A DNA stretch of 64,000 bases from contig NZ_VORB01000001.1 of NCBI RefSeq assembly GCF_007995015.1, positions 434,001 to 498,000 on the forward strand. The letters run 5' to 3'. Under the pieces are notes generated by a model. It had not been told where the DNA came from, searched no databases, and saw nothing but the letters and a program-made list of their open reading frames with translations. The DNA is from Luteibaculum oceani (lineage in GTDB: Bacteria; Bacteroidota; Bacteroidia; Flavobacteriales_D; Luteibaculaceae). The position numbers and the translations under genes are program-made. Positions 1 through 64,000 of the stretch are shown one piece after another (positions within the stretch are counted from its first letter, which is position 1; each line of letters starts with the position of its first letter).

Positions 1-378
1 GAAACCCTTTTGGCGGAAGAAGATTTCCTATTACAGGAGTTTTTAGATAGTGTGGAAAGCCACGGGGAATATTCGTTGGTATATATAAATGGAGACCTAA
101 CCCATTGCATTTTAAAGAAGGCTAAAGCTGGGGATTTCCGAGTTCAGGATGATTTTGGAGGAAGCATACATTTGGTGGAGCCAAGCCCTGAGCTAAAGGA
201 GTTTGGCGACAAGGTTATTAATCTTAATCCAAAATCCAGCCTCTATGCTCGTGTGGATGTTTGCATTGATAACCAGGGTAATTTCTGTTTAACAGAGTTA
301 GAGTTAATTGAACCGGAACTTTGGTTTCGTTTAAATCAAAATGCGGCTAAAAAATTAGTTGCCAAGATATTGGCATAA
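1..378 (+). CDS. ATP-grasp family ligase, C-terminal part (partial CDS)
   Basis: The reading frame is already open at base 1, so this is the 3' end of a gene that starts before the window; the TTG at 10 is not a credible start. About 125 residues are visible. They match the end of an ATP-grasp fold of the RimK/glutathione-synthetase kind: a strand with LLQEFLDSV, a GEYSLVYING hairpin, and a late TELELIEPELWF segment where acidic residues normally bind the catalytic magnesium. Such enzymes join a carboxylate to an amine or thiol using ATP. The substrate cannot be inferred from this fragment. The gene is followed after 49 bases by an outer-membrane protein gene with its own promoter-like box. 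Confidence 0.65.
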   Translation, partial: ETLLAEEDFLLQEFLDSVESHGEYSLVYINGDLTHCILKKAKAGDFRVQDDFGGSIHLVEPSPELKEFGDKVINLNPKSSLYARVDVCIDNQGNFCLTELELIEPELWFRLNQNAAKKLVAKILA

Positions 379-400
379 TTATAGTGCGATTTATTAGTTA

Positions 401-408
401 TAGATTTG
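401..408 (+). promoter_or_regulatory. Promoter -7 box (TAGATTTG)
   Basis: TAGATTTG matches the Bacteroidota -7 consensus TAnnTTTG exactly and lies 20 bases before the ATG of the outer-membrane protein gene. No good TTG -33 element is found at the usual 17-21 base distance, so this is a partial promoter call. Confidence 0.45.
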
Positions 409-427
409 TATCCTAAATCCAATTACC

Positions 428-1039
428 ATGAAAAAGTTCATTCTTCTCCTTCTTTTGTCTTTTCCAATTGTCTGTTCGGCCCAGTGGAAGGTTGGTATTG
501 GAGCAAGTGGTTTGGTAAATAGATATTTTTACGAAGACGAAAGCTATTTTGAATCTAAATACGATATTGGATATTCGGGTAATATCTATCTAGAGAGAAC
601 CTTTACACCTGTTTTTGGTGTGTCAATAGAGCCTAGCTATCTTGTAAAAGGAGGTAAAGTAACATATCAAGGTGTAGATTTTAAAAGCAAAACAGGCTAT
701 GCCTCTGTTCCTGTATTGGCTAACCTACATTTTTTAAGAATCTTTACTCTTGCTTTTGGACCAGAATTTAGCACTAAACTTACCCAGGAGTATAGCACCT
801 CAGATCCTGCCGTTGCGGCAAAGGAATTTTACAATAATGAGTTTAAAGATTATGAGGTAAGTGCTTTGGCGGGATTGTATTTTAAGATTTTACCCAAAAT
901 GGATTTCGGTTTGCGTTATTCTTTTGCAATTACCAACTCTGGTAAATTCCGACCAGAAGATTTTAGCTCCGAAAACATTAAAGAAAATGCAGCAAAGGGA
1001 AAATATGCTCAATTTATGTTGCGCATAATTTTTAACTAA
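428..1039 (+). CDS. Outer-membrane beta-barrel (PorT-like) protein
   Basis: A 203-residue protein with a classical signal peptide (MKKF, hydrophobic core, cleavage after CSAQ at about residue 19). The rest alternates short polar turns with amphipathic strands, such as GYSGNIYLERTF, FGVSIEPSYLVKGG and MDFGLRYSFAIT, and it ends in aromatic/hydrophobic MLRIIFN, as expected for a Bacteroidota barrel of the PorT/outer_membrane_beta-barrel type with about eight strands. The function is unknown; related proteins are small structural or adhesion barrels. Its stop codon lies two bases from the stop of the convergent gene on the other strand, with no hairpin between them. Confidence 0.7.
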   Translation: MKKFILLLLLSFPIVCSAQWKVGIGASGLVNRYFYEDESYFESKYDIGYSGNIYLERTFTPVFGVSIEPSYLVKGGKVTYQGVDFKSKTGYASVPVLANLHFLRIFTLAFGPEFSTKLTQEYSTSDPAVAAKEFYNNEFKDYEVSALAGLYFKILPKMDFGLRYSFAITNSGKFRPEDFSSENIKENAAKGKYAQFMLRIIFN

Positions 1040-1041
1040 AC

Positions 1042-4000
1042 CTACTCCCTTACCACTCGTATAATCCTATTCTCAAAAGGAGCTTCAACCTCAACGAAAT
1101 AAACTCCTCGCTTTAAGTCGTTGTTTTCGAATACGCGAAGTCGAAGAGGGTTTTCCCCCTTCACAAAAGTGGTTGATTCATATACTTTTCCGTACATGTC
1201 GAAAAGGGTGAAATTTATCTCACCTTCAAAGTTATTCAGCACCTCTAAGCGAGCTCCAGATCGGGTAAATGGATTGGGGAAAAACTGATAATCTCCAGTT
1301 CCCGAAAGGTTTAAAACTCGTATTGGGCTATAGGAACTTACTCCATATATGCTTTCCTGGCGTATTCTGTATTGATAAACTCCGGTGCCCATTAGAGTGT
1401 CAATAAACTGATAGGTTTGCTCCTGGTTAGGATTAGGCCCTGCTATTATGGAACCAATTGGTTTAAAACCACTGTTATTATGGTTCAATTGTATTTCAAA
1501 TAACTTGTTGTTTTTCTCAAATTGGGTTTTAAAATTTAGCAATGCTACATTTTCTGTTGGCTGAATTATTTCAAACTCCAAAAGGGGAAAAGCAAAGGGC
1601 CTGAAATTATTGGTAGCGCCCAAAAGCAAAATGAAATTCTCTTGTACTGCTGAATCGGCCTCGCTTACATAAAATTCTGTGCTTGGAATAAGTTGGCTAT
1701 TTGGAAGATCGTAATACTTACCTTCTTTGTATACAATAGGGGTTACTTCTTCGGCAGCAAGTGGATAACAGTTGCTATCTCTAGGAGCATAGACAATAGG
1801 AGCAATGATTTCATTAAAAGGATTGGAAATAAACCAATATCCGCAGCGACTTAAAAAGTCTATTTTAGAAGGAAGTTGTTCGTTGGGGAAATCATCCAAA
1901 AAGTCGTTTTGGAAATAACTTACTTCAACCCTAGACCCTGTATTTTGGTTGCGGATAATTCCCACAGGCGCATATTGTCCCTGAGCACCCAGGGGTAAAG
2001 TAAATTCTAAGCCCCCTTTTTTTATTACGGCTTGTTCTATATATGCGTTTTGATTTCCACCAGAGGTGTTTGCAGTTGGACCCAGTTGGATGGGGATAGA
2101 TGTAAAAGATAAAACTCCCGATTTTAAACTCAAGAATTTCTCCACTTCAAAGGCACCATCAACAATCACCTTTCCCGAAGTTAAATTTAGTTCCAACCGT
2201 TTTAGCGGCTGGATACTATCTATAAGGTTAACGAGTTTTGGGTTTTGGTCACCCTGGAAAGTGACCTGCTCCGTTACAATACCGAATCCTCCAGGACTAT
2301 AATTTTGGAAATAAATATTGTTGCTTGTGGTAATATTACCCGCTGCTAGCGTTGCATTGGCACTATGAACCGTAAAAAGCACAGGCCCCTCATAGGTGTT
2401 GGAATTGGTTAACCAAAAATTATTTCCCAAATGCTCAAAGTGCGTAGAATCTTTAAATATCGAACCACCATCTGATATTTGGTACTCGTTACTGGTTACT
2501 TGAAAATGTACGGGTCGCGCAAAGCTGGAATTTATTGTTCCTATTTCACCACATTTTAAGAATAGGGTGTCTTTTATAGTAGCATTGGGTCCAAACACCA
2601 CGCGCTGTTGGTTATTCTGCCCTAGGCCAAAATCAAAGCCCGATTTAAAAGTGCAATGACCAAAAATGACCTCTCCCCTAAAGGGTTTGGCGACATCGAT
2701 TAATACGGGGTTTCTATGGTTAAATAAGGTTTTCCCACCTTGGCTACCAAACTTTATAGTTCCCTTTTGAGCGCGTAAATAAATTTTATCGAGAAATACA
2801 TCGCCCGAATCCCTGAATGAAAGTTGCAAGTTCCCCCTTGATATTACATCCAGGTATACCTCTTTTTCAAACACCGACTGATTTCTTCCAGCGTCGGACA
2901 ATGTCCCTGTTTTGGTTAATTCAGCTACACCCTTAAAGCGCGTACCCTCTAAATTTATTCCACCAGCTATAACAGAAATGCTGTCCTCAAATAGTGTGTT
3001 GGGCCCAAGAATAATCCTGCTTTTATGATCTAGAATCAGGCTTTTTTGGTCGTCCTCAAAAATGCAATTTTTAAGTTGTAATCGGGTGTTACGAAATTTT
3101 AGAGTATCAATTTTTATGGTATTATAAAACTTATTAGTTGCGCTTTCCTGGCCAAAGATTATTGCCCCGGTGTCGGACTCAATAATAACCGGTCCATAAT
3201 ACTTGTTGGTGTCAGAATTATAGCCCATGGAAATGGCTCCGTAATTGCGATTCAATAAATGGAGACTGTCCAAAAAGATATCAGGTAATTGACTTCCTGA
3301 ACTGAAATTAGCGGAGGAGAGGTTTTCTAGAACGAGAGTTTTGAAAAAGGTGTTACCCCCTTCAGATATGTTGTTTGACCCTCCTGTTTTTTGAATTTGA
3401 ACAGGCTGAAAAAAGTTTGTGCGGTCGAGATATAAATCCTCCCCAATAATACTAAGTGGACAGTGTATGGAACTAGAATCTAATTTGAAAACGCAACTTG
3501 AGGGGATGTCTAGAACAAGTGGGTTTTGGTTTAGATAATTAATTGAGTTTAAATCGAGCGTTACGGTTTCGGTAACACCTTGAGGATAAATGTATAAGGT
3601 TGAAATTTCATCGAAGTTGGCTTTACCTGTGTTTAATCCTCCCGCTATTTTTCCCCTAAAAACTCTAAGTTCCACAGCACAAGCTTTAAAAAAAGCACTG
3701 TCTTTTTGCCATAGATTTATAGCTCCAATTCCTTTGTTGTGAACCTTTAGGTGTTTTTGGTAAACATCTGGATGTTTAGTAGACAGCGTTAAAAACCCAG
3801 ATGAATTATTTACCAGTTCAAGACCGTTGAAGTTGTTTCCTCCGAACCAATTATCAAAACCCGACCCAATTTTTTGCACCCTAATAGCTTCGTGGAAAGT
3901 GGAGCCGTTGATGATGATTTTTCCTGCATTAATTACTGCTGGAGAATTAAGCTGCGATCCCGATATTTCCACGGAGAAGTTTGTTCTTGCAAAATCTAAA

Positions 4001-5769
4001 TAAAGGGTATCGGGTAGATTGAAGTGGCAAGAATCAAAAGACAATACAGATAGCTGGGTGCTGGGGTTCAATTCGGAAATTGAAAATTCTTCTGCGAAGT
4101 AACTGGTTCCCCCACCTTCCCCAAATCGGATAGATCCTTTATCTATAAATGAGAAATTAAAGGGTTTGGAATAGTAATTATTATATGAGCTGTGGCCAAA
4201 ATATATGGTGGAGTTTGTGTCTAGAATAATAGAACAAGGACCCAACAATGAATCGGGGTAGGTTCCCCCTAAAAACAATGAGCCTTTGCCTTTCAGATGG
4301 ACCTTAAGGCTATCATTTATCCTATTTCCTCCCGCCCAGGTATCTGCTTTATTTCCCAGCTTTTCAATTTTCAACGGTGCCTGAAAAATGGAACTATCCA
4401 CCTTAACGCTCCAGGTTTTTATCCCGACCTCTTTCTTAAAATAACACCCGGGTTCAATATGAATAACCGCTTCGCCGCTTTGAGAAAGGTTGAGGGTATT
4501 ATCGGAAATAAAACGTACATTTTTTAGAGATAGAGTCCCTCCAGTAAAGAACGATGAATCGCATAAGAGTGTGGATGCTGAATTGAAAAGCGAACTTCCT
4601 TCTTTAAATCCAAAACGCACCCCACCTGCGATAGCTGATTTTACCTCTACGGTATCGAAAAACTCGTTGTTGCTGCTGGCATGGGCCATTAGAATAAATC
4701 CAGAATCTTGGCTAAAACAGCTAAGCTTTTTATGAAATCTATCTGGGTATTTATTTCCAGTAAGGTAGAACCCTTTCCCGCTTGTTGTAATAGAGGCTGG
4801 ACCGAAAAAGTTGTTACCGCCATTGGCCACATCGCTACTTTCTCCTTCTTTTACAAGGTCAAATGCTTTGTAAAAAGTACTGGAATCTATTCTTGCAGAA
4901 GTTGCCTGAATAGAAACTGGGCCAGAAAAACTACTGTTTCTTTCTATAATGACTTTCGAAGAGCCGGTTGCTTGCACATTTAGAGGTTGGATGGACTGGA
5001 TCTCCGTGTTTTTTAACCAAAAGTCTCCACTTTCAAATGCATTGGTTTGAAATACAATAGGAGCAGATGGAAGAAAAATACTTTTGCCATTACCCTGTCC
5101 AGTTTTGAATCCTCCGTTTAGCCTAACTATTTCTAGGGTGTCTTTAAAAACTGTTTGGTTGCCTTTAAAAGCAAACTGCATATTTGCTCCATTAGGCACA
5201 AATAGAGTTACCTTGGATTTGAAAGTATCCGATTCGCTTCCCCCTAGAGTAAAACCGCCATTACCCAGCAAATTAATAGACAGGGGTTGGTCAAAATTAT
5301 TACCTCCTCCATTAAAGTCGTTTTCATCCCCTGTTTTGGTTAAAACAAGTGGATTTTTAAAATGGCAACCGGAGATTTTAATCTTGTTTCCCTTTAAGTC
5401 AACGGCTTGGTTTATTTCTAGTGGTTTATTAACTAAGCCGAAATAAATTTCCTCGGCCTCAACGGCAAACGCACTTCCCAGGATTATACTATTCTTAACG
5501 TTTAGATATGAGGCTTTAATACTGTCTGCGGAGAAAATTAGGGTACCATCTAATAAATCCAGTTTGGCAACCTTAATGTTTTGGGAAACAATTATGGTGT
5601 CGGAGGCAAGTTTTACAAATAGCGTATCAAGTTCGTTGGGAACTTTAGAGGGGTTCCAATTATTGGGGTTGAGAAATTCTTTAGATGCGGATCCTGTCCA
5701 AACCAATCGTGTTTGGGCAAAGCAAACAAGTTGAAGGAAAAAGACGATTAGGAAAAAAAGGCAACGCAT
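1042..5769 (-). CDS. Giant T9SS type A cargo protein with seven ~160-residue repeats
   Basis: The ATG at 5769 is chosen because it starts a clean signal peptide (MRCLFFLIVFF..CFAQ); an in-frame GTG at 5787 would add six residues. The product has about 1575 residues. Residues about 138 to 1230 form seven tandem imperfect repeats, each opening with a pattern like 'P..I.KTG....N.GGNNF', continuing with 'F.L.G...PD.F...L' and 'G.I.FG...N.F', and closing with 'I..DSS.F'. This layout suggests a long beta-solenoid or stacked-sheet rod. The last ~80 residues are a T9SS type A sorting domain: FPNPF, an LFDMYGKV strand, and GVYFVEV before a basic end (IIRVVRE). It is therefore predicted to cross the outer membrane through T9SS and be attached to or released from the surface. 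No catalytic motif was seen. The ligand is unknown. Confidence 0.8.
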   Translation of the reverse strand: MRCLFFLIVFFLQLVCFAQTRLVWTGSASKEFLNPNNWNPSKVPNELDTLFVKLASDTIIVSQNIKVAKLDLLDGTLIFSADSIKASYLNVKNSIILGSAFAVEAEEIYFGLVNKPLEINQAVDLKGNKIKISGCHFKNPLVLTKTGDENDFNGGGNNFDQPLSINLLGNGGFTLGGSESDTFKSKVTLFVPNGANMQFAFKGNQTVFKDTLEIVRLNGGFKTGQGNGKSIFLPSAPIVFQTNAFESGDFWLKNTEIQSIQPLNVQATGSSKVIIERNSSFSGPVSIQATSARIDSSTFYKAFDLVKEGESSDVANGGNNFFGPASITTSGKGFYLTGNKYPDRFHKKLSCFSQDSGFILMAHASSNNEFFDTVEVKSAIAGGVRFGFKEGSSLFNSASTLLCDSSFFTGGTLSLKNVRFISDNTLNLSQSGEAVIHIEPGCYFKKEVGIKTWSVKVDSSIFQAPLKIEKLGNKADTWAGGNRINDSLKVHLKGKGSLFLGGTYPDSLLGPCSIILDTNSTIYFGHSSYNNYYSKPFNFSFIDKGSIRFGEGGGTSYFAEEFSISELNPSTQLSVLSFDSCHFNLPDTLYLDFARTNFSVEISGSQLNSPAVINAGKIIINGSTFHEAIRVQKIGSGFDNWFGGNNFNGLELVNNSSGFLTLSTKHPDVYQKHLKVHNKGIGAINLWQKDSAFFKACAVELRVFRGKIAGGLNTGKANFDEISTLYIYPQGVTETVTLDLNSINYLNQNPLVLDIPSSCVFKLDSSSIHCPLSIIGEDLYLDRTNFFQPVQIQKTGGSNNISEGGNTFFKTLVLENLSSANFSSGSQLPDIFLDSLHLLNRNYGAISMGYNSDTNKYYGPVIIESDTGAIIFGQESATNKFYNTIKIDTLKFRNTRLQLKNCIFEDDQKSLILDHKSRIILGPNTLFEDSISVIAGGINLEGTRFKGVAELTKTGTLSDAGRNQSVFEKEVYLDVISRGNLQLSFRDSGDVFLDKIYLRAQKGTIKFGSQGGKTLFNHRNPVLIDVAKPFRGEVIFGHCTFKSGFDFGLGQNNQQRVVFGPNATIKDTLFLKCGEIGTINSSFARPVHFQVTSNEYQISDGGSIFKDSTHFEHLGNNFWLTNSNTYEGPVLFTVHSANATLAAGNITTSNNIYFQNYSPGGFGIVTEQVTFQGDQNPKLVNLIDSIQPLKRLELNLTSGKVIVDGAFEVEKFLSLKSGVLSFTSIPIQLGPTANTSGGNQNAYIEQAVIKKGGLEFTLPLGAQGQYAPVGIIRNQNTGSRVEVSYFQNDFLDDFPNEQLPSKIDFLSRCGYWFISNPFNEIIAPIVYAPRDSNCYPLAAEEVTPIVYKEGKYYDLPNSQLIPSTEFYVSEADSAVQENFILLLGATNNFRPFAFPLLEFEIIQPTENVALLNFKTQFEKNNKLFEIQLNHNNSGFKPIGSIIAGPNPNQEQTYQFIDTLMGTGVYQYRIRQESIYGVSSYSPIRVLNLSGTGDYQFFPNPFTRSGARLEVLNNFEGEINFTLFDMYGKVYESTTFVKGENPLRLRVFENNDLKRGVYFVEVEAPFENRIIRVVRE
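2068..5358 (-). repeat. Seven coding tandem repeats of about 160 residues
   Basis: Within the giant cargo protein (numbered from the ATG at 5769) the units fall near residues 138-299, 300-462, 463-625, 626-786, 787-945, 946-1083 and 1084 to about 1230. Five units are 159-163 residues long and the sixth is about 138. Shared anchor motifs are KTG/K.G near the start, GGNNF about 15 residues on, and (I/L)(D/N).S.F at the boundary. DNA identity between units is low, so the repeats are old and the array is probably stable. Confidence 0.7.
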
Positions 5770-5798
5770 GGTTTTAAGTTGGTACACTAAAAAACGAA

Positions 5799-5820
5799 AA
5801 AAGCGGCTTTTGCCGCTTTT
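5799..5820 (-). terminator. Rho-independent terminator
   Basis: AAAAGCGGC pairs with GCCGCTTTT around a TTTT loop, giving a 9-bp stem. On the minus strand it is followed by a T-rich tract (TTCGTTTTTT). It lies 20 bases past the stop of the 156-residue gene and upstream of the giant cargo gene, separating the two transcripts. Confidence 0.8.
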
Positions 5821-5840
5821 GAATTTTGTTTTTCTGGTAA

Positions 5841-6311
5841 TTAGTTAGGCCAGATGGTATTGTCGTCGTTGTCGTACAATGGCCCCCATTGTATTTCTGA
5901 AACTTTCCCTTGGTTAAACCAAAAGTTGATGCTCTTTTCGTCTATTGTAAGCACGTGCTGAGTTTCCTCATCATCAATGCTCCATTCTTCCATTTCGCCA
6001 CTTCCAAAGTTGTTAGCAGAAATAAATTCGTCTAACTCTTCTTTAGTTAGTCCGATTACTTCTTTTCCAGCTAACTTAAAGGAAGCATCACTTACCGAAA
6101 TAGTGCTCATTTTCCAATTTTCATCCTTGTCGAATGAAATAGATAGCTCTAGATTGTCGTAGTGCCAGGCTTCGTTAAGAACTTCGTCGGTATCCTCATC
6201 GGCGTATTGCTCAATTTCATCTGGCTCGCCAAATTGTTGCTTAACTTCTTCTCTGGTTAAACCAAACTTAAGCTCATCAAGTCCGGTACCCGGTAGTATT
6301 TCTTTATTCAT
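5841..6311 (-). CDS. Hypothetical BamE/SmpA-like small acidic protein
   Basis: A 156-residue soluble acidic protein with no signal peptide. The segment LKFGLTREEVKQQFGEPDEIE near residues 13-32 resembles the helix-turn of BamE/SmpA-type folds (G-(ML)-(ST)-xxEV-xxxFG-x-P). Unlike true BamE it has no lipobox, so it is probably cytoplasmic. A second similar segment, VIGLTKEELDEFI near residue 85, suggests an internal duplication of this unit, each followed by strand-forming stretches (AWHYDNLELSISFD; THVLTIDEKSINFWF-like). The role is unknown. It has its own terminator and stands apart from its neighbours. Confidence 0.55.
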   Translation of the reverse strand: MNKEILPGTGLDELKFGLTREEVKQQFGEPDEIEQYADEDTDEVLNEAWHYDNLELSISFDKDENWKMSTISVSDASFKLAGKEVIGLTKEELDEFISANNFGSGEMEEWSIDDEETQHVLTIDEKSINFWFNQGKVSEIQWGPLYDNDDNTIWPN

Positions 6312-6371
6312 AATTTTATTTAATCCTGTGTAATAATTGGCAAATCTAGTACTTGTAGAATGATAATTTGC

Positions 6372-6509
6372 CTAGCGCTTTGGACAGCTCTTACAACGCT
6401 TACCCTTTTTGTATTTCTTACAACACTTCTTCTTAAGAGATAATTCTCTAATCTCGCACAAAAAGCAAGGAGGAAGAGGGTTTTGGGTAGCAATGTTCAG
6501 CCGATTCAT
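6372..6509 (-). CDS. 45-residue Cys/Lys-rich miniprotein
   Basis: The ATG at 6509 opens a 45-codon frame ending in TAG at 6372-6374. The N-terminal half contains PPCFLCE. The C-terminal half is KKKCCKKYKKGKRCKSCPK-R, with six cysteines in all and mostly lysine/arginine. The spacing CxxC...CC...CxxC could hold a zinc ion or an Fe-S site, and the basic character suggests nucleic-acid or membrane contact. I believe similar CC-K-Y-KKGK-C-K-CP tails occur in small Bacteroidota proteins, but I cannot check this here. The gene lies alone between the BamE-like gene and the GH113-like gene. No function is assigned. Confidence 0.55.
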   Translation of the reverse strand: MNRLNIATQNPLPPCFLCEIRELSLKKKCCKKYKKGKRCKSCPKR

Positions 6510-6581
6510 GCTACAAAAATAATCAAATTTGAATCGTTCTAAATAAGGGTGTGAAAATTTTAATGGGCCACAACTTGAAAC

Positions 6582-7556
6582 TTACAGTTTGTGAAACCAC
6601 AATTTTATAGTGTTTTCTGCTTTTTTATACTGGGGAGAAAAGCCTAAACTTTTGCCTTTATTTTTTACCCTCGGAAACCATTTCCATACAAAAACTCCAG
6701 CAACGTAATCTTGATCTTGCAGTGCCTCAAAAAAAGTGTTCCACGCCAGAGACTGACTTTCACCATTGAATGGAACTTCGGTGTAGGACTCCCATGGTTT
6801 TTCCCAAGGGTTTTCTATACTGCGATATCCTATTTCAGTAAAGATTACGGGTAGGTTCAAACTGTCAGAAAGCGAATTCATTGTTTGGTGGTAAGCTTTC
6901 CATTTGGTGGGAGCTTTGGAGGGAGATTCTAACGGGAAATAAGCATTTACACCTATGTAATCGAGCAAGTGCCAGTAGGGAAAACGATTGTATTCATCCC
7001 AGTTGGATGCATAAACGAGTTTACCGGAGTACACTGCTCGGCAGGACGCAATTAAATCTTCAAAATACGCGGGGTGTTCTTGCCAAAGAGATTGCATTTC
7101 ATTGGCAAGGCAAAAAAGTGGAAGTTTGTGCTTTTCAGAAAGCTCTGCAAATTGTACAATGTACTTTTTGTAATCGTTAAACCATTTGGCCCAAATTGCT
7201 GGGCTAGGAAATTGGTGATGTCCCGTAAACCCTCCAGGATTGAGCCATAAATGTGGCTTAACAATTGGGGTTAATCCATATTTTTTTGCCGCCTTAATGC
7301 AGGAATCAATGCCTTCATATGATTCTCCATCCCACTTCCAGTCTTCATTAAATCTAAATTCTCCAGTTTCACCGTTTGCATAACTGTAGGGCATTAGCGT
7401 TATGGAATTGGCGCCAAGGATTTTAATTTCCTTCCAGCTCGTATCAGAAGGTAATTTAACGCTTCCCACTAAAGACACCCCTTTGTACATCATTTGCTGG
7501 GCATCGCAGCTCAACAGTATAAGGCCAAGGATACTTAGTAAAAGCAGCCTAATCAT
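6582..7556 (-). CDS. GH113-like glycoside hydrolase lipoprotein
   Basis: A 324-residue protein with a lipoprotein signal (LILLSC, lipidated Cys17). The body reads as a (beta/alpha)8 clan GH-A hydrolase: KGVSLVG opens strand 1, IVKPHLWLNPGG lies in the middle, Glu153 in LANEMQS is the probable acid/base, and Glu241 in FTEIGYRS the probable nucleophile. The FTEIGYRS signature is typical of family GH113 beta-mannanase-like enzymes. The protein is near the usual length for the catalytic domain alone. It is probably anchored in the outer or inner membrane and cuts beta-mannan or a related glycan. It is the last gene of the purN-rnhA-TonB operon and overlaps the acyltransferase gene by 8 bases. Substrate specificity is inferred only from the motif. 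Confidence 0.75.
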   Translation of the reverse strand: MIRLLLLSILGLILLSCDAQQMMYKGVSLVGSVKLPSDTSWKEIKILGANSITLMPYSYANGETGEFRFNEDWKWDGESYEGIDSCIKAAKKYGLTPIVKPHLWLNPGGFTGHHQFPSPAIWAKWFNDYKKYIVQFAELSEKHKLPLFCLANEMQSLWQEHPAYFEDLIASCRAVYSGKLVYASNWDEYNRFPYWHLLDYIGVNAYFPLESPSKAPTKWKAYHQTMNSLSDSLNLPVIFTEIGYRSIENPWEKPWESYTEVPFNGESQSLAWNTFFEALQDQDYVAGVFVWKWFPRVKNKGKSLGFSPQYKKAENTIKLWFHKL

Positions 7557-8124
7557 TAGCCAGTGGAATAAAACTGTTGTTTTCGGGGAATTTGGCTGGA
7601 ATGGTAGCGTAAAATTTAGCCATTTCTTTCAAGGTGGTTTCGTAATCTTGATTGGGATAAATCAGTTTGCCTATGCCGGCTTCCTTGTTTTTATAATCGA
7701 GATAAGCCAAAACTATGGGAACCTGTGCTGCTTTTGCAATGTGGTAGAACCCCGATTTAATTTTTGGAGAACTAGATCGGGTACCCTCTGGGGTAATAAC
7801 CAAAGCCAATTCCTGATGCTCAGCAAAAAGTGCCGCAATCTGCTGCACCTTACCATCTTTTTGATTTCCAACCTTGCTACGGTCTATTCCAATGGCCCCT
7901 AATGGTTTAACAAACCAACCAAAAGGAGGCTTTAACCATTCCTTTTTTATAGTAAAACGCAGGGGGATTTTTAAAAGGTTAAGACTGGCAACGGTATATA
8001 CCAGGTCCCAATTGCTGGTATGAGGTGCTCCAACCATTACACAATGCTTAGATGCCTCGGGAAACTTGTTGTTTAATTTCCAACCATTCAGTTTAAAAAG
8101 CATTTTAAATATCCAAACCAGCAT
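7549..8124 (-). CDS. PlsC-like 1-acylglycerol-phosphate acyltransferase family protein
   Basis: A 191-residue acyltransferase with the HX4D motif (His35-Asp40, HTSNWD) and the PEGTR motif at residues 112-116 that binds the phosphate of the acceptor. It is shorter than typical PlsC (about 240) and lacks a strong N-terminal membrane helix, as in the small 'glycerol acyltransferase' group common in Bacteroidota. It should transfer an acyl chain to a lipid acceptor at the inner membrane, but the acceptor is uncertain. The gene starts 4 bases after the DUF4249 gene ends and overlaps the GH113-like gene, so translation is probably coupled. Confidence 0.75.
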   Translation of the reverse strand: MLVWIFKMLFKLNGWKLNNKFPEASKHCVMVGAPHTSNWDLVYTVASLNLLKIPLRFTIKKEWLKPPFGWFVKPLGAIGIDRSKVGNQKDGKVQQIAALFAEHQELALVITPEGTRSSSPKIKSGFYHIAKAAQVPIVLAYLDYKNKEAGIGKLIYPNQDYETTLKEMAKFYATIPAKFPENNSFIPLAND

Positions 8125-8128
8125 AATC

Positions 8129-8947
8129 TTATTTGTTTATTTCAATTTCTCGAACTGTTCTTCCGTAGGCTACAAAAATTCCTAATGCACCATTGGAAAT
8201 ATTCGTTGGAACATTGCTAGGAGGTGCATCAAAAATTCCACTTTCAAAAGACTCAATGGCAAGGGCGCTTAAAATTTCTTCTTCCCGTTTATTAATGGTG
8301 CGCAATTCAATTTTCAGCACGTCACCACTATCTAGGTCAAAGGTGCCGTAAGTGATGTTATTCAAATATAGCCCGTTAACAAATTCATCGTTAAAAAGGG
8401 CGCCATATTCAAATAAGCTCTCGTATTCGTTGGCTCCATTTACGTAATCTATAAACCAATAGTAATTTCTTTTGCCAGGAGGATCTTGAAAGGAAATACC
8501 TATTTCCACTTCTTCCCTGGTGGTAAAAACACCGTCTTCTAATCGCTTGCAGGTTAGCGTATCTATAGCTATGGGAGGATTTAAGAATGATACAGCGCTG
8601 TACACTTGGCCTTCGTAGGTTATTTCCAGATAATAGTTGTGGTTCGCTTTCCCGACAAAATTTAGTGGGCTTATATAAATACCAGGGGAGCTTTCATCAA
8701 AGGTAAAGGTGCGATTAGAGTCATCTCGGATAATAACTGTAGCACCGATTGCAGGAATGTTTTTTATCTCATCAAAAAAGTTGGATGTAAGGGAAAGACG
8801 AATGGTATCTCTTAGTGTGGTGTTGTCTATTTCGGCATCTACCACCAACCGTGTGTTTTCCTGAGCTATGTAGCTTAAGTCTATGGGCTCCGTGCAAGAA
8901 TAGAGTAGAGAGCAAAGGAAGAAAGACAGTAAAACGCGTATTTTCAT
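8129..8947 (-). CDS. DUF4249 lipoprotein
   Basis: A 272-residue protein with a lipobox (LLYSC, Cys18), then a DUF4249 body: RLVVDAEI near residue 33, DTIRLSLTSNFF, PAIGATVIIRDD, and YYLEITYEGQVYSA. The early part resembles a carboxypeptidase-regulatory or Ig-like fold. DUF4249 proteins are typically encoded directly after a TonB-dependent receptor with an N-terminal carboxypeptidase-regulatory domain, as here (5-base gap). By analogy with SusD it may be a surface partner of the receptor, but this is inference; the ligand is unknown. Confidence 0.8.
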   Translation of the reverse strand: MKIRVLLSFFLCSLLYSCTEPIDLSYIAQENTRLVVDAEIDNTTLRDTIRLSLTSNFFDEIKNIPAIGATVIIRDDSNRTFTFDESSPGIYISPLNFVGKANHNYYLEITYEGQVYSAVSFLNPPIAIDTLTCKRLEDGVFTTREEVEIGISFQDPPGKRNYYWFIDYVNGANEYESLFEYGALFNDEFVNGLYLNNITYGTFDLDSGDVLKIELRTINKREEEILSALAIESFESGIFDAPPSNVPTNISNGALGIFVAYGRTVREIEINK

Positions 8948-8952
8948 CTTCG

Positions 8953-11304
8953 CTAAAATTTAAAATTATAAGTCACCGAAGGCAATACCGGAAACAAGTA
9001 AAATTTCTCGGCTACCAATTGGTTGGGGTTGCTATTACTTTCTTTAAAATTAATGGTATAGGTATTATGACGGTTGTATACATTATAAACTCCAAACACC
9101 CATTCTGAGGTATACTTTTTGGGTTTCTCCTTTTGCTTAGGTTTCAATGTTAAGCTGAAATCCATTCTGTGGTAGGCCGGAAATCTGCCGCCATTTCTAC
9201 TTGTGTAGGTAGGAATGGTTATACCTTTATATAAAAACTTACCCGAGGGGAAGGTTGCCGCTAGGCCGGTTGCGTATACAAAGTTCATCCCTACGCTAAC
9301 TCTTTTGTTAATCTGATAGCTTGCTACCAGCGATATATCGTGGGTTTTATCATATTTCGCTGGGAAAATCTCAATGCCAGGCAAGGTTTCGTCAACATCT
9401 ATTAGTTTCTCCGTCCTAGATAGCGTGTAGGAAAGAAAACCATTTAGTTTACCCCAGTCTTTCTTTACAAAAACTTCAAGCCCATATGCCCGTGCTCTAC
9501 CAAATCTCAGTTCTGCTTCTAGCTGATTATTTAACAACAATTGCGCCTGATTTTTAAAGTCGATGGCATTGCGCATATCCTTGTAATACAACTCCGCAGA
9601 ATATTCAATTTTCCATTTTCTAAAACTCGAAAAATACCCGATAGCGATCTGGTCTGCTAATTGGGGTTTTACGTTTGGCGATGCTAAAAACCAAATATCA
9701 AGTGGACTAGATGCAGTGGCATTCGAAGCCAATTGGGCATACTGGCGCATTCTGTTGTACGAAAATTTTAGGGAGCTTATTTCAGATAAGCTGTATCTCG
9801 CTGCCAATCTTGGTTCAAACCCTCCATATCGGTTGTATATTTTTCCTTTAGGATGATTTAGGGTGTCGGTAACCTCGTAAGTCTCATTTAGGTTATACGA
9901 TACGCCCTTCCCTATATTTAATAGTGCGCTGTGCCGTAGACCGTATTTTACCTTTAATCTTGGGCTGATATCTTGTTCTCGTTCTATGTAAATCCCTGTT
10001 TCTATGGCCTTGGTGCGGTCCAACTTGTAATCGAATCGGGTTGAATCGAGGTTGATGGAAATTTCGCCGGGTTGGAAATTATGATGGATGACCTGTGCTC
10101 CGACACGCCAAGTACTTTTTGGGTTTTGGTAGTAACCCACATCGTATTTAAGATTAAAGTCCTCAATTCTAGAGGTCCAGTCGAAGGTCTCTAAACCTTC
10201 TTTTGAACCTAGATTATAGTCGTATTTGCTGTAAATACCCGTTAAGTTGGCAAACAGCTTTTGGTTAAAAATGTGATTCCATCTTAGCGTACCAGTGGCG
10301 TTTCCCCAACCAATTTTTGCCAATCCGTCCTGCACCCCAAAAATATCTCTACCAAAGTATCCAGAAAGGTAAAGTCGGTTTTTGTCGTCTAGCGTATAGT
10401 TGGATTTTACATTAAAGTCGTAAAAATACAACTGGTTGTTATTGAGGGCTTCGTTGTTGCTCAGCTTTAAAAAGAGGTCGGCATAGGTTCTTCTGCCGCT
10501 AACTAAAAATGAGGCTTTGTCCTTCTTTATGGGGCCTTGAAGGGTAAGACGAGAGCTCAAAAGGCCTATCCCTCCTGTACCTTCAAAATGCTTGAGATTT
10601 CCCTCGTTCATTTTAATGTCCAATACCGAGGCAAGTCTTCCACCATACCGAGAGGGAATTCCTCCTTTATACAGTTGTACGTCTTTAATAGCGTCAGGGT
10701 TAAACACAGAGAAAAATCCAAAAAGATGGGCGGCATTGTAAACATTAGCCTCATCCAATAAAATAAGGTTTTGATCGGCGGAGCCTCCTCGTACAAAAAA
10801 ACCGCTATGACCTTCTCCTGCGGTAGCGACTCCTGGTAATAATTGAATGGCCTTAATAATATCTACCTCACCCAAAAAGGCAGGTATCTTTTTTATTTGT
10901 TCAATGGGGAGATTTACCGAACTCATCTGTACATCGCGAACGTGAGATTGTTGATCTCGATCTGCGGTAATTTCTACTTCCGATAGTCCAATTTCAGAAG
11001 GACTCAATTCTATTTTTATTTTGTTGAGGTTTTCTGTTAAATCTATGGGTAAGGATTGAGACTGGTATCCGACATAATTAAAGATTAAAGTGTAGGAACC
11101 TGGATTTAACTCTATTGAAAAATAGCCGTAGTCGTTGGTGGAGGTACCAAGTTTTAATTCTGAAATAAAAACGGTTGCGCCAACTAGGCTTTCCCCACTG
11201 TTGGCATCGGTAACCGTACCACTTATTACTTTTTTGTCTTGGGCCGAGGCAGTTATAGTTGCACCCCAGAACAGAAATAGAAGAAACTTAAAATAGTGCT
11301 GCAT
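8953..11304 (-). CDS. TonB-dependent receptor with carboxypeptidase-regulatory N-domain
   Basis: The ATG at 11304 is preferred because it starts directly at a signal peptide (MQHYFKFLLF..TASAQ); the frame also allows an ATG at 11331. The mature protein begins with a CarbopepD_reg domain (VISGTVTDANSGESLVGATV to the LIFNYVGYQSQ region), then a plug domain (IKAIQLLPGV, GFFVRGGSADQNLILLDEANVYNAAHLFGFFSVFNP, YKGGIPSRYGGR split over it), then a 22-strand barrel ending in SVTYNFKF. About 783 residues. It imports an unknown ligand across the outer membrane with energy from TonB. Either start lies inside the 3' end of rnhA, indicating one operon. No anti-sigma or FecR-type regulator is nearby. Confidence 0.85.
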   Translation of the reverse strand: MQHYFKFLLFLFWGATITASAQDKKVISGTVTDANSGESLVGATVFISELKLGTSTNDYGYFSIELNPGSYTLIFNYVGYQSQSLPIDLTENLNKIKIELSPSEIGLSEVEITADRDQQSHVRDVQMSSVNLPIEQIKKIPAFLGEVDIIKAIQLLPGVATAGEGHSGFFVRGGSADQNLILLDEANVYNAAHLFGFFSVFNPDAIKDVQLYKGGIPSRYGGRLASVLDIKMNEGNLKHFEGTGGIGLLSSRLTLQGPIKKDKASFLVSGRRTYADLFLKLSNNEALNNNQLYFYDFNVKSNYTLDDKNRLYLSGYFGRDIFGVQDGLAKIGWGNATGTLRWNHIFNQKLFANLTGIYSKYDYNLGSKEGLETFDWTSRIEDFNLKYDVGYYQNPKSTWRVGAQVIHHNFQPGEISINLDSTRFDYKLDRTKAIETGIYIEREQDISPRLKVKYGLRHSALLNIGKGVSYNLNETYEVTDTLNHPKGKIYNRYGGFEPRLAARYSLSEISSLKFSYNRMRQYAQLASNATASSPLDIWFLASPNVKPQLADQIAIGYFSSFRKWKIEYSAELYYKDMRNAIDFKNQAQLLLNNQLEAELRFGRARAYGLEVFVKKDWGKLNGFLSYTLSRTEKLIDVDETLPGIEIFPAKYDKTHDISLVASYQINKRVSVGMNFVYATGLAATFPSGKFLYKGITIPTYTSRNGGRFPAYHRMDFSLTLKPKQKEKPKKYTSEWVFGVYNVYNRHNTYTINFKESNSNPNQLVAEKFYLFPVLPSVTYNFKF

Positions 11305-11770
11305 CGTTTTCGCTATTTTCTTCAAAGCCATGATCCTTACTGGTAGCTCTATTTAAGGCGGCATCGGTTGCTAAAAAATCGCAGCGTTCATTTTCTTTTA
11401 TTCCAGCATGACCCTTAACCCAAACTAACTTAACCTTGTGTTTTCGGTAAGCTGCAAGAAATCGTTTCCATAAATCGGGGTTCGCTTTTTTGGCAAAGGA
11501 CTTTTTTTCCCAACCAAAAACCCATCCTTTTTCAACAGCATCAACAACATATTTGGAATCGGAATAAATGGTAACCAAGGTGCCAGGATATTTAAGAATT
11601 TCTAAAACCTTTATAACACTCAATAGTTCCATTCGGTTATTGGTGGTTTTAATAAACCCTTCGGACAACTCCTTGCGATTATTGCCGCTAATAAGAACAG
11701 CTCCATAGCCACCTGGGCCAGGGTTTCCTCTTGAAGCGCCATCTGTATATGCAATTACCTGATGCGCCAA
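11288..11770 (-). CDS. rnhA: Ribonuclease HI
   Basis: A 160-residue protein with all catalytic acids of RNase HI: Asp10 (YTDGASRGNPGPGG), Glu48 (NNRMEL), Asp71 (YSDSKYV) and Asp131 (NERCD), plus His121 in VKGHAGI. The basic 'handle' (GWEKKSFAKKANPDLW) is present, as in the E. coli enzyme, so it is the type I, handle-bearing form. It cuts the RNA strand of RNA-DNA hybrids in the cytoplasm. It sits 2 bases after purN and overlaps the receptor gene. Confidence 0.93.
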   Translation of the reverse strand: MAHQVIAYTDGASRGNPGPGGYGAVLISGNNRKELSEGFIKTTNNRMELLSVIKVLEILKYPGTLVTIYSDSKYVVDAVEKGWVFGWEKKSFAKKANPDLWKRFLAAYRKHKVKLVWVKGHAGIKENERCDFLATDAALNRATSKDHGFEENSENDAALF

Positions 11771-11772
11771 TA

Positions 11773-12384
11773 CTATAGATTTAGGAGGTGTTTTTCTATT
11801 TCCCTTGGAAAGTGTTTGTGCTCTAGTTGCTGCACTTTTTGCTGAACATCCTCTGGGGTATCATCGGGATGGACTGCTGTGGAGAATTGAGAAATAATTG
11901 CTCCCTCGTCGTAATTCTCATTTACCTTGTGAATGGTAATTCCCGTTTCTTTCTCGTTTGCTTCCACAACCGCTTTGTGCACATGCATTCCGTACATACC
12001 TTTACCTCCAAACTTGGGTAAAAGGGCAGGGTGGATATTTATAATCTCATTCGGGTAGGCTTCCAAAATATTCTTTGGGATTTTCAGTAAAAACCCAGCT
12101 AGAATTATCCAATTTATATGCTTCTCTTTTAATAAAGTAACTATATCATTGGATTCATAAAGAGTGCTTTTTTTGGCGTGATAACACGGAACCTGATTTC
12201 GGTCAGCCACCTTCCAAATCCCCGCTTCCTTTTTGTTGGTAACAACCAACTTCACCTGAATCTTAGAGTGACCTTTAAAGTGGCTAATTATGGCCTCAGC
12301 ATTGGTTCCTGACCCCGAAGCAAAAATGGCAAGATTCAATTGTGGCAAAGCTTGTAATTTAAAATTCACATCAAATGTATACAA
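11773..12384 (-). CDS. purN: Phosphoribosylglycinamide formyltransferase
   Basis: PurN transfers formyl from 10-formyl-tetrahydrofolate to GAR in purine synthesis. The N-terminal nucleotide-binding loop is LAIFASGSGTNAEAI. The catalytic Asn-His pair is in IINIHPALLPKFGG, and the catalytic Asp lies in the NENYDEGAI region. HKHFPRE near the end is typical of the family. Length is about 203 residues if the TTG at 12384 is used. Later in-frame GTG and TTG codons (residues 6, 13 and 16) would also leave the fold intact, so the start is unsure. It is first in the purN-rnhA-TonB run and is divergent from the deiodinase-like gene. Confidence 0.88.
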   Translation of the reverse strand: MYTFDVNFKLQALPQLNLAIFASGSGTNAEAIISHFKGHSKIQVKLVVTNKKEAGIWKVADRNQVPCYHAKKSTLYESNDIVTLLKEKHINWIILAGFLLKIPKNILEAYPNEIINIHPALLPKFGGKGMYGMHVHKAVVEANEKETGITIHKVNENYDEGAIISQFSTAVHPDDTPEDVQQKVQQLEHKHFPREIEKHLLNL

Positions 12385-12444
12385 AACCCCATGGGCATTG
12401 GAAGCAAAGGAGTTTATTTTATTTTAAACCCATAAACAAATACC

Positions 12445-13128
12445 ATGATTACCCACGATACCAAGAATGAAGCGTTTGTGCCTTACGGAAGAGAAAGATA
12501 TACTCACGAGCAACTTCTAGAAAACATTAAGAGGTTTAAGTCCGATCTTTCAGAAAGGAGGAGTATAAGACAGTTTTCAAATAAAAAAGTACCCAAAGAG
12601 GTAATTGAGAATATACTAGAAGTAGCAAACGGAGCACCATCTGGAGCTAACCGACAACCCTGGACTTTCTGCGTTATATCCAACCCTGAATTAAAAGGGG
12701 AAATAAGAAAACGCGCCGAGCAAGAGGAGTACCTTTCATACAATGGAAGAATGAGCGAGGAATGGCTAAAGGATGTTGAGCCGTTTGGAACAAATCATAT
12801 TAAAGAGTTTATAGATGCAGCTCCTTATATTATTGTTGTATTTAAAAAGGTATACGATAAAGACGAACACAACTACCGAAAAAGCAATTATTACGTAAAT
12901 GAGAGTGTAGGAATTGCGGTAGGGTTTTTACTGACTGCCATTCATCAAGCGGGATTGGCCTCTTTAACTCATACTCCGAGCCCTATGAACTTTTTACAAG
13001 AAGTTTTGGGTAGACCAGAAAACGAACGCCCGTTTCTATTGATTCCAGTGGGATATCCGCACGAAGAGGCCCTTGTTCCCAAGATAGAAAAGAAGCCACT
13101 TAAAGAGGTTTCGGTGTTTTACGAGTAA
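12445..13128 (+). CDS. Nitroreductase-superfamily flavoprotein, iodotyrosine deiodinase-like
   Basis: A 227-residue FMN enzyme. RRSIRQFS (39-46) binds the flavin phosphate, followed by GAPSGANRQPWTF (63-75). The residues that in human iodotyrosine deiodinase form the substrate lid, Glu157, Tyr161 and Lys182, have counterparts with the same spacing: Glu95, Tyr99 and Lys120 in the EEYLSY..GRM to TNHIKE region. The LGRPENERP..LPVGYP-like segment (here LLIPVGYPHEEALVPKI) also matches. This points to reductive dehalogenation of halotyrosines rather than nitro reduction. The vertebrate membrane anchor is absent; the protein should be cytosolic. It is transcribed alone, divergent from purN. Confidence 0.8.
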   Translation: MITHDTKNEAFVPYGRERYTHEQLLENIKRFKSDLSERRSIRQFSNKKVPKEVIENILEVANGAPSGANRQPWTFCVISNPELKGEIRKRAEQEEYLSYNGRMSEEWLKDVEPFGTNHIKEFIDAAPYIIVVFKKVYDKDEHNYRKSNYYVNESVGIAVGFLLTAIHQAGLASLTHTPSPMNFLQEVLGRPENERPFLLIPVGYPHEEALVPKIEKKPLKEVSVFYE

Positions 13129-13133
13129 TTTTC

Positions 13134-13165
13134 TTTGAATATTTATCGTAGATGTGCTTTATTTG
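13134..13165 (+). promoter_or_regulatory. Promoter of the acpP-fabF-rnc-pyk operon
   Basis: TTTG at 13134-13137 and TTTATTTG at 13158-13165, separated by 20 bases, fit the Bacteroidota -33/-7 pattern with one mismatch in the -7 box. It lies 28 bases before the acpP ATG. Confidence 0.5.
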
Positions 13166-13193
13166 CTGCTACTAAATTTTAATTCGAAAGGCA

Positions 13194-13430
13194 ATGTCTG
13201 ACATTAAATCTGAGGTAATAGCAATTATTGTTGACAAATTAGGTGTAGATGAGGGGGATGTAACTCCTGAGGCAAGTTTTACTAACGACCTCGGTGCAGA
13301 TTCACTTGATACAGTTGAGTTGATCATGGAGTTCGAGAAGAAATTCAACATCGCAATTCCAGACGACCAAGCTGAGAAAATCGCAACGGTTGGTCAAGCT
13401 ATTGAGTACATCAGTAACAACGTAAAGTAA
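13194..13430 (+). CDS. acpP: Acyl carrier protein
   Basis: A 78-residue acidic ACP. Ser37 in [10 protein letters not shown] is the phosphopantetheine attachment site, and the four-helix pattern is complete ([16 protein letters not shown] forms the last helix). It carries growing acyl chains in type II fatty-acid synthesis. fabF follows after 16 bases, the usual Bacteroidota arrangement, so the two are co-transcribed. Confidence 0.95.
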
Positions 13431-13446
13431 AAGTAATTTAGATTTT

Positions 13447-14700
13447 ATGGAATTAAAGCGGGTAGTCATAACCGGATTAGGTGCCCTTACTCCAATTGGT
13501 AATACCGTTGAAGAGTATTGGGATGGACTTATTAATGGTAAGAGCGGTGCAGCTCGTATTACCCGCTTTGATCCTTCTAAATTCAAAACGCAGTTTGCGT
13601 GCGAGGTTAAAGGCTTCAATCCTCTTGATTTCTTCGATAGAAAAGAGGCACGTAAAATGGATCTGTTCTCGCAGTACGCGATGGTAGTTGCAGATGAGGC
13701 ATTAAAAAATGCTGGTCTTGCAGAAAATGGTCCAAACCCAGATAGAGCTGGTGTAATTTGGGGTTCTGGTATTGGTGGTTTGCAAACCTTCCAGGAGGAA
13801 TGTGTTTCTTTCGGCCAAGGCGATGGAACACCCAGATTTAATCCATTCTTTATCCCGAAAATGATTGCCGATATAGCGTCGGGTCATATTTCAATTAAAT
13901 ACGGTTACCGTGGTCCTAATTACACTACGGTTTCAGCTTGTGCTTCCTCTACTAATGCATTGTTAGACGCTTTTAACCTAATTCGATTAGGTAAGGCAGA
14001 TGTAATGGTAGGTGGAGGTTCCGAAGCTGCCGTGTGTGAGGCAGGTATTGGAGGGTTCAACGCTCTGCATGCCCTTTCAACTAGAAACGATGATCCTGCA
14101 ACGGCATCAAGACCCTTCGATAAAGATAGAGATGGGTTTGTACTTGGTGAAGGTGCTGGATGTTTGATTCTAGAAGAATTAGAGCACGCAAAAGCTAGAG
14201 GCGCCAATATTATTTGTGAAGTTGTCGGAGGTGGAATGTCTGCCGATGCACATCACATTACCGCTCCTCACCCAGAAGGTCTAGGTGCATTAAATGTTAT
14301 GAAAGCTGCTCTTGACGATGCTCACATGAGTGTTGACGAGCTAGATTACATTAATGTGCATGGTACCTCTACTCCTCTTGGAGATGTTGCCGAAACTAAG
14401 GCAATCAAGTCCATTTTTGGAGAACATGCCTATAAGCTTAACATTTCAAGTACCAAGTCTATGACAGGTCACTTGTTGGGAGCTGCAGGCGCCATTGAAT
14501 CAATAGCTAGTGTATTGGCTGTGAAGAATGGAATTGTTCCTCCTACTATAAACCACTTTACTGATGATCCTGAGTTGGATAACAATCTTAACTTCACTTT
14601 CGAGAAAGCTCAAAAAAGAGAAGTAAGAGCAGCGTTAAGTAATACTTTTGGATTTGGTGGTCATAACACTTCGGTAATTTTTAGAAAGTATAGCGTATAA
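13447..14700 (+). CDS. fabF: 3-oxoacyl-ACP synthase II
   Basis: A 417-residue elongating ketosynthase. The Cys-His-His triad is visible: Cys165 (TVSACASSTN), His305 (NVHGTSTPLGD) and His342 (MTGHLLGAAGA). FGFGGHN near the end is the usual glycine-rich loop. It condenses malonyl-ACP with acyl-ACP. The length matches FabF and the start after acpP is unambiguous. Confidence 0.95.
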   Translation: MELKRVVITGLGALTPIGNTVEEYWDGLINGKSGAARITRFDPSKFKTQFACEVKGFNPLDFFDRKEARKMDLFSQYAMVVADEALKNAGLAENGPNPDRAGVIWGSGIGGLQTFQEECVSFGQGDGTPRFNPFFIPKMIADIASGHISIKYGYRGPNYTTVSACASSTNALLDAFNLIRLGKADVMVGGGSEAAVCEAGIGGFNALHALSTRNDDPATASRPFDKDRDGFVLGEGAGCLILEELEHAKARGANIICEVVGGGMSADAHHITAPHPEGLGALNVMKAALDDAHMSVDELDYINVHGTSTPLGDVAETKAIKSIFGEHAYKLNISSTKSMTGHLLGAAGAIESIASVLAVKNGIVPPTINHFTDDPELDNNLNFTFEKAQKREVRAALSNTFGFGGHNTSVIFRKYSV

Positions 14701-14702
14701 GA

Positions 14703-15425
14703 ATGGCCTTGTTTAGTACTAGCGGAAAGTCTTTCAGAGAACGAAAGCTCCGTTATGTGTTAAAAAATTACCTAAAGCTAAACCCTAAAAATTTAGACTT
14801 ATACTTCTCTGCGGTTGTACATACCTCTTATAAGGGTTATGGTGATGAGCGTGGAACTTATGATAGGTTAGAGTTCCTGGGTGATGCGCTTTTCGGTGCT
14901 TACATTACTGCATGGATATTTACTAAGTACCCACAAAAAAACGAAGGGCAACTTTCTAAATTAAAATCGAAGTTGTGTTCAAGGAAATTTCTGAACACGC
15001 TCGCGTTTAAGCTTCATATTAATCATTTGATCTATTTCTCCACCCGAGAGAATCTTTCAGAAAATTCCATTCCTGGTAATACGCTTGAAGCACTTTTTGG
15101 AGCGGTTTATTTAGATCAAGGATTGGCAGAATTGCACAAGCTTTTTGATCACATAATTAAGCACCATATTAACGTTGCAGAGGTCGATAAGCAGGATATA
15201 GATTACAAAAGTAGGGTGATTCAATTTTGTCAAAAGCACAAAAGAAAACACCGCTTCTTAACTACCGAAACAGATCATAAAAATGGTAGAGATTTTTTTA
15301 CCATTGCACTAGAAATAGAAGGTTTCGATAGTGTTTCGGCTGTAGGTTTTTCAAAAAAGAAAGCCGAACAGCAAGCCTGTAAATTGTTTTACGAAAGTAA
15401 AAAACAAGAATTCGAAGAAGATTAA
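14703..15425 (+). CDS. rnc: Ribonuclease III
   Basis: A 240-residue dsRNA endonuclease. The signature DRLEFLGDALFGAY (about residues 59-72) and NTLEALFGAVYLDQG carry the metal-binding acids. The C-terminal dsRNA-binding domain ends with VSAVGFSKKKAEQQACKLFY split across it (Lys-Lys-Ala-Glu helix). It matures rRNA and processes structured RNAs. It starts 2 bases after fabF. Confidence 0.94.
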   Translation: MALFSTSGKSFRERKLRYVLKNYLKLNPKNLDLYFSAVVHTSYKGYGDERGTYDRLEFLGDALFGAYITAWIFTKYPQKNEGQLSKLKSKLCSRKFLNTLAFKLHINHLIYFSTRENLSENSIPGNTLEALFGAVYLDQGLAELHKLFDHIIKHHINVAEVDKQDIDYKSRVIQFCQKHKRKHRFLTTETDHKNGRDFFTIALEIEGFDSVSAVGFSKKKAEQQACKLFYESKKQEFEED

Positions 15426-15847
15426 TGACCGTACACTACCTAGATTTCGATGACGAGCCCGAATTTCACATGATTGGAATTGCTTGCCATTTGAAAAATT
15501 ATCGCCTGTGCTGGTTAGTTAATAAAGCCTTAAACATAAATCTAGAACGGTCTCAAGATCCCTACGTATTTTGGCCCGGTAAAAGCATAAAATCTGAACA
15601 TGCTTTGTTTACTGGATTTAACGAATTCTGGAAATCGCAGCATTATTTGATTCAAAATAAGGGCTTCCAACAAACCCTGGTGGTCCCAGAACATAGGGCG
15701 GCCGATTACCTTTTAATTACCAAAAATCCTAAAGAAGAGTATTCTACTTTTATTCTGCAGGAACTAAATAAACAAAACTTAATTTTAACGGCGTTTAAAA
15801 TCAATCCGGTTGGATTAAAATCGAGCGCTAATTTGACATTCGAATGA
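15425..15847 (+). CDS. IPExxxVDY family protein
   Basis: A 140-residue protein with the family mark in the form VPEHRAADYLLI (near residues 87-98), where the usual Ile and Val are replaced by Val and Ala. It starts with MIGIACHLKNYRLCWLVNKAL after an acidic leader (DFDDEPEFH). This family is found between rnc and pyk in many Bacteroidota. Its function is unknown. The ATG overlaps the rnc stop by one base and the gene overlaps pyk by 4 bases, indicating tight translational coupling. Confidence 0.85.
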   Translation: MTVHYLDFDDEPEFHMIGIACHLKNYRLCWLVNKALNINLERSQDPYVFWPGKSIKSEHALFTGFNEFWKSQHYLIQNKGFQQTLVVPEHRAADYLLITKNPKEEYSTFILQELNKQNLILTAFKINPVGLKSSANLTFE

Positions 15848-17271
15848 TACGTAAAACCAAAATTGTAGCTACCATAGGACCCGCTTCCTCCTCCAAAGAG
15901 AAGCTTACAGAACTAATTCGGGCAGGGCTTAATGTTTGTAGAATTAATTTTTCTCATGGAAGTCATGAGGTGCACCTAGAGGCAGTTAGAAATATTAGAG
16001 CGGTATCCGATGAATTAAAAATTCCGGTGGCCATTTTAGGAGACCTTCAAGGGCCAAAATTAAGAGTAGGAATGCTTCCCGAAGAGGGCTTAGATCTTAT
16101 AGAAGGAGAAGAGTTGTGTTTTACTACAAAGCCTAACAAAATGGGGGATAAGCAGAATTTATACATCAGCTATTCCTCTTTTGCGAAAGATGTAAAACCA
16201 GGTGAAAAAATTCTCTTGGATGACGGAAAGCTAGAATTAGAAGCTGGCGAAAGCGATGGTGACGCCAGAGTGAAAGCAAAGGTGATTCATGGTGGGATAT
16301 TAAAATCGAAAAAAGGGGTAAACCTACCCAACACTAAAATCTCCCTTCCATCTCTTACGGAAAAGGATTTGGTTGATTTAGAATTCGCCCTTGAGCACGA
16401 TTTCGACTGGATAGGTTTATCCTTCGTTCGTTCGGCAAGAGATATTATAGAACTGAAGCATAAGATTAGCGAGCGCAACAAATTCTCAAGAGTGGTTGCA
16501 AAAATCGAAAAACCGGAAGCGTTAAAAGAACTGGAGGGCATTATCGATGAAACCGATGCCGTTATGGTTGCTCGTGGTGACCTCGGTGTGGAAATCCCTA
16601 TGGAAGAAGTTCCACTTATCCAAAAGGATATTATAAAACAATGTAGAGAAGCAGCAAAACCGGTAATTGTTGCAACCCAAATGATGGAGAGCATGATAGA
16701 AAATGTTACTCCAACCAGAGCTGAAGTTAATGATGTGGCAAATGCGGTAATGGATGGCTCAGATGCGGTAATGCTTAGCGCAGAAACCTCGGTGGGGAAA
16801 TACCCTGTGGAAACGGTGAACGCCATGCGTAAAATTCTTGTTAAAACAGAAGCTTTTGAGGGGATATTTCACCATGAAACTGCGCCTGGAGATTTTGGAG
16901 GCGATCGATTTATTTCGGATTCCATTTGTTACAACGCCTGTCGTTTGGCTCAGCGTGTTAATGCAATTGGAGTAGTGGCCATGACCCACTCTGGTTACAC
17001 GGCCGTGAAGCTATCATCGCAGCGCCCAAAATCAACGGTTTTTGTTTTTACGGGAAATAAAAGACTGATAACCGCTTTAAGTTTGGTTTGGGGTGTAGAG
17101 TGTTTTTATTACGATAAGTATGTATCTACAGACCACACCATAGCAGATATCAAGTATATCTTAAAGCGCGAAGGCAAAATTAAGAATGGAGATTACCTTA
17201 TTAATATCGCCTCTATGCCGATAAGCGAAAAAGGAACTTCGAATATGATAAAACTAAGTCAGGTAGATTAA
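15844..17271 (+). CDS. pyk: Pyruvate kinase
   Basis: A 475-residue enzyme catalysing the last step of glycolysis (PEP + ADP to pyruvate + ATP). Seen in order: TKIVATIGPASS start, NFSHGSHE, the B-domain, the active-site block VVAKIEKPEAL, VMVARGDLGVEIP and VATQMMESMI. The C-terminal domain has MTHSGYTAVKLSSQRP. Length is typical for the bacterial enzyme without the extra PEP-utiliser domain. Confidence 0.95.
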   Translation: MIRKTKIVATIGPASSSKEKLTELIRAGLNVCRINFSHGSHEVHLEAVRNIRAVSDELKIPVAILGDLQGPKLRVGMLPEEGLDLIEGEELCFTTKPNKMGDKQNLYISYSSFAKDVKPGEKILLDDGKLELEAGESDGDARVKAKVIHGGILKSKKGVNLPNTKISLPSLTEKDLVDLEFALEHDFDWIGLSFVRSARDIIELKHKISERNKFSRVVAKIEKPEALKELEGIIDETDAVMVARGDLGVEIPMEEVPLIQKDIIKQCREAAKPVIVATQMMESMIENVTPTRAEVNDVANAVMDGSDAVMLSAETSVGKYPVETVNAMRKILVKTEAFEGIFHHETAPGDFGGDRFISDSICYNACRLAQRVNAIGVVAMTHSGYTAVKLSSQRPKSTVFVFTGNKRLITALSLVWGVECFYYDKYVSTDHTIADIKYILKREGKIKNGDYLINIASMPISEKGTSNMIKLSQVD

Positions 17272-17273
17272 CT

Positions 17274-18335
17274 ATGGCAAATCTTAACGAAAAGCTACTA
17301 GCAGAAATTTGCGAAGCACCTGGGGTACCTGGGCATGAGCAAAAAATTAGGGATATAGTTCGCCGAGAATTAGATGGATTAGGTTTTGAGCTAAGCGTTG
17401 ACAATATGGGTAACCTAACCGCTTTTAAAGCAGGTAAGGACGCGCGAAATGCCATGGTGGCTGCCCATATGGATGAAATTGGCTTTATCGTTACTCATAT
17501 CGACGATAACGGGTTTCTAAAATTTCACCCACTGGGTGGATTCGACCCAAAAACATTGACGGCTCAACGCGTAATTGTGCATACCGAGTCTGGACCATTA
17601 GTAGGTGTAATGGGATCCAAACCCATTCATGTAATGTCGCCCGAGGAGCGCAACAAAGGGGTTAAGATTAAAGACTTCTTTATAGATCTCGGGTTAGAAG
17701 CCGAAGAGGTAAAGAAAAAGGTTGAGGTAGGGAATACCGTTACAAGAGAGCGCGAGTTAATAAAAATGGGACATTGCTTTAATTGCAAGTCGCTTGATAA
17801 CCGTGTATCCGTATTTATTCTAGTTGAGGCTCTAAAAAATCTCGCTAAGAAAGAATTACCAGTAAATCTTCACGGTGTTTTTACCGTTCAGGAGGAAGTT
17901 GGTTTAAGGGGTGCTCACGCAGCAACACTTCGTATAAAACCCACCTGGGGTATAGGTTTGGATACTACAATCGCATTCGATGTGCCGGGAGCTGCAGGTC
18001 ATGAAAAAATTACCGAGCTAGGAAAAGGTGTAGCAATAAAAATTTTAGATGGATCTGTAATTAGTGATGTTCGCATGGTTAAGTTTTTAAAAGCCATTGC
18101 CGATAAGCAGAAAATCACTTGGCAACCCGAAATCTTAACGGCTGGAGGAACCGATACTGCTGCACTGCAGAAATTTACCGAAGGAGGATCCATCGCAGGG
18201 GCTATTTCCATTCCTACGCGACACATCCACCAAGTAATAGAAATGGTGCATGAAGCCGATGTAACTGCGGCAATCAAACTCCTAGAGGCATCTATTTTAA
18301 ACTTGGGTAAAGAAGAAGATTGGGCGATTAATTAA
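17274..18335 (+). CDS. M42 family metallopeptidase (glutamyl aminopeptidase/endoglucanase-like)
   Basis: A 353-residue cytosolic peptidase. Probable di-zinc ligands occur in order: His in VAAHMDEIGF, Asp in SLDNRVSVF, the Glu pair in VQEEVGLRGAHA, Asp in GLDTTIAFD and His in RHIHQVIEM. M42 enzymes are large oligomers that trim amino acids from peptides; the 'endoglucanase' name of some relatives is historical. The gene starts 2 bases after pyk and closes the operon, followed by a hairpin at 18370-18402. Confidence 0.9.
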   Translation: MANLNEKLLAEICEAPGVPGHEQKIRDIVRRELDGLGFELSVDNMGNLTAFKAGKDARNAMVAAHMDEIGFIVTHIDDNGFLKFHPLGGFDPKTLTAQRVIVHTESGPLVGVMGSKPIHVMSPEERNKGVKIKDFFIDLGLEAEEVKKKVEVGNTVTRERELIKMGHCFNCKSLDNRVSVFILVEALKNLAKKELPVNLHGVFTVQEEVGLRGAHAATLRIKPTWGIGLDTTIAFDVPGAAGHEKITELGKGVAIKILDGSVISDVRMVKFLKAIADKQKITWQPEILTAGGTDTAALQKFTEGGSIAGAISIPTRHIHQVIEMVHEADVTAAIKLLEASILNLGKEEDWAIN

Positions 18336-18369
18336 TGTGCCAATTTTTTAATGTAGCTATTTAGCAATG

Positions 18370-18402
18370 GGGGGATTTATCTACGGTAGTAGTGAATCCC
18401 CC
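18370..18402 (+). terminator. Probable terminator of the acpP-to-M42 operon
   Basis: GGGGGATT pairs with AATCCCCC (8 bp) around a loop that itself contains CTAC/GTAG. The following tract, TAATTGTTTAAT, is only weakly T-rich, so termination efficiency is uncertain. Confidence 0.45.
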
Positions 18403-18448
18403 TAATTGTTTAATGAAATTAGACTTTGTGAATCTTTGTGCTACCACA

Positions 18449-18576
18449 GGATCACTCGGTGACCAGCAGCTTGTAAATACATACCTGGTGCAAAAAATCT
18501 GTGCTAATCTGAGTTAATCGGTGGTGCACCTCGATACAATCCCGACGCCTAGCGGGTCGGGATCACTCGGTGACCA
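18449..18576. repeat. Intergenic repeat cluster with two 17-bp direct copies and a palindrome
   Basis: The 308-base gap between the M42 and membrane-protein genes holds no gene. GGATCACTCGGTGACCA occurs at 18449-18465 and again at 18560-18576. Directly before the second copy, ATCCCGAC (18539-18546) and GTCGGGAT (18556-18563) form an 8-bp inverted repeat with a 9-base loop. Between them lies a stretch with 'CTGTGCTAATCTGAGTTAATCGGTGG', here given only in part by position (18500-18525), of the low-complexity kind often found between Bacteroidota genes. This looks like a dispersed intergenic repeat family. Confidence 0.6.
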
Positions 18577-18643
18577 AAACTCTCTGTGTATCCCGTTGTG
18601 GTGAAAAAACCCGTATTATTGATGCAACCATAACCCTAGAGAA

Positions 18644-19042
18644 ATGAAAATCGTAAAAATTATAGCGGCTGTAATTGCCGGGTTTATTGTTGGATCTATT
18701 GTAAACGGCGGATTAATTATGCTGGGTTCTCAAATTATTCCTCCACCGCTTGGGGTGGATCCTATGGACTCGGAAAGCATTATTCACAACATAGGTCTTT
18801 TTAAACCCAAACATTTTTTGTTTCCCTTCCTAGCTCATGCTTTGGGAACTTTAGTCGGTGCATTTATAGCCTTGCTTATAGCCAAGCAACATATAGCTGC
18901 CTGGATATTAGGGGGACTATTTTTACTAGCTGGAATTGCAAACGTGTTTATGATCCCAGGGCCAACTTGGTTTGCTATTCTTGATGTGGCTCTAGCCTAC
19001 CTTCCTATGGCATGGCTTGCCATCCGATTAAGGAATAAATAA
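18644..19042 (+). CDS. Small four-helix membrane protein of unknown function
   Basis: A 132-residue integral membrane protein with about four transmembrane segments: residues 5-25 (VKIIAAVIAGFIVGSIV), 62-82 (FLAHALGTLVGAFIALLIA), 86-106 (AAWILGGLFLLAGIANVFM) and 110-128. The loop after helix 1 carries PPPLGVDPMDSESI. It has no recognisable catalytic or transport motif. It is transcribed alone and ends in its own terminator at 19067. Similar small membrane proteins are common in Flavobacteriia, but I cannot name a function. Confidence 0.6.
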   Translation: MKIVKIIAAVIAGFIVGSIVNGGLIMLGSQIIPPPLGVDPMDSESIIHNIGLFKPKHFLFPFLAHALGTLVGAFIALLIAKQHIAAWILGGLFLLAGIANVFMIPGPTWFAILDVALAYLPMAWLAIRLRNK

Positions 19043-19066
19043 TAGTTTTAGGTTAAAACCGTATGT

Positions 19067-19104
19067 CGCAGTTGGGAAAATGCTTTTTCAGCTGCGATTT
19101 TTTT
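19067..19104 (+). terminator. Rho-independent terminator
   Basis: CGCAGTTG pairs with CAGCTGCG (one G-T pair) around a 14-base loop, followed by seven T residues. It ends the small membrane-protein transcript. Confidence 0.7.
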
Positions 19105-19121
19105 GTAGCTAAAAATACAAA

Positions 19122-19153
19122 CGGGGCTACCTCTTTATTAAGAGATAACCCCG
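19122..19153 (-). terminator. Terminator-like hairpin after pheS
   Basis: CGGGG...CCTCTT pairs with AAGAG...CCCCG in an interrupted stem with two mismatches. It lies 24 bases past the pheS stop on the minus strand, followed by a T-rich stretch (TTTGTATTTTT). Confidence 0.55.
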
Positions 19154-19176
19154 TGTATTAGCTGTAGTTTATAAAA

Positions 19177-20190
19177 TTATAAAGTGGATTGAAACTGATT
19201 TAAAAATCTTAAATCATTTTCGAAAAGGGTACGGATATCATTTATTCCGAAACGCTGCATGGCAATACGTTCTATTCCCATCCCGAAAGCAAATCCGGTA
19301 TATTTTTCTGAATCAATTTTTGCATTTTCTAATACGTTGGGATCTACCATTCCACAACCCAATACTTCTAACCATCCAGTTCCCTTGGTAATTCGATAGT
19401 CGATTTCGTTTTCTAAGCCCCAGTATACATCCATCTCGGCACTAGGTTCTGTGAAGGGGAAATACGACGGGCGCAACCTAATTTTTGTCTTGCCAAAAAA
19501 CTCCTTAGCAAAATACAGTAGCGTTTGTTTTAAGTCGGCGAAAGAAACTCCTTCGTCTATGTACAATCCTTCTATTTGATGAAAAACGCAATGCGAACGT
19601 GCCGAAATAGCTTCATTCCTGTATACCCTTCCTGGAGAAATTGTTCTAATAGGTGGTTTTTCGCTTTCCATAACCCTTACCTGTACTGAGGAGGTATGCG
19701 TTCTAAGCGCGTGTTCCTCATCTAGGAAAAAGGTGTCTTGCATATCTCTTGCTGGGTGTTCCTCGGGGAAGTTTAAGGCAGTAAAGTTGTGCCAGTCATC
19801 TTCTATCTCAGGCCCTTCGGAAATAGAAAATCCTAGGTAGCTAAAGATTTCTATGATTTCGTTTTTTACAATAGACACTGGGTGTCTCGACCCCAATTGT
19901 GGGAATACGGGTCTGGTTAAATCGGGTTTCTCACCACTTGCCTTCTGGTTAGCAGCACCCTCTTTTAACTCCTTTATTTTTTCAGTTGCCTGATTTTTAA
20001 GGATGTTTAGAATTTTCCCAAACTCTTTTTTATCCTCATTGGCCACTTCTTTAAAAGAAGAAAATAACGCGGTTATTTCTCCCTTTTTACCTAAATACTT
20101 AATTCTCAGCGCCTCAGCTTCTTCCGCTGTTTTTGCACTTAGGTTTGGAATTTCTTCCAAAAGTGACTTGGCCTTATCTAAAATGCTCAT
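19177..20190 (-). CDS. pheS: Phenylalanine-tRNA ligase alpha subunit
   Basis: A 337-residue class II synthetase subunit. Residues 1-90 form the coiled-coil tRNA-binding arm (basic/Glu-rich, EIPNLSAKTAEEAEALRIKYLGKKG). Motif 2 is seen in VYRNEAISARSH and FHQIEGLYIDEG; motif 3 is FGMGIERIAMQRFGI. With PheT (not in the window) it charges tRNA-Phe. Its ATG directly follows the stop of the cyclophilin gene, so the two are likely co-transcribed. Confidence 0.94.
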   Translation of the reverse strand: MSILDKAKSLLEEIPNLSAKTAEEAEALRIKYLGKKGEITALFSSFKEVANEDKKEFGKILNILKNQATEKIKELKEGAANQKASGEKPDLTRPVFPQLGSRHPVSIVKNEIIEIFSYLGFSISEGPEIEDDWHNFTALNFPEEHPARDMQDTFFLDEEHALRTHTSSVQVRVMESEKPPIRTISPGRVYRNEAISARSHCVFHQIEGLYIDEGVSFADLKQTLLYFAKEFFGKTKIRLRPSYFPFTEPSAEMDVYWGLENEIDYRITKGTGWLEVLGCGMVDPNVLENAKIDSEKYTGFAFGMGIERIAMQRFGINDIRTLFENDLRFLNQFQSTL

Positions 20191-21030
20191 TTATTCAACC
20201 TTAAGTTTTTTCATCACCACATCTTCCTCTGGCCTATCCGCTTTACCGGTTTTAACCTTGGATATTTTCATTACAACATCCATCCCCTCAATTACTTCTC
20301 CAAAAACCGTGTAGTTTCCATCTAGATGGGGTGTTCCACCTTGCTCGCTATAGGTTTTAATTTGCTCTTCAGTATAGGTTCCTCCTCTTTCCTTGAAGAG
20401 CTCTTCTACCTGTGGGGCAAGATTTTGAAGTATAAAATTCAACTCCTGTTGGTTTCCAACCTTCATATACAAATCCACTCGCTTTTTTAATTCGGCGTTT
20501 TTTGGATCGTTTAAGATTTCATTAAAAATTTGGTTTTTAGTTTCCTGCTCCTTCCTTTGGGTCATGGCCTCTAGCTGCTCCTTGGTGTAGGTTTTACCGG
20601 TTACAATGTAAAATTGCGAGCCCGATGATTCTTTTTTAGGGTTAACCTGATCTGAAAGGCGTGCTGCCGATAAAGCTCCTTTTTTGTGAATTAAGCTGGA
20701 GCTAAATTCAGCGGGAATGGTGTAGCCAGGACCACCATTACCAAGTTGGTCGTCAGGTTTAGCGTTTTTACTATCAGGATCTCCCCCCTGTATTACAAAT
20801 CCGTCGATAACGCGGTGAAAAAGGGTTCCGTTATAAAATCCGTCTTTAACCAGCTTAATAAAGTTGTCTCTATGCTGGGGAGTTTCGTTGTAAAGTTTTA
20901 CTACGATATCCCCGTAATTTGTTTTTATCCGTACAATAGGTTCGCTTGCTTCATTTTGAGAATACAATTGAACTTGGAATAGTACTAAGGCAAGAAGACT
21001 AAGAGCGAATTGCCGCGCAGTTTTTTTCAT
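20191..21030 (-). CDS. Exported cyclophilin-type peptidylprolyl isomerase
   Basis: A 279-residue protein with a signal peptide (MKKTARQFALSLLALVLFQ..SQ). The cyclophilin core is seen in IVVKLYNETPQHRDNF, FHRVIDGFVIQGGDPD (catalytic Arg), GSQFYIVTGK and HLDGNYTVFGEVIEGMDVV. Between the last two lies an insertion of about 85 mostly helical, charged residues (KEQLEAMTQRKEQETKNQIF and onward) that is absent from E. coli PpiA. It should speed proline isomerisation in exported proteins in the periplasm. The insertion may be a chaperone arm (inference). Confidence 0.85.
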   Translation of the reverse strand: MKKTARQFALSLLALVLFQVQLYSQNEASEPIVRIKTNYGDIVVKLYNETPQHRDNFIKLVKDGFYNGTLFHRVIDGFVIQGGDPDSKNAKPDDQLGNGGPGYTIPAEFSSSLIHKKGALSAARLSDQVNPKKESSGSQFYIVTGKTYTKEQLEAMTQRKEQETKNQIFNEILNDPKNAELKKRVDLYMKVGNQQELNFILQNLAPQVEELFKERGGTYTEEQIKTYSEQGGTPHLDGNYTVFGEVIEGMDVVMKISKVKTGKADRPEEDVVMKKLKVE

Positions 21031-21037
21031 AATTTTG
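21010..21037 (+). promoter_or_regulatory. Promoter for the small lipoprotein gene
   Basis: TTG at 21010-21012 and a perfect TAATTTTG -7 box at 21030-21037, spaced 17 bases apart. It overlaps the first codons of the divergent cyclophilin gene and lies 37 bases before the lipoprotein ATG. Confidence 0.5.
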
Positions 21038-21074
21038 CTAGGCTTTAGCGATTGGCGAAATTAACAATAAGCAA

Positions 21075-21500
21075 ATGGAATTAAAACATAGAGCCGTTAA
21101 GTTTAGTTTTTTGGCTGGCATATTTGCCATCCTAACTCTTTCGGCAACCTTTACCACCTCTTGTAAAAAAGAAGACCCAACTCGAGTTACCATCACAGTT
21201 AGAGATACCATTAATCGTGCGGTACCTGGTGCTGTAGTGCGCGTTTACGCAAAACCAACCGATAGCACGCAGGTGGCTTCTAGAATTCGCTTTGATGAAT
21301 CCAAAATCACCAACAGTTCTGGACAGGTGTTATTCGATTACACTTCGTTCACCAAACCAGGGCAGGCAGGGTTTGCAGTATTAGACATCTTTGCATATAA
21401 ATTATCCGATAACGACCCCAATGATACCCTAGGTATTGGAATCGGTCAGGTTAGGGTAGAAGAGAACAAGAACAATACCAAGGCTATTAGAATTCAATAG
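21075..21500 (+). CDS. Small lipoprotein with a carboxypeptidase-regulatory-like domain
   Basis: A 141-residue protein with a signal peptide ending in FTTSC (lipidated Cys30) and then KKEDP. The mature part, TRVTITVRDTINRAVPGAVVRVYAKPTD and onward to GQVLFDYTSF, is one beta-sandwich of the CarboxypepD_reg/Ig-like type: 'V.V.D..NRAVPGA.V.VY' followed by '.T.SSGQV.FDY'. It is probably a periplasmic or surface structural lipoprotein. No enzyme motif was seen. Its end overlaps the convergent gene by 7 bases. Confidence 0.65.
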   Translation: MELKHRAVKFSFLAGIFAILTLSATFTTSCKKEDPTRVTITVRDTINRAVPGAVVRVYAKPTDSTQVASRIRFDESKITNSSGQVLFDYTSFTKPGQAGFAVLDIFAYKLSDNDPNDTLGIGIGQVRVEENKNNTKAIRIQ

Positions 21501-21823
21501 TCTAGATATTCTATAATTGCTTCCTTCATAAGTCTTTCTTGGTCATTCGCTTGAAGGGGAGGAAGCGGTTTCAGGTTCTCAAAATGCGGCCAGCCTTCTT
21601 GGTCTAACCCCACAAATTTGTAGTAACCATAGGGCTCTAGAACCCGGCAAGTTGCAATGTGTAATACCGACATCTTTTCGTCTTTACTGTACTTTCTAAA
21701 CCCCTTACCGAGCTCCTGCAGTCCAATAAGGAATAACAGGGATTGCAAGTCTACCGGCTGGCCAAAAGCCTCTTCGGCATTTTTTAGGGTTTCTTGCCAT
21801 TTTCGTTCGAAATTATAATCCAT
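21494..21823 (-). CDS. Conserved hypothetical protein
   Basis: A 109-residue soluble protein, no signal peptide, probably helical. Visible features are LQSLLFLIGLQELGKGFRKYSKDEKM and HIATCRVLEPYGYYKFVGLDQEGWPHFE, given here only as landmarks (GLQELGKG near residue 34; EPYGYY near residue 64). The compositional regularity and codon use are those of a real gene. I believe it belongs to a Bacteroidota-only family but cannot name it. Its start is only 21 bases from the divergent cvpA start. Confidence 0.6.
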   Translation of the reverse strand: MDYNFERKWQETLKNAEEAFGQPVDLQSLLFLIGLQELGKGFRKYSKDEKMSVLHIATCRVLEPYGYYKFVGLDQEGWPHFENLKPLPPLQANDQERLMKEAIIEYLDY

Positions 21824-21844
21824 TCTTGTTAGGTCTTTTTAGCA

Positions 21845-22372
21845 ATGAACATCCTCGACATTATTCTTTTAGTTCCTTTAGCTTATGCAGCATTTAAAGG
21901 GTTTACCAAGGGTTTTGTTTTCGAAATATTTTCGCTTCTCGCACTTGGTTTGGGTGTCTATGGATGCATTGAGTTTTCGGATTATGCAGGTACTTATTTA
22001 GCCGAACATATCGATAGCGACAAAGAGTGGTTTCCTATCCTTACCTACACCGTAACCTTTGTATTAATTGTGGTTGCAGTAAGTATGCTGGGTAAGGTGA
22101 TAGATAAAATGATCAGCTTTATCCAGTTGGGGCTCGTTAATAAACTACTCGGGGTGTTGTTCGGACTTATAAAGTCTGCATTTTTCCTTAGTGCAATTCT
22201 TATGATTTTTAATGCGCTGAATACGTCATTTAACTTTATCGATAATCAGCTCGTAGAAGATTCTATCCTCTACGAACCGATTTCTAAATTTATTCTTCTC
22301 GTTTTACCTGGCGATGAAAGTACCGGGATTTACAAACAGTTTTACGATGGCCTTAATGGCTTGTTTCTTTAA
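21845..22372 (+). CDS. cvpA: CvpA family membrane protein
   Basis: A 175-residue protein with four transmembrane helices: residues 4-22 (ILDIILLVPLAYAAFKGF), 27-45, 66-86 (ILTYTVTFVLIVVAVSML) and 101-122 (LLGVLFGLIKSAFFLSAIL). The G-(FY)-xKGF pattern near residue 20 and the KLLGVLFG loop are typical of CvpA, a family linked to colicin V production and envelope homeostasis in E. coli. The exact role in Bacteroidota is unknown. Its 3' end overlaps pgk by 20 bases in convergent orientation. Confidence 0.8.
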   Translation: MNILDIILLVPLAYAAFKGFTKGFVFEIFSLLALGLGVYGCIEFSDYAGTYLAEHIDSDKEWFPILTYTVTFVLIVVAVSMLGKVIDKMISFIQLGLVNKLLGVLFGLIKSAFFLSAILMIFNALNTSFNFIDNQLVEDSILYEPISKFILLVLPGDESTGIYKQFYDGLNGLFL

Positions 22373-23549
22373 TCGCGGCAATACCAGGTAGAATCTTACC
22401 TTCAAGACATTCTAACATCGCTCCACCTCCGGTAGAAACATGAGAAACACGGTCTCCTAGTTTAAACTTGTTAACCGCGGCAACGGAGTCTCCTCCCCCA
22501 ACAACGGAAAAGGCTCCCTTAGAAGTGCTATCTGCTATGCTAAGGGCAACTTCAACCGTTCCTTTAGCAAAGTTTTCGAACTCAAATACTCCCATAGGAC
22601 CATTCCATAAAATGGTATTGCTATCCAAAAGCTTTTCTTTAAAAAGACTTATTGATTTTTCACCTATATCTAGGCCCATCCATCCATCAGGAATGCTATT
22701 TATATCCGCTTCTTTTCTGTTGGCATCGTTATTAAAATCGTCAGCGATAATGGCATCCACAGGAAGAAGTAGCTCTACATTTTTTTCTTTGGCCTGCATA
22801 ATAACCTTTTCTGCTACTGGGATGTAATCATCTTCAATTAAAGAAGACCCCACTTTCCCGCCTTGTGCCTTAACAAAAGTAAAGGCCATACCACCGCCAA
22901 TAAAGATGCGGTCTACTTTGTCTAATAGGTTTTCTAGAATGCTAATTTTACTGGAAACCTTAGCTCCACCCACCACGGCAGCAACGGGTTTTTGTCCCGA
23001 AGAGAATATTTTATCTAAACTTTCTAATTCCTTAGCTATCAGGTATCCAAAGGCGCTCTTTCCAACAAATAGTCCAGCAACCACGGTGGTAGACGCATGT
23101 GCTCTATGTGCGGTTCCAAATGCATCGTTAACATAGCAGTCACCTAGCTGGGCAAGTTGCGTTGCAAAGGCCAAATCGCCCTTGGTCTCCTCAGCGTAAA
23201 ATCGAACATTTTCTAGAAGAATAACCGAACCTTCCTCGGCTTGGTCCACCACTTCAATTGCTTTTTCCCCAACAGTTTCTTCCGAAAAATAAACGGGTGC
23301 TTCAATTTTTGTGGCCAAATAATCGGCTACCGGCTTTAGACTAAATGCATTGTCTTTGCCCTTAGGTCTTCCTAGATGGCTCATTAAAACTGCCTTTCCA
23401 CCATCGCTAACAATTTTGTTTATGGTTGGAAGTGCGGCCTTAATACGCGTATCGTCGGTTACATTTTTATGCTCGTCAAGAGGTACGTTAAAGTCAACTC
23501 TAACCAATACACGTTTCCCCTTGTAATTGAATTTATCTACAGTGATCAT
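22353..23549 (-). CDS. pgk: Phosphoglycerate kinase
   Basis: A 398-residue glycolytic kinase that makes ATP from 1,3-bisphosphoglycerate. Seen: RVLVRVDFNVPLD, SHLGRPKG, ENVRFYAEE, VNDAFGTAHRAHAST, VVGGAKVSSKI, ILWNGPMGVFE and VVGGGDSVAAV. Length is typical. A -7 promoter box (minus strand, TAATTTTG at 23569-23576) lies 20 bases upstream of the ATG. Confidence 0.95.
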   Translation of the reverse strand: MITVDKFNYKGKRVLVRVDFNVPLDEHKNVTDDTRIKAALPTINKIVSDGGKAVLMSHLGRPKGKDNAFSLKPVADYLATKIEAPVYFSEETVGEKAIEVVDQAEEGSVILLENVRFYAEETKGDLAFATQLAQLGDCYVNDAFGTAHRAHASTTVVAGLFVGKSAFGYLIAKELESLDKIFSSGQKPVAAVVGGAKVSSKISILENLLDKVDRIFIGGGMAFTFVKAQGGKVGSSLIEDDYIPVAEKVIMQAKEKNVELLLPVDAIIADDFNNDANRKEADINSIPDGWMGLDIGEKSISLFKEKLLDSNTILWNGPMGVFEFENFAKGTVEVALSIADSTSKGAFSVVGGGDSVAAVNKFKLGDRVSHVSTGGGAMLECLEGKILPGIAAIKETSH

Positions 23550-23568
23550 AATTTGATTTAGTGAGCGG

Positions 23569-23576
23569 CAAAATTA
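23569..23576 (-). promoter_or_regulatory. Promoter -7 box of pgk
   Basis: Read on the minus strand, this is TAATTTTG, a perfect TAnnTTTG match 20 bases before the pgk ATG. No convincing TTG -33 element was found. Confidence 0.45.
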
Positions 23577-23603
23577 AAACAATTGATGATTTCCCTTTAG
23601 ATA

Positions 23604-23632
23604 TTGATAGCTCATATAAATCGCTAATTTTG
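23604..23632 (+). promoter_or_regulatory. Promoter of the holB-ricT-gldH run
   Basis: TTG (23604-23606), an 18-base spacer, and a perfect TAATTTTG (23625-23632). It is 15 bases before the TTG start proposed for holB. It lies inside the longer frame that could begin at GTG 23561, which argues against that start. Confidence 0.55.
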
Positions 23633-23647
23633 ACCAAATTTTTTGCG

Positions 23648-24796
23648 TTGAAATTCTCCGAAATCATAAGTTCTGAAAGCTTAGCAACCAAAATGGCCCA
23701 AAACATAGTGGAGGGTAGGGTTGCGCATGCTCAGATGTTGGTTGGAGAAGACGGAAGCGAAGCTTTGGCTTTTGCCTTGGCCTATATTTCTTTTATAAAC
23801 TGCGAAAACCGACAGGGCAACGACTCTTGCGGTACATGCAGCTCCTGTATTAAACTAAGCAAGTTTGCACATCCCGATGTGCATTGGATTTTCCCTATTG
23901 CCAATTCTTCGGATACGAGCAATAAACAAGGCTTAGAAAAGCAGATGGCCGAATTTCAAAAAATCTGGAGGGCTACGCTGGAGACCAATCCCTACCTAAA
24001 ATATCAGGAATGGATTAAGGCTCTTGGTGAGGAAAAGAAAAAGCTGGAAATCAACAAAGCAGCCGCTGAGTTCCTTTTTTCTAAAATGGCACTTAAGTCC
24101 TACGAGGGAGGGATGAAGATTGCAGTAATCTGGAAGCCTGAATTAATGAATGTTCGTGCCGCAAATACCCTGCTTAAAATTATTGAGGAACCACCTGCAA
24201 AATCTTTGTTTTTGCTTGTTTCTAATAATGCAGATGCGGTTTTAGGTACCATTTGCTCTCGAACTCAAATTACACGAGTTCCCAAAGTGCCTCAAGAGAA
24301 ATTTGCCAATTGGTTGGTTTCTAATTTAAGCCTCAATGCGCAAAGTGCAGATACTATAGCCTTTGCAGCCGATGGTAATATGGGTACAGGTTTGGCGATG
24401 GCTAGGGAAATGGGTGGAGAGAACGAACTTTTTGTAATCTTTAGAGCTTGGATGCGTTTGTGCTTTTCGAAAGACTTGGCAGGATTAAGGCAGTGGGTGG
24501 CCGAAAACGCTAAAATGAGTAGGGATATGCTTTCTGGTTTATTACAGTATGGCTTGCAAATAGTATACTCTTCGCTAAATGTGGCGATGCTACAGGCAGA
24601 CCCTAAGCTTATTAACCCAGCTGAAAAAGAGTTTATTAAGAAATTCGCTCCCTTTGTTGACGCAAAAAGAGGGTCGGCATATTACAAGTTGTTTAACGAA
24701 GCAATTGCCGATATACAGTGGAACGGAAACGCTAAAATAATTTTAAGCGATTTGTCGTTCAAATTTATGATGTTGTTACACCAGAAAAGGGGATAA
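23648..24796 (+). CDS. holB: DNA polymerase III delta' subunit
   Basis: The TTG at 23648 is chosen as start: it gives LKFSEIISSESLATKM, the usual beginning of this family in Bacteroidota, and it lies just after a promoter. The frame itself is open back to a GTG at 23561. The product, about 382 residues, is a clamp-loader AAA+ subunit. It has HAQMLVGEDGSE at the degenerate P-loop, a four-cysteine zinc module (CENRQGNDSCGTCSSC), NVRAANTLLKIIEEPP for the sensor/Walker B region and a C-terminal helical domain. It helps load the sliding clamp on DNA. Confidence 0.88.
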   Translation: MKFSEIISSESLATKMAQNIVEGRVAHAQMLVGEDGSEALAFALAYISFINCENRQGNDSCGTCSSCIKLSKFAHPDVHWIFPIANSSDTSNKQGLEKQMAEFQKIWRATLETNPYLKYQEWIKALGEEKKKLEINKAAAEFLFSKMALKSYEGGMKIAVIWKPELMNVRAANTLLKIIEEPPAKSLFLLVSNNADAVLGTICSRTQITRVPKVPQEKFANWLVSNLSLNAQSADTIAFAADGNMGTGLAMAREMGGENELFVIFRAWMRLCFSKDLAGLRQWVAENAKMSRDMLSGLLQYGLQIVYSSLNVAMLQADPKLINPAEKEFIKKFAPFVDAKRGSAYYKLFNEAIADIQWNGNAKIILSDLSFKFMMLLHQKRG

Positions 24797-24801
24797 AATT
24801 T

Positions 24802-26109
24802 ATGGCTTGTTCAAATTGTAGCAAGGGCGGTATACCCGCAGGATGCAAAGGAAACGGCCAATGCGGAACATACGGTTGTAATAATTTAGATGTATTCGAT
24901 TGGCTTTCAGATATTTCTCTTCCTAACGGAAAACAAGAATTTGATATCGTTGAGGTGCGCTTTAAGGGCACCCGAAAGGCGTTTTTTAGAAACCACAAAA
25001 ACATTCAACTATTAGTTGGAGATGTGATTGTGGTGGAAGGCTCGCCCGGACACGATGTAGGACTGGTTTCTCTTACCGGAGAATTGGTTCGTATTCAAAT
25101 GCAAAAAAAGGGAGAGAAGGTAGATAATTACGAAATCAAAAAGGTGCTTAGAAAAGCAACCCAGGCGGACATAGACCTTTGTCACGAAGCCAGAAAGCTA
25201 GAGGATAGTACCATGTATCGCTCTCGCGAAATCGCCAAGGAACTTAAACTCGAAATGAAAATTTCGGATGTTGAGTACCAAGGGGATAAAAGCAAGGCGA
25301 CGTTCTATTATACTGCGGAGGACCGGGTAGATTTTAGGGAGCTAATCAAAAGGCTTGCCGAGGAGTTTAGCATCCGAGTGGAAATGCGCCAAATTGGTTC
25401 ACGTCAGGAGGCTGCGCGCGTGGGTGGAATTGGGTCTTGTGGAAGAGAGTTATGTTGTACAACATGGTTAACTGACTTTAGAACGGTATCTACCACTGCC
25501 GCGAGATATCAACAACTGTCTCTGAACCCGCAAAAATTGGCTGGGCAATGTGGTAAGTTAAAATGCTGCCTTAACTACGAGCTAGATATGTACGTTGAGG
25601 CTATCAAAGATTTTCCTAAGCCAGAACTCCGACTGAAAACAAAAAAGGGTATTGCTACTCATTTTAAAACCGACATCTTTAAAAAGGTAGTTTGGTACAT
25701 TTATCACGAGGAAGGCCAGTCCAAAGATCCTATCCCAATCGAACTAAATCGAGTTAAAGAAATTATTGCGCTTAACGAAAAAGGCGAAAAGCCCGAGGAT
25801 TTAAGAAGCTATGAATTCTCTATTCCAACCGAAACGGCTAAACCGGTGGAGCTCGATTTTACCGATGCGATGGGTACAGAATCTTTAACGAGATTCGACC
25901 AAAAGAAAAAGTCAAAGAAAAAGCCTTCATCAAGGGCGAATAATAACAATAGAAGAAGGCAAAATCAGAATCAGGGTGGAGGCAAAAGCGCCAATGCCAG
26001 TAAATCTGGGGGACCTTCGAACAATAGCGGAAACCAAGGAAACAAGAATTCCAACTCAAATAGAAAAGGAAGATCAGGTGGTCAAAGACGTCGCAATCCA
26101 AATAAGTAG
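24802..26109 (+). CDS. ricT: RicT/YaaT-type PSP1 domain protein
   Basis: A 435-residue protein. Residues 1-30 are Cys-rich (CSNCSKGG..CKGNGQCGTYGC). The PSP1 domain spans about residues 45-250, with GSRQEAARVGGIGSCGRELCC and QCGKLKCCLNYE carrying further Cys residues that may bind an Fe-S cluster. In Bacillus, RicT works with RicA and RicF in RNA processing. The last ~70 residues are an unstructured, basic, Asn/Gly-rich tail (KKKSKKKPSSR...), probably for RNA binding (inference). It starts 5 bases after holB, and gldH begins inside its tail-coding sequence. Confidence 0.85.
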   Translation: MACSNCSKGGIPAGCKGNGQCGTYGCNNLDVFDWLSDISLPNGKQEFDIVEVRFKGTRKAFFRNHKNIQLLVGDVIVVEGSPGHDVGLVSLTGELVRIQMQKKGEKVDNYEIKKVLRKATQADIDLCHEARKLEDSTMYRSREIAKELKLEMKISDVEYQGDKSKATFYYTAEDRVDFRELIKRLAEEFSIRVEMRQIGSRQEAARVGGIGSCGRELCCTTWLTDFRTVSTTAARYQQLSLNPQKLAGQCGKLKCCLNYELDMYVEAIKDFPKPELRLKTKKGIATHFKTDIFKKVVWYIYHEEGQSKDPIPIELNRVKEIIALNEKGEKPEDLRSYEFSIPTETAKPVELDFTDAMGTESLTRFDQKKKSKKKPSSRANNNNRRRQNQNQGGGKSANASKSGGPSNNSGNQGNKNSNSNRKGRSGGQRRRNPNK

Positions 26110-26569
26110 ATATTTAGCCCTATTTGTAGTGGCGGTTTCCATGGTAGCCTGTGGAGAAAAGGTGATGTACTCTGATGTTACTTCCATTCCAGAAAATGGA
26201 TGGCCATTTATTGATACGGCCAAATTTTCGGTGGAAGTTGAAGACACTACCACAAGGTTTAATTTTTTCCTTGCCGTAAAAAATTCCAAAGATTACGAGT
26301 ACAGCAATTTAATACTGTACCTAAAAGGTGACGGGCCCAATGGAATAAAATCAATGGATACCCTGGAGTGCTTTGTTGCATACCCAGATGGTAGATGGAC
26401 AGGCAAGAGTTTTGGGTCTGAGGTAAGCCATAAATTTTTGTTTAAGCAACAAGCTGCATTTCCAGAGCCGGGCGTTTATACCTTTAATTTTAGCCACGCC
26501 ATGCGCGATACCCTATTGCAAAATATTACTAATCTTGGTCTAATTATAGAGGAGAGCCAAATACAATGA
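26078..26569 (+). CDS. gldH: Gliding motility lipoprotein GldH
   Basis: The GTG at 26078 gives a 163-residue protein with a lipoprotein signal (RYLALFVVAVSMVAC, lipidated Cys25). The frame is open further upstream to an ATG at 25976, but that would place the signal peptide deep inside the protein, so GTG is preferred. The body has YSDVTSIPENGWP and FFLAVKNSKDYEYSNLILY, then a GPNGIKSMDTLECFVAYPDG-like segment, as in GldH. GldH is needed for gliding and T9SS function in Flavobacterium. The first 32 bases overlap ricT, and the end overlaps the PBP gene by 4 bases. Confidence 0.82.
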   Translation: MVKDVAIQISRYLALFVVAVSMVACGEKVMYSDVTSIPENGWPFIDTAKFSVEVEDTTTRFNFFLAVKNSKDYEYSNLILYLKGDGPNGIKSMDTLECFVAYPDGRWTGKSFGSEVSHKFLFKQQAAFPEPGVYTFNFSHAMRDTLLQNITNLGLIIEESQIQ

Positions 26570-28902
26570 GCAAGAATAAGGTAACCGAAAATTCCCCGTC
26601 TCTGTGGAAAGCGTATAAAAAGCAAATCCTCATTTTTTGGCTGCTTTTTATTCTTCCCTTCATCATTATTGGTTTGGTATTGCTGGGGGCATCTTTTAGC
26701 AAACTTCCTACCATTTTAGAATTAGAAAACCCCAAGAGTAATTTGGCTACAGAGGTTTTTTCTAGCGATGGAAAAACGATTGGACAATATTATACCGAGA
26801 ACCGGGTAAATGTTACCTACAAGCAGCTTTCTCCTCACTTAACTAATGCCTTAGTTGCCACAGAAGATGAACGTTATTTTAATCACGCCGGGATAGATTT
26901 TATTGCCCTAATGCGCGTTGCAAAGGGTGTTTTAACTGCAAACACAAGCCAAGGTGGAGGGTCTACCATATCGCAGCAGTTGGCTAAAATGCTCTTTTCA
27001 GATGAGCCTCGAAGTAAACTAGAACGCGTTGGTCAAAAATTTAAAGAGTGGATAATTTCCGTTCGACTAGAGCGTCGTTATACCAAGGAAGAAATCGTAA
27101 GCATGTACTTAAACCGACTGGATTTTGTAAACAATGCAGTAGGGGTTAAGTCGGCAGCCAATGTTTATTTTAGTACCACTACAGACTCGCTCCAGCTACA
27201 CGAGGCAGCTATGTTGGTGGGAATGGCTAAAAATCCATCCTTATACGATCCTTTTAAAAGACCTGAGCTTACAAGAAATAGAAGAAATGTTGTTTTTCTG
27301 CAAATGAAGAAAAACAACCATATCAACCAAGAGGAGTTAGATTCTCTAAAGTTGTTACCCCTGCAGCTTAAACCTACCCGAGTTTCTCACGTAGCTGGTT
27401 TAGCTCCCTATTTTAGAGAGGTTCTTAGAAATGAGTTGAAGGATATTTTATACGCCAAGGATGAAAATACAGGGCAGTATAAAATTGCCAATTCTGAGGG
27501 AGAGCCCTACAACATTTACCGCGATGGATTAAAGGTTTATACCACTATCGACTCCAGGCTGCAGGAGTATGCAGAATTTGCGGTTCACGAACATTTAAGT
27601 AAAGATCTGCAACCTCAATTTTTTAAAGATCTGGAAAAAAGATCGAGGTGGAATAAAAACCGAATTGCCTACGATTGGCGTGTAGACGATAGAGAGATTG
27701 AAAGGATGTTGTACAACAGTATCCGTAGATCTGATCGATTTAGAAATGAGTTAAATCGCTACATCCATTGCGATGGTTGTAACCGAACCGACGAAGAAAT
27801 TGAAACCTTTAAAAAAGACAGTATCCCGGTAATTTTTGATAAGCCAGTAACCATGAGGATATTCTCTTATAAGGGAGAAATAGATACGGTAATGAGCCCC
27901 ATGGACTCCATTAAGTACTACAAGGCTTACTTAAGAGCTGGATTGGTTTCCATAGACCCAAGTACAGGATTTGTTAAGGCATGGGTTGGAGGTATAGATT
28001 ACAAACACTTTAAGTTCGACCATGTTAAACAGGGAAAAAACCAGGTTGGATCTACCTTTAAGCCCTTTGTTTATGCAACCGGTATTCGCGAGGGATTAGA
28101 TCCTTGCTTAAAAGTTCCCAATACCCTAACATGTTTCGATATGCCGGCTGGACAACCTAGGTATTGTCCTAAGAATTCCGACGGAAAGTATGGCGGAATG
28201 GTTACCCTTAAAGAAGCCCTAGCAAAGTCTATGAACAATATTACGGCTTGGGTAATGAAAAAGTATGGCCCCGAGGCGGTAGCCCAGTTGGCCCAAGACC
28301 TTGGAATAACAACCTTTTTAGACCCGGTTCCATCATTGTGTTTAGGGGTTGCCGATGTTAATTTAATGGAGATTACAGCTGCTAATGCCAGTTTTGTAAA
28401 TAAAGGGGTACACCTTAAACCCATTTTTATTTCTAGGATAGAGGATAAAAACGGTAACCCGCTGTACGACGCAATCCCAAAAGCTACTGAAGCTTTGGAT
28501 GAGCGGACATCCTATATTATGCTAGATATGCTTAAAGGGGTAATAGATTTCGGTACCGGCTCAAGGTTAAGAAGAGACCTTCCCTACGGGAATATTCAAT
28601 ACCCCTTGGCAGGAAAAACGGGTACTACCCAAAGCAATTCCGATGGTTGGTTTATTGGCTTAACACCTGATTTGGTAACAGGTGTTTGGGTTGGGGGAGA
28701 AGAGCGTAGTATACGCTTTGCATCTACCTATTATGGTCAGGGAGCCAATATGGCCCTTCCAATATTTGGTTATTATATGAACCGGGTATATCGCGATTCT
28801 GAAATAAATATTTCTAAAGACGATTTCGATCCACCCACAATGGATTTAGGTATTTCTCTAGATTGTGGTGAGATGAATTCTGAGCTAAACTTTGATGAGT
28901 AA
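26566..28902 (+). CDS. Class A penicillin-binding protein (glycosyltransferase/transpeptidase)
   Basis: A 778-residue PBP1A-type protein. N-terminal membrane helix at about 20-42. The GT51 domain has catalytic Glu100 in [10 protein letters not shown] and [13 protein letters not shown]. The transpeptidase has Ser496 in GSTFKPF, SMN in KSMNNIT and KTG in LAGKTGTTQ. It polymerises and crosslinks peptidoglycan at the outer face of the inner membrane. gldH next to this PBP is a usual Flavobacteriales order. Confidence 0.92.
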
Positions 28903-29600
28903 TGGCAATTAAAAAAACAGTTTCTGGTGCTGCTGAGGCACTAAAAGGAGTTAAAGATGGTATGACCCTTATGGTTGGTGGATTCGGCCTTTGTGGAATA
29001 CCTGAAAACGCTATAGCAGAATTGGTTAGACTTGGCGTGTCGGGCCTAACCTGTATTTCTAACAATGCTGGAGTAGATGATTTTGGATTGGGCTTGTTGC
29101 TTAAAAAGAAACAGATCAAAAAAATGATCTCCTCATACGTAGGTGAAAATGCCGAATTCGAGCGTCAAATGCTTTCAGGAGAGTTAGATGTGGAGCTCAT
29201 TCCTCAAGGAACACTTGCAGAACGTTGTAGAGCAACTGGTGCTGGTATACCGGCATTTTTTACTCCAGCCGGATATGGTACCGAAGTATCAGAAGGTAAA
29301 GAGGTAAGAGAATTCGATGGTAAAATGTACGTAATGGAACGAGCATTTAAACCAGATTTTGCTCTTGTTAAGGCCTGGAAAGGCGATGAAGCTGGAAACT
29401 TGATTTTTAAAGCTACGGCAAGAAACTTTAACGAGGCCATGGCAATGGCAGGGAAAATAACTGTAGCCGAAGTGGAGGAGTTGGTTCCCATTGGAGCATT
29501 AGATCCCAACGAAATTCATACCCCTGGCATTTTTGTTCAAAGAATCTTCCAAGGAAAAGATTACGAGAAAAGAATTGAGAAAAGAACGGTAGCCAATTAG
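28902..29600 (+). CDS. 3-oxoacid CoA-transferase subunit A
   Basis: A 232-residue alpha subunit of a family I CoA transferase (ScoA/AtoD type). Seen: [17 protein letters not shown], the [11 protein letters not shown] loop, [29 protein letters not shown] and [13 protein letters not shown]. With subunit B it moves CoA between succinyl-CoA or acetyl-CoA and acetoacetate. Its ATG overlaps the PBP stop by one base. I cannot tell succinyl from acetyl specificity. Confidence 0.9.
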
Positions 29601-29633
29601 CTAATTAGCTAATTCGCCAATAAGCTTAGAAAC

Positions 29634-30293
29634 ATGGCATTAGATAAAAACGGAATAGCGAAAAGAATCGCGCAGGAACTAAAAGACGGTTATTACGTAA
29701 ATCTCGGAATTGGTATACCCACTTTGGTAGCAAATTTTGTTGCCGATGATATTAATGTAGAGTTCCAAAGCGAGAATGGAATCTTGGGCATGGGACCCTA
29801 TCCTACAGAGGATAAAGTTGATGCCGATCTTATAAACGCAGGAAAAGAAACCATAACGGCTCGTCCTGGAGCGGTTTATTTCGATAGTGCAACTTCCTTT
29901 GCGATGATTCGAGGACAACATGTGCAACTAACCGTGTTAGGAGCCATGGAGGTAAGCGAAAAGGGAGACATCGCCAACTGGAAAATTCCGGGGAAAATGG
30001 TAAAGGGAATGGGAGGAGCTATGGACTTGGTGGCTTCTGCAGAAAATATTGTGGTAGCCATGATGCATACCAACAAGGCAGGCGAATCTAAACTGCTACC
30101 CGAATGTTCTTTGCCGCTAACTGGAGTGGGTTGTGTAAAGCGAGTGGTAACCAATTTGGCCGTATTGGATATAGATCCAAAACAGGGGTTCATTTTAAGA
30201 GAAACAGCACCTGGAGTAAGCATAGAGGACGTTAAAAATGCCACTGCAGGGAAATTGGTTATTCATTCTGATGTAAAGGAAATGCAGATATAA
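29634..30293 (+). CDS. 3-oxoacid CoA-transferase subunit B
   Basis: A 219-residue beta subunit. Glu47 in QSENGILGMGP is the catalytic glutamate that forms the enzyme-CoA thioester. GIGIPTLVANF binds the substrate, and MGGAMDLVASAE and LPLTGVGCVKRVVTNLAV are typical of the family. It is paired with subunit A, separated by 33 bases containing a short AGCTAATT direct repeat. Confidence 0.92.
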   Translation: MALDKNGIAKRIAQELKDGYYVNLGIGIPTLVANFVADDINVEFQSENGILGMGPYPTEDKVDADLINAGKETITARPGAVYFDSATSFAMIRGQHVQLTVLGAMEVSEKGDIANWKIPGKMVKGMGGAMDLVASAENIVVAMMHTNKAGESKLLPECSLPLTGVGCVKRVVTNLAVLDIDPKQGFILRETAPGVSIEDVKNATAGKLVIHSDVKEMQI

Positions 30294-30299
30294 CACAAC

Positions 30300-31022
30300 A
30301 TGACATTTAACAAGCTCTCCATTGTAATTCCGGCTTATAACGAAGCCAAAACCATTCACCTAATACTAGATAGAATAAAGGCTGTAGAGCTTTTGAATGG
30401 AATTAAGAAGGAATTGGTAATAGTTAATGATGCCTCTAAAGACAATACGGTTGAGGCGGTTGAAAATTATATTAAAGCCAATTCCGATATGGATATCCAA
30501 TTTTATTCTCAACCTAAAAACATGGGTAAAGGTGCTGCTTTGCACCGTGGAATTAAGGAGGCAACCGGAGAGTTTCTAATTATTCAGGATGCAGATTTGG
30601 AGTATGACCCTAGAGAATACAATCATCTTCTGAAGCCAGTGGTGGAGGGAAATGCTGATGTGGTTTATGGATCTCGGTTTATGGGTGGGAATCCGCACCG
30701 AATTTTGTTCTTCTGGCACTCTATTGGCAATAAGTTCCTCACCTTCTTAAGCAACATGTTTACCAATCTCAATTTAACGGATATGGAAACGTGTTATAAG
30801 CTGTTTAAGTCGGATATCATTAAAGGATTAGATCTTAAGGAAAACAGGTTTGGATTTGAACCTGAAGTAACCGCAAAAATTTCGCGCATCCCCAAACTGA
30901 GGATATACGAAGTGGGAATTTCTTACTACGGAAGAACCTACGAGGAGGGGAAGAAAATTGGAGCTAAAGATGGCTTCAGAGCAATATTTTGCATTCTGAA
31001 ATACGGTTTGTTTAAGTTATGA
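30300..31022 (+). CDS. GT2 glycosyltransferase, dolichol/polyprenyl-phosphate sugar synthase-like
   Basis: A 240-residue GT-A enzyme of the Dpm1 kind. [13 protein letters not shown] at the start binds the nucleotide sugar; [23 protein letters not shown] and QDADLEYDP (metal-binding acids) follow; [12 protein letters not shown] and [13 protein letters not shown] are typical of polyprenyl-phosphate mannose synthases. There is no C-terminal membrane domain. It probably makes a lipid-linked hexose from GDP- or UDP-sugar at the inner membrane. It overlaps the GH5-like gene by 4 bases and lies just before a GT39 gene, the expected user of its product. Confidence 0.82.
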
Positions 31023-32479
31023 GGCTTCTTAATTATTTACCTATTGTTGGTTTAATATTCTTATGGAGTTGTAACGGTGATCAAGTTCAAACGGTAAATA
31101 AGAAAGAGAGTTATATATCATTAAAAGAAGGGGAATTCGTCGATGACGGTCAGGGTTTTTTCCCCTTGATCCTCAATTATCAAGTAACGATTCAAGCTAA
31201 TGATACCAGCATTTGGGGTGCTCCAAGTATGGATTATTATGAATCAAATTATCCGCACAATAACAAGGATAAAAGCTTAGAGTTATTCCGTGAAGACATG
31301 CGGGTAATTAAATCCATGGGATTCAATACTGTGAGGTTGGTAAAAATTACCGAAGAGCACTGGAATAAGTTGGCCCAAGCACCGGCTGTTACTACTTGGT
31401 ATAAAGGTAAATATTGGAGAGCACACAACTTTATAGAGGCTGCTGATTACCCCGATTACATTAAATCGGTGGAGGAACTATTAACCATTGCGGCAGAGGA
31501 AGGCTTAAAGGTTATTCTTCTATTCAGAATGGATGGAGAAAATGAACAGCTTAATAATCATGTAGCTCGCAGCGTAGAATATTTAAAAGAGGATACCAAT
31601 ATTCTCGCCCTTGACTTATTTAACGAACCCCTTTATTTTGACTCACTTGACAGGGCAAAAGAGGATGTTTATAAAATTTCCAAGGGTTGGTATGAATTGG
31701 TGAAATCGAAATCGCCTAACCATCTAATTACAATCGGTTTGGCTGGAATTAGAGAGGCTTTTGAGTGGGATCCCAATTTAGTTTCTGCGGACTTTATCTC
31801 CTTTCATCCTTACCAAAAGTTCCAAAAAGGAAGGGTAGAAAATGAAATTTATTGGTACGGAAAAACGCTAAATAAACCATGGATTATTGGTGAGACGTCA
31901 ACTGCTTCAGATGGGAAACTGGTTCCCTATTCAGAGCAAATTGCTTTTGCCAATAAGGTATTGAGGCAAACCGTTGGATGCGGTGGGGCTGGTTTTTCAT
32001 GGTGGCAATACAAAGACGTAAGTTGGAATGAATACCATTCCGATTTTATGGGATTGGTTTCAAGGACGGACTCCAATGGAAATGGGGTTGTAAAACCAAC
32101 TGCAGATGTTTTTCGGACCTTTGATCCCAACATCTACAAGGACAGCTGCATCCTCTACCCTAATTATTACAACTTAACTTACGAAAGTGCTTGTACGCTA
32201 ACCGGTAAGTTAATAGATCAAAACGGAAAGCCGATCGAACATGGTGTAGTTATGGCTTGGAGTGAATGGTGGGATAAATTAAGGCACAGCCAAACAAAAA
32301 GCGATGGGTCTTTTGCCATAAGCGCAGATTTTAATTTGCACCATTGGATCATTACTGCACCAGGATTCGAATACAAACGGGGAGGAGTTGATTATTCTAA
32401 AATAGACACCATAAACAATAATCTAACCTATGATTTGGGTGAAATTGCCATTGAACACCTAGGCTTATCAGAGAATTAA
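31019..32479 (+). CDS. GH5-like (clan GH-A) glycoside hydrolase lipoprotein
   Basis: A 486-residue lipoprotein (GLIFLWSC, Cys18). The clan GH-A barrel spans roughly residues 50-375: [11 protein letters not shown] in strand 2, Glu203 in DLFNEPLY as probable acid/base, and Glu292 in [12 protein letters not shown] as probable nucleophile. A C-terminal carboxypeptidase-regulatory-like beta-sandwich follows from about residue 385 ([18 protein letters not shown]). It may trim glycans in the periplasm or at the surface. It lies between two glycosyltransferase genes with no gaps, so it may act on their product; this is inference. Confidence 0.75.
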
Positions 32480-34054
32480 ATGGATTGGCATTTTTATTTA
32501 TACGGTGGAGCAACTTCCATAGTACTAGCGGTTTTAAGCTTTTTTTTTCTGAAAAGAACTGGGCTAGCAATTTTCTTGCTCTTGGCAGGCTCCTTACTCA
32601 TTAGATTATTTGCTATTTCCCTCGATTTCCACTTGCACTTATGGGATGAGCAGTTTCATGCTATGGTGGCAAAGAATTTATTAGATAACCCTCTAAAACC
32701 ATTCCTTTACAAGCATAATTTTGTGCCAAGAGAACTTGCTTTCTGGGACTTAGGACATATTTGGTTGCATAAGCAACCACTTTTTATGTGGCAAATGGCG
32801 GTCAGCATGAAATATTTTGGGGTGAATGCTTTTGCAATTAGACTCCCAAGTGCAATTCTTGGAACTATTGGCGTGTTTTTTATTTATCGTACAGGTCGCT
32901 TATGGCTTGGAAAAAACATAGGCTTTTTAAGCGGTCTTTTGCTTGCTACCAGCTTCTTTACAGTGGAAATGATGACGGGTATAATCCATACTGATCACAA
33001 CGATTCCATTTTTCAATTTTACATTTTAGCGAGTATTTGGGCGTGGAGTGAATTAGAACATAGTCAAAATAAAAAGCGTGGATTTTGGATTGTTCTGGTG
33101 GGGATTTTAGCTGGGTGTGCAGTTTTAAATAAGTGGCTAACAGGGCTCTTGGTATACTTGGGATGGGGGCTAACCATCCTTTTCAATCGGGAAAAAAGGG
33201 TTCAACCGAAATATTATCTAGAGCTTGCTATCTCCGTAGTTATTTGTCTAATTACATTTCTTCCCTGGCAGCTTTATATATGGAGTGAATTCCCAAAGGT
33301 TGCAAGGTTTGAATTTGAATACAATTCGCGTCACTTATTTGAAAATATTGAGGGCCATGGCGGAGATGTTTGGTACCATTTTAATGCAGCCAAAAAAATC
33401 TATGGCATTCACCCTTTGATCCTTTTTCCACTAATTATGGGGTTCTGGTTTTTTAAGGAAGTGCCGCGAACGTTTAAAATTGCCACCATTTCTTATTTCG
33501 TTTCCATTTATCTCTTGTTTACGGTGGCCAAAACAAAGATGATAGCCTTTACTTTTTCCATTAGTACTATAACCTATATATTCCTTGCATTCTGGATATT
33601 TCACCTCTTCCGACGTTTAAAATCGAGGTTAAAATTATTTGACTCAGGAAAATATTTGCTTGCTGGAAAGTGGCTTTTCGTTATGCTTATATTGTCTTTG
33701 GCACATTTCAACCTAAAAGCTCCCCAGATCATTGAAAACCATACTTCTGAAAAAGCAGAAGGGGGAACGTTCCAAAATTTAAGAGAATATAATGCCAGGT
33801 ATTTTCAAAGGATTTCTGAAATAAATAAAAAGGAGACCTACGTTTTATTTAACACAAGTAAATACGACGAAATCCCAGCAATGTTTTTTGGGAATTTTGC
33901 CTCTGCATATAATTTCAAACCAAGCAAAGAACTGGTTCAGAAAGTTAAAAGTGCAGGGTTTAATGTGGCCATTTTAGATAGTGGAGACCTTCCATTTTGG
34001 ATCCAATCGGACTCCGAGATTCTTAAAATTTCTGGTTATCGCTGGATTCCGTAA
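32480..34054 (+). CDS. GT39/ArnT-like membrane glycosyltransferase
   Basis: A 524-residue membrane enzyme with about ten helices. The lumenal/periplasmic loop after helix 2 carries LWDEQFHAMVAKNLLDNP, whose Asp56-Glu57 match the catalytic acidic pair of the PMT/ArnT superfamily. WLHKQPLFMWQMAVSMKYFG and AIRLPSAILGTIG are also typical. Such enzymes transfer a sugar from a polyprenyl-phosphate donor to a protein or lipid on the periplasmic side. It starts on the base after the GH5-like stop. The acceptor is unknown. Confidence 0.82.
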   Translation: MDWHFYLYGGATSIVLAVLSFFFLKRTGLAIFLLLAGSLLIRLFAISLDFHLHLWDEQFHAMVAKNLLDNPLKPFLYKHNFVPRELAFWDLGHIWLHKQPLFMWQMAVSMKYFGVNAFAIRLPSAILGTIGVFFIYRTGRLWLGKNIGFLSGLLLATSFFTVEMMTGIIHTDHNDSIFQFYILASIWAWSELEHSQNKKRGFWIVLVGILAGCAVLNKWLTGLLVYLGWGLTILFNREKRVQPKYYLELAISVVICLITFLPWQLYIWSEFPKVARFEFEYNSRHLFENIEGHGGDVWYHFNAAKKIYGIHPLILFPLIMGFWFFKEVPRTFKIATISYFVSIYLLFTVAKTKMIAFTFSISTITYIFLAFWIFHLFRRLKSRLKLFDSGKYLLAGKWLFVMLILSLAHFNLKAPQIIENHTSEKAEGGTFQNLREYNARYFQRISEINKKETYVLFNTSKYDEIPAMFFGNFASAYNFKPSKELVQKVKSAGFNVAILDSGDLPFWIQSDSEILKISGYRWIP

Positions 34055-34087
34055 CGGTGTATAACCTTTAAATGTGAGCCAATACAT

Positions 34088-35566
34088 CTATAGGCGAATC
34101 ACCCGATCACAAAAATATTCTACAACTTCCGTATCGTGGCTTATAAATATTATGGATAGATTTCTAGATACCTGTATGCGTTTAAGTAGGTTTAAAATCT
34201 TTGCTTGCACAGATAGGTCCAAAGCCGATACGGATTCATCGCAAATGAGAATTTTTGGATCCACCATTAATGCTCTTGCAATAACAATTCGCTGCCTTTG
34301 CCCCCCACTAAATTGATGTGGATATTTATCCAAAGCCGCTTCATCTAATCCAACTTGAGTTATTAGCTCCTTTGCTTTTTCCTTCCCGCTCTTTCCATCC
34401 GAGGCATTAATTAGCTGAGCCCCAATTTTCTTGCTGGGGTTTAATGCGCTGTAGGGATCCTGAAATACGTATTGAATCTCTTCCCTTAGCGGTTTCCAAT
34501 TTTTAATGGGTAGCTGATGAGGCGTGTTGTTAAAAACAATTTCTCCTTCTGCATTAACCCAACCCACCAACGATTTTGCAATGGAACTCTTACCAGAACC
34601 CGATGATCCACTCAACCCTAAAACTTCACCTTCATTTAATTTAAAACTAATAGGTTGCTTAAGAGGAAATGCTTTTTTCGCACCGTAAAAAGGGGCCATT
34701 TCTTTTAGTTCTAAAACAGGTAATTCGCCTCTAGTAATTGGGATCTTTTCTTCTGCCGCCTTTCCGTAATCGTCAATTTCAATAAGGTAGTAGCCCTTTT
34801 TATCCGGCTCGGGTTTACATGCTAAAAGGGCTTGGGTATAATGGTGTTCGGGGTTGTCTAACACTTTTTCTTTAGGCCCCACCTCAACAATTTCTCCCTT
34901 CTGCATCACCATAATGGTATCAGCCAGGTCCGCAACCAGTTTAATATCGTGACTGATAAAAATTAGAGCGGCATTTATTTCCTTTTGCACCGTCTGTATC
35001 AAGGTGCATATTTGTCGGCTGCTCTCGCTGTCCAATGCAGTATTTGGTTCGTCGGCAATAATGAGTTGAGGTTTGTTTATTACCGCCATGGCTATCATTA
35101 CCCTTTGCTGTTGCCCACCCGATAACTGAAAGGGGTACTTGTAGGCCAACGCACTATCCAATCCAACTTGATCTAGAGTTTCGGAAATTTTAGTAAGCTT
35201 AGATTGCTTATCTAATGGTTGGTGTATAGCCTCAAGCAGTTGGTTGATACAGCGCTTTCCAGGATGTAACGACGACATAGGGTCTTGAAATATCACTCCT
35301 ATATCTCTACCTAAAAATCGGCGAAGCTCATTTTGCCATTTTGGCCTAGTAAAGGAAACCTTATGGCCATAAAAATTTAAAGCTCCTTCAAATCTTAAAT
35401 CTGGATTATAAATCAATCCAAAGGAGCCTAAAATACTCAGGCTTTTTCCGCTTCCAGATTCACCCACTATACCAATGGCTTCGCCCGGTTTAATCGTTAG
35501 GTTAAATTTAGAAACCAAAGAGTTTTTATCTCCCTTAAATACTGAATAATTTGTTATTGAAATCAA
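34088..35566 (-). CDS. ABC transporter with two fused ATPase domains (oligopeptide/dipeptide type)
   Basis: A 492-residue protein with two complete nucleotide-binding domains. Domain 1: Walker A GESGSGKS (35-42), LSGGQQQR, Walker B LIIADEPNTALD. Domain 2: Walker A GSSGSGKS (about 320), FSGGQRQR, Walker B ILICDESVSALD. This is the DppD-DppF/YejF arrangement that powers peptide uptake. No permease or binding protein gene is adjacent in the window, so its partners lie elsewhere. Note Ser rather than Pro after Glu in the second Walker B (DESVS), which is common. Confidence 0.88.
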   Translation of the reverse strand: MISITNYSVFKGDKNSLVSKFNLTIKPGEAIGIVGESGSGKSLSILGSFGLIYNPDLRFEGALNFYGHKVSFTRPKWQNELRRFLGRDIGVIFQDPMSSLHPGKRCINQLLEAIHQPLDKQSKLTKISETLDQVGLDSALAYKYPFQLSGGQQQRVMIAMAVINKPQLIIADEPNTALDSESSRQICTLIQTVQKEINAALIFISHDIKLVADLADTIMVMQKGEIVEVGPKEKVLDNPEHHYTQALLACKPEPDKKGYYLIEIDDYGKAAEEKIPITRGELPVLELKEMAPFYGAKKAFPLKQPISFKLNEGEVLGLSGSSGSGKSSIAKSLVGWVNAEGEIVFNNTPHQLPIKNWKPLREEIQYVFQDPYSALNPSKKIGAQLINASDGKSGKEKAKELITQVGLDEAALDKYPHQFSGGQRQRIVIARALMVDPKILICDESVSALDLSVQAKILNLLKRIQVSRNLSIIFISHDTEVVEYFCDRVIRL

Positions 35567-35568
35567 TC

Positions 35569-36285
35569 TTAGAATTCACTTTGAATTTCATTAATCTCCA
35601 AACCATTGTTACCAAACTTCAAATAGATTTTGGCCAATGTGGTAACATCCTTTTCGCAGTATCTGACAATTCGCTCTAAGTTTTTTTCCTCGTAGTACAC
35701 TTTCTTTACATCGGCACCACTGATATCATCTTTTGGTGAGGGGATGTTAAAGACATAGGAAAGGAGGTTAAGTGAGGTGTAGGCCTTTCTATCGCCGAAT
35801 TTCCATAATTCCATGGTGTCAATATGGGGAACCTCCCAAGGTTTTTTTCCCGCTAAATCCAAGCACTCTGGTAGTGCCAGTTGATGTATAGTAATGCGAC
35901 GAGCTAGAAAAGGAAAATCAAACTCTATTCCATTGTGCGCACAAAGTAATTTTAATTCCGTTCTCCCTACCGAATTTAAAACGGGTATTAGTTCCTGGAG
36001 TACGGTCTTTTCATCGTCTCCGTAGAAACTTTTTAATTTAAGCGCTAATCCATTCCCATTGCTTGATAAATAAGCAACGGTAGCGCAAATAACTTTTGAA
36101 AACTCTGCCATCACACCAGCTCGCTCTGCATAAACCGCCGAGGGATCTTGATCGTCTTGCAACCAATATCTATTTTTTAGTTGCCATAATTCCTGTCCAC
36201 GAGGATCTAGATCCTCAAATTTTTCATGTAACGGAACAGTTTCTAAATCAATAAATAAAAGGCTTGTGGCAGATGGAATTCGCAT
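35569..36285 (-). CDS. Predicted PolB-like DEDDy 3'-5' exonuclease
   Basis: A 238-residue protein with the DEDDy nuclease signs: Asp13 and Glu15 in LLFIDLETVPL, HNGIEFDFPFL in the middle motif, and Tyr/Asp in RYCEKDVTTL (Y-x3-D). This matches the 'predicted 3'-5' exonuclease related to the DNA polymerase B exonuclease domain' family. It probably degrades single-stranded DNA in repair; its role is not established. It is followed 2 bases later by the ABC gene and preceded by the unknown 133-residue gene. Confidence 0.83.
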   Translation of the reverse strand: MRIPSATSLLFIDLETVPLHEKFEDLDPRGQELWQLKNRYWLQDDQDPSAVYAERAGVMAEFSKVICATVAYLSSNGNGLALKLKSFYGDDEKTVLQELIPVLNSVGRTELKLLCAHNGIEFDFPFLARRITIHQLALPECLDLAGKKPWEVPHIDTMELWKFGDRKAYTSLNLLSYVFNIPSPKDDISGADVKKVYYEEKNLERIVRYCEKDVTTLAKIYLKFGNNGLEINEIQSEF

Positions 36286-36288
36286 GAT

Positions 36289-36690
36289 TTACAAGATTAA
36301 AACTCCTTTTTGTTCAATAATAGGTAGTTTCACCAAGTTATCCTCCGATATACTCTCGGCGACAAAGACAAATTTCTTATCGTACAATTTTCCTTTTCGA
36401 TAATAGCTAACCCAAAACTCATTGGTTAAAGAGGTTAACTCCATAATCAAACCTTCAAAAGGCTGCGCACTGTACGGTGGCATAGCAGGGAAATGGTGAC
36501 GCATGGTTGCAGTTTCTTTTTCCTTGCCATCGATAGAGCCAAATCCTTTGCTACTTATTAAAATGGTTTCAATAAGGTCATCGCTATTATTTATCAAAAA
36601 GGCCTGCCAGAACTTGGTGCCCTCCTTTTCCTCCAAACTAATTCCAATTCCAACTTCCTTAACCTTAGGAAACTCGATGTCCTTTTTCAT
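36289..36690 (-). CDS. Hypothetical protein
   Basis: A 133-residue protein, no signal peptide. It has one beta-rich domain: VGIGISLEEKEGTKFWQAFLINNS, then ILISSKGFGSIDGKEKETATMRH (landmarks near residues 12 and 43), FEGLIMELTSLTNEFWVSYY, and ending in KLPIIEQKGVLIL. I believe relatives in Bacteroidota are often misannotated as a phenylalanyl-tRNA synthetase subunit, but nothing here resembles one. The gene overlaps the serine hydrolase by 26 bases and is 3 bases from the exonuclease, so the run 37858-34088 looks like one operon. Confidence 0.6.
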   Translation of the reverse strand: MKKDIEFPKVKEVGIGISLEEKEGTKFWQAFLINNSDDLIETILISSKGFGSIDGKEKETATMRHHFPAMPPYSAQPFEGLIMELTSLTNEFWVSYYRKGKLYDKKFVFVAESISEDNLVKLPIIEQKGVLIL

Positions 36691-37858
36691 ACAGTGTTTT
36701 CATTCTTAGACCCTGCTCTACGTATTCGTATAAGTCGGCAGGATGATATCTTTCGTTTTTATCTAAACGGGTGTGGCCCGTGCGCACAATAATAAGTTGC
36801 TCCTCTGGAATTACAATAACGTACTGACCTAAAATTCCACGGGCATAGTAGAATTTCTTCCCGTTGTAGTTTTCCAGCCAAAATGCAACCCCGTAGCATA
36901 CGTCTGGGCAAACATTGTAATCCACTTCCTGGGCTCCGATTAAGAAGTCCATTTGCTCTGCATTAAATACGGTTGTGGTACTGTCCCATTGTCCCTTATT
37001 CATCCAAAGACGACCGAGTTTCGCGAAATCTCTACTAACTGCGTAAAAGCAACAAAAAGCTTTCTCTAGGTTATTGTCTTCGTCGGTACTCCAGTAAGCT
37101 GGGAAATTGGTGCCAATTTTAGACCATAGATTTTGCTCTGCGTATTCCGAAATGCTAATTCCTACCGCGTTACTCAAAGCCCAACCAGCAAGCGCAGTGT
37201 TTCCACTTTGATAATTGAATTTGGAACCGGGTTTACCCTTCATTTCCAAAGTCAACAAGAGCTCTTTCAGATCGGTATCATAATAGGCTTCCGCATTGTT
37301 TGAAAATGGGTTTCCGCCACTCTCCGACCAAGAAGTGTTGGCACTCATGTTCAACAATTGATGAAAATTCAGTTTGCCTATATCCAAACCTCTAGTTTCT
37401 TCAATGTACAGGGAAATAGGATCCTCCCATTTAATCTCTCTTTTATCAACGGCTATAGCACAAAGCGTAGCAGTAATACTTTTAGCCATAGAAAAGGAGT
37501 TGGAGTAACTAATTAGCGTGTGCTCTCCCCAATAACTTTCGCTTAAGAGGGTATCGGCATAGCTCACTAAAAAGCTAGTACTTCTTACCTGCTTATGAAA
37601 TTCATTCTCCTCCGAAGTTAAGGGGATGAACTTGTCTTTTTCCTTCCATTCAAACCTCTTTTCTGCAGGTTTAATTTCATTTTTTGGAAACTTATCTAAA
37701 TCGTAAATACCGGGTCCAAAATGTCCATCTAGTATCGATTTATTTACCGCCGTTAGTACATATCCATAGCCCGAAATTTTAAGTAAGGCAACAACAGCAA
37801 TAAGTATGATCAGGGTCCTTAAAAGAACCTTTTTCATGGAAGAGAGCGCGTTTTTCAT
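36665..37858 (-). CDS. Membrane-anchored serine hydrolase (class C beta-lactamase family)
   Basis: A 397-residue protein (390 if the second ATG at 37837 is used). A membrane anchor is at about residues 10-28 (VLLRTLIILIAVVALL). The penicillin-binding fold carries SMAK (Ser123, Lys126) as SxxK, YQSGNTAL as the second motif and RTGH near the end as the KTG equivalent. Most members are esterases or D-Ala peptidases, not true beta-lactamases. It is likely periplasmic. The start choice is open; the second ATG gives the more typical MKK beginning. Confidence 0.8.
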   Translation of the reverse strand: MKNALSSMKKVLLRTLIILIAVVALLKISGYGYVLTAVNKSILDGHFGPGIYDLDKFPKNEIKPAEKRFEWKEKDKFIPLTSEENEFHKQVRSTSFLVSYADTLLSESYWGEHTLISYSNSFSMAKSITATLCAIAVDKREIKWEDPISLYIEETRGLDIGKLNFHQLLNMSANTSWSESGGNPFSNNAEAYYDTDLKELLLTLEMKGKPGSKFNYQSGNTALAGWALSNAVGISISEYAEQNLWSKIGTNFPAYWSTDEDNNLEKAFCCFYAVSRDFAKLGRLWMNKGQWDSTTTVFNAEQMDFLIGAQEVDYNVCPDVCYGVAFWLENYNGKKFYYARGILGQYVIVIPEEQLIIVRTGHTRLDKNERYHPADLYEYVEQGLRMKTLYEKGHRVS

Positions 37859-37963
37859 GGATTACTGGATTTGGAAGTCGTTAAATAATTTAAAAGAATT
37901 CACGGAAAGGTAACAAATCGAGGCGTTAATTGGTTATGCATAATAAATACAAAAACCACCACC

Positions 37964-38032
37964 ATGTTTAAGTCTATAGAAATATGGTTCAACCAAAAAT
38001 TTGGTTGGTTCTTCAAAAACGGCAATAAATAG
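37964..38032 (+). CDS. Candidate 22-residue aromatic/basic miniprotein
   Basis: ATG at 37964 to TAG at 38030-38032. After MFKSIEI it reads WFNQKFGWFFKNGNK, rich in Trp/Phe and Lys/Asn with no acidic residue after Glu6, so amphipathic. A strong terminator follows 8 bases later (38041-38063), and the ORF is divergent from the serine hydrolase. A near-palindrome at 37990-38007 (CAACCAAA/TTTGGTTG) lies within the codons, so the transcript could also be a structured RNA. No function is assigned, and it may be non-coding. Confidence 0.4.
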   Translation: MFKSIEIWFNQKFGWFFKNGNK

Positions 38033-38040
38033 CCAAAAAG

Positions 38041-38063
38041 GGCTGCTAGGCAGCCTTTTTTTT
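38041..38063 (+). terminator. Rho-independent terminator of the mini-ORF transcript
   Basis: GGCTGC, TAG loop, GCAGCC, then eight T residues. It is downstream of the 22-codon frame and upstream of the histidine kinase promoter. Confidence 0.85.
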
Positions 38064-38074
38064 GTGGTTAAGTT

Positions 38075-38102
38075 TTGTTAAGCATTTCCCAACTATTATT
38101 TG
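38075..38102 (+). promoter_or_regulatory. Promoter of the histidine kinase gene
   Basis: TTG (38075-38077), a 17-base spacer, and ATTATTTG (38095-38102), one mismatch from TAnnTTTG. The GTG start of the kinase is 20 bases further on. It starts right after the terminator of the mini-ORF. Confidence 0.4.
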
Positions 38103-38121
38103 ACTGCTCTACTTTAGAAGC

Positions 38122-39684
38122 GTGAAAGGAAAACACCTTAATTTCTCGGTAGCAGGGATGATTTTAGCCCTAATTGGGTTAATTGCCATCCAGTTTTTTT
38201 GGATAGACCGAGCCGTTACCCTTAAAGAGGCTCAATTCGAGCAAAGCATCGGAAACTTGCTCTATTCGGTTATTCAAAAGCTAGAACAACAAGAGGCGCT
38301 TAAAGAGGTACAAAATCACCCCCTTGGTTCTTCTATGTTTTACAAGAGCGGGTCCAATCGCTTAAAAATCGATTTAAAAAACAATCCTGACTCCAGTAAA
38401 TTGGAGTATAGAATTAAGCAGGAGCAAATTAAAGACACTCTTGGCAGCTTTATAAGAAATAGAAAAACAACACGGCACCTTATTTCGGATAAGGACGGAA
38501 TTAAAATTGAGTCCAGTCCAGAGCAGTTAGATACCCTCCTATCACTTTTGTCTGAGGAGAGGTTAAACAGTATGCAGTTTCGCACCAATTTGGTCGATGA
38601 GGTGGTAAACAAATGGTTCTCTTATGCCTTTTACCAAAACATCAATCAAAGGGTATCAGCTACGGAGCTCGATTCCATGTTGTACACTGAGTTAAGAAAC
38701 CGAGGATTAAAGGCAACCTATAAGTTTGGAATATTTAATGAAAAAGGGGAAAGCGCATTTGATGTAATATGCCCGGTTCATGGGTTAGCCCAACCCGTGC
38801 AAAATGCATATCAGGCGCGTTTATTTCCCAACGACGTATTTAAAAACCCCTATTTCCTTTACTTGTACTTTCCCAATCAAAAAACCTACCTACTGAGAAC
38901 CATGTGGGTTTTGCTTGCGGCGAGTGGGGTTTTCATCCTGGTTATTATTCTCGTTTTCTCTAGAACCGTGCTAACCGTAATAAGGCAAAAGCATTTAAGT
39001 GAGGTAAAGAATGACTTCATCAATAACATGACGCATGAGTTGAAAACCCCTATTTCAACTATTTCATTGGCTTGTGAAGCACTGACTGATGGATCCGTTA
39101 AAAAATCAGAGCAAATGAAATCATCTTTTGTCGAGATGATTCAGGCAGAGAATAAACGCCTTGGGGTATTGGTAGAAAATGCACTGCGAACAGCAGTTTT
39201 AGACCGTGGACAGCTCATCCTGAAAAAAGATGTGGTTGATTTAAATCAAATTGTAAGTGAAGCGGTTTCCAATATTCAAATTCAAGCAAAACAAAATCAA
39301 AGTAAAATTGAATTACAGCTGTTCAAGGGTGCGCTTAAATCAAGTGTAGACAAGGTTCATGTTACCAATGTGGTATACAACCTGCTTGATAATGCTATTA
39401 AGTATTCCGGTGCTAATGCTTTAATTAAGGTTAAAACAGATTTAAAATCCGAGAAAGTGTTAATTTACGTGTCGGATAACGGTCCAGGTATTACTAAAGA
39501 AAACCAAAAAAAGATATTTGATAAATTGTACCGTATTCCCACAGGTAATATTCATAATGTAAAGGGATATGGTTTAGGTTTGAGTTACGTTAAAGCTATT
39601 GTCGAGAAACACGATGGTACAATAACAGTTAAGAGTCAGTTAAATAAAGGAACAACATTTATAATTAAACTCCCCGCCACATGA
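38122..39684 (+). CDS. Sensor histidine kinase
   Basis: A 520-residue kinase starting with GTG. Helices at about 7-26 and 264-284 (TMWVLLAASGVFILVIIL) enclose a periplasmic sensor region of about 235 residues with no known domain. The phospho-acceptor is His305 in NMTHELKTPIS. The ATPase domain has N box NLLDNAIKYS, G1 DNGPGI and G2 GYGLGLSYV. It overlaps the response regulator by 4 bases. The signal it senses is unknown. Confidence 0.92.
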   Translation: MKGKHLNFSVAGMILALIGLIAIQFFWIDRAVTLKEAQFEQSIGNLLYSVIQKLEQQEALKEVQNHPLGSSMFYKSGSNRLKIDLKNNPDSSKLEYRIKQEQIKDTLGSFIRNRKTTRHLISDKDGIKIESSPEQLDTLLSLLSEERLNSMQFRTNLVDEVVNKWFSYAFYQNINQRVSATELDSMLYTELRNRGLKATYKFGIFNEKGESAFDVICPVHGLAQPVQNAYQARLFPNDVFKNPYFLYLYFPNQKTYLLRTMWVLLAASGVFILVIILVFSRTVLTVIRQKHLSEVKNDFINNMTHELKTPISTISLACEALTDGSVKKSEQMKSSFVEMIQAENKRLGVLVENALRTAVLDRGQLILKKDVVDLNQIVSEAVSNIQIQAKQNQSKIELQLFKGALKSSVDKVHVTNVVYNLLDNAIKYSGANALIKVKTDLKSEKVLIYVSDNGPGITKENQKKIFDKLYRIPTGNIHNVKGYGLGLSYVKAIVEKHDGTITVKSQLNKGTTFIIKLPAT

Positions 39685-40376
39685 GCGAAAAGAAAATAAA
39701 CATTTTAGTATGCGAAGACGACCCAAACTTGGGTATGTTGTTAACTCAGTATCTAGAGGCTAAGGATTTTACAGTGACCCTTTGTAAAGATGGTCAGCAG
39801 GGATTCGAGGCTTTTAAGCAAGATCAATTTGATATTTTGATTTTGGATGTAATGATGCCCATCATGGATGGGTTTACGTTAGCATCAGAAATTAGATCTA
39901 CGGATAAGGATGTTCCAATTATATTTTTAACTGCTAAAACCTTAAAAGACGATGTTCTTAAAGGGTTTGAGGTAGGAGCAGATGATTATCTAACCAAACC
40001 TTTTACCATGGAGGTATTGGTGGCGAGAATTAATGCCATTTTAAGAAGATCCGGGGTGGCGGAAGAGAATTTCCCAAAGGAATTTCCAATAGGCTCTTAT
40101 GTTTTCGATTACGAACATCAGCGTTTGGCTCTAAACGGAGAGGAGAGAAAGTTGACAACTAAAGAAAATGAACTTCTAATGTTGTTATGTAAAAATAAAA
40201 ACTCTGTTCTTGAGAGAAATGCGGCACTAAATTTTGTGTGGGGAGACGATAATTATTTCAATGGACGAAGCATGGATGTATACATAGCCAAGCTTAGAAA
40301 GTATTTAAAGTCAGATGAAAAAGTGGAGATCGTTAATGTTCATGGAAAAGGATTCAAACTCTTAGTGGATCAATAA
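39681..40376 (+). CDS. OmpR-family response regulator
   Basis: A 231-residue regulator. The receiver has Asp56 in ILDVMMP as the phosphorylation site, acidic ED-D at 12-14 and Lys in LTKPF. The C-terminal winged helix ends in the typical DVYIAKLRKYLK and VNVHGKGFKLL. It is the partner of the kinase upstream. Target genes are unknown; the nearest downstream gene is the 1799-residue surface protein, but a terminator intervenes. Confidence 0.94.
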   Translation: MSEKKINILVCEDDPNLGMLLTQYLEAKDFTVTLCKDGQQGFEAFKQDQFDILILDVMMPIMDGFTLASEIRSTDKDVPIIFLTAKTLKDDVLKGFEVGADDYLTKPFTMEVLVARINAILRRSGVAEENFPKEFPIGSYVFDYEHQRLALNGEERKLTTKENELLMLLCKNKNSVLERNAALNFVWGDDNYFNGRSMDVYIAKLRKYLKSDEKVEIVNVHGKGFKLLVDQ

Positions 40377-40406
40377 TTAGACTTAATTTTTTACAATAAT
40401 TATAAA

Positions 40407-40433
40407 GGGTGCTGTTACAGCACCCTTTTTTTT
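40407..40433 (+). terminator. Rho-independent terminator of the two-component operon
   Basis: GGGTGCTG, TTA loop, CAGCACCC, then eight T residues. Confidence 0.88.
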
Positions 40434-40571
40434 GCCCTGTAGTTTCATTACTGATTTTCATTAGGATAGGTCTAAGATTATTGTTAACATCTTAAAATTG
40501 AGCTAATAATTTATACATTTAATAGCGATATTTTTCAAATATCATTTGAACAAACCCAAATCCATTTAGTT

Positions 40572-43500
40572 ATGAAAAAACTCAAACTGTTTCTAGTAGG
40601 GGTGTTTTCGATCTTACTTGGCGGTGTAATGATGGGGCAGCAGTGCTCCACCAGAACATCTTTAGGTACATTTTTCGATGGCACTACTTATCAATCTGGC
40701 GTCATTAATCTAGACCCCAGAACAACCGGAGACGATTCAATCTGGTTCGTATTTTCTGTCGCCGAGGCAGGATATTTAACGGTAAGCTCCTGCGATGAGC
40801 AAGCTGCACCTAATGACACCAGATTGTTCTTGTTCGATGGAAATACCTGTACCAATCTAAATTTAGTTTCCACTAGCGATAATGCTTGCGGATTGGCAGC
40901 CCTGGTTAACGATAAAAGGGTATTGCCAACAAAAGATTATTACTTGCTCTGGGATAACAAATCATCAGCATCGGGACTAAGTTTTCAGTTTAACATTGAG
41001 TTTGCTTCGGAAACCACATTTAATTCTGGTATTCCGGTAAATGACAATATCTGCGATGCCAGTGATATTGATGTGAATGATACCCTTACCGGTCAATCGA
41101 ACGAGTTTGCATCGGTTCAAGGAGCAACAGAATATGCTCTTGGAAATCTACTTTCTTCTAAATTCGAGGTGGATTTTAATTTGCTTAATACAGTATGGTA
41201 TAGCTTTCAGGCGCCCCCTTCGGGTGTAGTGGGAATTGAGATTCTAAATAGTGATTTCAATACGCAAATGGCATTATTCGAAGGGACCTGTACCAATATT
41301 CCGGGGCTTCAATTGGTTGAAGCAGCAGAAAGTGGCCTGTCGAATGATTTTACAAAGAATATTTTTTGTTTAAACCCTGGTGCTACTTATTATATAATGG
41401 TTGATGGTTTCGGAACTGAAGATGGTGATTTTGATATTGCCGTTCGCTCTGCAGATCTTAAAATGCCATACGTTGTCCTTATTGAACCAGATACCAATGG
41501 TTTTTATGTATGTCCCAATAGCGATGACTTAGGACTTGGCTTCGATTTACTTGTAGCGGCCGATTCATCGGATATTGCTCCCGGATCGGGAGGTTCACCC
41601 TACGACCTTTGGTTGGATGAAGTTCTTGCAGAATATGTAGATGAGTTGAGCTGGGAACTTGGAACTGAGTCAGGAACTGGAGTGGATGGATATGTTTCAG
41701 GCCTTATGCCGGGAACGCATACCGTTACTTTTACAGACATATGTGGTGATGAGTTTAGTGGTGAATTTACATTTACTCCTCAGCAAGCCGATCCAGTTGA
41801 TATAGAACTAACCAGCTTAACGAACCCAGAGTGTATTGGTGGGTCTGGGGAAATTGAATTTGAAATATCAGGTGGTTATCTTTTCCATATGGGAGGAATT
41901 ACCTGGGAGGACGATTCTGTTTTACTTTTCATTAAGAAGGTTCCTTTGAGCTCCAATCAGAGTGATTTAGACGGAGAAACAGCTCAACCTGTAACGGGTC
42001 CTGCTAATTATTTTTCTACTCAACTTACCGAGGGTAGATACCGTCTTTTTGCTTCGGATGCATGTGAAATGATGGACTCTGTGGATTTTGTAATCGAGGA
42101 TCCAGAACAATCGCCTTTCTCCGTATCGCTGGTTTCATCAACAGATCCTTACTGCCCTGGAAGTGGTACGGGTGTAATTACTGTGAGTTCAGAAGGAGGA
42201 GAAATGGCTGCTCATAGCTTTCAATATTATATTGCAGATACAGTTACTACTGATGAGCCAGACACCTTGGTGTATAGCCTAGTGGCGGGACCAGATGAGT
42301 CGGAATACGAAATGGCTACTCAAGGTTGGTATCAAGTGATTGGGTTTGATGGTTGTACTCAAAAAGACACAATATATATTCAGTTGCGCGATCCTCATCT
42401 CGACCCGCTTTCAGTTGCGGCTGTTGGAGTTAATCCAACTTCTTTTACCGCGCAAGATGGATCTGTTACTATAACAGCTTCAGGTGGACAAGAAGACTTT
42501 AAAGTTACTTGGTTTGTAGATGGGTCTTATGTGGAAGAGCTCGATAATATGCTTTCTATTCCACAAGCCCCACAAGGGGTTTATGAAGTTTTTGTCAGCG
42601 ATAGCTGTTTGGGCTTCGGATCTTTCGATACTACTATTATTTTGTTGGCTCCATTAGCTAACGACAATCCTTGTGATGCAATCGTAGTTTCAGAAGGCGA
42701 TGTATTAACCACCTTTCACAACAACGGCGCAACTACCGATACCGATGAGGATAATTTATCGATTCCCGTAGATCAGGACGAAGGATTTAATGGTTGGGAA
42801 GAAACGGGTATCCAATCTTCAGTTTGGTTCCGATTTACCGCCCCTCAAAGTGGAGCTGCAGAAATTATCGTGGAAGGATTACCCTACATCGGAAATTTAT
42901 CTTTCGATGCGCAGGTTGCAGTATTCCAAGTTGATGATTGTTCTGATTTCAATACATACAGCTATTTGGCTGCTAACGACGATAACGACAACTCATTTAA
43001 TAATATAAACGATTCTCGTCTCGAGGTTTATTGTTTAACTCCTGGAAGTACATATTACATTTTAGTAGATGGGTTTGCCGGTATAGGTGAGCAGGGTGCC
43101 TTTAGCCTATTCATCGAAGAGATAGAACTGGATGAGTTGGAAGCAGATATCTCTTCTAGCGATCAAACCTGCAACGACGGTGGTATGATAGAAATTTCCG
43201 ATATCGATGGTGGGGTTTTCATGTCAATTCCCGAAAACTACACATACTCGGTAAACTTCAATAATGGTGATTCAATCATATCTGATTTAAAACCTTGGAG
43301 CCCAAGTATAATTTTCGATGATTTAGCACCAGGTGTATACAATGTGAAAATTATGGATACCTGTGGAGTAGGAATTGATACTAACATCACCATCAATCCA
43401 TATAATCCAAATGCATTAATGGTTTCGGTATCGTCCGAAAGTCCTACTTGTGTTGGAGATGTAGACGGAGCAATTACCATCGAGTATAGCGACGGTGCCG

Positions 43501-45971
43501 GTGGATATCAAACCACTTTTAACCAAATATCAGGAGGGGTTGAAACCGGTGGTCCTTTTGCAGGAGACTCTATAGTGGTGTCTCCGTCATCCTCAGGAAA
43601 TAATATAAATGCTGGTGTATACTTATTTACGGTAACAGATGCTTGCTTAAATTCTAAGCAGTTCCAGGTAACCGTAAGCGATCCAGTATTCGATCCTATC
43701 GTTGCGCAAATTCACTCTATAGAGGGGCCTGAGTGTCCTGGAAGTGATGATGCATCCTTTGCAACCAATTTGGCTGGAGGAAATGGCCAGTATTATGTAA
43801 CCCTGAGAGAAACTGGTGGATTAGAGCCCGTTATTAATGGTATACAAGATAGTCTTGTTGATGCGGGCAACTTCGTTGTAGAAGATCTTGAAGCGGGTGA
43901 GTACTTTATAGTGGTACAAGGCTTTTGTCTTGCTCCGGATACCGCTTTCATTGATACGATTGAGATCCTTGATCCAGTATTCGATCCAATAGAGCTTTCA
44001 GTGGAATTTGAAAACCCAAGTAGCGCTGGAGTAAACGACGGTAGTTTAACTGCAATGGTAGCCGACGGTGCTGCTCCGTACGAAATTTGGTTTGGCGAAG
44101 TAGCCGCCGATTCTGTTACGTTAATTGGATCTCCAATAGTAACCGTGGGAAGTCAGTTTACCATGAACTCTCTTTTTGCAGGTTTGTTTAAAATAGGTGT
44201 AAATGACAATTGTGGAGGCTCCGTAGGAGATTTCTTAGATTCTGCTTTTGTTCAATTAATATATCCACCTACTAACGATGATGTTTGCGATGCTATAAAC
44301 GTTGCTGTTGGTTCTTTCTATAATGGAGACAATACCGCTGCTACCGTTGAGGTAGGCGAGTTATCCAGTTTGGTAATTCCAACTAACGAAGACTGTGAAA
44401 GCACGGAAGGCTGGTGCCTGTCTGATGGTATTAATGCTTCGGTATGGCACAAGTTTACGGTACCAAGCTCAGGAGCCGTATTCATAAATCTTTATTCAGA
44501 TGATTTTGATGCACAGCTTGCCGTTTTCGAGGCGGTGGATTGTGGAGATTTTGACAGCTTCACCTTAGTAGCCGCTAATGACGATATCTCTGTTTCTGGA
44601 GGTAATACCGACTCTGAACTTCGTTTAGGTTGTTTAACTCCTGGTGAAGTTCTGTATGTTCTGGTGGACGCAAACCATATGGCAGGTGGAACGGAATTAG
44701 AAGGGTTATATAGCTTAACTATCGCCCCTGAAACAGGCGGAGCAATGGTAGTGTCCGGATTGGAGACCAATCCAAATACGGAAATCTCCAACGATGGTTC
44801 AATCGATGTGTCTGTTTCTGGAGGATTTGCCCCATATAGCTACAGTTGGGTAGACAACGGAATGGCAAGTACCGTAACAAGTCAGGATAGATTTAATTTA
44901 GATGAAGGAGAGTATAACGTTACGGTTACCGATGATTGTGGATTAACCGCATCTAAAACATTTACTCTGGTAAGAAATAGAATTTCTTACGATGATGCTT
45001 GTTCTGCTTTCCTATTACCAGTTGACAATACCAATAGGGTGTTCTCTAACGAAGGTGCTACGCTTCAAGTAGGTGAGTTAGCAATTCAGCCGCAAACAAA
45101 TGGTGGGTGTTATTCTGACACCGCTTGGTGTTCGGGTGATGGATTGGATGCAAGTATTTGGTTTAAATTCTATGCTCCAGCCTCTGGTAAAGCTATAATT
45201 GACCTATGTAACAATGGTAACAATGGATTTGATTCTCAATTGGCAGTATACAAGGCTACATCGTGCTCAAATTTTGCAACCTATCAATTAATAGCTGCAA
45301 ATGACGATGCAGATGGTTGTGCGCTTGGTTCTAAATTATCACTTAAAGACCTAGACCCATGTGCTGTATACATGATTCTTATCGATCCAGATGATAATGG
45401 AAGAGGTGATGTTGGAATTAAAATTTCAGATCCTGACAGAAGTATATATGCTGGTAAAGACGTAGTAAGAACCGCTTGTTTAGAAGAAAAACAAATCAAT
45501 CTTACCTCTTTGCTTGCTGGCAATGTTACACCAGGTGGAAGTTTTGCTGAAATAACCAGCAGCGGTCACTTATCTGGAAGCATCTTTGACATAACTGCTG
45601 CAGGAGTGGGTACTTATAAGTTTGAGTATACTGTTAGCTCCGATTGTTTTGGAGAATTTGCAGCAAAGGATAAGGCAGTAATCACTGTGAATGTGGTTAA
45701 GTGTACCGGCATCCAAGATCAAAATGCTGAGTTAGGCTTTACCCTTGCACCAAACCCTGCAGAGGAATTGGTTGAGGTAAGCATTGCCAATTCTGCTGGA
45801 ATTAAGGCTATAGAGATTACAGACTATACAGGTAAGAAATTAATGTGGTTGGATAAAGTTTTTCAAAATGGAACAACCCAGCATATAGATATTTCTGAGT
45901 TGCCTTCTGGAGTTTATCTGATTAAACTTCACGGCAACCTGTCTGGAGTGCAGAAGCTTATTAAGAAGTAA
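40572..45971 (+). CDS. Giant T9SS type A surface protein with PPC-like and SprB-like modules
   Basis: 1799 residues with a signal peptide (MKKLKLFLVGVFS..MMGQ). Five PPC-like beta domains occur at about 24-148, 157-297, 697-840, 1235-1385 and 1473-1620, each marked by 'N(D)NDxCDA', '(S)VW(F/Y)xF', 'xAxFx..C' and 'C(L)xPGxxYYxLVDG'. Between them are SprB-like repeats such as NDGSIDVSVSGGFAPYSYSW. The C-terminus (about 1720-1799) is a T9SS type A sorting domain: LAPNPAEE, ITDYTGK, LPSGVYLIKL. It is predicted to be exported by T9SS. It may bind ligands or surfaces; no catalytic residues were seen. Confidence 0.85.
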   Translation: MKKLKLFLVGVFSILLGGVMMGQQCSTRTSLGTFFDGTTYQSGVINLDPRTTGDDSIWFVFSVAEAGYLTVSSCDEQAAPNDTRLFLFDGNTCTNLNLVSTSDNACGLAALVNDKRVLPTKDYYLLWDNKSSASGLSFQFNIEFASETTFNSGIPVNDNICDASDIDVNDTLTGQSNEFASVQGATEYALGNLLSSKFEVDFNLLNTVWYSFQAPPSGVVGIEILNSDFNTQMALFEGTCTNIPGLQLVEAAESGLSNDFTKNIFCLNPGATYYIMVDGFGTEDGDFDIAVRSADLKMPYVVLIEPDTNGFYVCPNSDDLGLGFDLLVAADSSDIAPGSGGSPYDLWLDEVLAEYVDELSWELGTESGTGVDGYVSGLMPGTHTVTFTDICGDEFSGEFTFTPQQADPVDIELTSLTNPECIGGSGEIEFEISGGYLFHMGGITWEDDSVLLFIKKVPLSSNQSDLDGETAQPVTGPANYFSTQLTEGRYRLFASDACEMMDSVDFVIEDPEQSPFSVSLVSSTDPYCPGSGTGVITVSSEGGEMAAHSFQYYIADTVTTDEPDTLVYSLVAGPDESEYEMATQGWYQVIGFDGCTQKDTIYIQLRDPHLDPLSVAAVGVNPTSFTAQDGSVTITASGGQEDFKVTWFVDGSYVEELDNMLSIPQAPQGVYEVFVSDSCLGFGSFDTTIILLAPLANDNPCDAIVVSEGDVLTTFHNNGATTDTDEDNLSIPVDQDEGFNGWEETGIQSSVWFRFTAPQSGAAEIIVEGLPYIGNLSFDAQVAVFQVDDCSDFNTYSYLAANDDNDNSFNNINDSRLEVYCLTPGSTYYILVDGFAGIGEQGAFSLFIEEIELDELEADISSSDQTCNDGGMIEISDIDGGVFMSIPENYTYSVNFNNGDSIISDLKPWSPSIIFDDLAPGVYNVKIMDTCGVGIDTNITINPYNPNALMVSVSSESPTCVGDVDGAITIEYSDGAGGYQTTFNQISGGVETGGPFAGDSIVVSPSSSGNNINAGVYLFTVTDACLNSKQFQVTVSDPVFDPIVAQIHSIEGPECPGSDDASFATNLAGGNGQYYVTLRETGGLEPVINGIQDSLVDAGNFVVEDLEAGEYFIVVQGFCLAPDTAFIDTIEILDPVFDPIELSVEFENPSSAGVNDGSLTAMVADGAAPYEIWFGEVAADSVTLIGSPIVTVGSQFTMNSLFAGLFKIGVNDNCGGSVGDFLDSAFVQLIYPPTNDDVCDAINVAVGSFYNGDNTAATVEVGELSSLVIPTNEDCESTEGWCLSDGINASVWHKFTVPSSGAVFINLYSDDFDAQLAVFEAVDCGDFDSFTLVAANDDISVSGGNTDSELRLGCLTPGEVLYVLVDANHMAGGTELEGLYSLTIAPETGGAMVVSGLETNPNTEISNDGSIDVSVSGGFAPYSYSWVDNGMASTVTSQDRFNLDEGEYNVTVTDDCGLTASKTFTLVRNRISYDDACSAFLLPVDNTNRVFSNEGATLQVGELAIQPQTNGGCYSDTAWCSGDGLDASIWFKFYAPASGKAIIDLCNNGNNGFDSQLAVYKATSCSNFATYQLIAANDDADGCALGSKLSLKDLDPCAVYMILIDPDDNGRGDVGIKISDPDRSIYAGKDVVRTACLEEKQINLTSLLAGNVTPGGSFAEITSSGHLSGSIFDITAAGVGTYKFEYTVSSDCFGEFAAKDKAVITVNVVKCTGIQDQNAELGFTLAPNPAEELVEVSIANSAGIKAIEITDYTGKKLMWLDKVFQNGTTQHIDISELPSGVYLIKLHGNLSGVQKLIKK

Positions 45972-45995
45972 TAGCTAACTAAATAAATGCAAAAT

Positions 45996-46021
45996 AAAAG
46001 CGGGGTTTTCCCCGCTTTTTT
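45996..46021 (+). terminator. Rho-independent terminator
   Basis: AAAAGCGGGG, TTTT loop, CCCCGCTTTT and further T residues. It ends the 1799-residue gene; the next gene begins 12 bases later. Confidence 0.88.
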
Positions 46022-46032
46022 ATTTTAGGCAA

Positions 46033-46536
46033 ATGAATAAGGTCCTATTAAAACAGTGGATACAAGATCACCAATTAGATTTGAAGCCTCCAGTAGGTAA
46101 TAAGGTGATTGTGGATAACGAGGATATGCTGGTTATGGCCGTAGGTGGCCCGAATGCAAGACTTGATTATCACTACAACGAGACCCCAGAGTTTTTCTAT
46201 CAAATTAAAGGCGACCTGCATCTTCATTTGCAGGTGAATGGAGTGCATAAAGAGGTAATTCTCGGAGATGAAGAATTATTTCTCCTGGATGCAAGAGTTC
46301 CTCACTTACCTCAAAGATCTGCCGGCTCTATTGGATTGGTAATAGAGTTAAAAAGAAATGAAAATCAAAAGGATGGCCTTTTATGGTTCTGTCCGAAATG
46401 CAATTCCAAGGTTTACGAAGAATATTTTGGTTTAAAGGATATAGAAAAGGACTTTCATGCCGTTTTTAACAAGTTCTATAATAGCGAAGCGTTAAGAACT
46501 TGTAAGAATTGTGGTGCAGTTCATCCAAAGCCTTAA
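46033..46536 (+). CDS. 3-hydroxyanthranilate 3,4-dioxygenase
   Basis: A 167-residue cupin. Iron ligands are His47 and Glu53 (DYHYNETPEFFYQ) and His91 (VPHLPQR). Substrate-binding Arg residues are at 43 and 95. A second, rubredoxin-like metal site is formed by Cys120/Cys123 and Cys157/Cys160, as in the bacterial enzyme. It opens the ring of 3-hydroxyanthranilate to the precursor of quinolinate, in the kynurenine route to NAD or tryptophan breakdown. Other kynurenine genes are not in the window. Confidence 0.9.
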   Translation: MNKVLLKQWIQDHQLDLKPPVGNKVIVDNEDMLVMAVGGPNARLDYHYNETPEFFYQIKGDLHLHLQVNGVHKEVILGDEELFLLDARVPHLPQRSAGSIGLVIELKRNENQKDGLLWFCPKCNSKVYEEYFGLKDIEKDFHAVFNKFYNSEALRTCKNCGAVHPKP

Positions 46537-46555
46537 GTAGTTATTTTGGAATAGC

Positions 46556-46563
46556 TATTTTTG
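46556..46563 (+). promoter_or_regulatory. Promoter -7 box of the PurF-type gene
   Basis: TATTTTTG is a perfect TAnnTTTG match. It overlaps the in-frame TTG at 46561 and is 15 bases before ATG 46579, so the ATG is the likely start. No clear -33 TTG was found. Confidence 0.45.
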
Positions 46564-46578
46564 CAGCAAATTTCCATT

Positions 46579-48480
46579 ATGTCCGACGCGTTAAAGCACG
46601 AATGTGGTATCGCTCTTTTAAAGCTTAAAAAGCCACTCCAATTTTATTACGAAAAGTATGGTACCTCTTTCTATGGTCTCAATAAAATGTACCTGCTTAT
46701 GGAGAAGCAGCACAACCGCGGACAAGATGGAGCTGGATTGGCGAACATCAAGTTTGATATTAAACCAGGACACCGATACATCAGTAGAAAGCGATCTAAT
46801 CTTGCTCAGCCCATCAAGGATATATTCTCTTCTATTCAAGAGGAGTTTGCAGAGTTAGAGCGCACCGATCCAGATAAATTAAAGAATCCAAATTGGTTAA
46901 AGGAACACTTACCCTTTACTGGTGAGCTTTTCCTAGGTCACCTTCGCTATGGAACTTTCGGAAGAAATTCCATAGAATCTTGTCACCCCTTTTTAAGACA
47001 GAACAATTGGATGACTCGCAATTTGGTCTTGGCAGGAAACTTCAACCTAACCAACGTAGACGAGTTATTCGGAAAGTTATTGGAACTAGGTCAGCATCCA
47101 AAGGAGTATGCCGATACGGTAACAGTACTTGAGAAAATTGGGCACTTCCTAGACACCGAGAACGATAAACTTTTCGCTCAGTTTAAGGAAAAAGGACACT
47201 CTAATCAGGAAATTAGCCGTCTAATCGCCAACGAATTGGATGTAAAACGTATTCTTCACAAAGCTTCCGAGGATTTTGATGGTGGTTATGTAATGGCGGG
47301 ATTATTAGGGCATGGAGATGCTTTTGTATTAAGAGACCCAAACGGAATTAGACCTTGCCATTATTACGAGGACGATGAAATCGCTGTGGTTACTTCGGAG
47401 AGACCCGTTATCCAAACTGCCTTTAACGTTAAGTACGAAGACATCAAGGAGCTGGAGCCAGGATGTGCCATTATCCTCAAAAAGAAAGGTGACCTACAAG
47501 TTGAGCGAATCAATCCAGCTGGGGAAAAGAAATCCTGCTCATTCGAAAGAATTTATTTTTCAAGAGGTTCTGATAAAGAGATTTATGGCGAAAGAAAAAA
47601 GTTAGGAGAACTTCTAGCCGACCGTATTTTAAAAAGTGTAGATTTTGATGTAGACCACTCTGTATTTTCCTTTATTCCAAACACAGCGGAGATCGCCTTT
47701 TATGGAATGATAAAAGGTTTGGAAAACAAGGTTGTGGCAAATAATATCGAAAGATTATTAAAAAGTGGTTCGGATTTAAACAAAGATTTACTATTGAAGG
47801 AGCTTGCTCCCAAGGTAAGAATCGAAAAGGTAGCCATCAAAGACGCTAAGCTTAGAACCTTTATTTCATCGGACGAAGGAAGAAAAGACCTAGTATCTCA
47901 CGTATACGATATTACCTACAATTCCATACAGCCAGGTAAGGATAATTTGGTGGTAATAGATGACTCTATTGTAAGAGGTACCACTTTAAAGGAATCCATT
48001 CTTAGAATACTCGATCGACTTGAACCAAAGAAGATCGTAGTGGTTTCTAGCGCGCCAATGATCTGTTACCCAGATTGTTACGGGATTGACATGGCGCGAT
48101 TAGGTGATTTTGTTGCCTTCCAGGCAGCCGTAGAACTTCTAAAGGATAAGGGTCAGCATCACATTTTAGAGGAGACCTATAAACAGTGTTTAGAGGAGGT
48201 TCAATTACCGAAAGAGAAAGTTGTAAACCGCGTAAAACAAATTTATGCGCCTCATACTCAGGCTGAAATGGAAGCCAAGATCTCTGAAATATTAAAACCT
48301 ATTGGACAAAAATCGGAGGTAGAAATTATCTTCCAAAGTGTCGAAAAACTACACGAGGCTTGTCCAAATAGTAAAGGAGACTGGTATTTTACTGGAGATT
48401 ATCCAACTCCTGGAGGTAATAAAGTGGTAAACAGAGCCTTTATAAATTATTTTGAAGGAAATAACCAAAGAGCATACTAA
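46579..48480 (+). CDS. Amidophosphoribosyltransferase (PurF-type, long form)
   Basis: 633 residues from the ATG at 46579. The class II glutaminase starts with Cys9 in HECGIALL, so an 8-residue leader must be cleaved, as in propeptide-bearing PurF. FLGHLRYGT and GNFNLTN are active-site loops of the glutaminase. The phosphoribosyltransferase domain has VVIDDSIVRGTT, the PRPP loop. It is about 130 residues longer than E. coli PurF and has an insertion around NIERLLKSGSDLNKD. Bacteroidota often carry this long form beside a normal PurF, so its exact role is unsure. Confidence 0.85.
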   Translation: MSDALKHECGIALLKLKKPLQFYYEKYGTSFYGLNKMYLLMEKQHNRGQDGAGLANIKFDIKPGHRYISRKRSNLAQPIKDIFSSIQEEFAELERTDPDKLKNPNWLKEHLPFTGELFLGHLRYGTFGRNSIESCHPFLRQNNWMTRNLVLAGNFNLTNVDELFGKLLELGQHPKEYADTVTVLEKIGHFLDTENDKLFAQFKEKGHSNQEISRLIANELDVKRILHKASEDFDGGYVMAGLLGHGDAFVLRDPNGIRPCHYYEDDEIAVVTSERPVIQTAFNVKYEDIKELEPGCAIILKKKGDLQVERINPAGEKKSCSFERIYFSRGSDKEIYGERKKLGELLADRILKSVDFDVDHSVFSFIPNTAEIAFYGMIKGLENKVVANNIERLLKSGSDLNKDLLLKELAPKVRIEKVAIKDAKLRTFISSDEGRKDLVSHVYDITYNSIQPGKDNLVVIDDSIVRGTTLKESILRILDRLEPKKIVVVSSAPMICYPDCYGIDMARLGDFVAFQAAVELLKDKGQHHILEETYKQCLEEVQLPKEKVVNRVKQIYAPHTQAEMEAKISEILKPIGQKSEVEIIFQSVEKLHEACPNSKGDWYFTGDYPTPGGNKVVNRAFINYFEGNNQRAY

Positions 48481-48595
48481 GTATCAGCTTTTCGATATAT
48501 ACCCAATATTTTTTGTGGAAAACTTTATCCCCGTAGATTATGGGGAGAAATTTTAGTATTATTGTCACCGTTTCAAAGTGGGCAAAAGGCTAGCT

Positions 48596-51500
48596 ATGAG
48601 TAAAATATTCAACCTTATCACGGTCTGCGTGGCGTTTTTGGCATGGCAGATACAATCTTATGGACAAGCTCAACCAACAGGGGTTGGAGTGGGTACAGTG
48701 TTTCCAGTAGACTACGAGAATGTTCCAAACATCTATACAGATGCGGAAGGACCCAGTAATAACTACATCGACGGTGGAGATGAGAGTTTTGCTGAGTTCC
48801 AGCCTGTTGGTGTTGGTACTTTTGTTAGAGTTTCATTTACGGCTACTGATATAGAGCCAAATGATACCCTTTTCGTATATGAGGACAACACTAGAGCTCC
48901 AGGGAATCAAACAGACACTCTTAACAACAACTTAAGAGGAGCTCCAATAACCTTTACCGGTTCTGCAGCTTCAAACGGAAGAATTTCTTTTGTTTGGTTT
49001 GAAAGTGGTGGTGTTGCTGCCGCTGGGTGGGAAGCCAATGTAGATCTAGTAAATAGTGCTGGGACGCTTATCCCAAGTAACTACAACTGGATTGGTTTTG
49101 CAGAAGGTAACGATGAGGATTTCGTGTTCTCTCCAGGTATGTCAAACCAAGCTTACGTTTTCTGTGGATTCGACGCGTCGGTAAGATGGGTGATGGATGA
49201 CGACTTCTCTGCTAACGGGCAGACTTTTGAGTTTAAAGACCTTGGATCCTACAAGCAACGCCTCGATTCTGTGGTGGTTGACTGGGGTGATGGTTCTCCG
49301 CTTGATACATTTAATGTTGATGAAGTGGCTAACCGTTTACAGTACGATAATACTGGACAGTCTGAATTCAATACGCCTACTCATACTTATGCTGCCGTTG
49401 GAAGATATACTGTTAGATTAACGGGTATTGATGAGATAGGTGTTGCATCTCAAACGCAAACCATTGATATCATCGTTGAAGGAGATGAGCCTACCAATAA
49501 AGATGTAACTGAAGCGGATGTTTGTATAGGTGATCCAGCTACTCTTGTTTCTGATGTAGAGTGGATCGTATCCGATTACAACGCTAGAATTCTTACTCAG
49601 AGATGGGAAGGACCAAGTCCTAGCAACCCAACCGGGCCAGACGTGGTACTTAAAAATGGTTCACCTGGAGATAATTTCCTTAACATAAATCCGAGCGCAT
49701 ATCCGGCGCCAGCGGATGGTGGTCCAGCTTTCTTCGATTATACGTTCACACACTACGTTACTTTTGATAACGGATGTGGTGAAGTTGCTACGCCTGTGAG
49801 ATATAGAGTGTATAAATTGCCTAACGCGGGTGATGCTAATCCTAACGCAGATAATGAAGTTTGTGAGGATTTAGCTGATTTCGATTTAAATACTTTATTA
49901 GATCCAGCTTCTAATCCAGATCCAGATGGGGTTTGGACGGATAACGGTGGAAATGTAGTTCCTAATGGAATTGTTTCTCCAATGCCAGCTCCTGGTTCTT
50001 ATACTTATAAATACACGGTTTCTAATCCTGAGTGTCCTTCAGATCAAGATCAAGTTACACTTACCGTATTAAGAAAGCCTTATGCTGGTAAAAATGATGG
50101 TACAAGTATTTCCAATCCATTAAAACTTTGTGTTGATCAGCAAAACGTAGACTTATTTGCTTTATTAGATGGTGATCCATCTAGACCAACTCCAGATATT
50201 AATGGACAATGGCTTCTAGTTGAGTCTGGAACGGAAACAGCACTTAATAGCCCTCAAATCAATAGCTCTAGATTTTTAGATGCCTCTCAATTTAATGTTA
50301 ACCCACCTCAAGCTTCTAAGCTTTTCCAACTTTGTTACGAAGTAAAGGATGAAACAGGAGAGTGTTCTCCAACTAGAGAGTGCGTTTACGTTAGAATTTA
50401 CCCAGAGCCATACGTAGTTCCAACTACTGTTGATACTCAGGTTTGTGAGAACGATCCAATTATCGCAATGGATAACTTGGTAGATGATGCATTCCGTACT
50501 TCTGGAAACTGGGAGAATTACCAGTGGCCAGCAGGAGCTTCTAGAGTACAAAACCAAGCATTCTTCGAGCCTAACAAAGAAACGGTTGCGGGAACATACA
50601 AATTCCGTAAGTACTACAGAAACCCAGATAACCAAGGGAACGATATCTGTAGAATTGATTCTATTATCGTTACCGTTGAGTTTTTCTTAAAGCCTGAGGC
50701 AGGTCCAGATGCGAACTATAGTATTTGTCCTTCTGCACCAATTAATCTATACGATACTTTATTATCTGCTGCGGATACAGATGGAGATTTCTTCGGTCCA
50801 CTAGAGACTGTGGGAGATGTCCCGACTGCTAATCCAACTGCTTTCCAGTTTGATACTGATGGTGGAACGTTTACTTTCAACTATAGAGTAGAAGGTGACG
50901 GGCCTTGCCCTGATGATGCGGCGGTATTGACATTTAACGTTAGTCCGTTCAAGGACCCAGGAATGTCTAACAGCATTTTGGCTTGTACAGCTGATGGACC
51001 AAGAACATTGATTAACGAATTAAACGGAACTCCAGACAATGGAGGAACATGGTCACCAACCGTATTCCTTTCTGGAACTTCTGAAAATGCTAAGTTCAAC
51101 GCTTCAGCAGCAGGTGCGGGTACATTTACTTATACCTATACTTTCCCTAAAGATGGAGAGTGTCCAGCAGTTTCTTCACAATTACAAATTGAGGTTTACA
51201 ACGAACCTAAGTCGGGTGCAGATTTTGCCGAGACTATTTGTAACGTAGACATGAACAAAAAGCAGTACTTCTACAGCCTTTCTGATCAAATTTCAGGAAA
51301 TGCGAATGGTGCTGTTCATGGTGTAGCTCCAGCTACAGATGTAATGGAGGAATTCGGAGCACTAGAGTCGGTAGCTAACGCAGTTACAAACTCTAACACT
51401 GGATTGGTTAACGTTAAAAATCTTGGTGGAGGAACATATAACTTCTTCTACAGAACTTTCAATGCAGGTTGTGAGGCAGATACAGCGTTCTTTAAAATAA

Positions 51501-54500
51501 CTGTAAACCAAGTTGGTTTCGCAGGTAAGGATAGCCTATTTGTAAGATGTTCAACTGAGCCTGTTGTTAACATGAAAGATTACCTAGGGCCAGGAGCAAA
51601 CACTACTGGAATCTGGGAAGATACTGATGGTGCAGGTGGTTTAGTTGGTGCAACTTATAACGCTACTTTCGATCCTGCTAATGTTGAATTACAATCACCA
51701 GATACTGGATTCAGACATATTTATATTGTTGAGGTTCCAGAATGTCCAGATGATTCTGCAAACGTTGTTGCCTATGTTTCTAAGAAGTTAGAATCTGGGA
51801 CACCAAAAGGTGGTGATGATTCATTACTATATGCTTGTGAGGATGAAAATGCAGTAAACCTATTAAATGGTTTTGTGCCTAACTCTTTCGATGAGCCTCT
51901 AGGAAATCCAGGTCGTCCTCTATATGGAAGATGGAAATTGGTTAAGCCTAATGCAGGTTACCTAGTTCCTCAACAAGTTTTAGATGAAGTAAATAAAAGA
52001 GACAGATCTCGTTTCTTTACCGGTGCGGATTCTTCAGAGTTTGATGTAGAAGAGTTTGTAAAATACTGGGAAGGAACGGAAACTATTAACGGAAGCCGTC
52101 AGTATTCTGGTGGTGTTAACAACTTGTCTTTCTGGCAATGGTTGAAAACAGACCGTTTACTATACTTCGAATATACTGTAAGAGATACTTCTGCAGGAAA
52201 ACTAACTATCCCAACATATTATGAAGGAACTTCTACTGCTGTTCCTCGTGAAATTGGTTGTGGCAAGAGTTCGTCTGTTGTAATCGCTGCAGTGATGCCA
52301 GATTATGATAAGCGATTTACTTTAGAGGTAGATCCAGCAGGTCCTGGTGATATCACTGTATGTAACTCTATTACGGACTTAGATCTTAAGCAGTACTTCT
52401 CTGAATTGAGAAGAGATCCTGCTAAACTGGATATCAGAGATATATTCAACCCTAAGTTCGATACTATTGCTTTCGACGGAATCCCTGGTACTCCAGACCC
52501 AGTTACAGATGGTACTATCTATAACCAGAGTCCATCTCAGCCATACTTCTTGGATATTTCGAGATTGGCTCCAACTATGCCAAAACCTCCAGTTCCTAAC
52601 AATAAAAACCCATACAACGTAAGATTAAAACTTACGAGCGGTAAAGATAAGAACAACAAGTGTGGTGAGGCTAGAACTCAAGTTGGATTGAGAATTAACG
52701 TAGAGAAGATTCCTCAACCAGGTGGAGGTCCTGGACCAGGTCAAGATCCATTAACTGAGTACAGTATTTGTGAAGGTTCACCAACCTTTAACATGCACAC
52801 TCAAATTAGTGGAACTAAAGATCCATTCGATCCAAACCGTCACTTCTTTACTGCGGTAACATCTAATGCAAATGGTAGAATATTAGGTCAGAACTTCAGA
52901 ATGACTGGAGCGAACCCTAACCTATACATAGTTCGCTATAACATACCTACAGTAGCTTGTGTTAACCCAGTGGTAAGTAGTGTAAATGATCCAGGAAATA
53001 ACAATAATCCGAAGAACTTCTCTTCACTATTAGAGATTACTGTTACTTCTGGTCCAGATTTAGACGGATTTGATCAGCAGGTAAATGAGTTTGACGTTTG
53101 TTCCGATCCTGTAACTAACCTAGGAGATTTATTCCCACTAGGAAATAACATCGATCAAAGTGGAACCTTCACTATCCTAACAAATGGTTGTGGAGCTATC
53201 GATAACGCAAACAACTGGAACAACGCAGTTTATAACAGAGGTACTACTAATTGTTCTTCAGTACTTATAGAGTATGAGGTAAACAAAGGAGACTGTCCTC
53301 CTGCTACCCTTCAGATTCGTCTGAACATTACTCCAAAACCTTATCCTGGAGCTAATGCCAAAGACACTATCTGTTTAAATAACGGATTATACGATCTATA
53401 CGGATTATTAGCTAAGAATCAGATTCCTGGAAAAACCATTGATAGAAATGGAGTATTCAAAGGAAGAAAGGCTTCTACTAATGCTGGATTAAATTTCGGA
53501 GGATTCTTCGATCCTAATACTGCAGGTGTAGGACTACACACAATAGTTTACACCGTAGGTGATGGACAAATTTGTGAACTAGATTCTGCTGTACTTAATA
53601 TTAAGGTGAACAAGATAGAAAGAGCAGGTACCGATGGAAGCATTAACGCTTGTGCTGGTGCGCCAAAGCTTGATCTGTTTGACGGAATTAAAGGAAACTA
53701 CAGCCCAATTGGTTATTTCATTCCATGTAATCCAGACTTGGAGCAGTACATGGAAGGAAATAAAGATCAGATATTTAACCACGAGCGCTATAGAACGCTT
53801 GAGCCAGACCCACAATCACAAGTTTGTTTCAAGTATGTAATTGATGCACGTTGTTATAACGACACCGCTACGGTAACAGTTAACCTGTCTCCTGGTCCAA
53901 TTTCAGGTGGAGATACTACAGTATTCATTTGTGAGAAGTTATTCGAGTACAACTTATTCGATGCACTTGGAAATGAAAATGTAGATTGGCTTCCAGAAGG
54001 AACTTGGAGAGGTGTATCTGGAACTCCAGCACCGTCTTATGATGGGAACAATAGCGCTTTAATTTCACCTAAGGACTTGAACAGAGGTACTTACAAGTAT
54101 GACTATACTGTAGAGGCTGAATGTGCTGATACCGTGTTAACTAGTACTTCTAGAGTTACTGTGAAAATCGGTGACAACACTGCGGCTGGTAGAGATACTA
54201 CTATAGCAGTATGTTACAATGGAATTATCAACCTAGATGTGTTCTTCGGAACTAACGGCGCAGGAGTTTGGATTGATACCAATGGTATTGGAGGTCTTGT
54301 AGACGGAAACATGTTCGACCTTGGTCAAACTAACGATGGTGGAATTGGATCTACTTATGAGTATGCATATAGAGTTCCAGCTCTTTACGAGAACTGTGGA
54401 CCAACTGTAGCCTTCTTCACTGTAGATGTAAGAAGACAACCAAATGCAGGTAGAGATACCACGGTATTCTACTGTAACGTTGCTGGTCAAGAATTCCCAG

Positions 54501-56590
54501 CATTGGATTTATTCCCTCAGCGTAGTGCTAACCAAAAGCTTTTCCCAAGCCCAGGAATTAGTGCAGCTGGAGCCTTAAGTGGAGGAGTATTCTTCCCAGA
54601 TCGTTTATCTGCAGGTAATTACAGCATCAGATTAATCATTACCGATTCTGAGTGTGGAAAGGATACAGCGATAGCTAACATTTACATTCAAGATAAAGAT
54701 GATGCCAACTCTATTCTATGTGGAGACTTAGATGGAGATGGTGTTAGAAACAATCAGGATCTTGATGTGGATGGCGATGGTATTAGCAACCTAGTTGAAT
54801 CAAGAATAGCTGGTGGAAATAGAAATCCATTCGGAAACCATGATAACGATGCCTTGTTGAACTTCCAGGATGCTGATTATGCTGCACTAGTTGGATCTAC
54901 AATTAAAAATGGTGTTGTTGCAGCCTTCGATTTCGATGGAGATGGATTGATCAACGCATTGGATTTAGATTCTGATAACGACTTAATTCCAGATATCGTT
55001 GAAGCATTTGGAGCAGACAACTATGCTGCTTTCGATGGTAACTCCGATGGTAAAACGGATGCTGTTAATGCTGCTGGTATTAACAATACAACCAAAGGAT
55101 TAACCGATAACGGTTCAGCACCATTATCATTCCAAGGTCCTGGTATTGCACCATTCGATTACCTGAACAAAGATTCTGACGGTGATGGTATTGGAGATCA
55201 AATTGAAGCTAGACCAAACAATGACTTAGCTGGAACTACTTTTGTATTCGCAGTTGTGGATACCGATGTAGATGATACTCCAGACTATCTTGATACAGAT
55301 TCTGATAACGACGGAATTTCTGACTCAAGAGAAAACCAAGGTGGAAGCTTATTGGTAGTAATTAATACCAATGCTAACCCAGGTCCTGGAATTGTAGTAA
55401 CTGACAATGTTCCAAACTTTAGAGATACAGACTCTGACGGTGATGGAATAGAGGATAGAAGAGAGGCGTATAAGAACCAATTCGGAGTGCCTAACGATTT
55501 CGATGGAGACGGTATTCCTAACTTCCTTGACGTTGACTCTGATAATGATGGTATAGCCGACTTTATCGAAAAAGGACCGATTGAAATTCCAAGAAATACA
55601 GATAAAGATCAAAGATCTTCGTTCTCTGTATCTGATACACTTCCTGACTTCATCGATTTTGATGCGGATGGAGATGGAATTGCAGATGCAATTGAAAGAG
55701 GAAACATTACTCTTGGACAACAGCCGGTTAATACCGATGGTGATACGAGAGCGGATTATAGAGATCTAGATGCTGATGGAGATAAAATTCCAGATGCACT
55801 TGAATTAGCTGCTAATGGTGATCTTCTAGATACAGATATGGATGGAATTTTCAACTTCCAGGATGTCGATTCAGATAATGATAGATACCTTGATATCTTC
55901 GAGGCAGTTGGTTCTGTAACAAGTCCAGATACCATTACAACTAACTTATTTGTTGACTTCGATCTTGATGGTATTCCAGACTTCCTAGATTTCGATTCAG
56001 ATGATGACGGAATTGAAGATAAGTATGAGGTATTAGATAACCTTCAGTCTATCGTAAATAGGCCTTTCGATGCAGACGGAGATGGTACACCTGACTTCCA
56101 TGATGCAGACTCAGATGATGATGGATTATTGGATGAGCAAGAAAGAGGTGAAGGAGATGAAGGTACTGATTCTGCACCTAGAGATTCAGACGGAAATGGA
56201 ATTTATGACTTCAGATCTATAGATGCTGATGGAGATGGAATTCTAGATCGTCTTGAAGGAGATGGTGACTGCGATGGTGACGGAATTCCTAACTACAGAG
56301 ATGCGGGTGACAATTGTAAGATTGAAACTTATATCCCTGAAGGATTCTCGCCAAACGGAGATAGAATTAACGACTTCTTTGTAATTCCAGATAGTGAATT
56401 CTTCCCAGGAAATACTTTAAGAGTGTACAACAGATGGGGTGCTCTAGTATTCGAAATGGAGAATTACGATAATACTTGGGATGGTACTAAAGATGGAGAT
56501 GTATTGCCTGATGGAACTTACTTCTATACCTTCGATTTAGGAATAGGTCAGGAAGCATTAACAGGATACGTATTCATCAGCAGAAATTAA
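48596..56590 (+). CDS. Giant T9SS type B adhesin with calcium-binding repeats
   Basis: 2664 residues from the ATG at 48596, which gives a signal peptide (MSKIFNLITVCVAFLAW..YGQ); a GTG at 48578 is an alternative. A PKD-like domain lies at about 222-296 (VVVDWGDGSP, HTYAAVGRYTVRLTG). Residues about 400-2030 contain a long series of ~100-residue beta modules marked by 'AG.D.....C......(D)L...L', 'G.W' and '.Y.Y.V....C..D'. Residues about 2043-2571 are DxDGDGI-type repeats. The last ~88 residues are a type B (gliding-associated) sorting domain: PEGFSPNGDRINDFF, LRVYNRWGALVFE, DGTYFYTF. It is probably a long surface adhesin exported by T9SS with the downstream SprF-like partner. Confidence 0.88.
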   Translation: MSKIFNLITVCVAFLAWQIQSYGQAQPTGVGVGTVFPVDYENVPNIYTDAEGPSNNYIDGGDESFAEFQPVGVGTFVRVSFTATDIEPNDTLFVYEDNTRAPGNQTDTLNNNLRGAPITFTGSAASNGRISFVWFESGGVAAAGWEANVDLVNSAGTLIPSNYNWIGFAEGNDEDFVFSPGMSNQAYVFCGFDASVRWVMDDDFSANGQTFEFKDLGSYKQRLDSVVVDWGDGSPLDTFNVDEVANRLQYDNTGQSEFNTPTHTYAAVGRYTVRLTGIDEIGVASQTQTIDIIVEGDEPTNKDVTEADVCIGDPATLVSDVEWIVSDYNARILTQRWEGPSPSNPTGPDVVLKNGSPGDNFLNINPSAYPAPADGGPAFFDYTFTHYVTFDNGCGEVATPVRYRVYKLPNAGDANPNADNEVCEDLADFDLNTLLDPASNPDPDGVWTDNGGNVVPNGIVSPMPAPGSYTYKYTVSNPECPSDQDQVTLTVLRKPYAGKNDGTSISNPLKLCVDQQNVDLFALLDGDPSRPTPDINGQWLLVESGTETALNSPQINSSRFLDASQFNVNPPQASKLFQLCYEVKDETGECSPTRECVYVRIYPEPYVVPTTVDTQVCENDPIIAMDNLVDDAFRTSGNWENYQWPAGASRVQNQAFFEPNKETVAGTYKFRKYYRNPDNQGNDICRIDSIIVTVEFFLKPEAGPDANYSICPSAPINLYDTLLSAADTDGDFFGPLETVGDVPTANPTAFQFDTDGGTFTFNYRVEGDGPCPDDAAVLTFNVSPFKDPGMSNSILACTADGPRTLINELNGTPDNGGTWSPTVFLSGTSENAKFNASAAGAGTFTYTYTFPKDGECPAVSSQLQIEVYNEPKSGADFAETICNVDMNKKQYFYSLSDQISGNANGAVHGVAPATDVMEEFGALESVANAVTNSNTGLVNVKNLGGGTYNFFYRTFNAGCEADTAFFKITVNQVGFAGKDSLFVRCSTEPVVNMKDYLGPGANTTGIWEDTDGAGGLVGATYNATFDPANVELQSPDTGFRHIYIVEVPECPDDSANVVAYVSKKLESGTPKGGDDSLLYACEDENAVNLLNGFVPNSFDEPLGNPGRPLYGRWKLVKPNAGYLVPQQVLDEVNKRDRSRFFTGADSSEFDVEEFVKYWEGTETINGSRQYSGGVNNLSFWQWLKTDRLLYFEYTVRDTSAGKLTIPTYYEGTSTAVPREIGCGKSSSVVIAAVMPDYDKRFTLEVDPAGPGDITVCNSITDLDLKQYFSELRRDPAKLDIRDIFNPKFDTIAFDGIPGTPDPVTDGTIYNQSPSQPYFLDISRLAPTMPKPPVPNNKNPYNVRLKLTSGKDKNNKCGEARTQVGLRINVEKIPQPGGGPGPGQDPLTEYSICEGSPTFNMHTQISGTKDPFDPNRHFFTAVTSNANGRILGQNFRMTGANPNLYIVRYNIPTVACVNPVVSSVNDPGNNNNPKNFSSLLEITVTSGPDLDGFDQQVNEFDVCSDPVTNLGDLFPLGNNIDQSGTFTILTNGCGAIDNANNWNNAVYNRGTTNCSSVLIEYEVNKGDCPPATLQIRLNITPKPYPGANAKDTICLNNGLYDLYGLLAKNQIPGKTIDRNGVFKGRKASTNAGLNFGGFFDPNTAGVGLHTIVYTVGDGQICELDSAVLNIKVNKIERAGTDGSINACAGAPKLDLFDGIKGNYSPIGYFIPCNPDLEQYMEGNKDQIFNHERYRTLEPDPQSQVCFKYVIDARCYNDTATVTVNLSPGPISGGDTTVFICEKLFEYNLFDALGNENVDWLPEGTWRGVSGTPAPSYDGNNSALISPKDLNRGTYKYDYTVEAECADTVLTSTSRVTVKIGDNTAAGRDTTIAVCYNGIINLDVFFGTNGAGVWIDTNGIGGLVDGNMFDLGQTNDGGIGSTYEYAYRVPALYENCGPTVAFFTVDVRRQPNAGRDTTVFYCNVAGQEFPALDLFPQRSANQKLFPSPGISAAGALSGGVFFPDRLSAGNYSIRLIITDSECGKDTAIANIYIQDKDDANSILCGDLDGDGVRNNQDLDVDGDGISNLVESRIAGGNRNPFGNHDNDALLNFQDADYAALVGSTIKNGVVAAFDFDGDGLINALDLDSDNDLIPDIVEAFGADNYAAFDGNSDGKTDAVNAAGINNTTKGLTDNGSAPLSFQGPGIAPFDYLNKDSDGDGIGDQIEARPNNDLAGTTFVFAVVDTDVDDTPDYLDTDSDNDGISDSRENQGGSLLVVINTNANPGPGIVVTDNVPNFRDTDSDGDGIEDRREAYKNQFGVPNDFDGDGIPNFLDVDSDNDGIADFIEKGPIEIPRNTDKDQRSSFSVSDTLPDFIDFDADGDGIADAIERGNITLGQQPVNTDGDTRADYRDLDADGDKIPDALELAANGDLLDTDMDGIFNFQDVDSDNDRYLDIFEAVGSVTSPDTITTNLFVDFDLDGIPDFLDFDSDDDGIEDKYEVLDNLQSIVNRPFDADGDGTPDFHDADSDDDGLLDEQERGEGDEGTDSAPRDSDGNGIYDFRSIDADGDGILDRLEGDGDCDGDGIPNYRDAGDNCKIETYIPEGFSPNGDRINDFFVIPDSEFFPGNTLRVYNRWGALVFEMENYDNTWDGTKDGDVLPDGTYFYTFDLGIGQEALTGYVFISRN
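54724..56310 (+). repeat. Coding DxDGDG (thrombospondin-3-like) repeats
   Basis: About 530 residues with many copies of 'DxDGDGI.D..(E/D)' and 'D.DSD.DGI.D', for example DLDGDGVRNNQDLDVDGDG. Each acidic loop can bind a calcium ion; together they would form a stiff stalk next to the sorting domain. Confidence 0.85.
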
Positions 56591-56611
56591 GAATTAAGAA
56601 ACTGAGGACTC

Positions 56612-57562
56612 ATGAAAAAGTCATTTAATAAAATAGCACTTGGATTGGTAATTTTGTTGGGAGGAGCATTTAATGCTTCTGCCCAGCAGGATCCATTAAG
56701 TACGCTTTATATTCAAAATCCAGCTTCAGTTAACCCAGGTTATTCTGGTTCTAAAGAGGCCCTTAACGCTACTTTATCTCATAGAGAGCAGTGGGTTGGA
56801 TTCGATGGCGCTCCTTCTACCACCAATTTCAATATTCACTCACCAATTCAGGACAAAAGTCTAGCACTTGGTCTTGGAGTGTACAACGACGAAATTGGAC
56901 CTGTAACAAATACAGGATTCTACGTAGATGTAGTGTATCGTTTTCAAGTGACTAGAGATGGTTTTCTACGTGTAGGTTTACGTGGAGGAGGTTCTTTATT
57001 CAACGCAGATTTTGCCAATGTAAATACTAGCCAAGAGCAGGGTAATGGATCTTCAACGGATCCAGCATTTGCACAGTCAATCAGCGGGGAGTTTTTACCA
57101 ACCATAGGTTTTGGTGCTTATTTCTCTAATCAGAAATTTTTTGGAGGTATTAGCGTACCAAGTTTCTTGCCTAACGAAGTTGTTCCAGAAGGTTCTCAAT
57201 TTGCTTCCTATCGCCAGAATATGCACGTACATGCAATGGCGGGAGCCCTAGTAGAGTTAAATCCACAAATTTTCTTGAAGCCTTCCTTTGCTGTGAGATA
57301 TACCAGTGGTGCACCCGTAGCATTGGATGTTACTGCAAATGCAATTTTCTTTGAGAAGTTTGGAGTTGGAGTAATGCACAGATTAGGAGACTCTTTTGGA
57401 GGTATCTTACAATTCTTCCTAACCGAACAATTTACTCTAGGTTACTCTTATGATTATACTACCAGCGACCTTGGAATGTATAATAATGGAACACATGAAG
57501 TGATGTTGTCGTATGACTTCATCTACAGAAGTAGCCGTATTAGATCACCAAGATATTTCTAA
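56612..57562 (+). CDS. PorP/SprF family T9SS membrane protein
   Basis: A 316-residue barrel with a signal peptide (KIALGLVILLGGAFNASAQ). The mature start QQDPLSTLYIQNPASVNPGYSGS split over it (PLSTLYIQNPASVNPGYSG), HREQWVGFDGAP and ALGLGVYNDEIGP are the family signature. SprF is needed for secretion and attachment of the SprB adhesin in Flavobacterium johnsoniae. It sits 21 bases after the giant type B adhesin, so it is likely dedicated to it. Confidence 0.92.
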   Translation: MKKSFNKIALGLVILLGGAFNASAQQDPLSTLYIQNPASVNPGYSGSKEALNATLSHREQWVGFDGAPSTTNFNIHSPIQDKSLALGLGVYNDEIGPVTNTGFYVDVVYRFQVTRDGFLRVGLRGGGSLFNADFANVNTSQEQGNGSSTDPAFAQSISGEFLPTIGFGAYFSNQKFFGGISVPSFLPNEVVPEGSQFASYRQNMHVHAMAGALVELNPQIFLKPSFAVRYTSGAPVALDVTANAIFFEKFGVGVMHRLGDSFGGILQFFLTEQFTLGYSYDYTTSDLGMYNNGTHEVMLSYDFIYRSSRIRSPRYF

Positions 57563-57572
57563 CCATAGCAAC

Positions 57573-59741
57573 ATGAATCTTACCAAACGACTAGCCGTTG
57601 TTTTAGCCATTTTAATTAGTTCAGCTGCGTTCGGTCAGTTTAAGTTATTAGACCGTGCAAACCAGCTGTTTGAAGATGAAGCCTATTTCAAAGCGGCTCA
57701 ACTGTATTTAGATATTGCCTATACCAAGGATAGGGTTCCAGATGAGGCGATTCACAATTTGGCATATTGTTTTAACCAAATGAGAGATTTTGAGCAGGCT
57801 GAGGTTTGGTATGCTCAGGCAGTGCAATTAAGATCTCGTACACCTATGGAGGTTTACTATTACGCTCAAATGCTTAAAGCGAATGGTAAATATGCCGAGG
57901 CTAACAATTGGATGCGTTTATTCCAAGAGTTAAAGCCAGAAGATACCCGAGGTGTAATGCATAATTCCGCTGGAGATTATGTTAGAAAACTAAGTCCAAT
58001 TGTACATCCATACAAGATTTCTAATGCAGAAGTAAACACAGAAGGTCCAGATTTTGGGGCAGCTTTCTTTGGTGAAAATTCTGTCGTATTCTCTTCTAGT
58101 GGGTATGAAAACCCCGCTATTTTAAGGACTTGGGCCTATAATGGAGGAGAATTTTTGGATTTATATGTATCGGATCGTGTTGCAGGTGGTGCTCTTACAA
58201 CTCCCGAGTTATTAAGTAAATCACTAAATACTAAGTTTCACGAAGGTTCGGCCTCTTTTTCAGCTGATGGATTACAAATTTATTTTACTAGAGGTGGTGA
58301 GTATACTCGCTCTAGAAGTGGTAAGCCAAAATTGAAAATATACAGAGCAACTCTTGCGGGTAACGACTTTGTAAATATTGAGCCACTTCCATTTAATAGT
58401 GATGAGTTTAACGTTGCACACCCGAGCTTAACAAAGGATGGTAACAAATTGTACTTCGCTTCTGACATGCCAGGTGGTTATGGTGGGTATGATATCTACG
58501 AAGTTGAGTACGATAGAGGTTTTTGGGGAAGACCTAAAAATTTGGGTCCAACTGTAAACACCGAAGGAAATGAGACCTTCCCTTTCATTCATGAATCAAA
58601 TGAACTTTACTTTGCTTCCGATGGACATGTAGGTCTTGGAGGTCTTGATATTTTTAAAGTGAAATACTCAAGAGGGGTATGGCGTGGTGTTGAAAACATG
58701 AAGAAGCCTATTAACTCTTCAAGAGATGATTTCGCTTTTGTAACAGATTCTGCTAAGACATTCGGCTATTTCTCATCTAATAGGAAAGGTGGAGTTGGTG
58801 GAGATGATATCTATGCTTTCATCTTTGACGAGCAAAGCGAAGTCTACGTGTTAAACGGTCAGGTAATAGATCAGAATGATTTTACCGTTCCTAATGTAAC
58901 TGTATACGTAAAGAATGCTGATGGTGCCGTGTTAGGTAGATCGGTGGCTGATGAAGACGGTTACTTTACTTTTACTCTTAACAGACAAGAGCAATACACT
59001 TTAATGACAGAAGGTGGAAATTACACTCAGACTGAGGTTAATGTTCCTGTTTTTCCTGCTGGAGAAGTTAAGAATATGACTGTTAGAGTTGAGAAGAACA
59101 ACCTAATGGCTAAGGGGATTATCCGTGAGGTTGGATCTTCTATCAAACTAGCTGGTGTAGAAATGACTTTAATTAAGTCCTCTTCTCAACAAATCCAAAA
59201 AACATTAACGGGTCCTGATGGTAAGTTCTCTTTCATACTAGACCCTAATAGTACTTATACGCTTAAGGCTGCCAAGCCAGGATTTATGGCTAAGAGCAAA
59301 ATTTTCTCAACTGCTGGTCAGGATGTGAATAGACCAATTCAGGTTGATGATATTTTCCTTGAGCGCATTAGAGTTAATCAAGTAATTGAAATTCCAAACG
59401 TGTACTACGAACTAGGTAAATGGAATATTACTGCTGATGCTGGAAAACAATTAGATAAAGTTGTAGAATTTATGCAGGATAATCCTTCAGTATCTATTGA
59501 GCTAAGCTCACATACAGATTCTAGAGGGGATGCTAATTACAACATGGAATTAAGCCAAAAACGTGCTCAAAGTGCGGTAGATTACATTGTGAGTAGAGGA
59601 ATTTCTGTTGAGCGTATCCTAGCTAAAGGATATGGTGAGGAGAAATTGAAGAATAATTGTTCTGATGGTGTTGCGTGTACAGAAGCGGAGCACAAACAAA
59701 ACAGAAGAACTGAGATTAGGGTAATTGCGATTAATGAGTAA
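57573..59741 (+). CDS. PorE-like OmpA-family protein (TPR, beta-propeller, CRD, OmpA)
   Basis: 722 residues from the ATG at 57573 (signal peptide MNLTKRLAVVLAILISSAAFGQ region); the frame also opens further upstream inside the sprF-like gene. Order of domains: TPR helices at about 25-130 (ANQLFEDEAYFKAAQLYLDI, landmark), PD40 propeller blades at about 160-420 (SADGLQIYFTRGG, DGNKLYFASDMPGGYGGYDI, NELYFASDGHVGLGGLDIF), two carboxypeptidase-regulatory domains, then OmpA at about 610-722 (VYYELGKWNIT, SHTDSRGDANYNMELSQKRA). PorE links the T9SS ring to peptidoglycan; this paralogue may do the same for the adhesin. Confidence 0.88.
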   Translation: MNLTKRLAVVLAILISSAAFGQFKLLDRANQLFEDEAYFKAAQLYLDIAYTKDRVPDEAIHNLAYCFNQMRDFEQAEVWYAQAVQLRSRTPMEVYYYAQMLKANGKYAEANNWMRLFQELKPEDTRGVMHNSAGDYVRKLSPIVHPYKISNAEVNTEGPDFGAAFFGENSVVFSSSGYENPAILRTWAYNGGEFLDLYVSDRVAGGALTTPELLSKSLNTKFHEGSASFSADGLQIYFTRGGEYTRSRSGKPKLKIYRATLAGNDFVNIEPLPFNSDEFNVAHPSLTKDGNKLYFASDMPGGYGGYDIYEVEYDRGFWGRPKNLGPTVNTEGNETFPFIHESNELYFASDGHVGLGGLDIFKVKYSRGVWRGVENMKKPINSSRDDFAFVTDSAKTFGYFSSNRKGGVGGDDIYAFIFDEQSEVYVLNGQVIDQNDFTVPNVTVYVKNADGAVLGRSVADEDGYFTFTLNRQEQYTLMTEGGNYTQTEVNVPVFPAGEVKNMTVRVEKNNLMAKGIIREVGSSIKLAGVEMTLIKSSSQQIQKTLTGPDGKFSFILDPNSTYTLKAAKPGFMAKSKIFSTAGQDVNRPIQVDDIFLERIRVNQVIEIPNVYYELGKWNITADAGKQLDKVVEFMQDNPSVSIELSSHTDSRGDANYNMELSQKRAQSAVDYIVSRGISVERILAKGYGEEKLKNNCSDGVACTEAEHKQNRRTEIRVIAINE

Positions 59742-59760
59742 ACCCAGATATACCTAATTA

Positions 59761-59792
59761 AAAAAGCCCCACCTTCTACGGTGGGGCTTTTT
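59761..59792. terminator. Strong bidirectional Rho-independent terminator
   Basis: AAAAAGCCCCACC, TTCTAC loop, GGTGGGGCTTTTT: a 13-bp stem with T tracts in both directions. It ends the adhesin locus on the plus strand and the SUF operon on the minus strand, touching the DUF2480 stop. Confidence 0.92.
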
Positions 59793-60299
59793 TTATGCTT
59801 TGTAAATGGGCACTGTAGAACAAGGTTCCCCAAACATGAGGCTTTTGCATTTAGGCCTCAGCAGTTTTGCTAGTTCCCCGTAAAATTCTCCTGATAGATC
59901 TAGTTTACCACATCCTTTAATAATAACCATTGATCGCTCCGCAAGAGAACTTGCAAACTGGCTATTAACTTTATCTAATATTAGCCTTTCTAAAGCCTTT
60001 TCTTTATCTGAGAAGTATATTGTGTTCCCTTTTGAGGAAAGTGCTGTAGAAAGCAGTAAATAAGCCCATTTTGGAACAATAGCGTCCTTCGTATCGATAA
60101 TGGTAAGGACTTGGTCTTGATATTTACTAACTAATTGATTTACCCAATTCCTAAAATCCTTCTCCTTTAGGATTAATCCTTCATACAAACCCTCTGCTAT
60201 TGGAATTGCAGTTATGGATTCGCTGGGAATAAACTCATCTAGGTCTAGTGTAATTAATTTTGAATTTGCTACTCGATTAATAATGGGTTCCATAATCAT
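59793..60299 (-). CDS. DUF2480 family protein
   Basis: A 168-residue soluble protein starting MIMEPIINRVANSKLITLDL, the typical DUF2480 beginning (a start two codons later is also possible). Further landmarks are LKEKDFRNWV near residue 45, DAIVPKWAYLLL and MVIIKGCGKLDLSGEFY. The family occurs in Bacteroidota at the end of SUF operons, but its function is not known; the location suggests a role in Fe-S assembly or protection. It begins on the base next to the stop of the MIP18-like gene. Confidence 0.82.
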   Translation of the reverse strand: MIMEPIINRVANSKLITLDLDEFIPSESITAIPIAEGLYEGLILKEKDFRNWVNQLVSKYQDQVLTIIDTKDAIVPKWAYLLLSTALSSKGNTIYFSDKEKALERLILDKVNSQFASSLAERSMVIIKGCGKLDLSGEFYGELAKLLRPKCKSLMFGEPCSTVPIYKA

Positions 60300-60611
60300 T
60301 TATAAAAATCCCAATTCCAGTTTGGCTTCTTCGGTCATCATCTCCTTGTCCCATGGTGGGTCAAATACCAACTTAACTTTGGCATCGTTCACGCCTTCCG
60401 TGTCTTTAACTTTCTGCTCTACTTCTGCAGGCATAGATTCGGCAACGGGGCAATTGGGAGTGGTTAGAGTCATTACTATTTCAACATCCGCATTATCGTC
60501 GATGTTAATTTCGTAAATGAGTCCAAGTTGGTAGATATCAACGGGTATTTCCGGGTCGAAAATACTTTTTAGGGTATCTATGATGTTATTTTCAATAGAC
60601 TTTTTGTCCAT
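60300..60611 (-). CDS. MIP18/DUF59-type Fe-S assembly protein
   Basis: A 103-residue protein. IFDPEIPVDIYQLGLIYEI and MTLTTPNCPVAESMP, here as landmarks, carry the conserved Cys of the MIP18/SufT-like fold; VKLVFDPPWDKEMMTEEAKLELG closes it. Such proteins help deliver Fe-S clusters to target proteins. It overlaps sufE by one base and is co-transcribed with the SUF genes. Confidence 0.9.
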   Translation of the reverse strand: MDKKSIENNIIDTLKSIFDPEIPVDIYQLGLIYEINIDDNADVEIVMTLTTPNCPVAESMPAEVEQKVKDTEGVNDAKVKLVFDPPWDKEMMTEEAKLELGFL

Positions 60612-61039
60612 TACTGTGCTTTTTGGGTAAGTGAATATGCTAGTGCATAATTTTTAATCTGTTTGATCATACTAACCAAACCGTTACTGCGGGTAGGTGA
60701 CAAATGTTCTTTCAACCCTATTTCATCAATTATTTCCAGCTTGGCATCAACAATGTCTTTAGGCTTTTGGTTGTTCAGTACTTTAATAAGGATGGAAATA
60801 ATTCCTTTGGTAATAATAGCATCACTATCTGCTTTAAAGGTTACAACTTCTCCGTTGTAGTTCGGTTTAAGCCATACGCGACTTTGGCAACCTTTAATTA
60901 GCAATTCGTCTGCTTTTTCTTCTTCAGCAAGAAGTGGTAATTCCTTACCTAATTGGATAATATGTTCATACTTATCCATCCAATCATCAAAAAAACCAAA
61001 GGTTTCTCTCAATTCATTTTCCCGCTGTTCTATGGTCAT
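60611..61039 (-). CDS. sufE: SufE sulfur-acceptor protein
   Basis: A 142-residue protein. Cys51 in IKGCQSRVWL is the sulfur-accepting residue, and PTRSNGLVSMI near residue 115 is typical. It takes sulfur from the SufS persulfide and passes it to SufBCD. It lies 7 bases after sufS. Confidence 0.93.
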   Translation of the reverse strand: MTIEQRENELRETFGFFDDWMDKYEHIIQLGKELPLLAEEEKADELLIKGCQSRVWLKPNYNGEVVTFKADSDAIITKGIISILIKVLNNQKPKDIVDAKLEIIDEIGLKEHLSPTRSNGLVSMIKQIKNYALAYSLTQKAQ

Positions 61040-61046
61040 GGTAAAG

Positions 61047-62279
61047 CTATTTAAGCATGTTAATGGCTCTTTCTAGGCCTTTAACCAATGCATCAATTTC
61101 TTCGGTAGTGTTATAGATGGCAAAAGAGGCTCTTATGGTTCCAGGTATCTTAAACTGGTCCATAATTGGTTGGGCACAATGGTGTCCAGTCCTAACAGCA
61201 ATCCCCATTTTATCCAAAATGGTTCCAATGTCATATGGATGAACTCCATCCACAATAAAGGAAACCAACGAAGCTTTATTTTCTGCTGTTCCTATTATTC
61301 GAACATCGGGTAAAGCACTTAATTTTTCGGTAGCGTAATCGAGTAATTGCTGTTCGATTGCATGGATTTCATCGAAACCAACTTTTTCAATAAATTCTAT
61401 CGCTGGTTTAAGGGCTATCACCCCTGCAATGTTGGGAGTACCTGCCTCGAATTTATGGGGAAGCTCTGCATAGGTGGTTTTGTCGAAACTAACTGTAGCA
61501 ATCATTTCGCCTCCGCCCACAACTGGTTCCATTTTATTCAGCCAATCTCTTTTGCCGTACAATACTCCAACCCCAGTGGGACCGTACATTTTATGTGCTG
61601 AAAAGGTGTAAAAATCTGCATCCAATTCTTGCATGTCTAATTTGCAGTGAGGTGCAGCTTGTGCCCCATCAATCAGCACTGGAATTCCCAAAGCATGAGA
61701 CCAATCGATGAATTTCTTAATTGGGTTTATACTTCCAAGGGCATTAGAAATATGCGAAATGGCTACGATTTTGGTTCGCTGATTAATTAGGCTTCTGAAA
61801 GCTTCTGTATCAAGCTCACCTTTTTCGTTAAAAGGAACCACTTTCACAGTAGCCTCAACCTCTTCGGCGAGCATCTGCCAGGGCACTATGTTACTGTGGT
61901 GTTCTAGGGCCGAAATCAAAATTTCATCTCCCTTACCTACAAATCCACTCTTACGGAACGATTGAGCAACAATATTTATCCCTTCAGTTGTTCCGTTTGT
62001 AAATATTATTTCTTCGCTGTGTTTAGCATTAATAAAGGATTGTACAGCTTTTCTAGAGGCTTCAAAAGCATCGGTGGAGATTTGACTTAAGTGATGCACC
62101 CCACGATGGATATTGGCGTTTAATTTTTCGTAATAATGGCGCTCGCAATCAATTACCGATTTCGGTTTCTGAGTAGTTGCACCGTTATCGAAATACACCA
62201 ATGGTTTTCCGTTTACCTCCGTATTTAAAATAGGGAAGAGCTTTCTTATCTCCGCTGTATTTACCAATTCTTTAATCAA
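61047..62279 (-). CDS. sufS: Cysteine desulfurase SufS
   Basis: A 410-residue PLP enzyme. Lys230 in FSAHKMYGPTG binds PLP, and Cys368 in RTGHHCAQP forms the persulfide. FDNGATTQKP and ALEHHSNIVPWQ are typical of group II (SufS) desulfurases. It removes sulfur from cysteine for Fe-S cluster assembly. Confidence 0.95.
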   Translation of the reverse strand: MIKELVNTAEIRKLFPILNTEVNGKPLVYFDNGATTQKPKSVIDCERHYYEKLNANIHRGVHHLSQISTDAFEASRKAVQSFINAKHSEEIIFTNGTTEGINIVAQSFRKSGFVGKGDEILISALEHHSNIVPWQMLAEEVEATVKVVPFNEKGELDTEAFRSLINQRTKIVAISHISNALGSINPIKKFIDWSHALGIPVLIDGAQAAPHCKLDMQELDADFYTFSAHKMYGPTGVGVLYGKRDWLNKMEPVVGGGEMIATVSFDKTTYAELPHKFEAGTPNIAGVIALKPAIEFIEKVGFDEIHAIEQQLLDYATEKLSALPDVRIIGTAENKASLVSFIVDGVHPYDIGTILDKMGIAVRTGHHCAQPIMDQFKIPGTIRASFAIYNTTEEIDALVKGLERAINMLK

Positions 62280-62281
62280 GC

Positions 62282-63511
62282 TTAAGCTAGTTTTTTGTCT
62301 ATTGCTGTTTCAGCTAATTCTTTAACCGCATCAACTGATATAGATTCCAATACCTCAGCCGCAAACGCCTTTAAAAGCAATTTTTTGGCCTCTCTTGCAG
62401 GAACTCCTCTCGATTGCAGATAAAACAATGCCTCACTGTTCAATTTACCCGTAGTGGATCCATGTGAACACTTAACGTCATCAGCATAAATTTCAAGTTC
62501 TGGCTTAGCATTAACCGTTGCGTTATCACTAAGTAGAATATTAGAACTCGACTGGAAAGCATTTGTTTTCTGCGCATCTTGATGCACCATTATTTTACCA
62601 TTGAAAATGGCCGTTCCTTTTCCATCCACTACATTTTTATAGTTTTCGGAAGAGGTGCAATTAGGCACGCAATGGCTAACCATGGTGTGGTTATCGAAAT
62701 GCTGTGCTCCGTTGGGCATTACAATACCGTTAAGTTCGGCATGTGCAAATTCTCCAATCAGATTGATGTCTAGGTTGTTTCTTTGCCAGTTTCCGTCGAA
62801 ACACAAGGTGTTTATGTGGAAAACCGCACCGCTCTCAACATTAGCTGCTGTATCGGTGATAAGAAAGTCTGAATTAGCACTGTTGTTTAGTTCGAGATGA
62901 AGTTTTGCATTCGCCTCAACGTGAATTTCACTCTGTACGTACAACAATTGGTTATCCCCTTCAGACTCTGTGTTGATGATGAACTTAGACTTTGAAAGTT
63001 CTTCTGCACAGATAAAAATTCTTGGGAAAGAAACGCTATTGTTACCCGTAGACGCAATGTTGATTTGTACAGCCTCCTCTATTACAGTAGATTCTGGTAC
63101 TGTAATTACCAACACATCTTGAAAAAATGCCTGGTGCATAAGGCTAAACACATCGCGGTGGAAATTGGCAATGGTTCCAATTTTCGACAACTCTTCGCTA
63201 GAGCAATCCTCAAGCTTCTTAACGATTATTCCCTGGGTGTTATTCCCTTGAATCTTACCATTTACAATGTCAATGGTATTGTTGGAGAATGCGTTGTTGA
63301 AATTGAAATTGTTATTTTCTTGAAATGAGAAATTCCCATTCTGAATTTTTGCTGTTCTCGAGTATTTCCAGAACTCGCTTTTTCTCGTAGGAAAATCAGC
63401 AGTATGCAAAAGCTCTACTGCTTCCTTCGAAAGCGGATTGGCAAGAACCGAATTGTTCGGTTCTAGGTTACTCAAAAAGCTATTTTTCACTTTAGATTCT
63501 GCTGTAAGCAT
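62282..63511 (-). CDS. sufD: Fe-S assembly scaffold subunit SufD
   Basis: A 409-residue beta-helix protein. Seen: RKSEFWKYS near the start, VLVITVPESTVIEEAVQI, the GKGTAIFNGKIMVHQDAQKT and KCSHGSTTGKL block with the conserved Cys-His, and FYLQSRGVPAREAK. It forms the SufBC2D scaffold. It sits between sufC and sufS, 1-2 bases from each. Confidence 0.94.
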   Translation of the reverse strand: MLTAESKVKNSFLSNLEPNNSVLANPLSKEAVELLHTADFPTRKSEFWKYSRTAKIQNGNFSFQENNNFNFNNAFSNNTIDIVNGKIQGNNTQGIIVKKLEDCSSEELSKIGTIANFHRDVFSLMHQAFFQDVLVITVPESTVIEEAVQINIASTGNNSVSFPRIFICAEELSKSKFIINTESEGDNQLLYVQSEIHVEANAKLHLELNNSANSDFLITDTAANVESGAVFHINTLCFDGNWQRNNLDINLIGEFAHAELNGIVMPNGAQHFDNHTMVSHCVPNCTSSENYKNVVDGKGTAIFNGKIMVHQDAQKTNAFQSSSNILLSDNATVNAKPELEIYADDVKCSHGSTTGKLNSEALFYLQSRGVPAREAKKLLLKAFAAEVLESISVDAVKELAETAIDKKLA

Positions 63512-63512
63512 A

Positions 63513-64000
63513 TTAAACCGCTTCTACCCCTTCTTTAATCCAATCGTACCCTTTTTCTTCTAATTCTAGCGCAAGAGATTTGTCGCCAGACTTCACAATT
63601 CTTCCTTTGTATAAAACGTGTACAAAATCTGGAACAATGTAGTCTAACAACCTTTGGTAATGCGTTACTACGATGGTTGCATTTTCAGGGCTTTTTAATT
63701 TGTTTACCCCATTAGCTACAACTCTTAGCGCATCGATATCTAAACCAGAATCGGTTTCATCTAAGATGGCTAATTTGGGCTCTAACATGGCCATTTGAAA
63801 AATCTCGTTTCTTTTCTTCTCTCCTCCAGAAAAACCTTCGTTTACCGAACGTTTTGCTAGGTTATCAGGAAGATCCACCAAGGCAGATTTTTCTTTTACC
63901 ATTTTCAGAAAATCTCCAGCAGAAATTTCTTCTTCTCCTCTGGCTTTTCTGATTTCGTTAATACTTGTTTTTAGGAAGTTGATGTTAGAAACACCCGGGA
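63513..64000 (-). CDS. sufC: Fe-S assembly ATPase SufC (partial at window edge)
   Basis: The frame runs out of the window; the ATG at 63902 is internal. About 162 residues are visible. They contain the ABC signature [11 protein letters not shown], Walker [13 protein letters not shown] and the H-loop VVTHYQRLL. The Walker A part lies beyond base 64000. SufC powers the SufBCD scaffold. The upstream gene, probably sufB, is outside the window. Confidence 0.95.

Follow-up and report, generated by a model that had tools for sequence, protein, structure and literature searches.

The locus studied here raises the question whether a frame of only 45 codons in the genome of Luteibaculum oceani encodes a functional protein and, if so, what this protein does. 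The window, i.e., the whole stretch of 64,000 nucleotides that was analyzed, comprises positions 434,001-498,000 of NZ_VORB01000001.1 (GCF_007995015.1, forward strand). The answer developed below is an iron-starvation-induced miniprotein of Bacteroidota whose four core cysteine residues hold iron, most likely as a [2Fe-2S] cluster; we give this reading about an even chance. The regulation is strongly supported by the sequence data, from which we infer the metal and the function. The argument is based on the following features.

6372..6509, minus strand: coding sequence of the miniprotein, ATG and 45 codons followed by a stop codon (open reading frame list, homologues and pN/pS)
6381..6434, minus strand: conserved core, residues 26-43, KKKCCKKYKKGKRCKSCP, CC-x8-C-x2-C-P with Tyr three after CC (alignment)
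6526..6544, minus strand: Fur-box-like site ATTTAGAACGATTCAAATT, starting at -35 relative to the ATG, 3 mismatches to the Riemerella Fur box
6514..6521, minus strand: likely Bacteroidota -7 promoter element TATTTTTG, 4 nt before the ATG (sequence and general consensus)

The Miniprotein Frame

The frame sits in a 270-bp gap between open reading frames 6582-7556 and 5841-6311, both on the minus strand. The first of these is a GH113-like glycosidase gene and the second gave weak DUF3862/BamE-like matches below the cut-off. The deduced protein MNRLNIATQNPLPPCFLCEIRELSLKKKCCKKYKKGKRCKSCPKR carries six Cys in its 45 residues, as the initial annotation had stated without naming a strand, and its basic tail ends in KKKCCKKYKKGKRCKSCPKR. 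The composition had been considered unlikely to arise by chance. The number of cysteines was at least six in 3 of the 340 window open reading frames of 30-60 amino acids and in 41 of 23,956 frames from 50 first-order Markov copies of the window; the cysteine count alone is not remarkable in this window. The pattern CC-x8-10-C-x2-C-P, however, was present in none of the 23,956 Markov-copy frames and, among the 340 short window frames, in the miniprotein only.

Conservation of the Miniprotein Family

A search of 40 genomes with the single sequence (E up to 1) revealed matches in 22, the own genome included, and a clear tail with the same cysteine core in 13 of the 39 other genomes. A profile (E up to 0.01) matched 96 of the 199 genomes searched within the order. 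Each of these had a single match except G062, which has a second, weak one; the match in G076 (E 0.0054), which contains stops, is not convincing. A phylum-wide draw yielded profile matches in 23 of 392 genomes (E up to 1e-4). Named holders, with at least 15 loci, include Parapedobacter, Pedobacter, Sphingobacterium, Taibaiella and Edaphocola, and further holders among the matches listed are a Saprospiraceae MAG, a Cytophagales MAG and one Thiomargarita MAG. In the Thiomargarita MAG (L060:2698-3060) the same Lys/Cys tail ends a protein of 121 residues with a sub-cut-off DUF2283 match, which represents either a fusion or contamination of the MAG.

The core CC-x8-10-C-x2-C-P was present in all 60 profile-hit loci that were fetched by their coordinates. 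The rows of the 199-genome search left aside were G163, G192, G097, G084, G139, the weak second match of G062, and G076. In the alignment of 60 members M1, C29, C30, C39, C42 and P43 are invariant, and K26, K27, K31 and K34 are kept in at least 90%. The larger set of 103 members was extracted with a filter that required CC and CxxCP, so that members having lost these cysteines could not enter it. For this set L096 was merged with L095 (same protein), L131 has the core and failed the length filter of the script, and, from the phylum draw, L190 was skipped as already known while L191 repeats L059. Leaving L126 out of the spacing counts, the distance from CC to the next cysteine is x9 in 68, x8 in 32 and x10 in 2 of 102 members. 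The residue three after CC is Tyr in 91, Phe in 6, His in 3 and Trp in 2. The N-terminus is poorly conserved and holds 0 to 4 cysteines before the core in these 102 members. Its CxxC is not fixed in the relatives. Hence, of the two CxxC pairs and the CC pair noted initially, CC and the CxxCP of the core belong to the family, while the N-terminal CxxC is no family feature.

Over 67 pairs we determined a pS of 0.697, a pN of 0.164 and a pN/pS of 0.23, for pairs that are not independent and were picked at a protein identity of at least 60%, which lowers pN. Therefore, the miniprotein is under purifying selection. The window protein had no match in Pfam, and the 60 members gave scattered matches to 14 families, each in 1 or 2 of 60 (best CUSTOS, E 9e-4, 1 of 60). 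Matches in PHROGs were weak and scattered only, and no sequence match was found among solved structures. AlphaFold2 with 60 sequences predicted no confident fold (pLDDT 59.2, pTM 0.20).

Thus, the proposal of a conserved Cys/Lys miniprotein was confirmed by homologous frames in relatives, and neither of the outcomes named beforehand as speaking against it, the absence of a homologous frame or the loss of cysteines, occurred for the core. The initial annotation suspected that the family may be underannotated; no family model for it was found in the searches above. A chance or relict frame without function might be suspected from the very short length, the poorly conserved N-terminus and the missing family model. 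Against this stand the matches in almost half of the genomes of the order, the low pN/pS and the spacing of the promoter boxes described below, which is tied to the start codon, and we regard such a frame as practically excluded.

A Predicted Fur Box Upstream of the Gene

The decisive evidence was provided by the promoter. The initial annotation had overlooked it, and with it the connection of the gene to Fur and a further palindrome associated with iron. The Fur box ATTTAGAATTATTCTAAAT of Riemerella anatipestifer is a prediction derived from genes under Fur control; in EMSA, binding of the purified protein was demonstrated for four promoter fragments (PMC5609570). The Riemerella gene rhuH has a Fur box 25 bp upstream and is reported to be up in a fur mutant, in a box mutant and in low iron (PMC11967795). 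Therefore, a role of such Fur boxes is supported.

We scored the Riemerella consensus, its centre base ignored, in the 130 nt before the start codon. The best upstream site had 3 mismatches or fewer in 70 of 103 members, where dinucleotide shuffles predicted 0.3 of 103, and in 0 of 325 upstream regions of neighbouring open reading frames from the same loci. Among the phylum-draw members, 14 of 21 possessed such a box (one of the 21, L191, being the repeat of L059). Relative to the start codons chosen by the script (for L004 an upstream GTG may be the true start), 48 members have a box beginning at -26 to -18, and in 46 of them TTTG lies just 5' of it. The box would consequently cover the presumed transcription start, which is a repressor position. 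The Bacteroidota -7 promoter consensus is TAnnTTTG. Since the presumed -7 element lies so close to the ATG in the window (6507-6521), the mRNA may be leaderless or nearly leaderless. In several relatives the presumed -7 element is similarly close to the start codon.

In G091 and G123, which were picked because their miniprotein copy has a perfect core box, the perfect TTTAGAATNATTCTAAA occurs once per genome, before the miniprotein gene. Sites with one mismatch in these genomes lie near genes for DUF4856 lipoproteins, a cytochrome b561-like gene and a multihaem cytochrome c gene. As the only perfect core Fur box in the two scanned genomes, this site may mark a tightly Fur-controlled gene that could serve as a useful reporter of Fur activity.

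The window copy shows a moderate match with 3 mismatches, and its own genome, which encodes one FUR protein (PF01475, E 2.2e-31), contains no perfect Fur box. A scan of this genome with up to 2 mismatches yielded 7 palindromic sites, the box of the window copy not among them, versus 4 for the reversed pattern, and some of them lie inside genes; the own-genome scan is therefore weak by itself. One of the 7, a Fur-like box with 2 mismatches, lies upstream of a SufA-like gene, 5 nt from its ATG, and is accompanied by the second palindrome. Neither box was detected at the thresholds used in 17 of 103 members. Taken as a whole, the upstream regions indicate that the miniprotein gene very probably belongs to the iron regulon, and it would add a widespread gene to the iron response of Bacteroidota.

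Fur-box-like sites with 1-2 mismatches were also observed upstream of cytochrome c genes at L213 and L154, in two genomes of which one is that of the window. These genes look like alternative complex III.

A Second Palindrome Linked to Iron Genes

A perfect TACC-N8-GGTA was found upstream of the gene in 24 of 103 members (0.15 in shuffles) and in 2 of 325 neighbour genes. It lies at -51 or -52 in 16 of the 24 members, and the window copy of the gene does not possess it. Exact copies of the long form AATACC-N8-GGTATTG were searched in two genome sets. In the first set of 8 genomes 19 sites were obtained (control 1; none in one genome), in the second set of 20 genomes 28 sites (control 1; none in six genomes), and 12 sites are common to both sets, leaving 35 distinct ones. 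The carriers include L144, L157, L135, L151, L221 and L139. In the own genome the palindrome sites are G000:C1:500114-500134 and G000:C9:85593-85613.

The gene that follows the long form was the miniprotein gene at 10 sites, a share inflated by the selection of most genomes for a palindrome at the miniprotein, which leaves the other targets unaffected. These were DUF4856/imelysin (9), SufA-like (6), FeoA/FeoB (3), TonB receptor (2), HmuY-like (2) and DUF6607 (1) genes, and 2 sites lie inside open reading frames. Thus, 33 of the 35 distinct sites precede genes of these kinds. The downstream gene was read on either strand, and where genes diverge from a site the iron-linked one was chosen (e.g., L144, L220, L225, L235). 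The assignments were checked by Pfam for 17 sites and by sequence or coordinates for the miniprotein sites; two further DUF4856 sites were assigned by coordinates and the remaining sites by likeness. In the HmuY-like pair one member is below the Pfam cut-off and the other, with a start that is not readable, was judged by eye. DUF4856 occurs in 59 of 95 holders of the miniprotein versus 24 of 104 non-holders (Fisher p 3e-8, G076 dropped and kinship between genomes ignored).

In Bizionia the MerR-like protein MliR is described as an iron activator, and deletion of mliR lowers imelysin-like, TonB receptor, Feo-linked and Fe-S assembly genes (PMC9478572). Because these genes overlap with the palindrome targets, MliR is one candidate for the factor that recognizes the second palindrome. 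The accessible part of that paper gives no MliR binding site. A palindrome near -51 would fit a general activator site rather than the spacer site of a MerR-type regulator. The second palindrome provides a searchable marker for a putative iron regulator.

Comparison with FhuF and Other Systems

FhuF contains the motif C-C-x10-C-x2-C (PMC11965169), and the title of a reference cited there calls it an iron-regulated protein. The C-terminus CCQRYRLPDVQQCGDC of E. coli FhuF (tail region RRTCCQRYRLPDVQQCGDCTLK) and the miniprotein stretch CCKKYKKGKRCKSC share CC...CxxC and a Tyr three after CC. In contrast, FhuF has 262 amino acids and the miniprotein 45, which leaves no place for the large N-terminal reductase domain, and the miniprotein is much richer in Lys. 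The x10 spacing of FhuF was likewise absent from the window copy (x8) and present in the 2 members mentioned above.

Among 18,950 NCBIfam models (E up to 10, 60 members) only two siderophore-iron reductase families were touched, TIGR03950 by 48 of 60 members (best E 5.4e-4) and TIGR03951 by 3 of 60 (best E 0.28). At the curated cut-offs no member was a hit for TIGR03950, TIGR03951 or PF11575, and in NCBIfam the window protein reached 9.1 versus the 137.9 bits demanded. PF11575 (FhuF_C) gave no match at all among the 60 members; at genome level, none of 6 genomes and 3 of 14 control genomes gave a score above its cut-off. TIGR03950 scored in 0 of 296 genomes of the phylum, and no control genome scored either. 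For a direct comparison 10 FhuF regions were fetched in addition to that of E. coli, and 6 passed the motif filter of the script. The tail profile scored 14.5 against these 6 C-termini. Full column shuffles of the profile (60) gave a mean of 7.0 and a maximum of 14.0, and 60 shuffles of the non-Cys columns with the cysteines fixed a mean of 9.5 (sd 2.1) and a maximum of 15.2. The score thus lies within the range of the Cys-fixed shuffles, and the likeness to FhuF largely consists of the cysteine pattern and the aromatic residue. Judged by these comparisons, the family does not qualify as FhuF, and common descent is not supported.

Bfd, the bacterioferritin-associated ferredoxin, is a small Fe-S protein that serves to mobilise iron when cells are starved of it. 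The Bfd domain (PF04324, Fer2_BFD) was matched by none of the 60 members; within the order, a single genome of 199 contained it, as part of long frames. The resemblance is confined to the proposed role as a small Fe-S protein for iron mobilisation.

The miniprotein is also similar by description to FbpA, FbpB and FbpC of B. subtilis, Fur-regulated small basic proteins suggested to act as RNA chaperones, of which FbpB has 48 amino acids (PMC7430163); the kept four-Cys core is a property of the miniprotein. It might accordingly be an FbpB-like, Fur-controlled helper of an iron-sparing response, with the Lys-rich tail binding RNA and a zinc or Fe-S site serving only to fold the protein. The small size, the basic character, the link to Fur and the four well-kept Lys positions would suit such a helper. 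However, apart from M1 only the four Cys and the Pro are invariant, and RNA binding has not been demonstrated even for FbpB, as the review states (PMC7430163). We consider this reading unlikely.

Another Cys-rich and iron-linked protein is among those reduced in the Bizionia mliR mutant (PMC9478572). By its name it is a membrane protein, and the miniprotein shares with it the richness in Cys and the iron link. A hydropathic stretch of 19 residues with a mean of at least 1.6 was detected in 2 of 103 members, and the window copy reaches 0.28.

Metallothioneins have Cys next to Lys and vary in their number of Cys. The miniprotein displays both traits, with its 0 to 4 additional cysteines before the core, and could resemble them as a zinc or copper buffer that keeps wrong metals away from iron sites once the import systems for iron are switched on. 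But the nearly fixed spacing of the four cysteines, the kept Pro and the aromatic residue suggest a defined site instead of a loose thiolate cluster. No metallothionein family appeared in the Pfam list of the 60 members (E up to 10, within the filters of HMMER), and the genes sharing the boxes are iron and SUF genes. A buffer of this kind is therefore quite improbable.

Proposed Function

The initial annotation had spoken of a minimal metal or nucleic acid binding module. The kept CC...CxxCP is most naturally read as a metal site; nucleic acid binding is conceivable for a Lys-rich protein and found no direct support. Since the gene is linked to iron and the cysteine pattern resembles that of FhuF, a [2Fe-2S] cluster or another iron site is the best guess, and we put iron or Fe-S binding by the core on a level with its opposite. 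Zinc would fit the four cysteines equally well.

According to the proposed mechanism, Fur would leave its box when iron falls and the miniprotein would be made, with the second palindrome, in its activator-like position, possibly adding activation. Iron would then be bound by the CC-x8-10-C-x2-C-P core, its most likely form being a [2Fe-2S] cluster like that of FhuF. The Lys-rich surface of the miniprotein may dock on an acidic partner, i.e., a ferritin, a SUF protein or a ferric chelate, and the docked miniprotein would pass on an electron, iron or a cluster. The miniprotein would thereby do the job done elsewhere by FhuF or Bfd. Such a role as reductase or carrier is a tentative assignment. 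Somewhat more speculative is the full proposal that roughly 20 residues form a stand-alone [2Fe-2S] module, which resembles the FhuF tail without the reductase and acts as a Fur-controlled electron or cluster carrier mobilising iron in starvation in these Bacteroidota, an order almost devoid of the Bfd domain, its promoter revealing AATACC-N8-GGTATTG as a second iron box. If true, the miniprotein would be among the smallest natural iron-sulphur proteins. Should the core hold a cluster, the 45-residue peptide would make the minimal requirement of an FhuF-type iron site directly testable.

The literature search, whose scope excluded most subscription papers and preprints, yielded no paper containing the core peptide strings or a description of the family. 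The gene is a widespread one without a model in the family libraries searched, and encodes a Fur-linked small protein with an FhuF-like cysteine pattern.

Gene Neighbourhood

The most frequent neighbour cluster occurred in 32 of 103 loci, which are Flavobacterium-like ones, a number that undercounts neighbours because many loci span about 1.5 kb on each side (flanks 1.5-3 kb). Small proteins often act as regulators. The miniprotein, small as it is, might therefore sense iron or clusters by binding Fur, the factor of the second palindrome or SUF proteins and in this way tune its own regulon, with which its gene has both boxes in common. However, the flanks of 1.5-3 kb contain no neighbour gene that is conserved across lineages and would hint at a partner. 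We judge a regulator to be rather improbable and favor the iron-holding miniprotein.

In Flavobacterium-like loci (L047 and about 30 similar ones) the miniprotein gene is followed, at a median distance of 12 nt, by the start of the gene for another protein (31 of 103 loci). This protein, which has 174 amino acids and no Pfam match in L047, is a possible lineage-specific operon partner.

Follow-up and report, generated by a model that had tools for sequence, protein, structure and literature searches.

Within the window, the whole 64,000-nucleotide stretch of Luteibaculum oceani DNA analysed here, an open reading frame upstream of acpP raises the question of whether this bacterium encodes an iodotyrosine deiodinase (IYD) or a general nitroreductase that resembles one, and what a bacterium would use such an enzyme for. 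The frame was intact from its ATG start, with no internal stop. The Pfam nitroreductase domain PF00881 was matched at residues 36-204 (E 1.6e-25), and a second Pfam nitroreductase family was matched more weakly, which agrees with the nitroreductase FMN motifs read in the initial annotation. The residues predicted to bind FMN were invariant among 21 aligned relatives. No NCBIfam model scored above its cut-off for this protein. Since Pfam returns only the broad PF00881 and NCBIfam nothing above cut-off, automatic annotation would read just "nitroreductase family protein", the label that annotated plasmid-borne IYD relatives do carry. The AlphaFold2 model, computed as a single chain from 21 window and locus sequences, reached a mean pLDDT of 89 and a pTM of 0.85, with poor prediction at residues 1-7 only. 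The features of the locus are listed below.

Table 1. Features of the IYD locus in the window, with decayed copies at the corresponding site of two other genomes
Feature	Position	Strand	Remarks
IYD-type flavoprotein (predicted halotyrosine reductive dehalogenase)	12445..13128	+	227 aa, nitroreductase fold; ORF, phmmer, trees, AlphaFold2
Predicted FMN-binding Arg38, Arg39, Arg42, Ser66-Gly67-Ala68	12556..12648	+	FMN role by homology
Predicted substrate-lid segment	12727..12804	+	aligned with human, mouse and Haliscomenobacter IYD
Glu95	12727-12729	+	lid residue
Tyr99	12739-12741	+	lid residue
Lys120	12802-12804	+	lid residue
Thr177	12973..12975	+	equivalent of human Thr239; invariant in IYD clade
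purN (glycinamide ribonucleotide formyltransferase)	11773..12384	-	divergent neighbour; conserved synteny, name from sequence resemblance
acpP (acyl carrier protein)	13194..13430	+	65 bases downstream of IYD; conserved at most IYD loci in the order
Decayed IYD	L179:479-1126 (G013)		stops and frame breaks
Decayed IYD	L176:3123-3371 (G039)		stops and frame breaks

The family of the protein was assessed by phmmer searches and by maximum-likelihood trees. The best PDB matches were 5KO7, 5KO8 and 5KRD (E 3.8e-84); human IYD was matched at E 1.4e-55, mouse IYD at about 1e-52 and Thermotoga IYD at 3.3e-28, and generic nitroreductases began at E 9e-15. In a tree of 67 proteins, from which the Thermotoga IYD was left out, the query shared a clade with all triad-bearing bacterial relatives and the IYDs of Haliscomenobacter, human and mouse (support 100/99). 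The tree placement proposed earlier as a check on the identity thus put the window protein inside the IYD clade and not in a nitroreductase clade. With the lid and Thr regions removed and the closer outgroups 3gfa, 4dn2 and 3g14 added, the IYD clade was retained at 100/97, so the triad does not drive the placement and counts as evidence independent of the tree. Outgroup branches were long in both trees, and the order of the outgroups is not to be read; the branching within the IYD clade, and with it the position of the animal IYDs, was poorly resolved. Scores separated the family sharply as well: in genomes of the order, full-length IYDs scored at least 294 bits and other proteins at most 49 bits, save contig-cut or decayed IYDs, and the lowest IYD score listed across the phylum was 257 bits.

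The initial annotation had given the Glu-Tyr-Lys lid triad the same spacing as in the animal deiodinase, and the alignments bear this out. When phmmer aligned the query to human (4ttb) and mouse (3gb5, 3tnz) IYD, Glu95, Tyr99 and Lys120 fell on Glu, Tyr and Lys. Because the human and mouse alignment was gap-free up to Asn182, the triad spacing (4 and 21 residues) equals that of 157-161-182, which we take to be the residue numbers of the human lid triad. Thr177 is an IYD hallmark that the initial annotation had not listed; it corresponds to human Thr239 with the same numbering offset of 62 as the triad, Thr239 being presumably the counterpart that contacts flavin N5 and is typical of IYD. Every one of the 150 IYD-clade rows, which cover Bacteroidota, actinomycetes, Deinococcus, Paraburkholderia and mammals, carried the complete E/Y/K/T set; these are rows and not independent species, as some loci were returned by several searches and the window's own gene is included. 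The full set occurred in none of the other nitroreductases compared, namely L081 and L082 (the genome's own nitroreductases, both PF00881), E. coli NfsB, 4dn2, 3gfa, 3g14 and five plasmid-borne proteins. L082 carries a Thr aligned at 177 and lacks the E/Y/K triad. Judged by its invariance in the clade and its absence from the others, the E/Y/K/T pattern is more than chance would give.

These data also bear on the possibility that the protein is a general NfsB/FRP-type nitro/flavin reductase with a mere resemblance to IYD. Such an enzyme would belong to the same Pfam family and could give the weak NCBIfam nitroreductase and BluB matches, which lay far below cut-off; however, the query fell in the IYD clade at 100% bootstrap whether the lid was kept or removed, the genome encodes other nitroreductase types separately (L081, L082), and the lid triad and Thr177 are conserved. 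We consider this reading very improbable, and the trees and the residue table led us to reject a generic nitroreductase. Outside the IYD clade, NfsB formed a group with L081 and 3of4, and L082, which also matched YdjA-like chains, grouped with 2i7h. BluB (5,6-dimethylbenzimidazole synthase) was rejected at 53.7 bits against the NCBIfam cut-off of 150. A search for phage copies returned distant nitroreductase-like matches only. The IYD-like identity proposed at the outset was upheld by tree placement, lid triad and flavin Thr together, and the window gene is an added member of the IYD family, of which bacterial representatives have been published and Bacteroidota structures solved. According to PMC13078365, which cites Phatarphekar et al. 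2014, IYD is known in organisms ranging from mammals to bacteria.

Going by family biochemistry, the enzyme would be homodimeric, with FMN bound where the subunits meet. A free halogenated tyrosine zwitterion would bind over the flavin via Glu95, Tyr99 and Lys120, the lid would fold down on the bound halotyrosine, and Thr177, in contact with flavin N5, would favour one-electron steps. Reduced FMN would remove iodine, bromine or chlorine as halide, and tyrosine would be released. In the cell, the enzyme would clear halotyrosines that are imported or produced by hypohalous acid before they poison metabolism or translation, and the tyrosine would then be re-used or, in genomes like this one, degraded via HPPD and homogentisate dioxygenase. 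Taken together, the sequence comparisons make it very likely that the gene is an IYD orthologue with the halotyrosine dehalogenation of its family, probably for halotyrosine clearance.

To gauge how common the enzyme is, we counted IYD genes across genomes of the phylum. The initial annotation had described deiodinase homologues as known in a few bacteria, an estimate that proved too low: a single-copy IYD was present in 115 of 395 phylum genomes, spread over 31 families, and a near-full-length IYD in 80 of 199 genomes of the order, which also held a few contig-cut or decayed copies. Absence is slightly overcounted in these figures, as G014 was scored as lacking IYD though a contig end truncates its copy. 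Large replicons of Streptomyces, Nonomuraea, Deinococcus and Paraburkholderia also carry IYD. By record titles, the named relatives come from soil, lake and sludge as well; with the weak co-occurrence with tyrosine catabolism described below, this gives no support to the initial suggestion that the enzyme could let a marine cell recover halogenated tyrosine. At both Deinococcus plasmid loci (L148:6779-8365 and L150:6697-7791), the gene after IYD bears the annotation FAD-dependent oxidoreductase and is possibly an electron donor. In L150, a haloacid dehalogenase gene also lies about 3 kb upstream.

We further assessed the link between IYD and tyrosine catabolism. In the window genome, 4-hydroxyphenylpyruvate dioxygenase (HPPD) adjoins a distant hmgA-like cupin (L146:3889-6204; C1 about 518.4-520.7 kb), and fumarylacetoacetase-family proteins are present, so that released tyrosine could be degraded. 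The hmgA model TIGR01015 had no match at E 1e-40 in the 199 order genomes, and the cupin next to HPPD matched it weakly (61 bits vs a cut-off of 510.75). This weak match suggests that the absence of hmgA at that threshold may reflect the sensitivity of the model; the order may rely on a divergent homogentisate dioxygenase. HPPD was found in 191 of the 199 order genomes and, being nearly universal there, is uninformative on coupling to IYD within the order. Across the phylum, HPPD was present in 75 of 115 IYD carriers vs 135 of 280 non-carriers (odds ratio 2.0, p 0.003, with kinship ignored). The remaining 40 of 115 carriers had no HPPD, so recovery of tyrosine for the HPPD route is not the general reason for IYD; in three families (f28, f49, f63) every sampled carrier was without HPPD, which argues for a role apart from homogentisate-type degradation. 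Tight coupling to tyrosine catabolism was rejected, the phylum-wide association being weak. As a general role of IYD, detoxification is at least as likely as carbon recovery through HPPD.

The genomic position of the gene was compared across the order and the phylum. Several families of the order share the arrangement seen at window positions 11773-17271 (purN on the reverse strand, IYD, acpP, fabF, rnc, a small ORF and pyk), in which IYD is the removable element; its usual site in the order is between purN and acpP-fabF. A scan for promoters and terminators gave no signal above shuffles, and no halogen or tyrosine metabolism genes were found among the neighbours at the window locus or the compared IYD loci. 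Of 29 other IYD loci in the order, 20 have the gene directly preceding acpP-fabF in the same orientation, and nine named-contig loci also have it directly before acpP-fabF. The same-strand arrangement in the 20 loci would fit a role for IYD in fatty-acid synthesis, but outside the order IYD sits beside other genes (his genes or a short-chain dehydrogenase), and within it IYD may be absent or decayed while acpP-fabF persists. With linkage specific to the order and the slot found empty or decayed, a function together with fatty-acid synthesis was rejected as extremely improbable, and the linkage looks like an inherited position. Six genomes without IYD had a closed slot in which purN adjoins acpP (L163, L165, L171, L174, L177, L178). 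Two genomes of one genus still held a decayed, frame-broken IYD exactly in the purN-acpP slot (Table 1), indicating recent loss. The order-wide slot, its empty and decayed forms and the other sites outside the order together point to vertical inheritance with repeated loss.

The use that bacteria make of IYD is the main remaining interest. One reading is that the fold and lid are kept while the enzyme naturally acts in bacteria on something other than a halotyrosine, such as a different zwitterionic phenol. This would suit the occurrence of IYD in lineages from soil, freshwater and sludge (by titles), where no source of halogen is apparent, the lack of co-localised halogen or tyrosine genes and the weak HPPD link (odds ratio 2.0); against it, all four IYD-specific residues are kept in bacteria and animals, which suggests the same ligand, and the closest solved relative is an active deiodinase. 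We regard this reading as unlikely. For the phylum as a whole, we tentatively raise a broader proposal, itself rather doubtful, in which IYD would be a common single-copy, dispensable accessory that protects from halotyrosines or acts on another zwitterionic phenol, independent of the homogentisate pathway. For the window organism, we infer that clearing of halotyrosines is the most likely role of IYD. Given the constant slot, the recurrent losses and the loose link to HPPD, the bacterial role can be tested by setting carriers against genomes that naturally lack IYD. This work contributes one intact, well-placed bacterial IYD and figures on the frequency of the enzyme in the phylum.

Among known systems, the closest is the enzyme of 5KO7, 5KO8 and 5KRD, which we take to be Haliscomenobacter hydrossis IYD, a characterised and active deiodinase. 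It comes from the same phylum and shares 57% identity with the window protein, ungapped over query residues 9-226, as well as the E/Y/K/T set and the IYD clade; the window protein differs by a few substitutions, such as Asn69 where most have His, and by a longer end branch. Human and mouse IYD (DEHAL1; 4TTB, 3GB5) share 41% identity over the soluble domain, together with the lid triad and Thr. Animal IYDs have an N-terminal membrane anchor, which the window protein lacks. The enzyme of 6PZ0, 6Q1B, 6Q1L and 6TYK, presumably from Thermotoga and named iodotyrosine deiodinase in the PDB, is shorter (192 aa) and more distant (E 3e-28). E. coli NfsB, L081 and L082 show 22-31% identity to the window protein over gapped local alignments and, unlike it, have no lid triad and fall outside the IYD clade.
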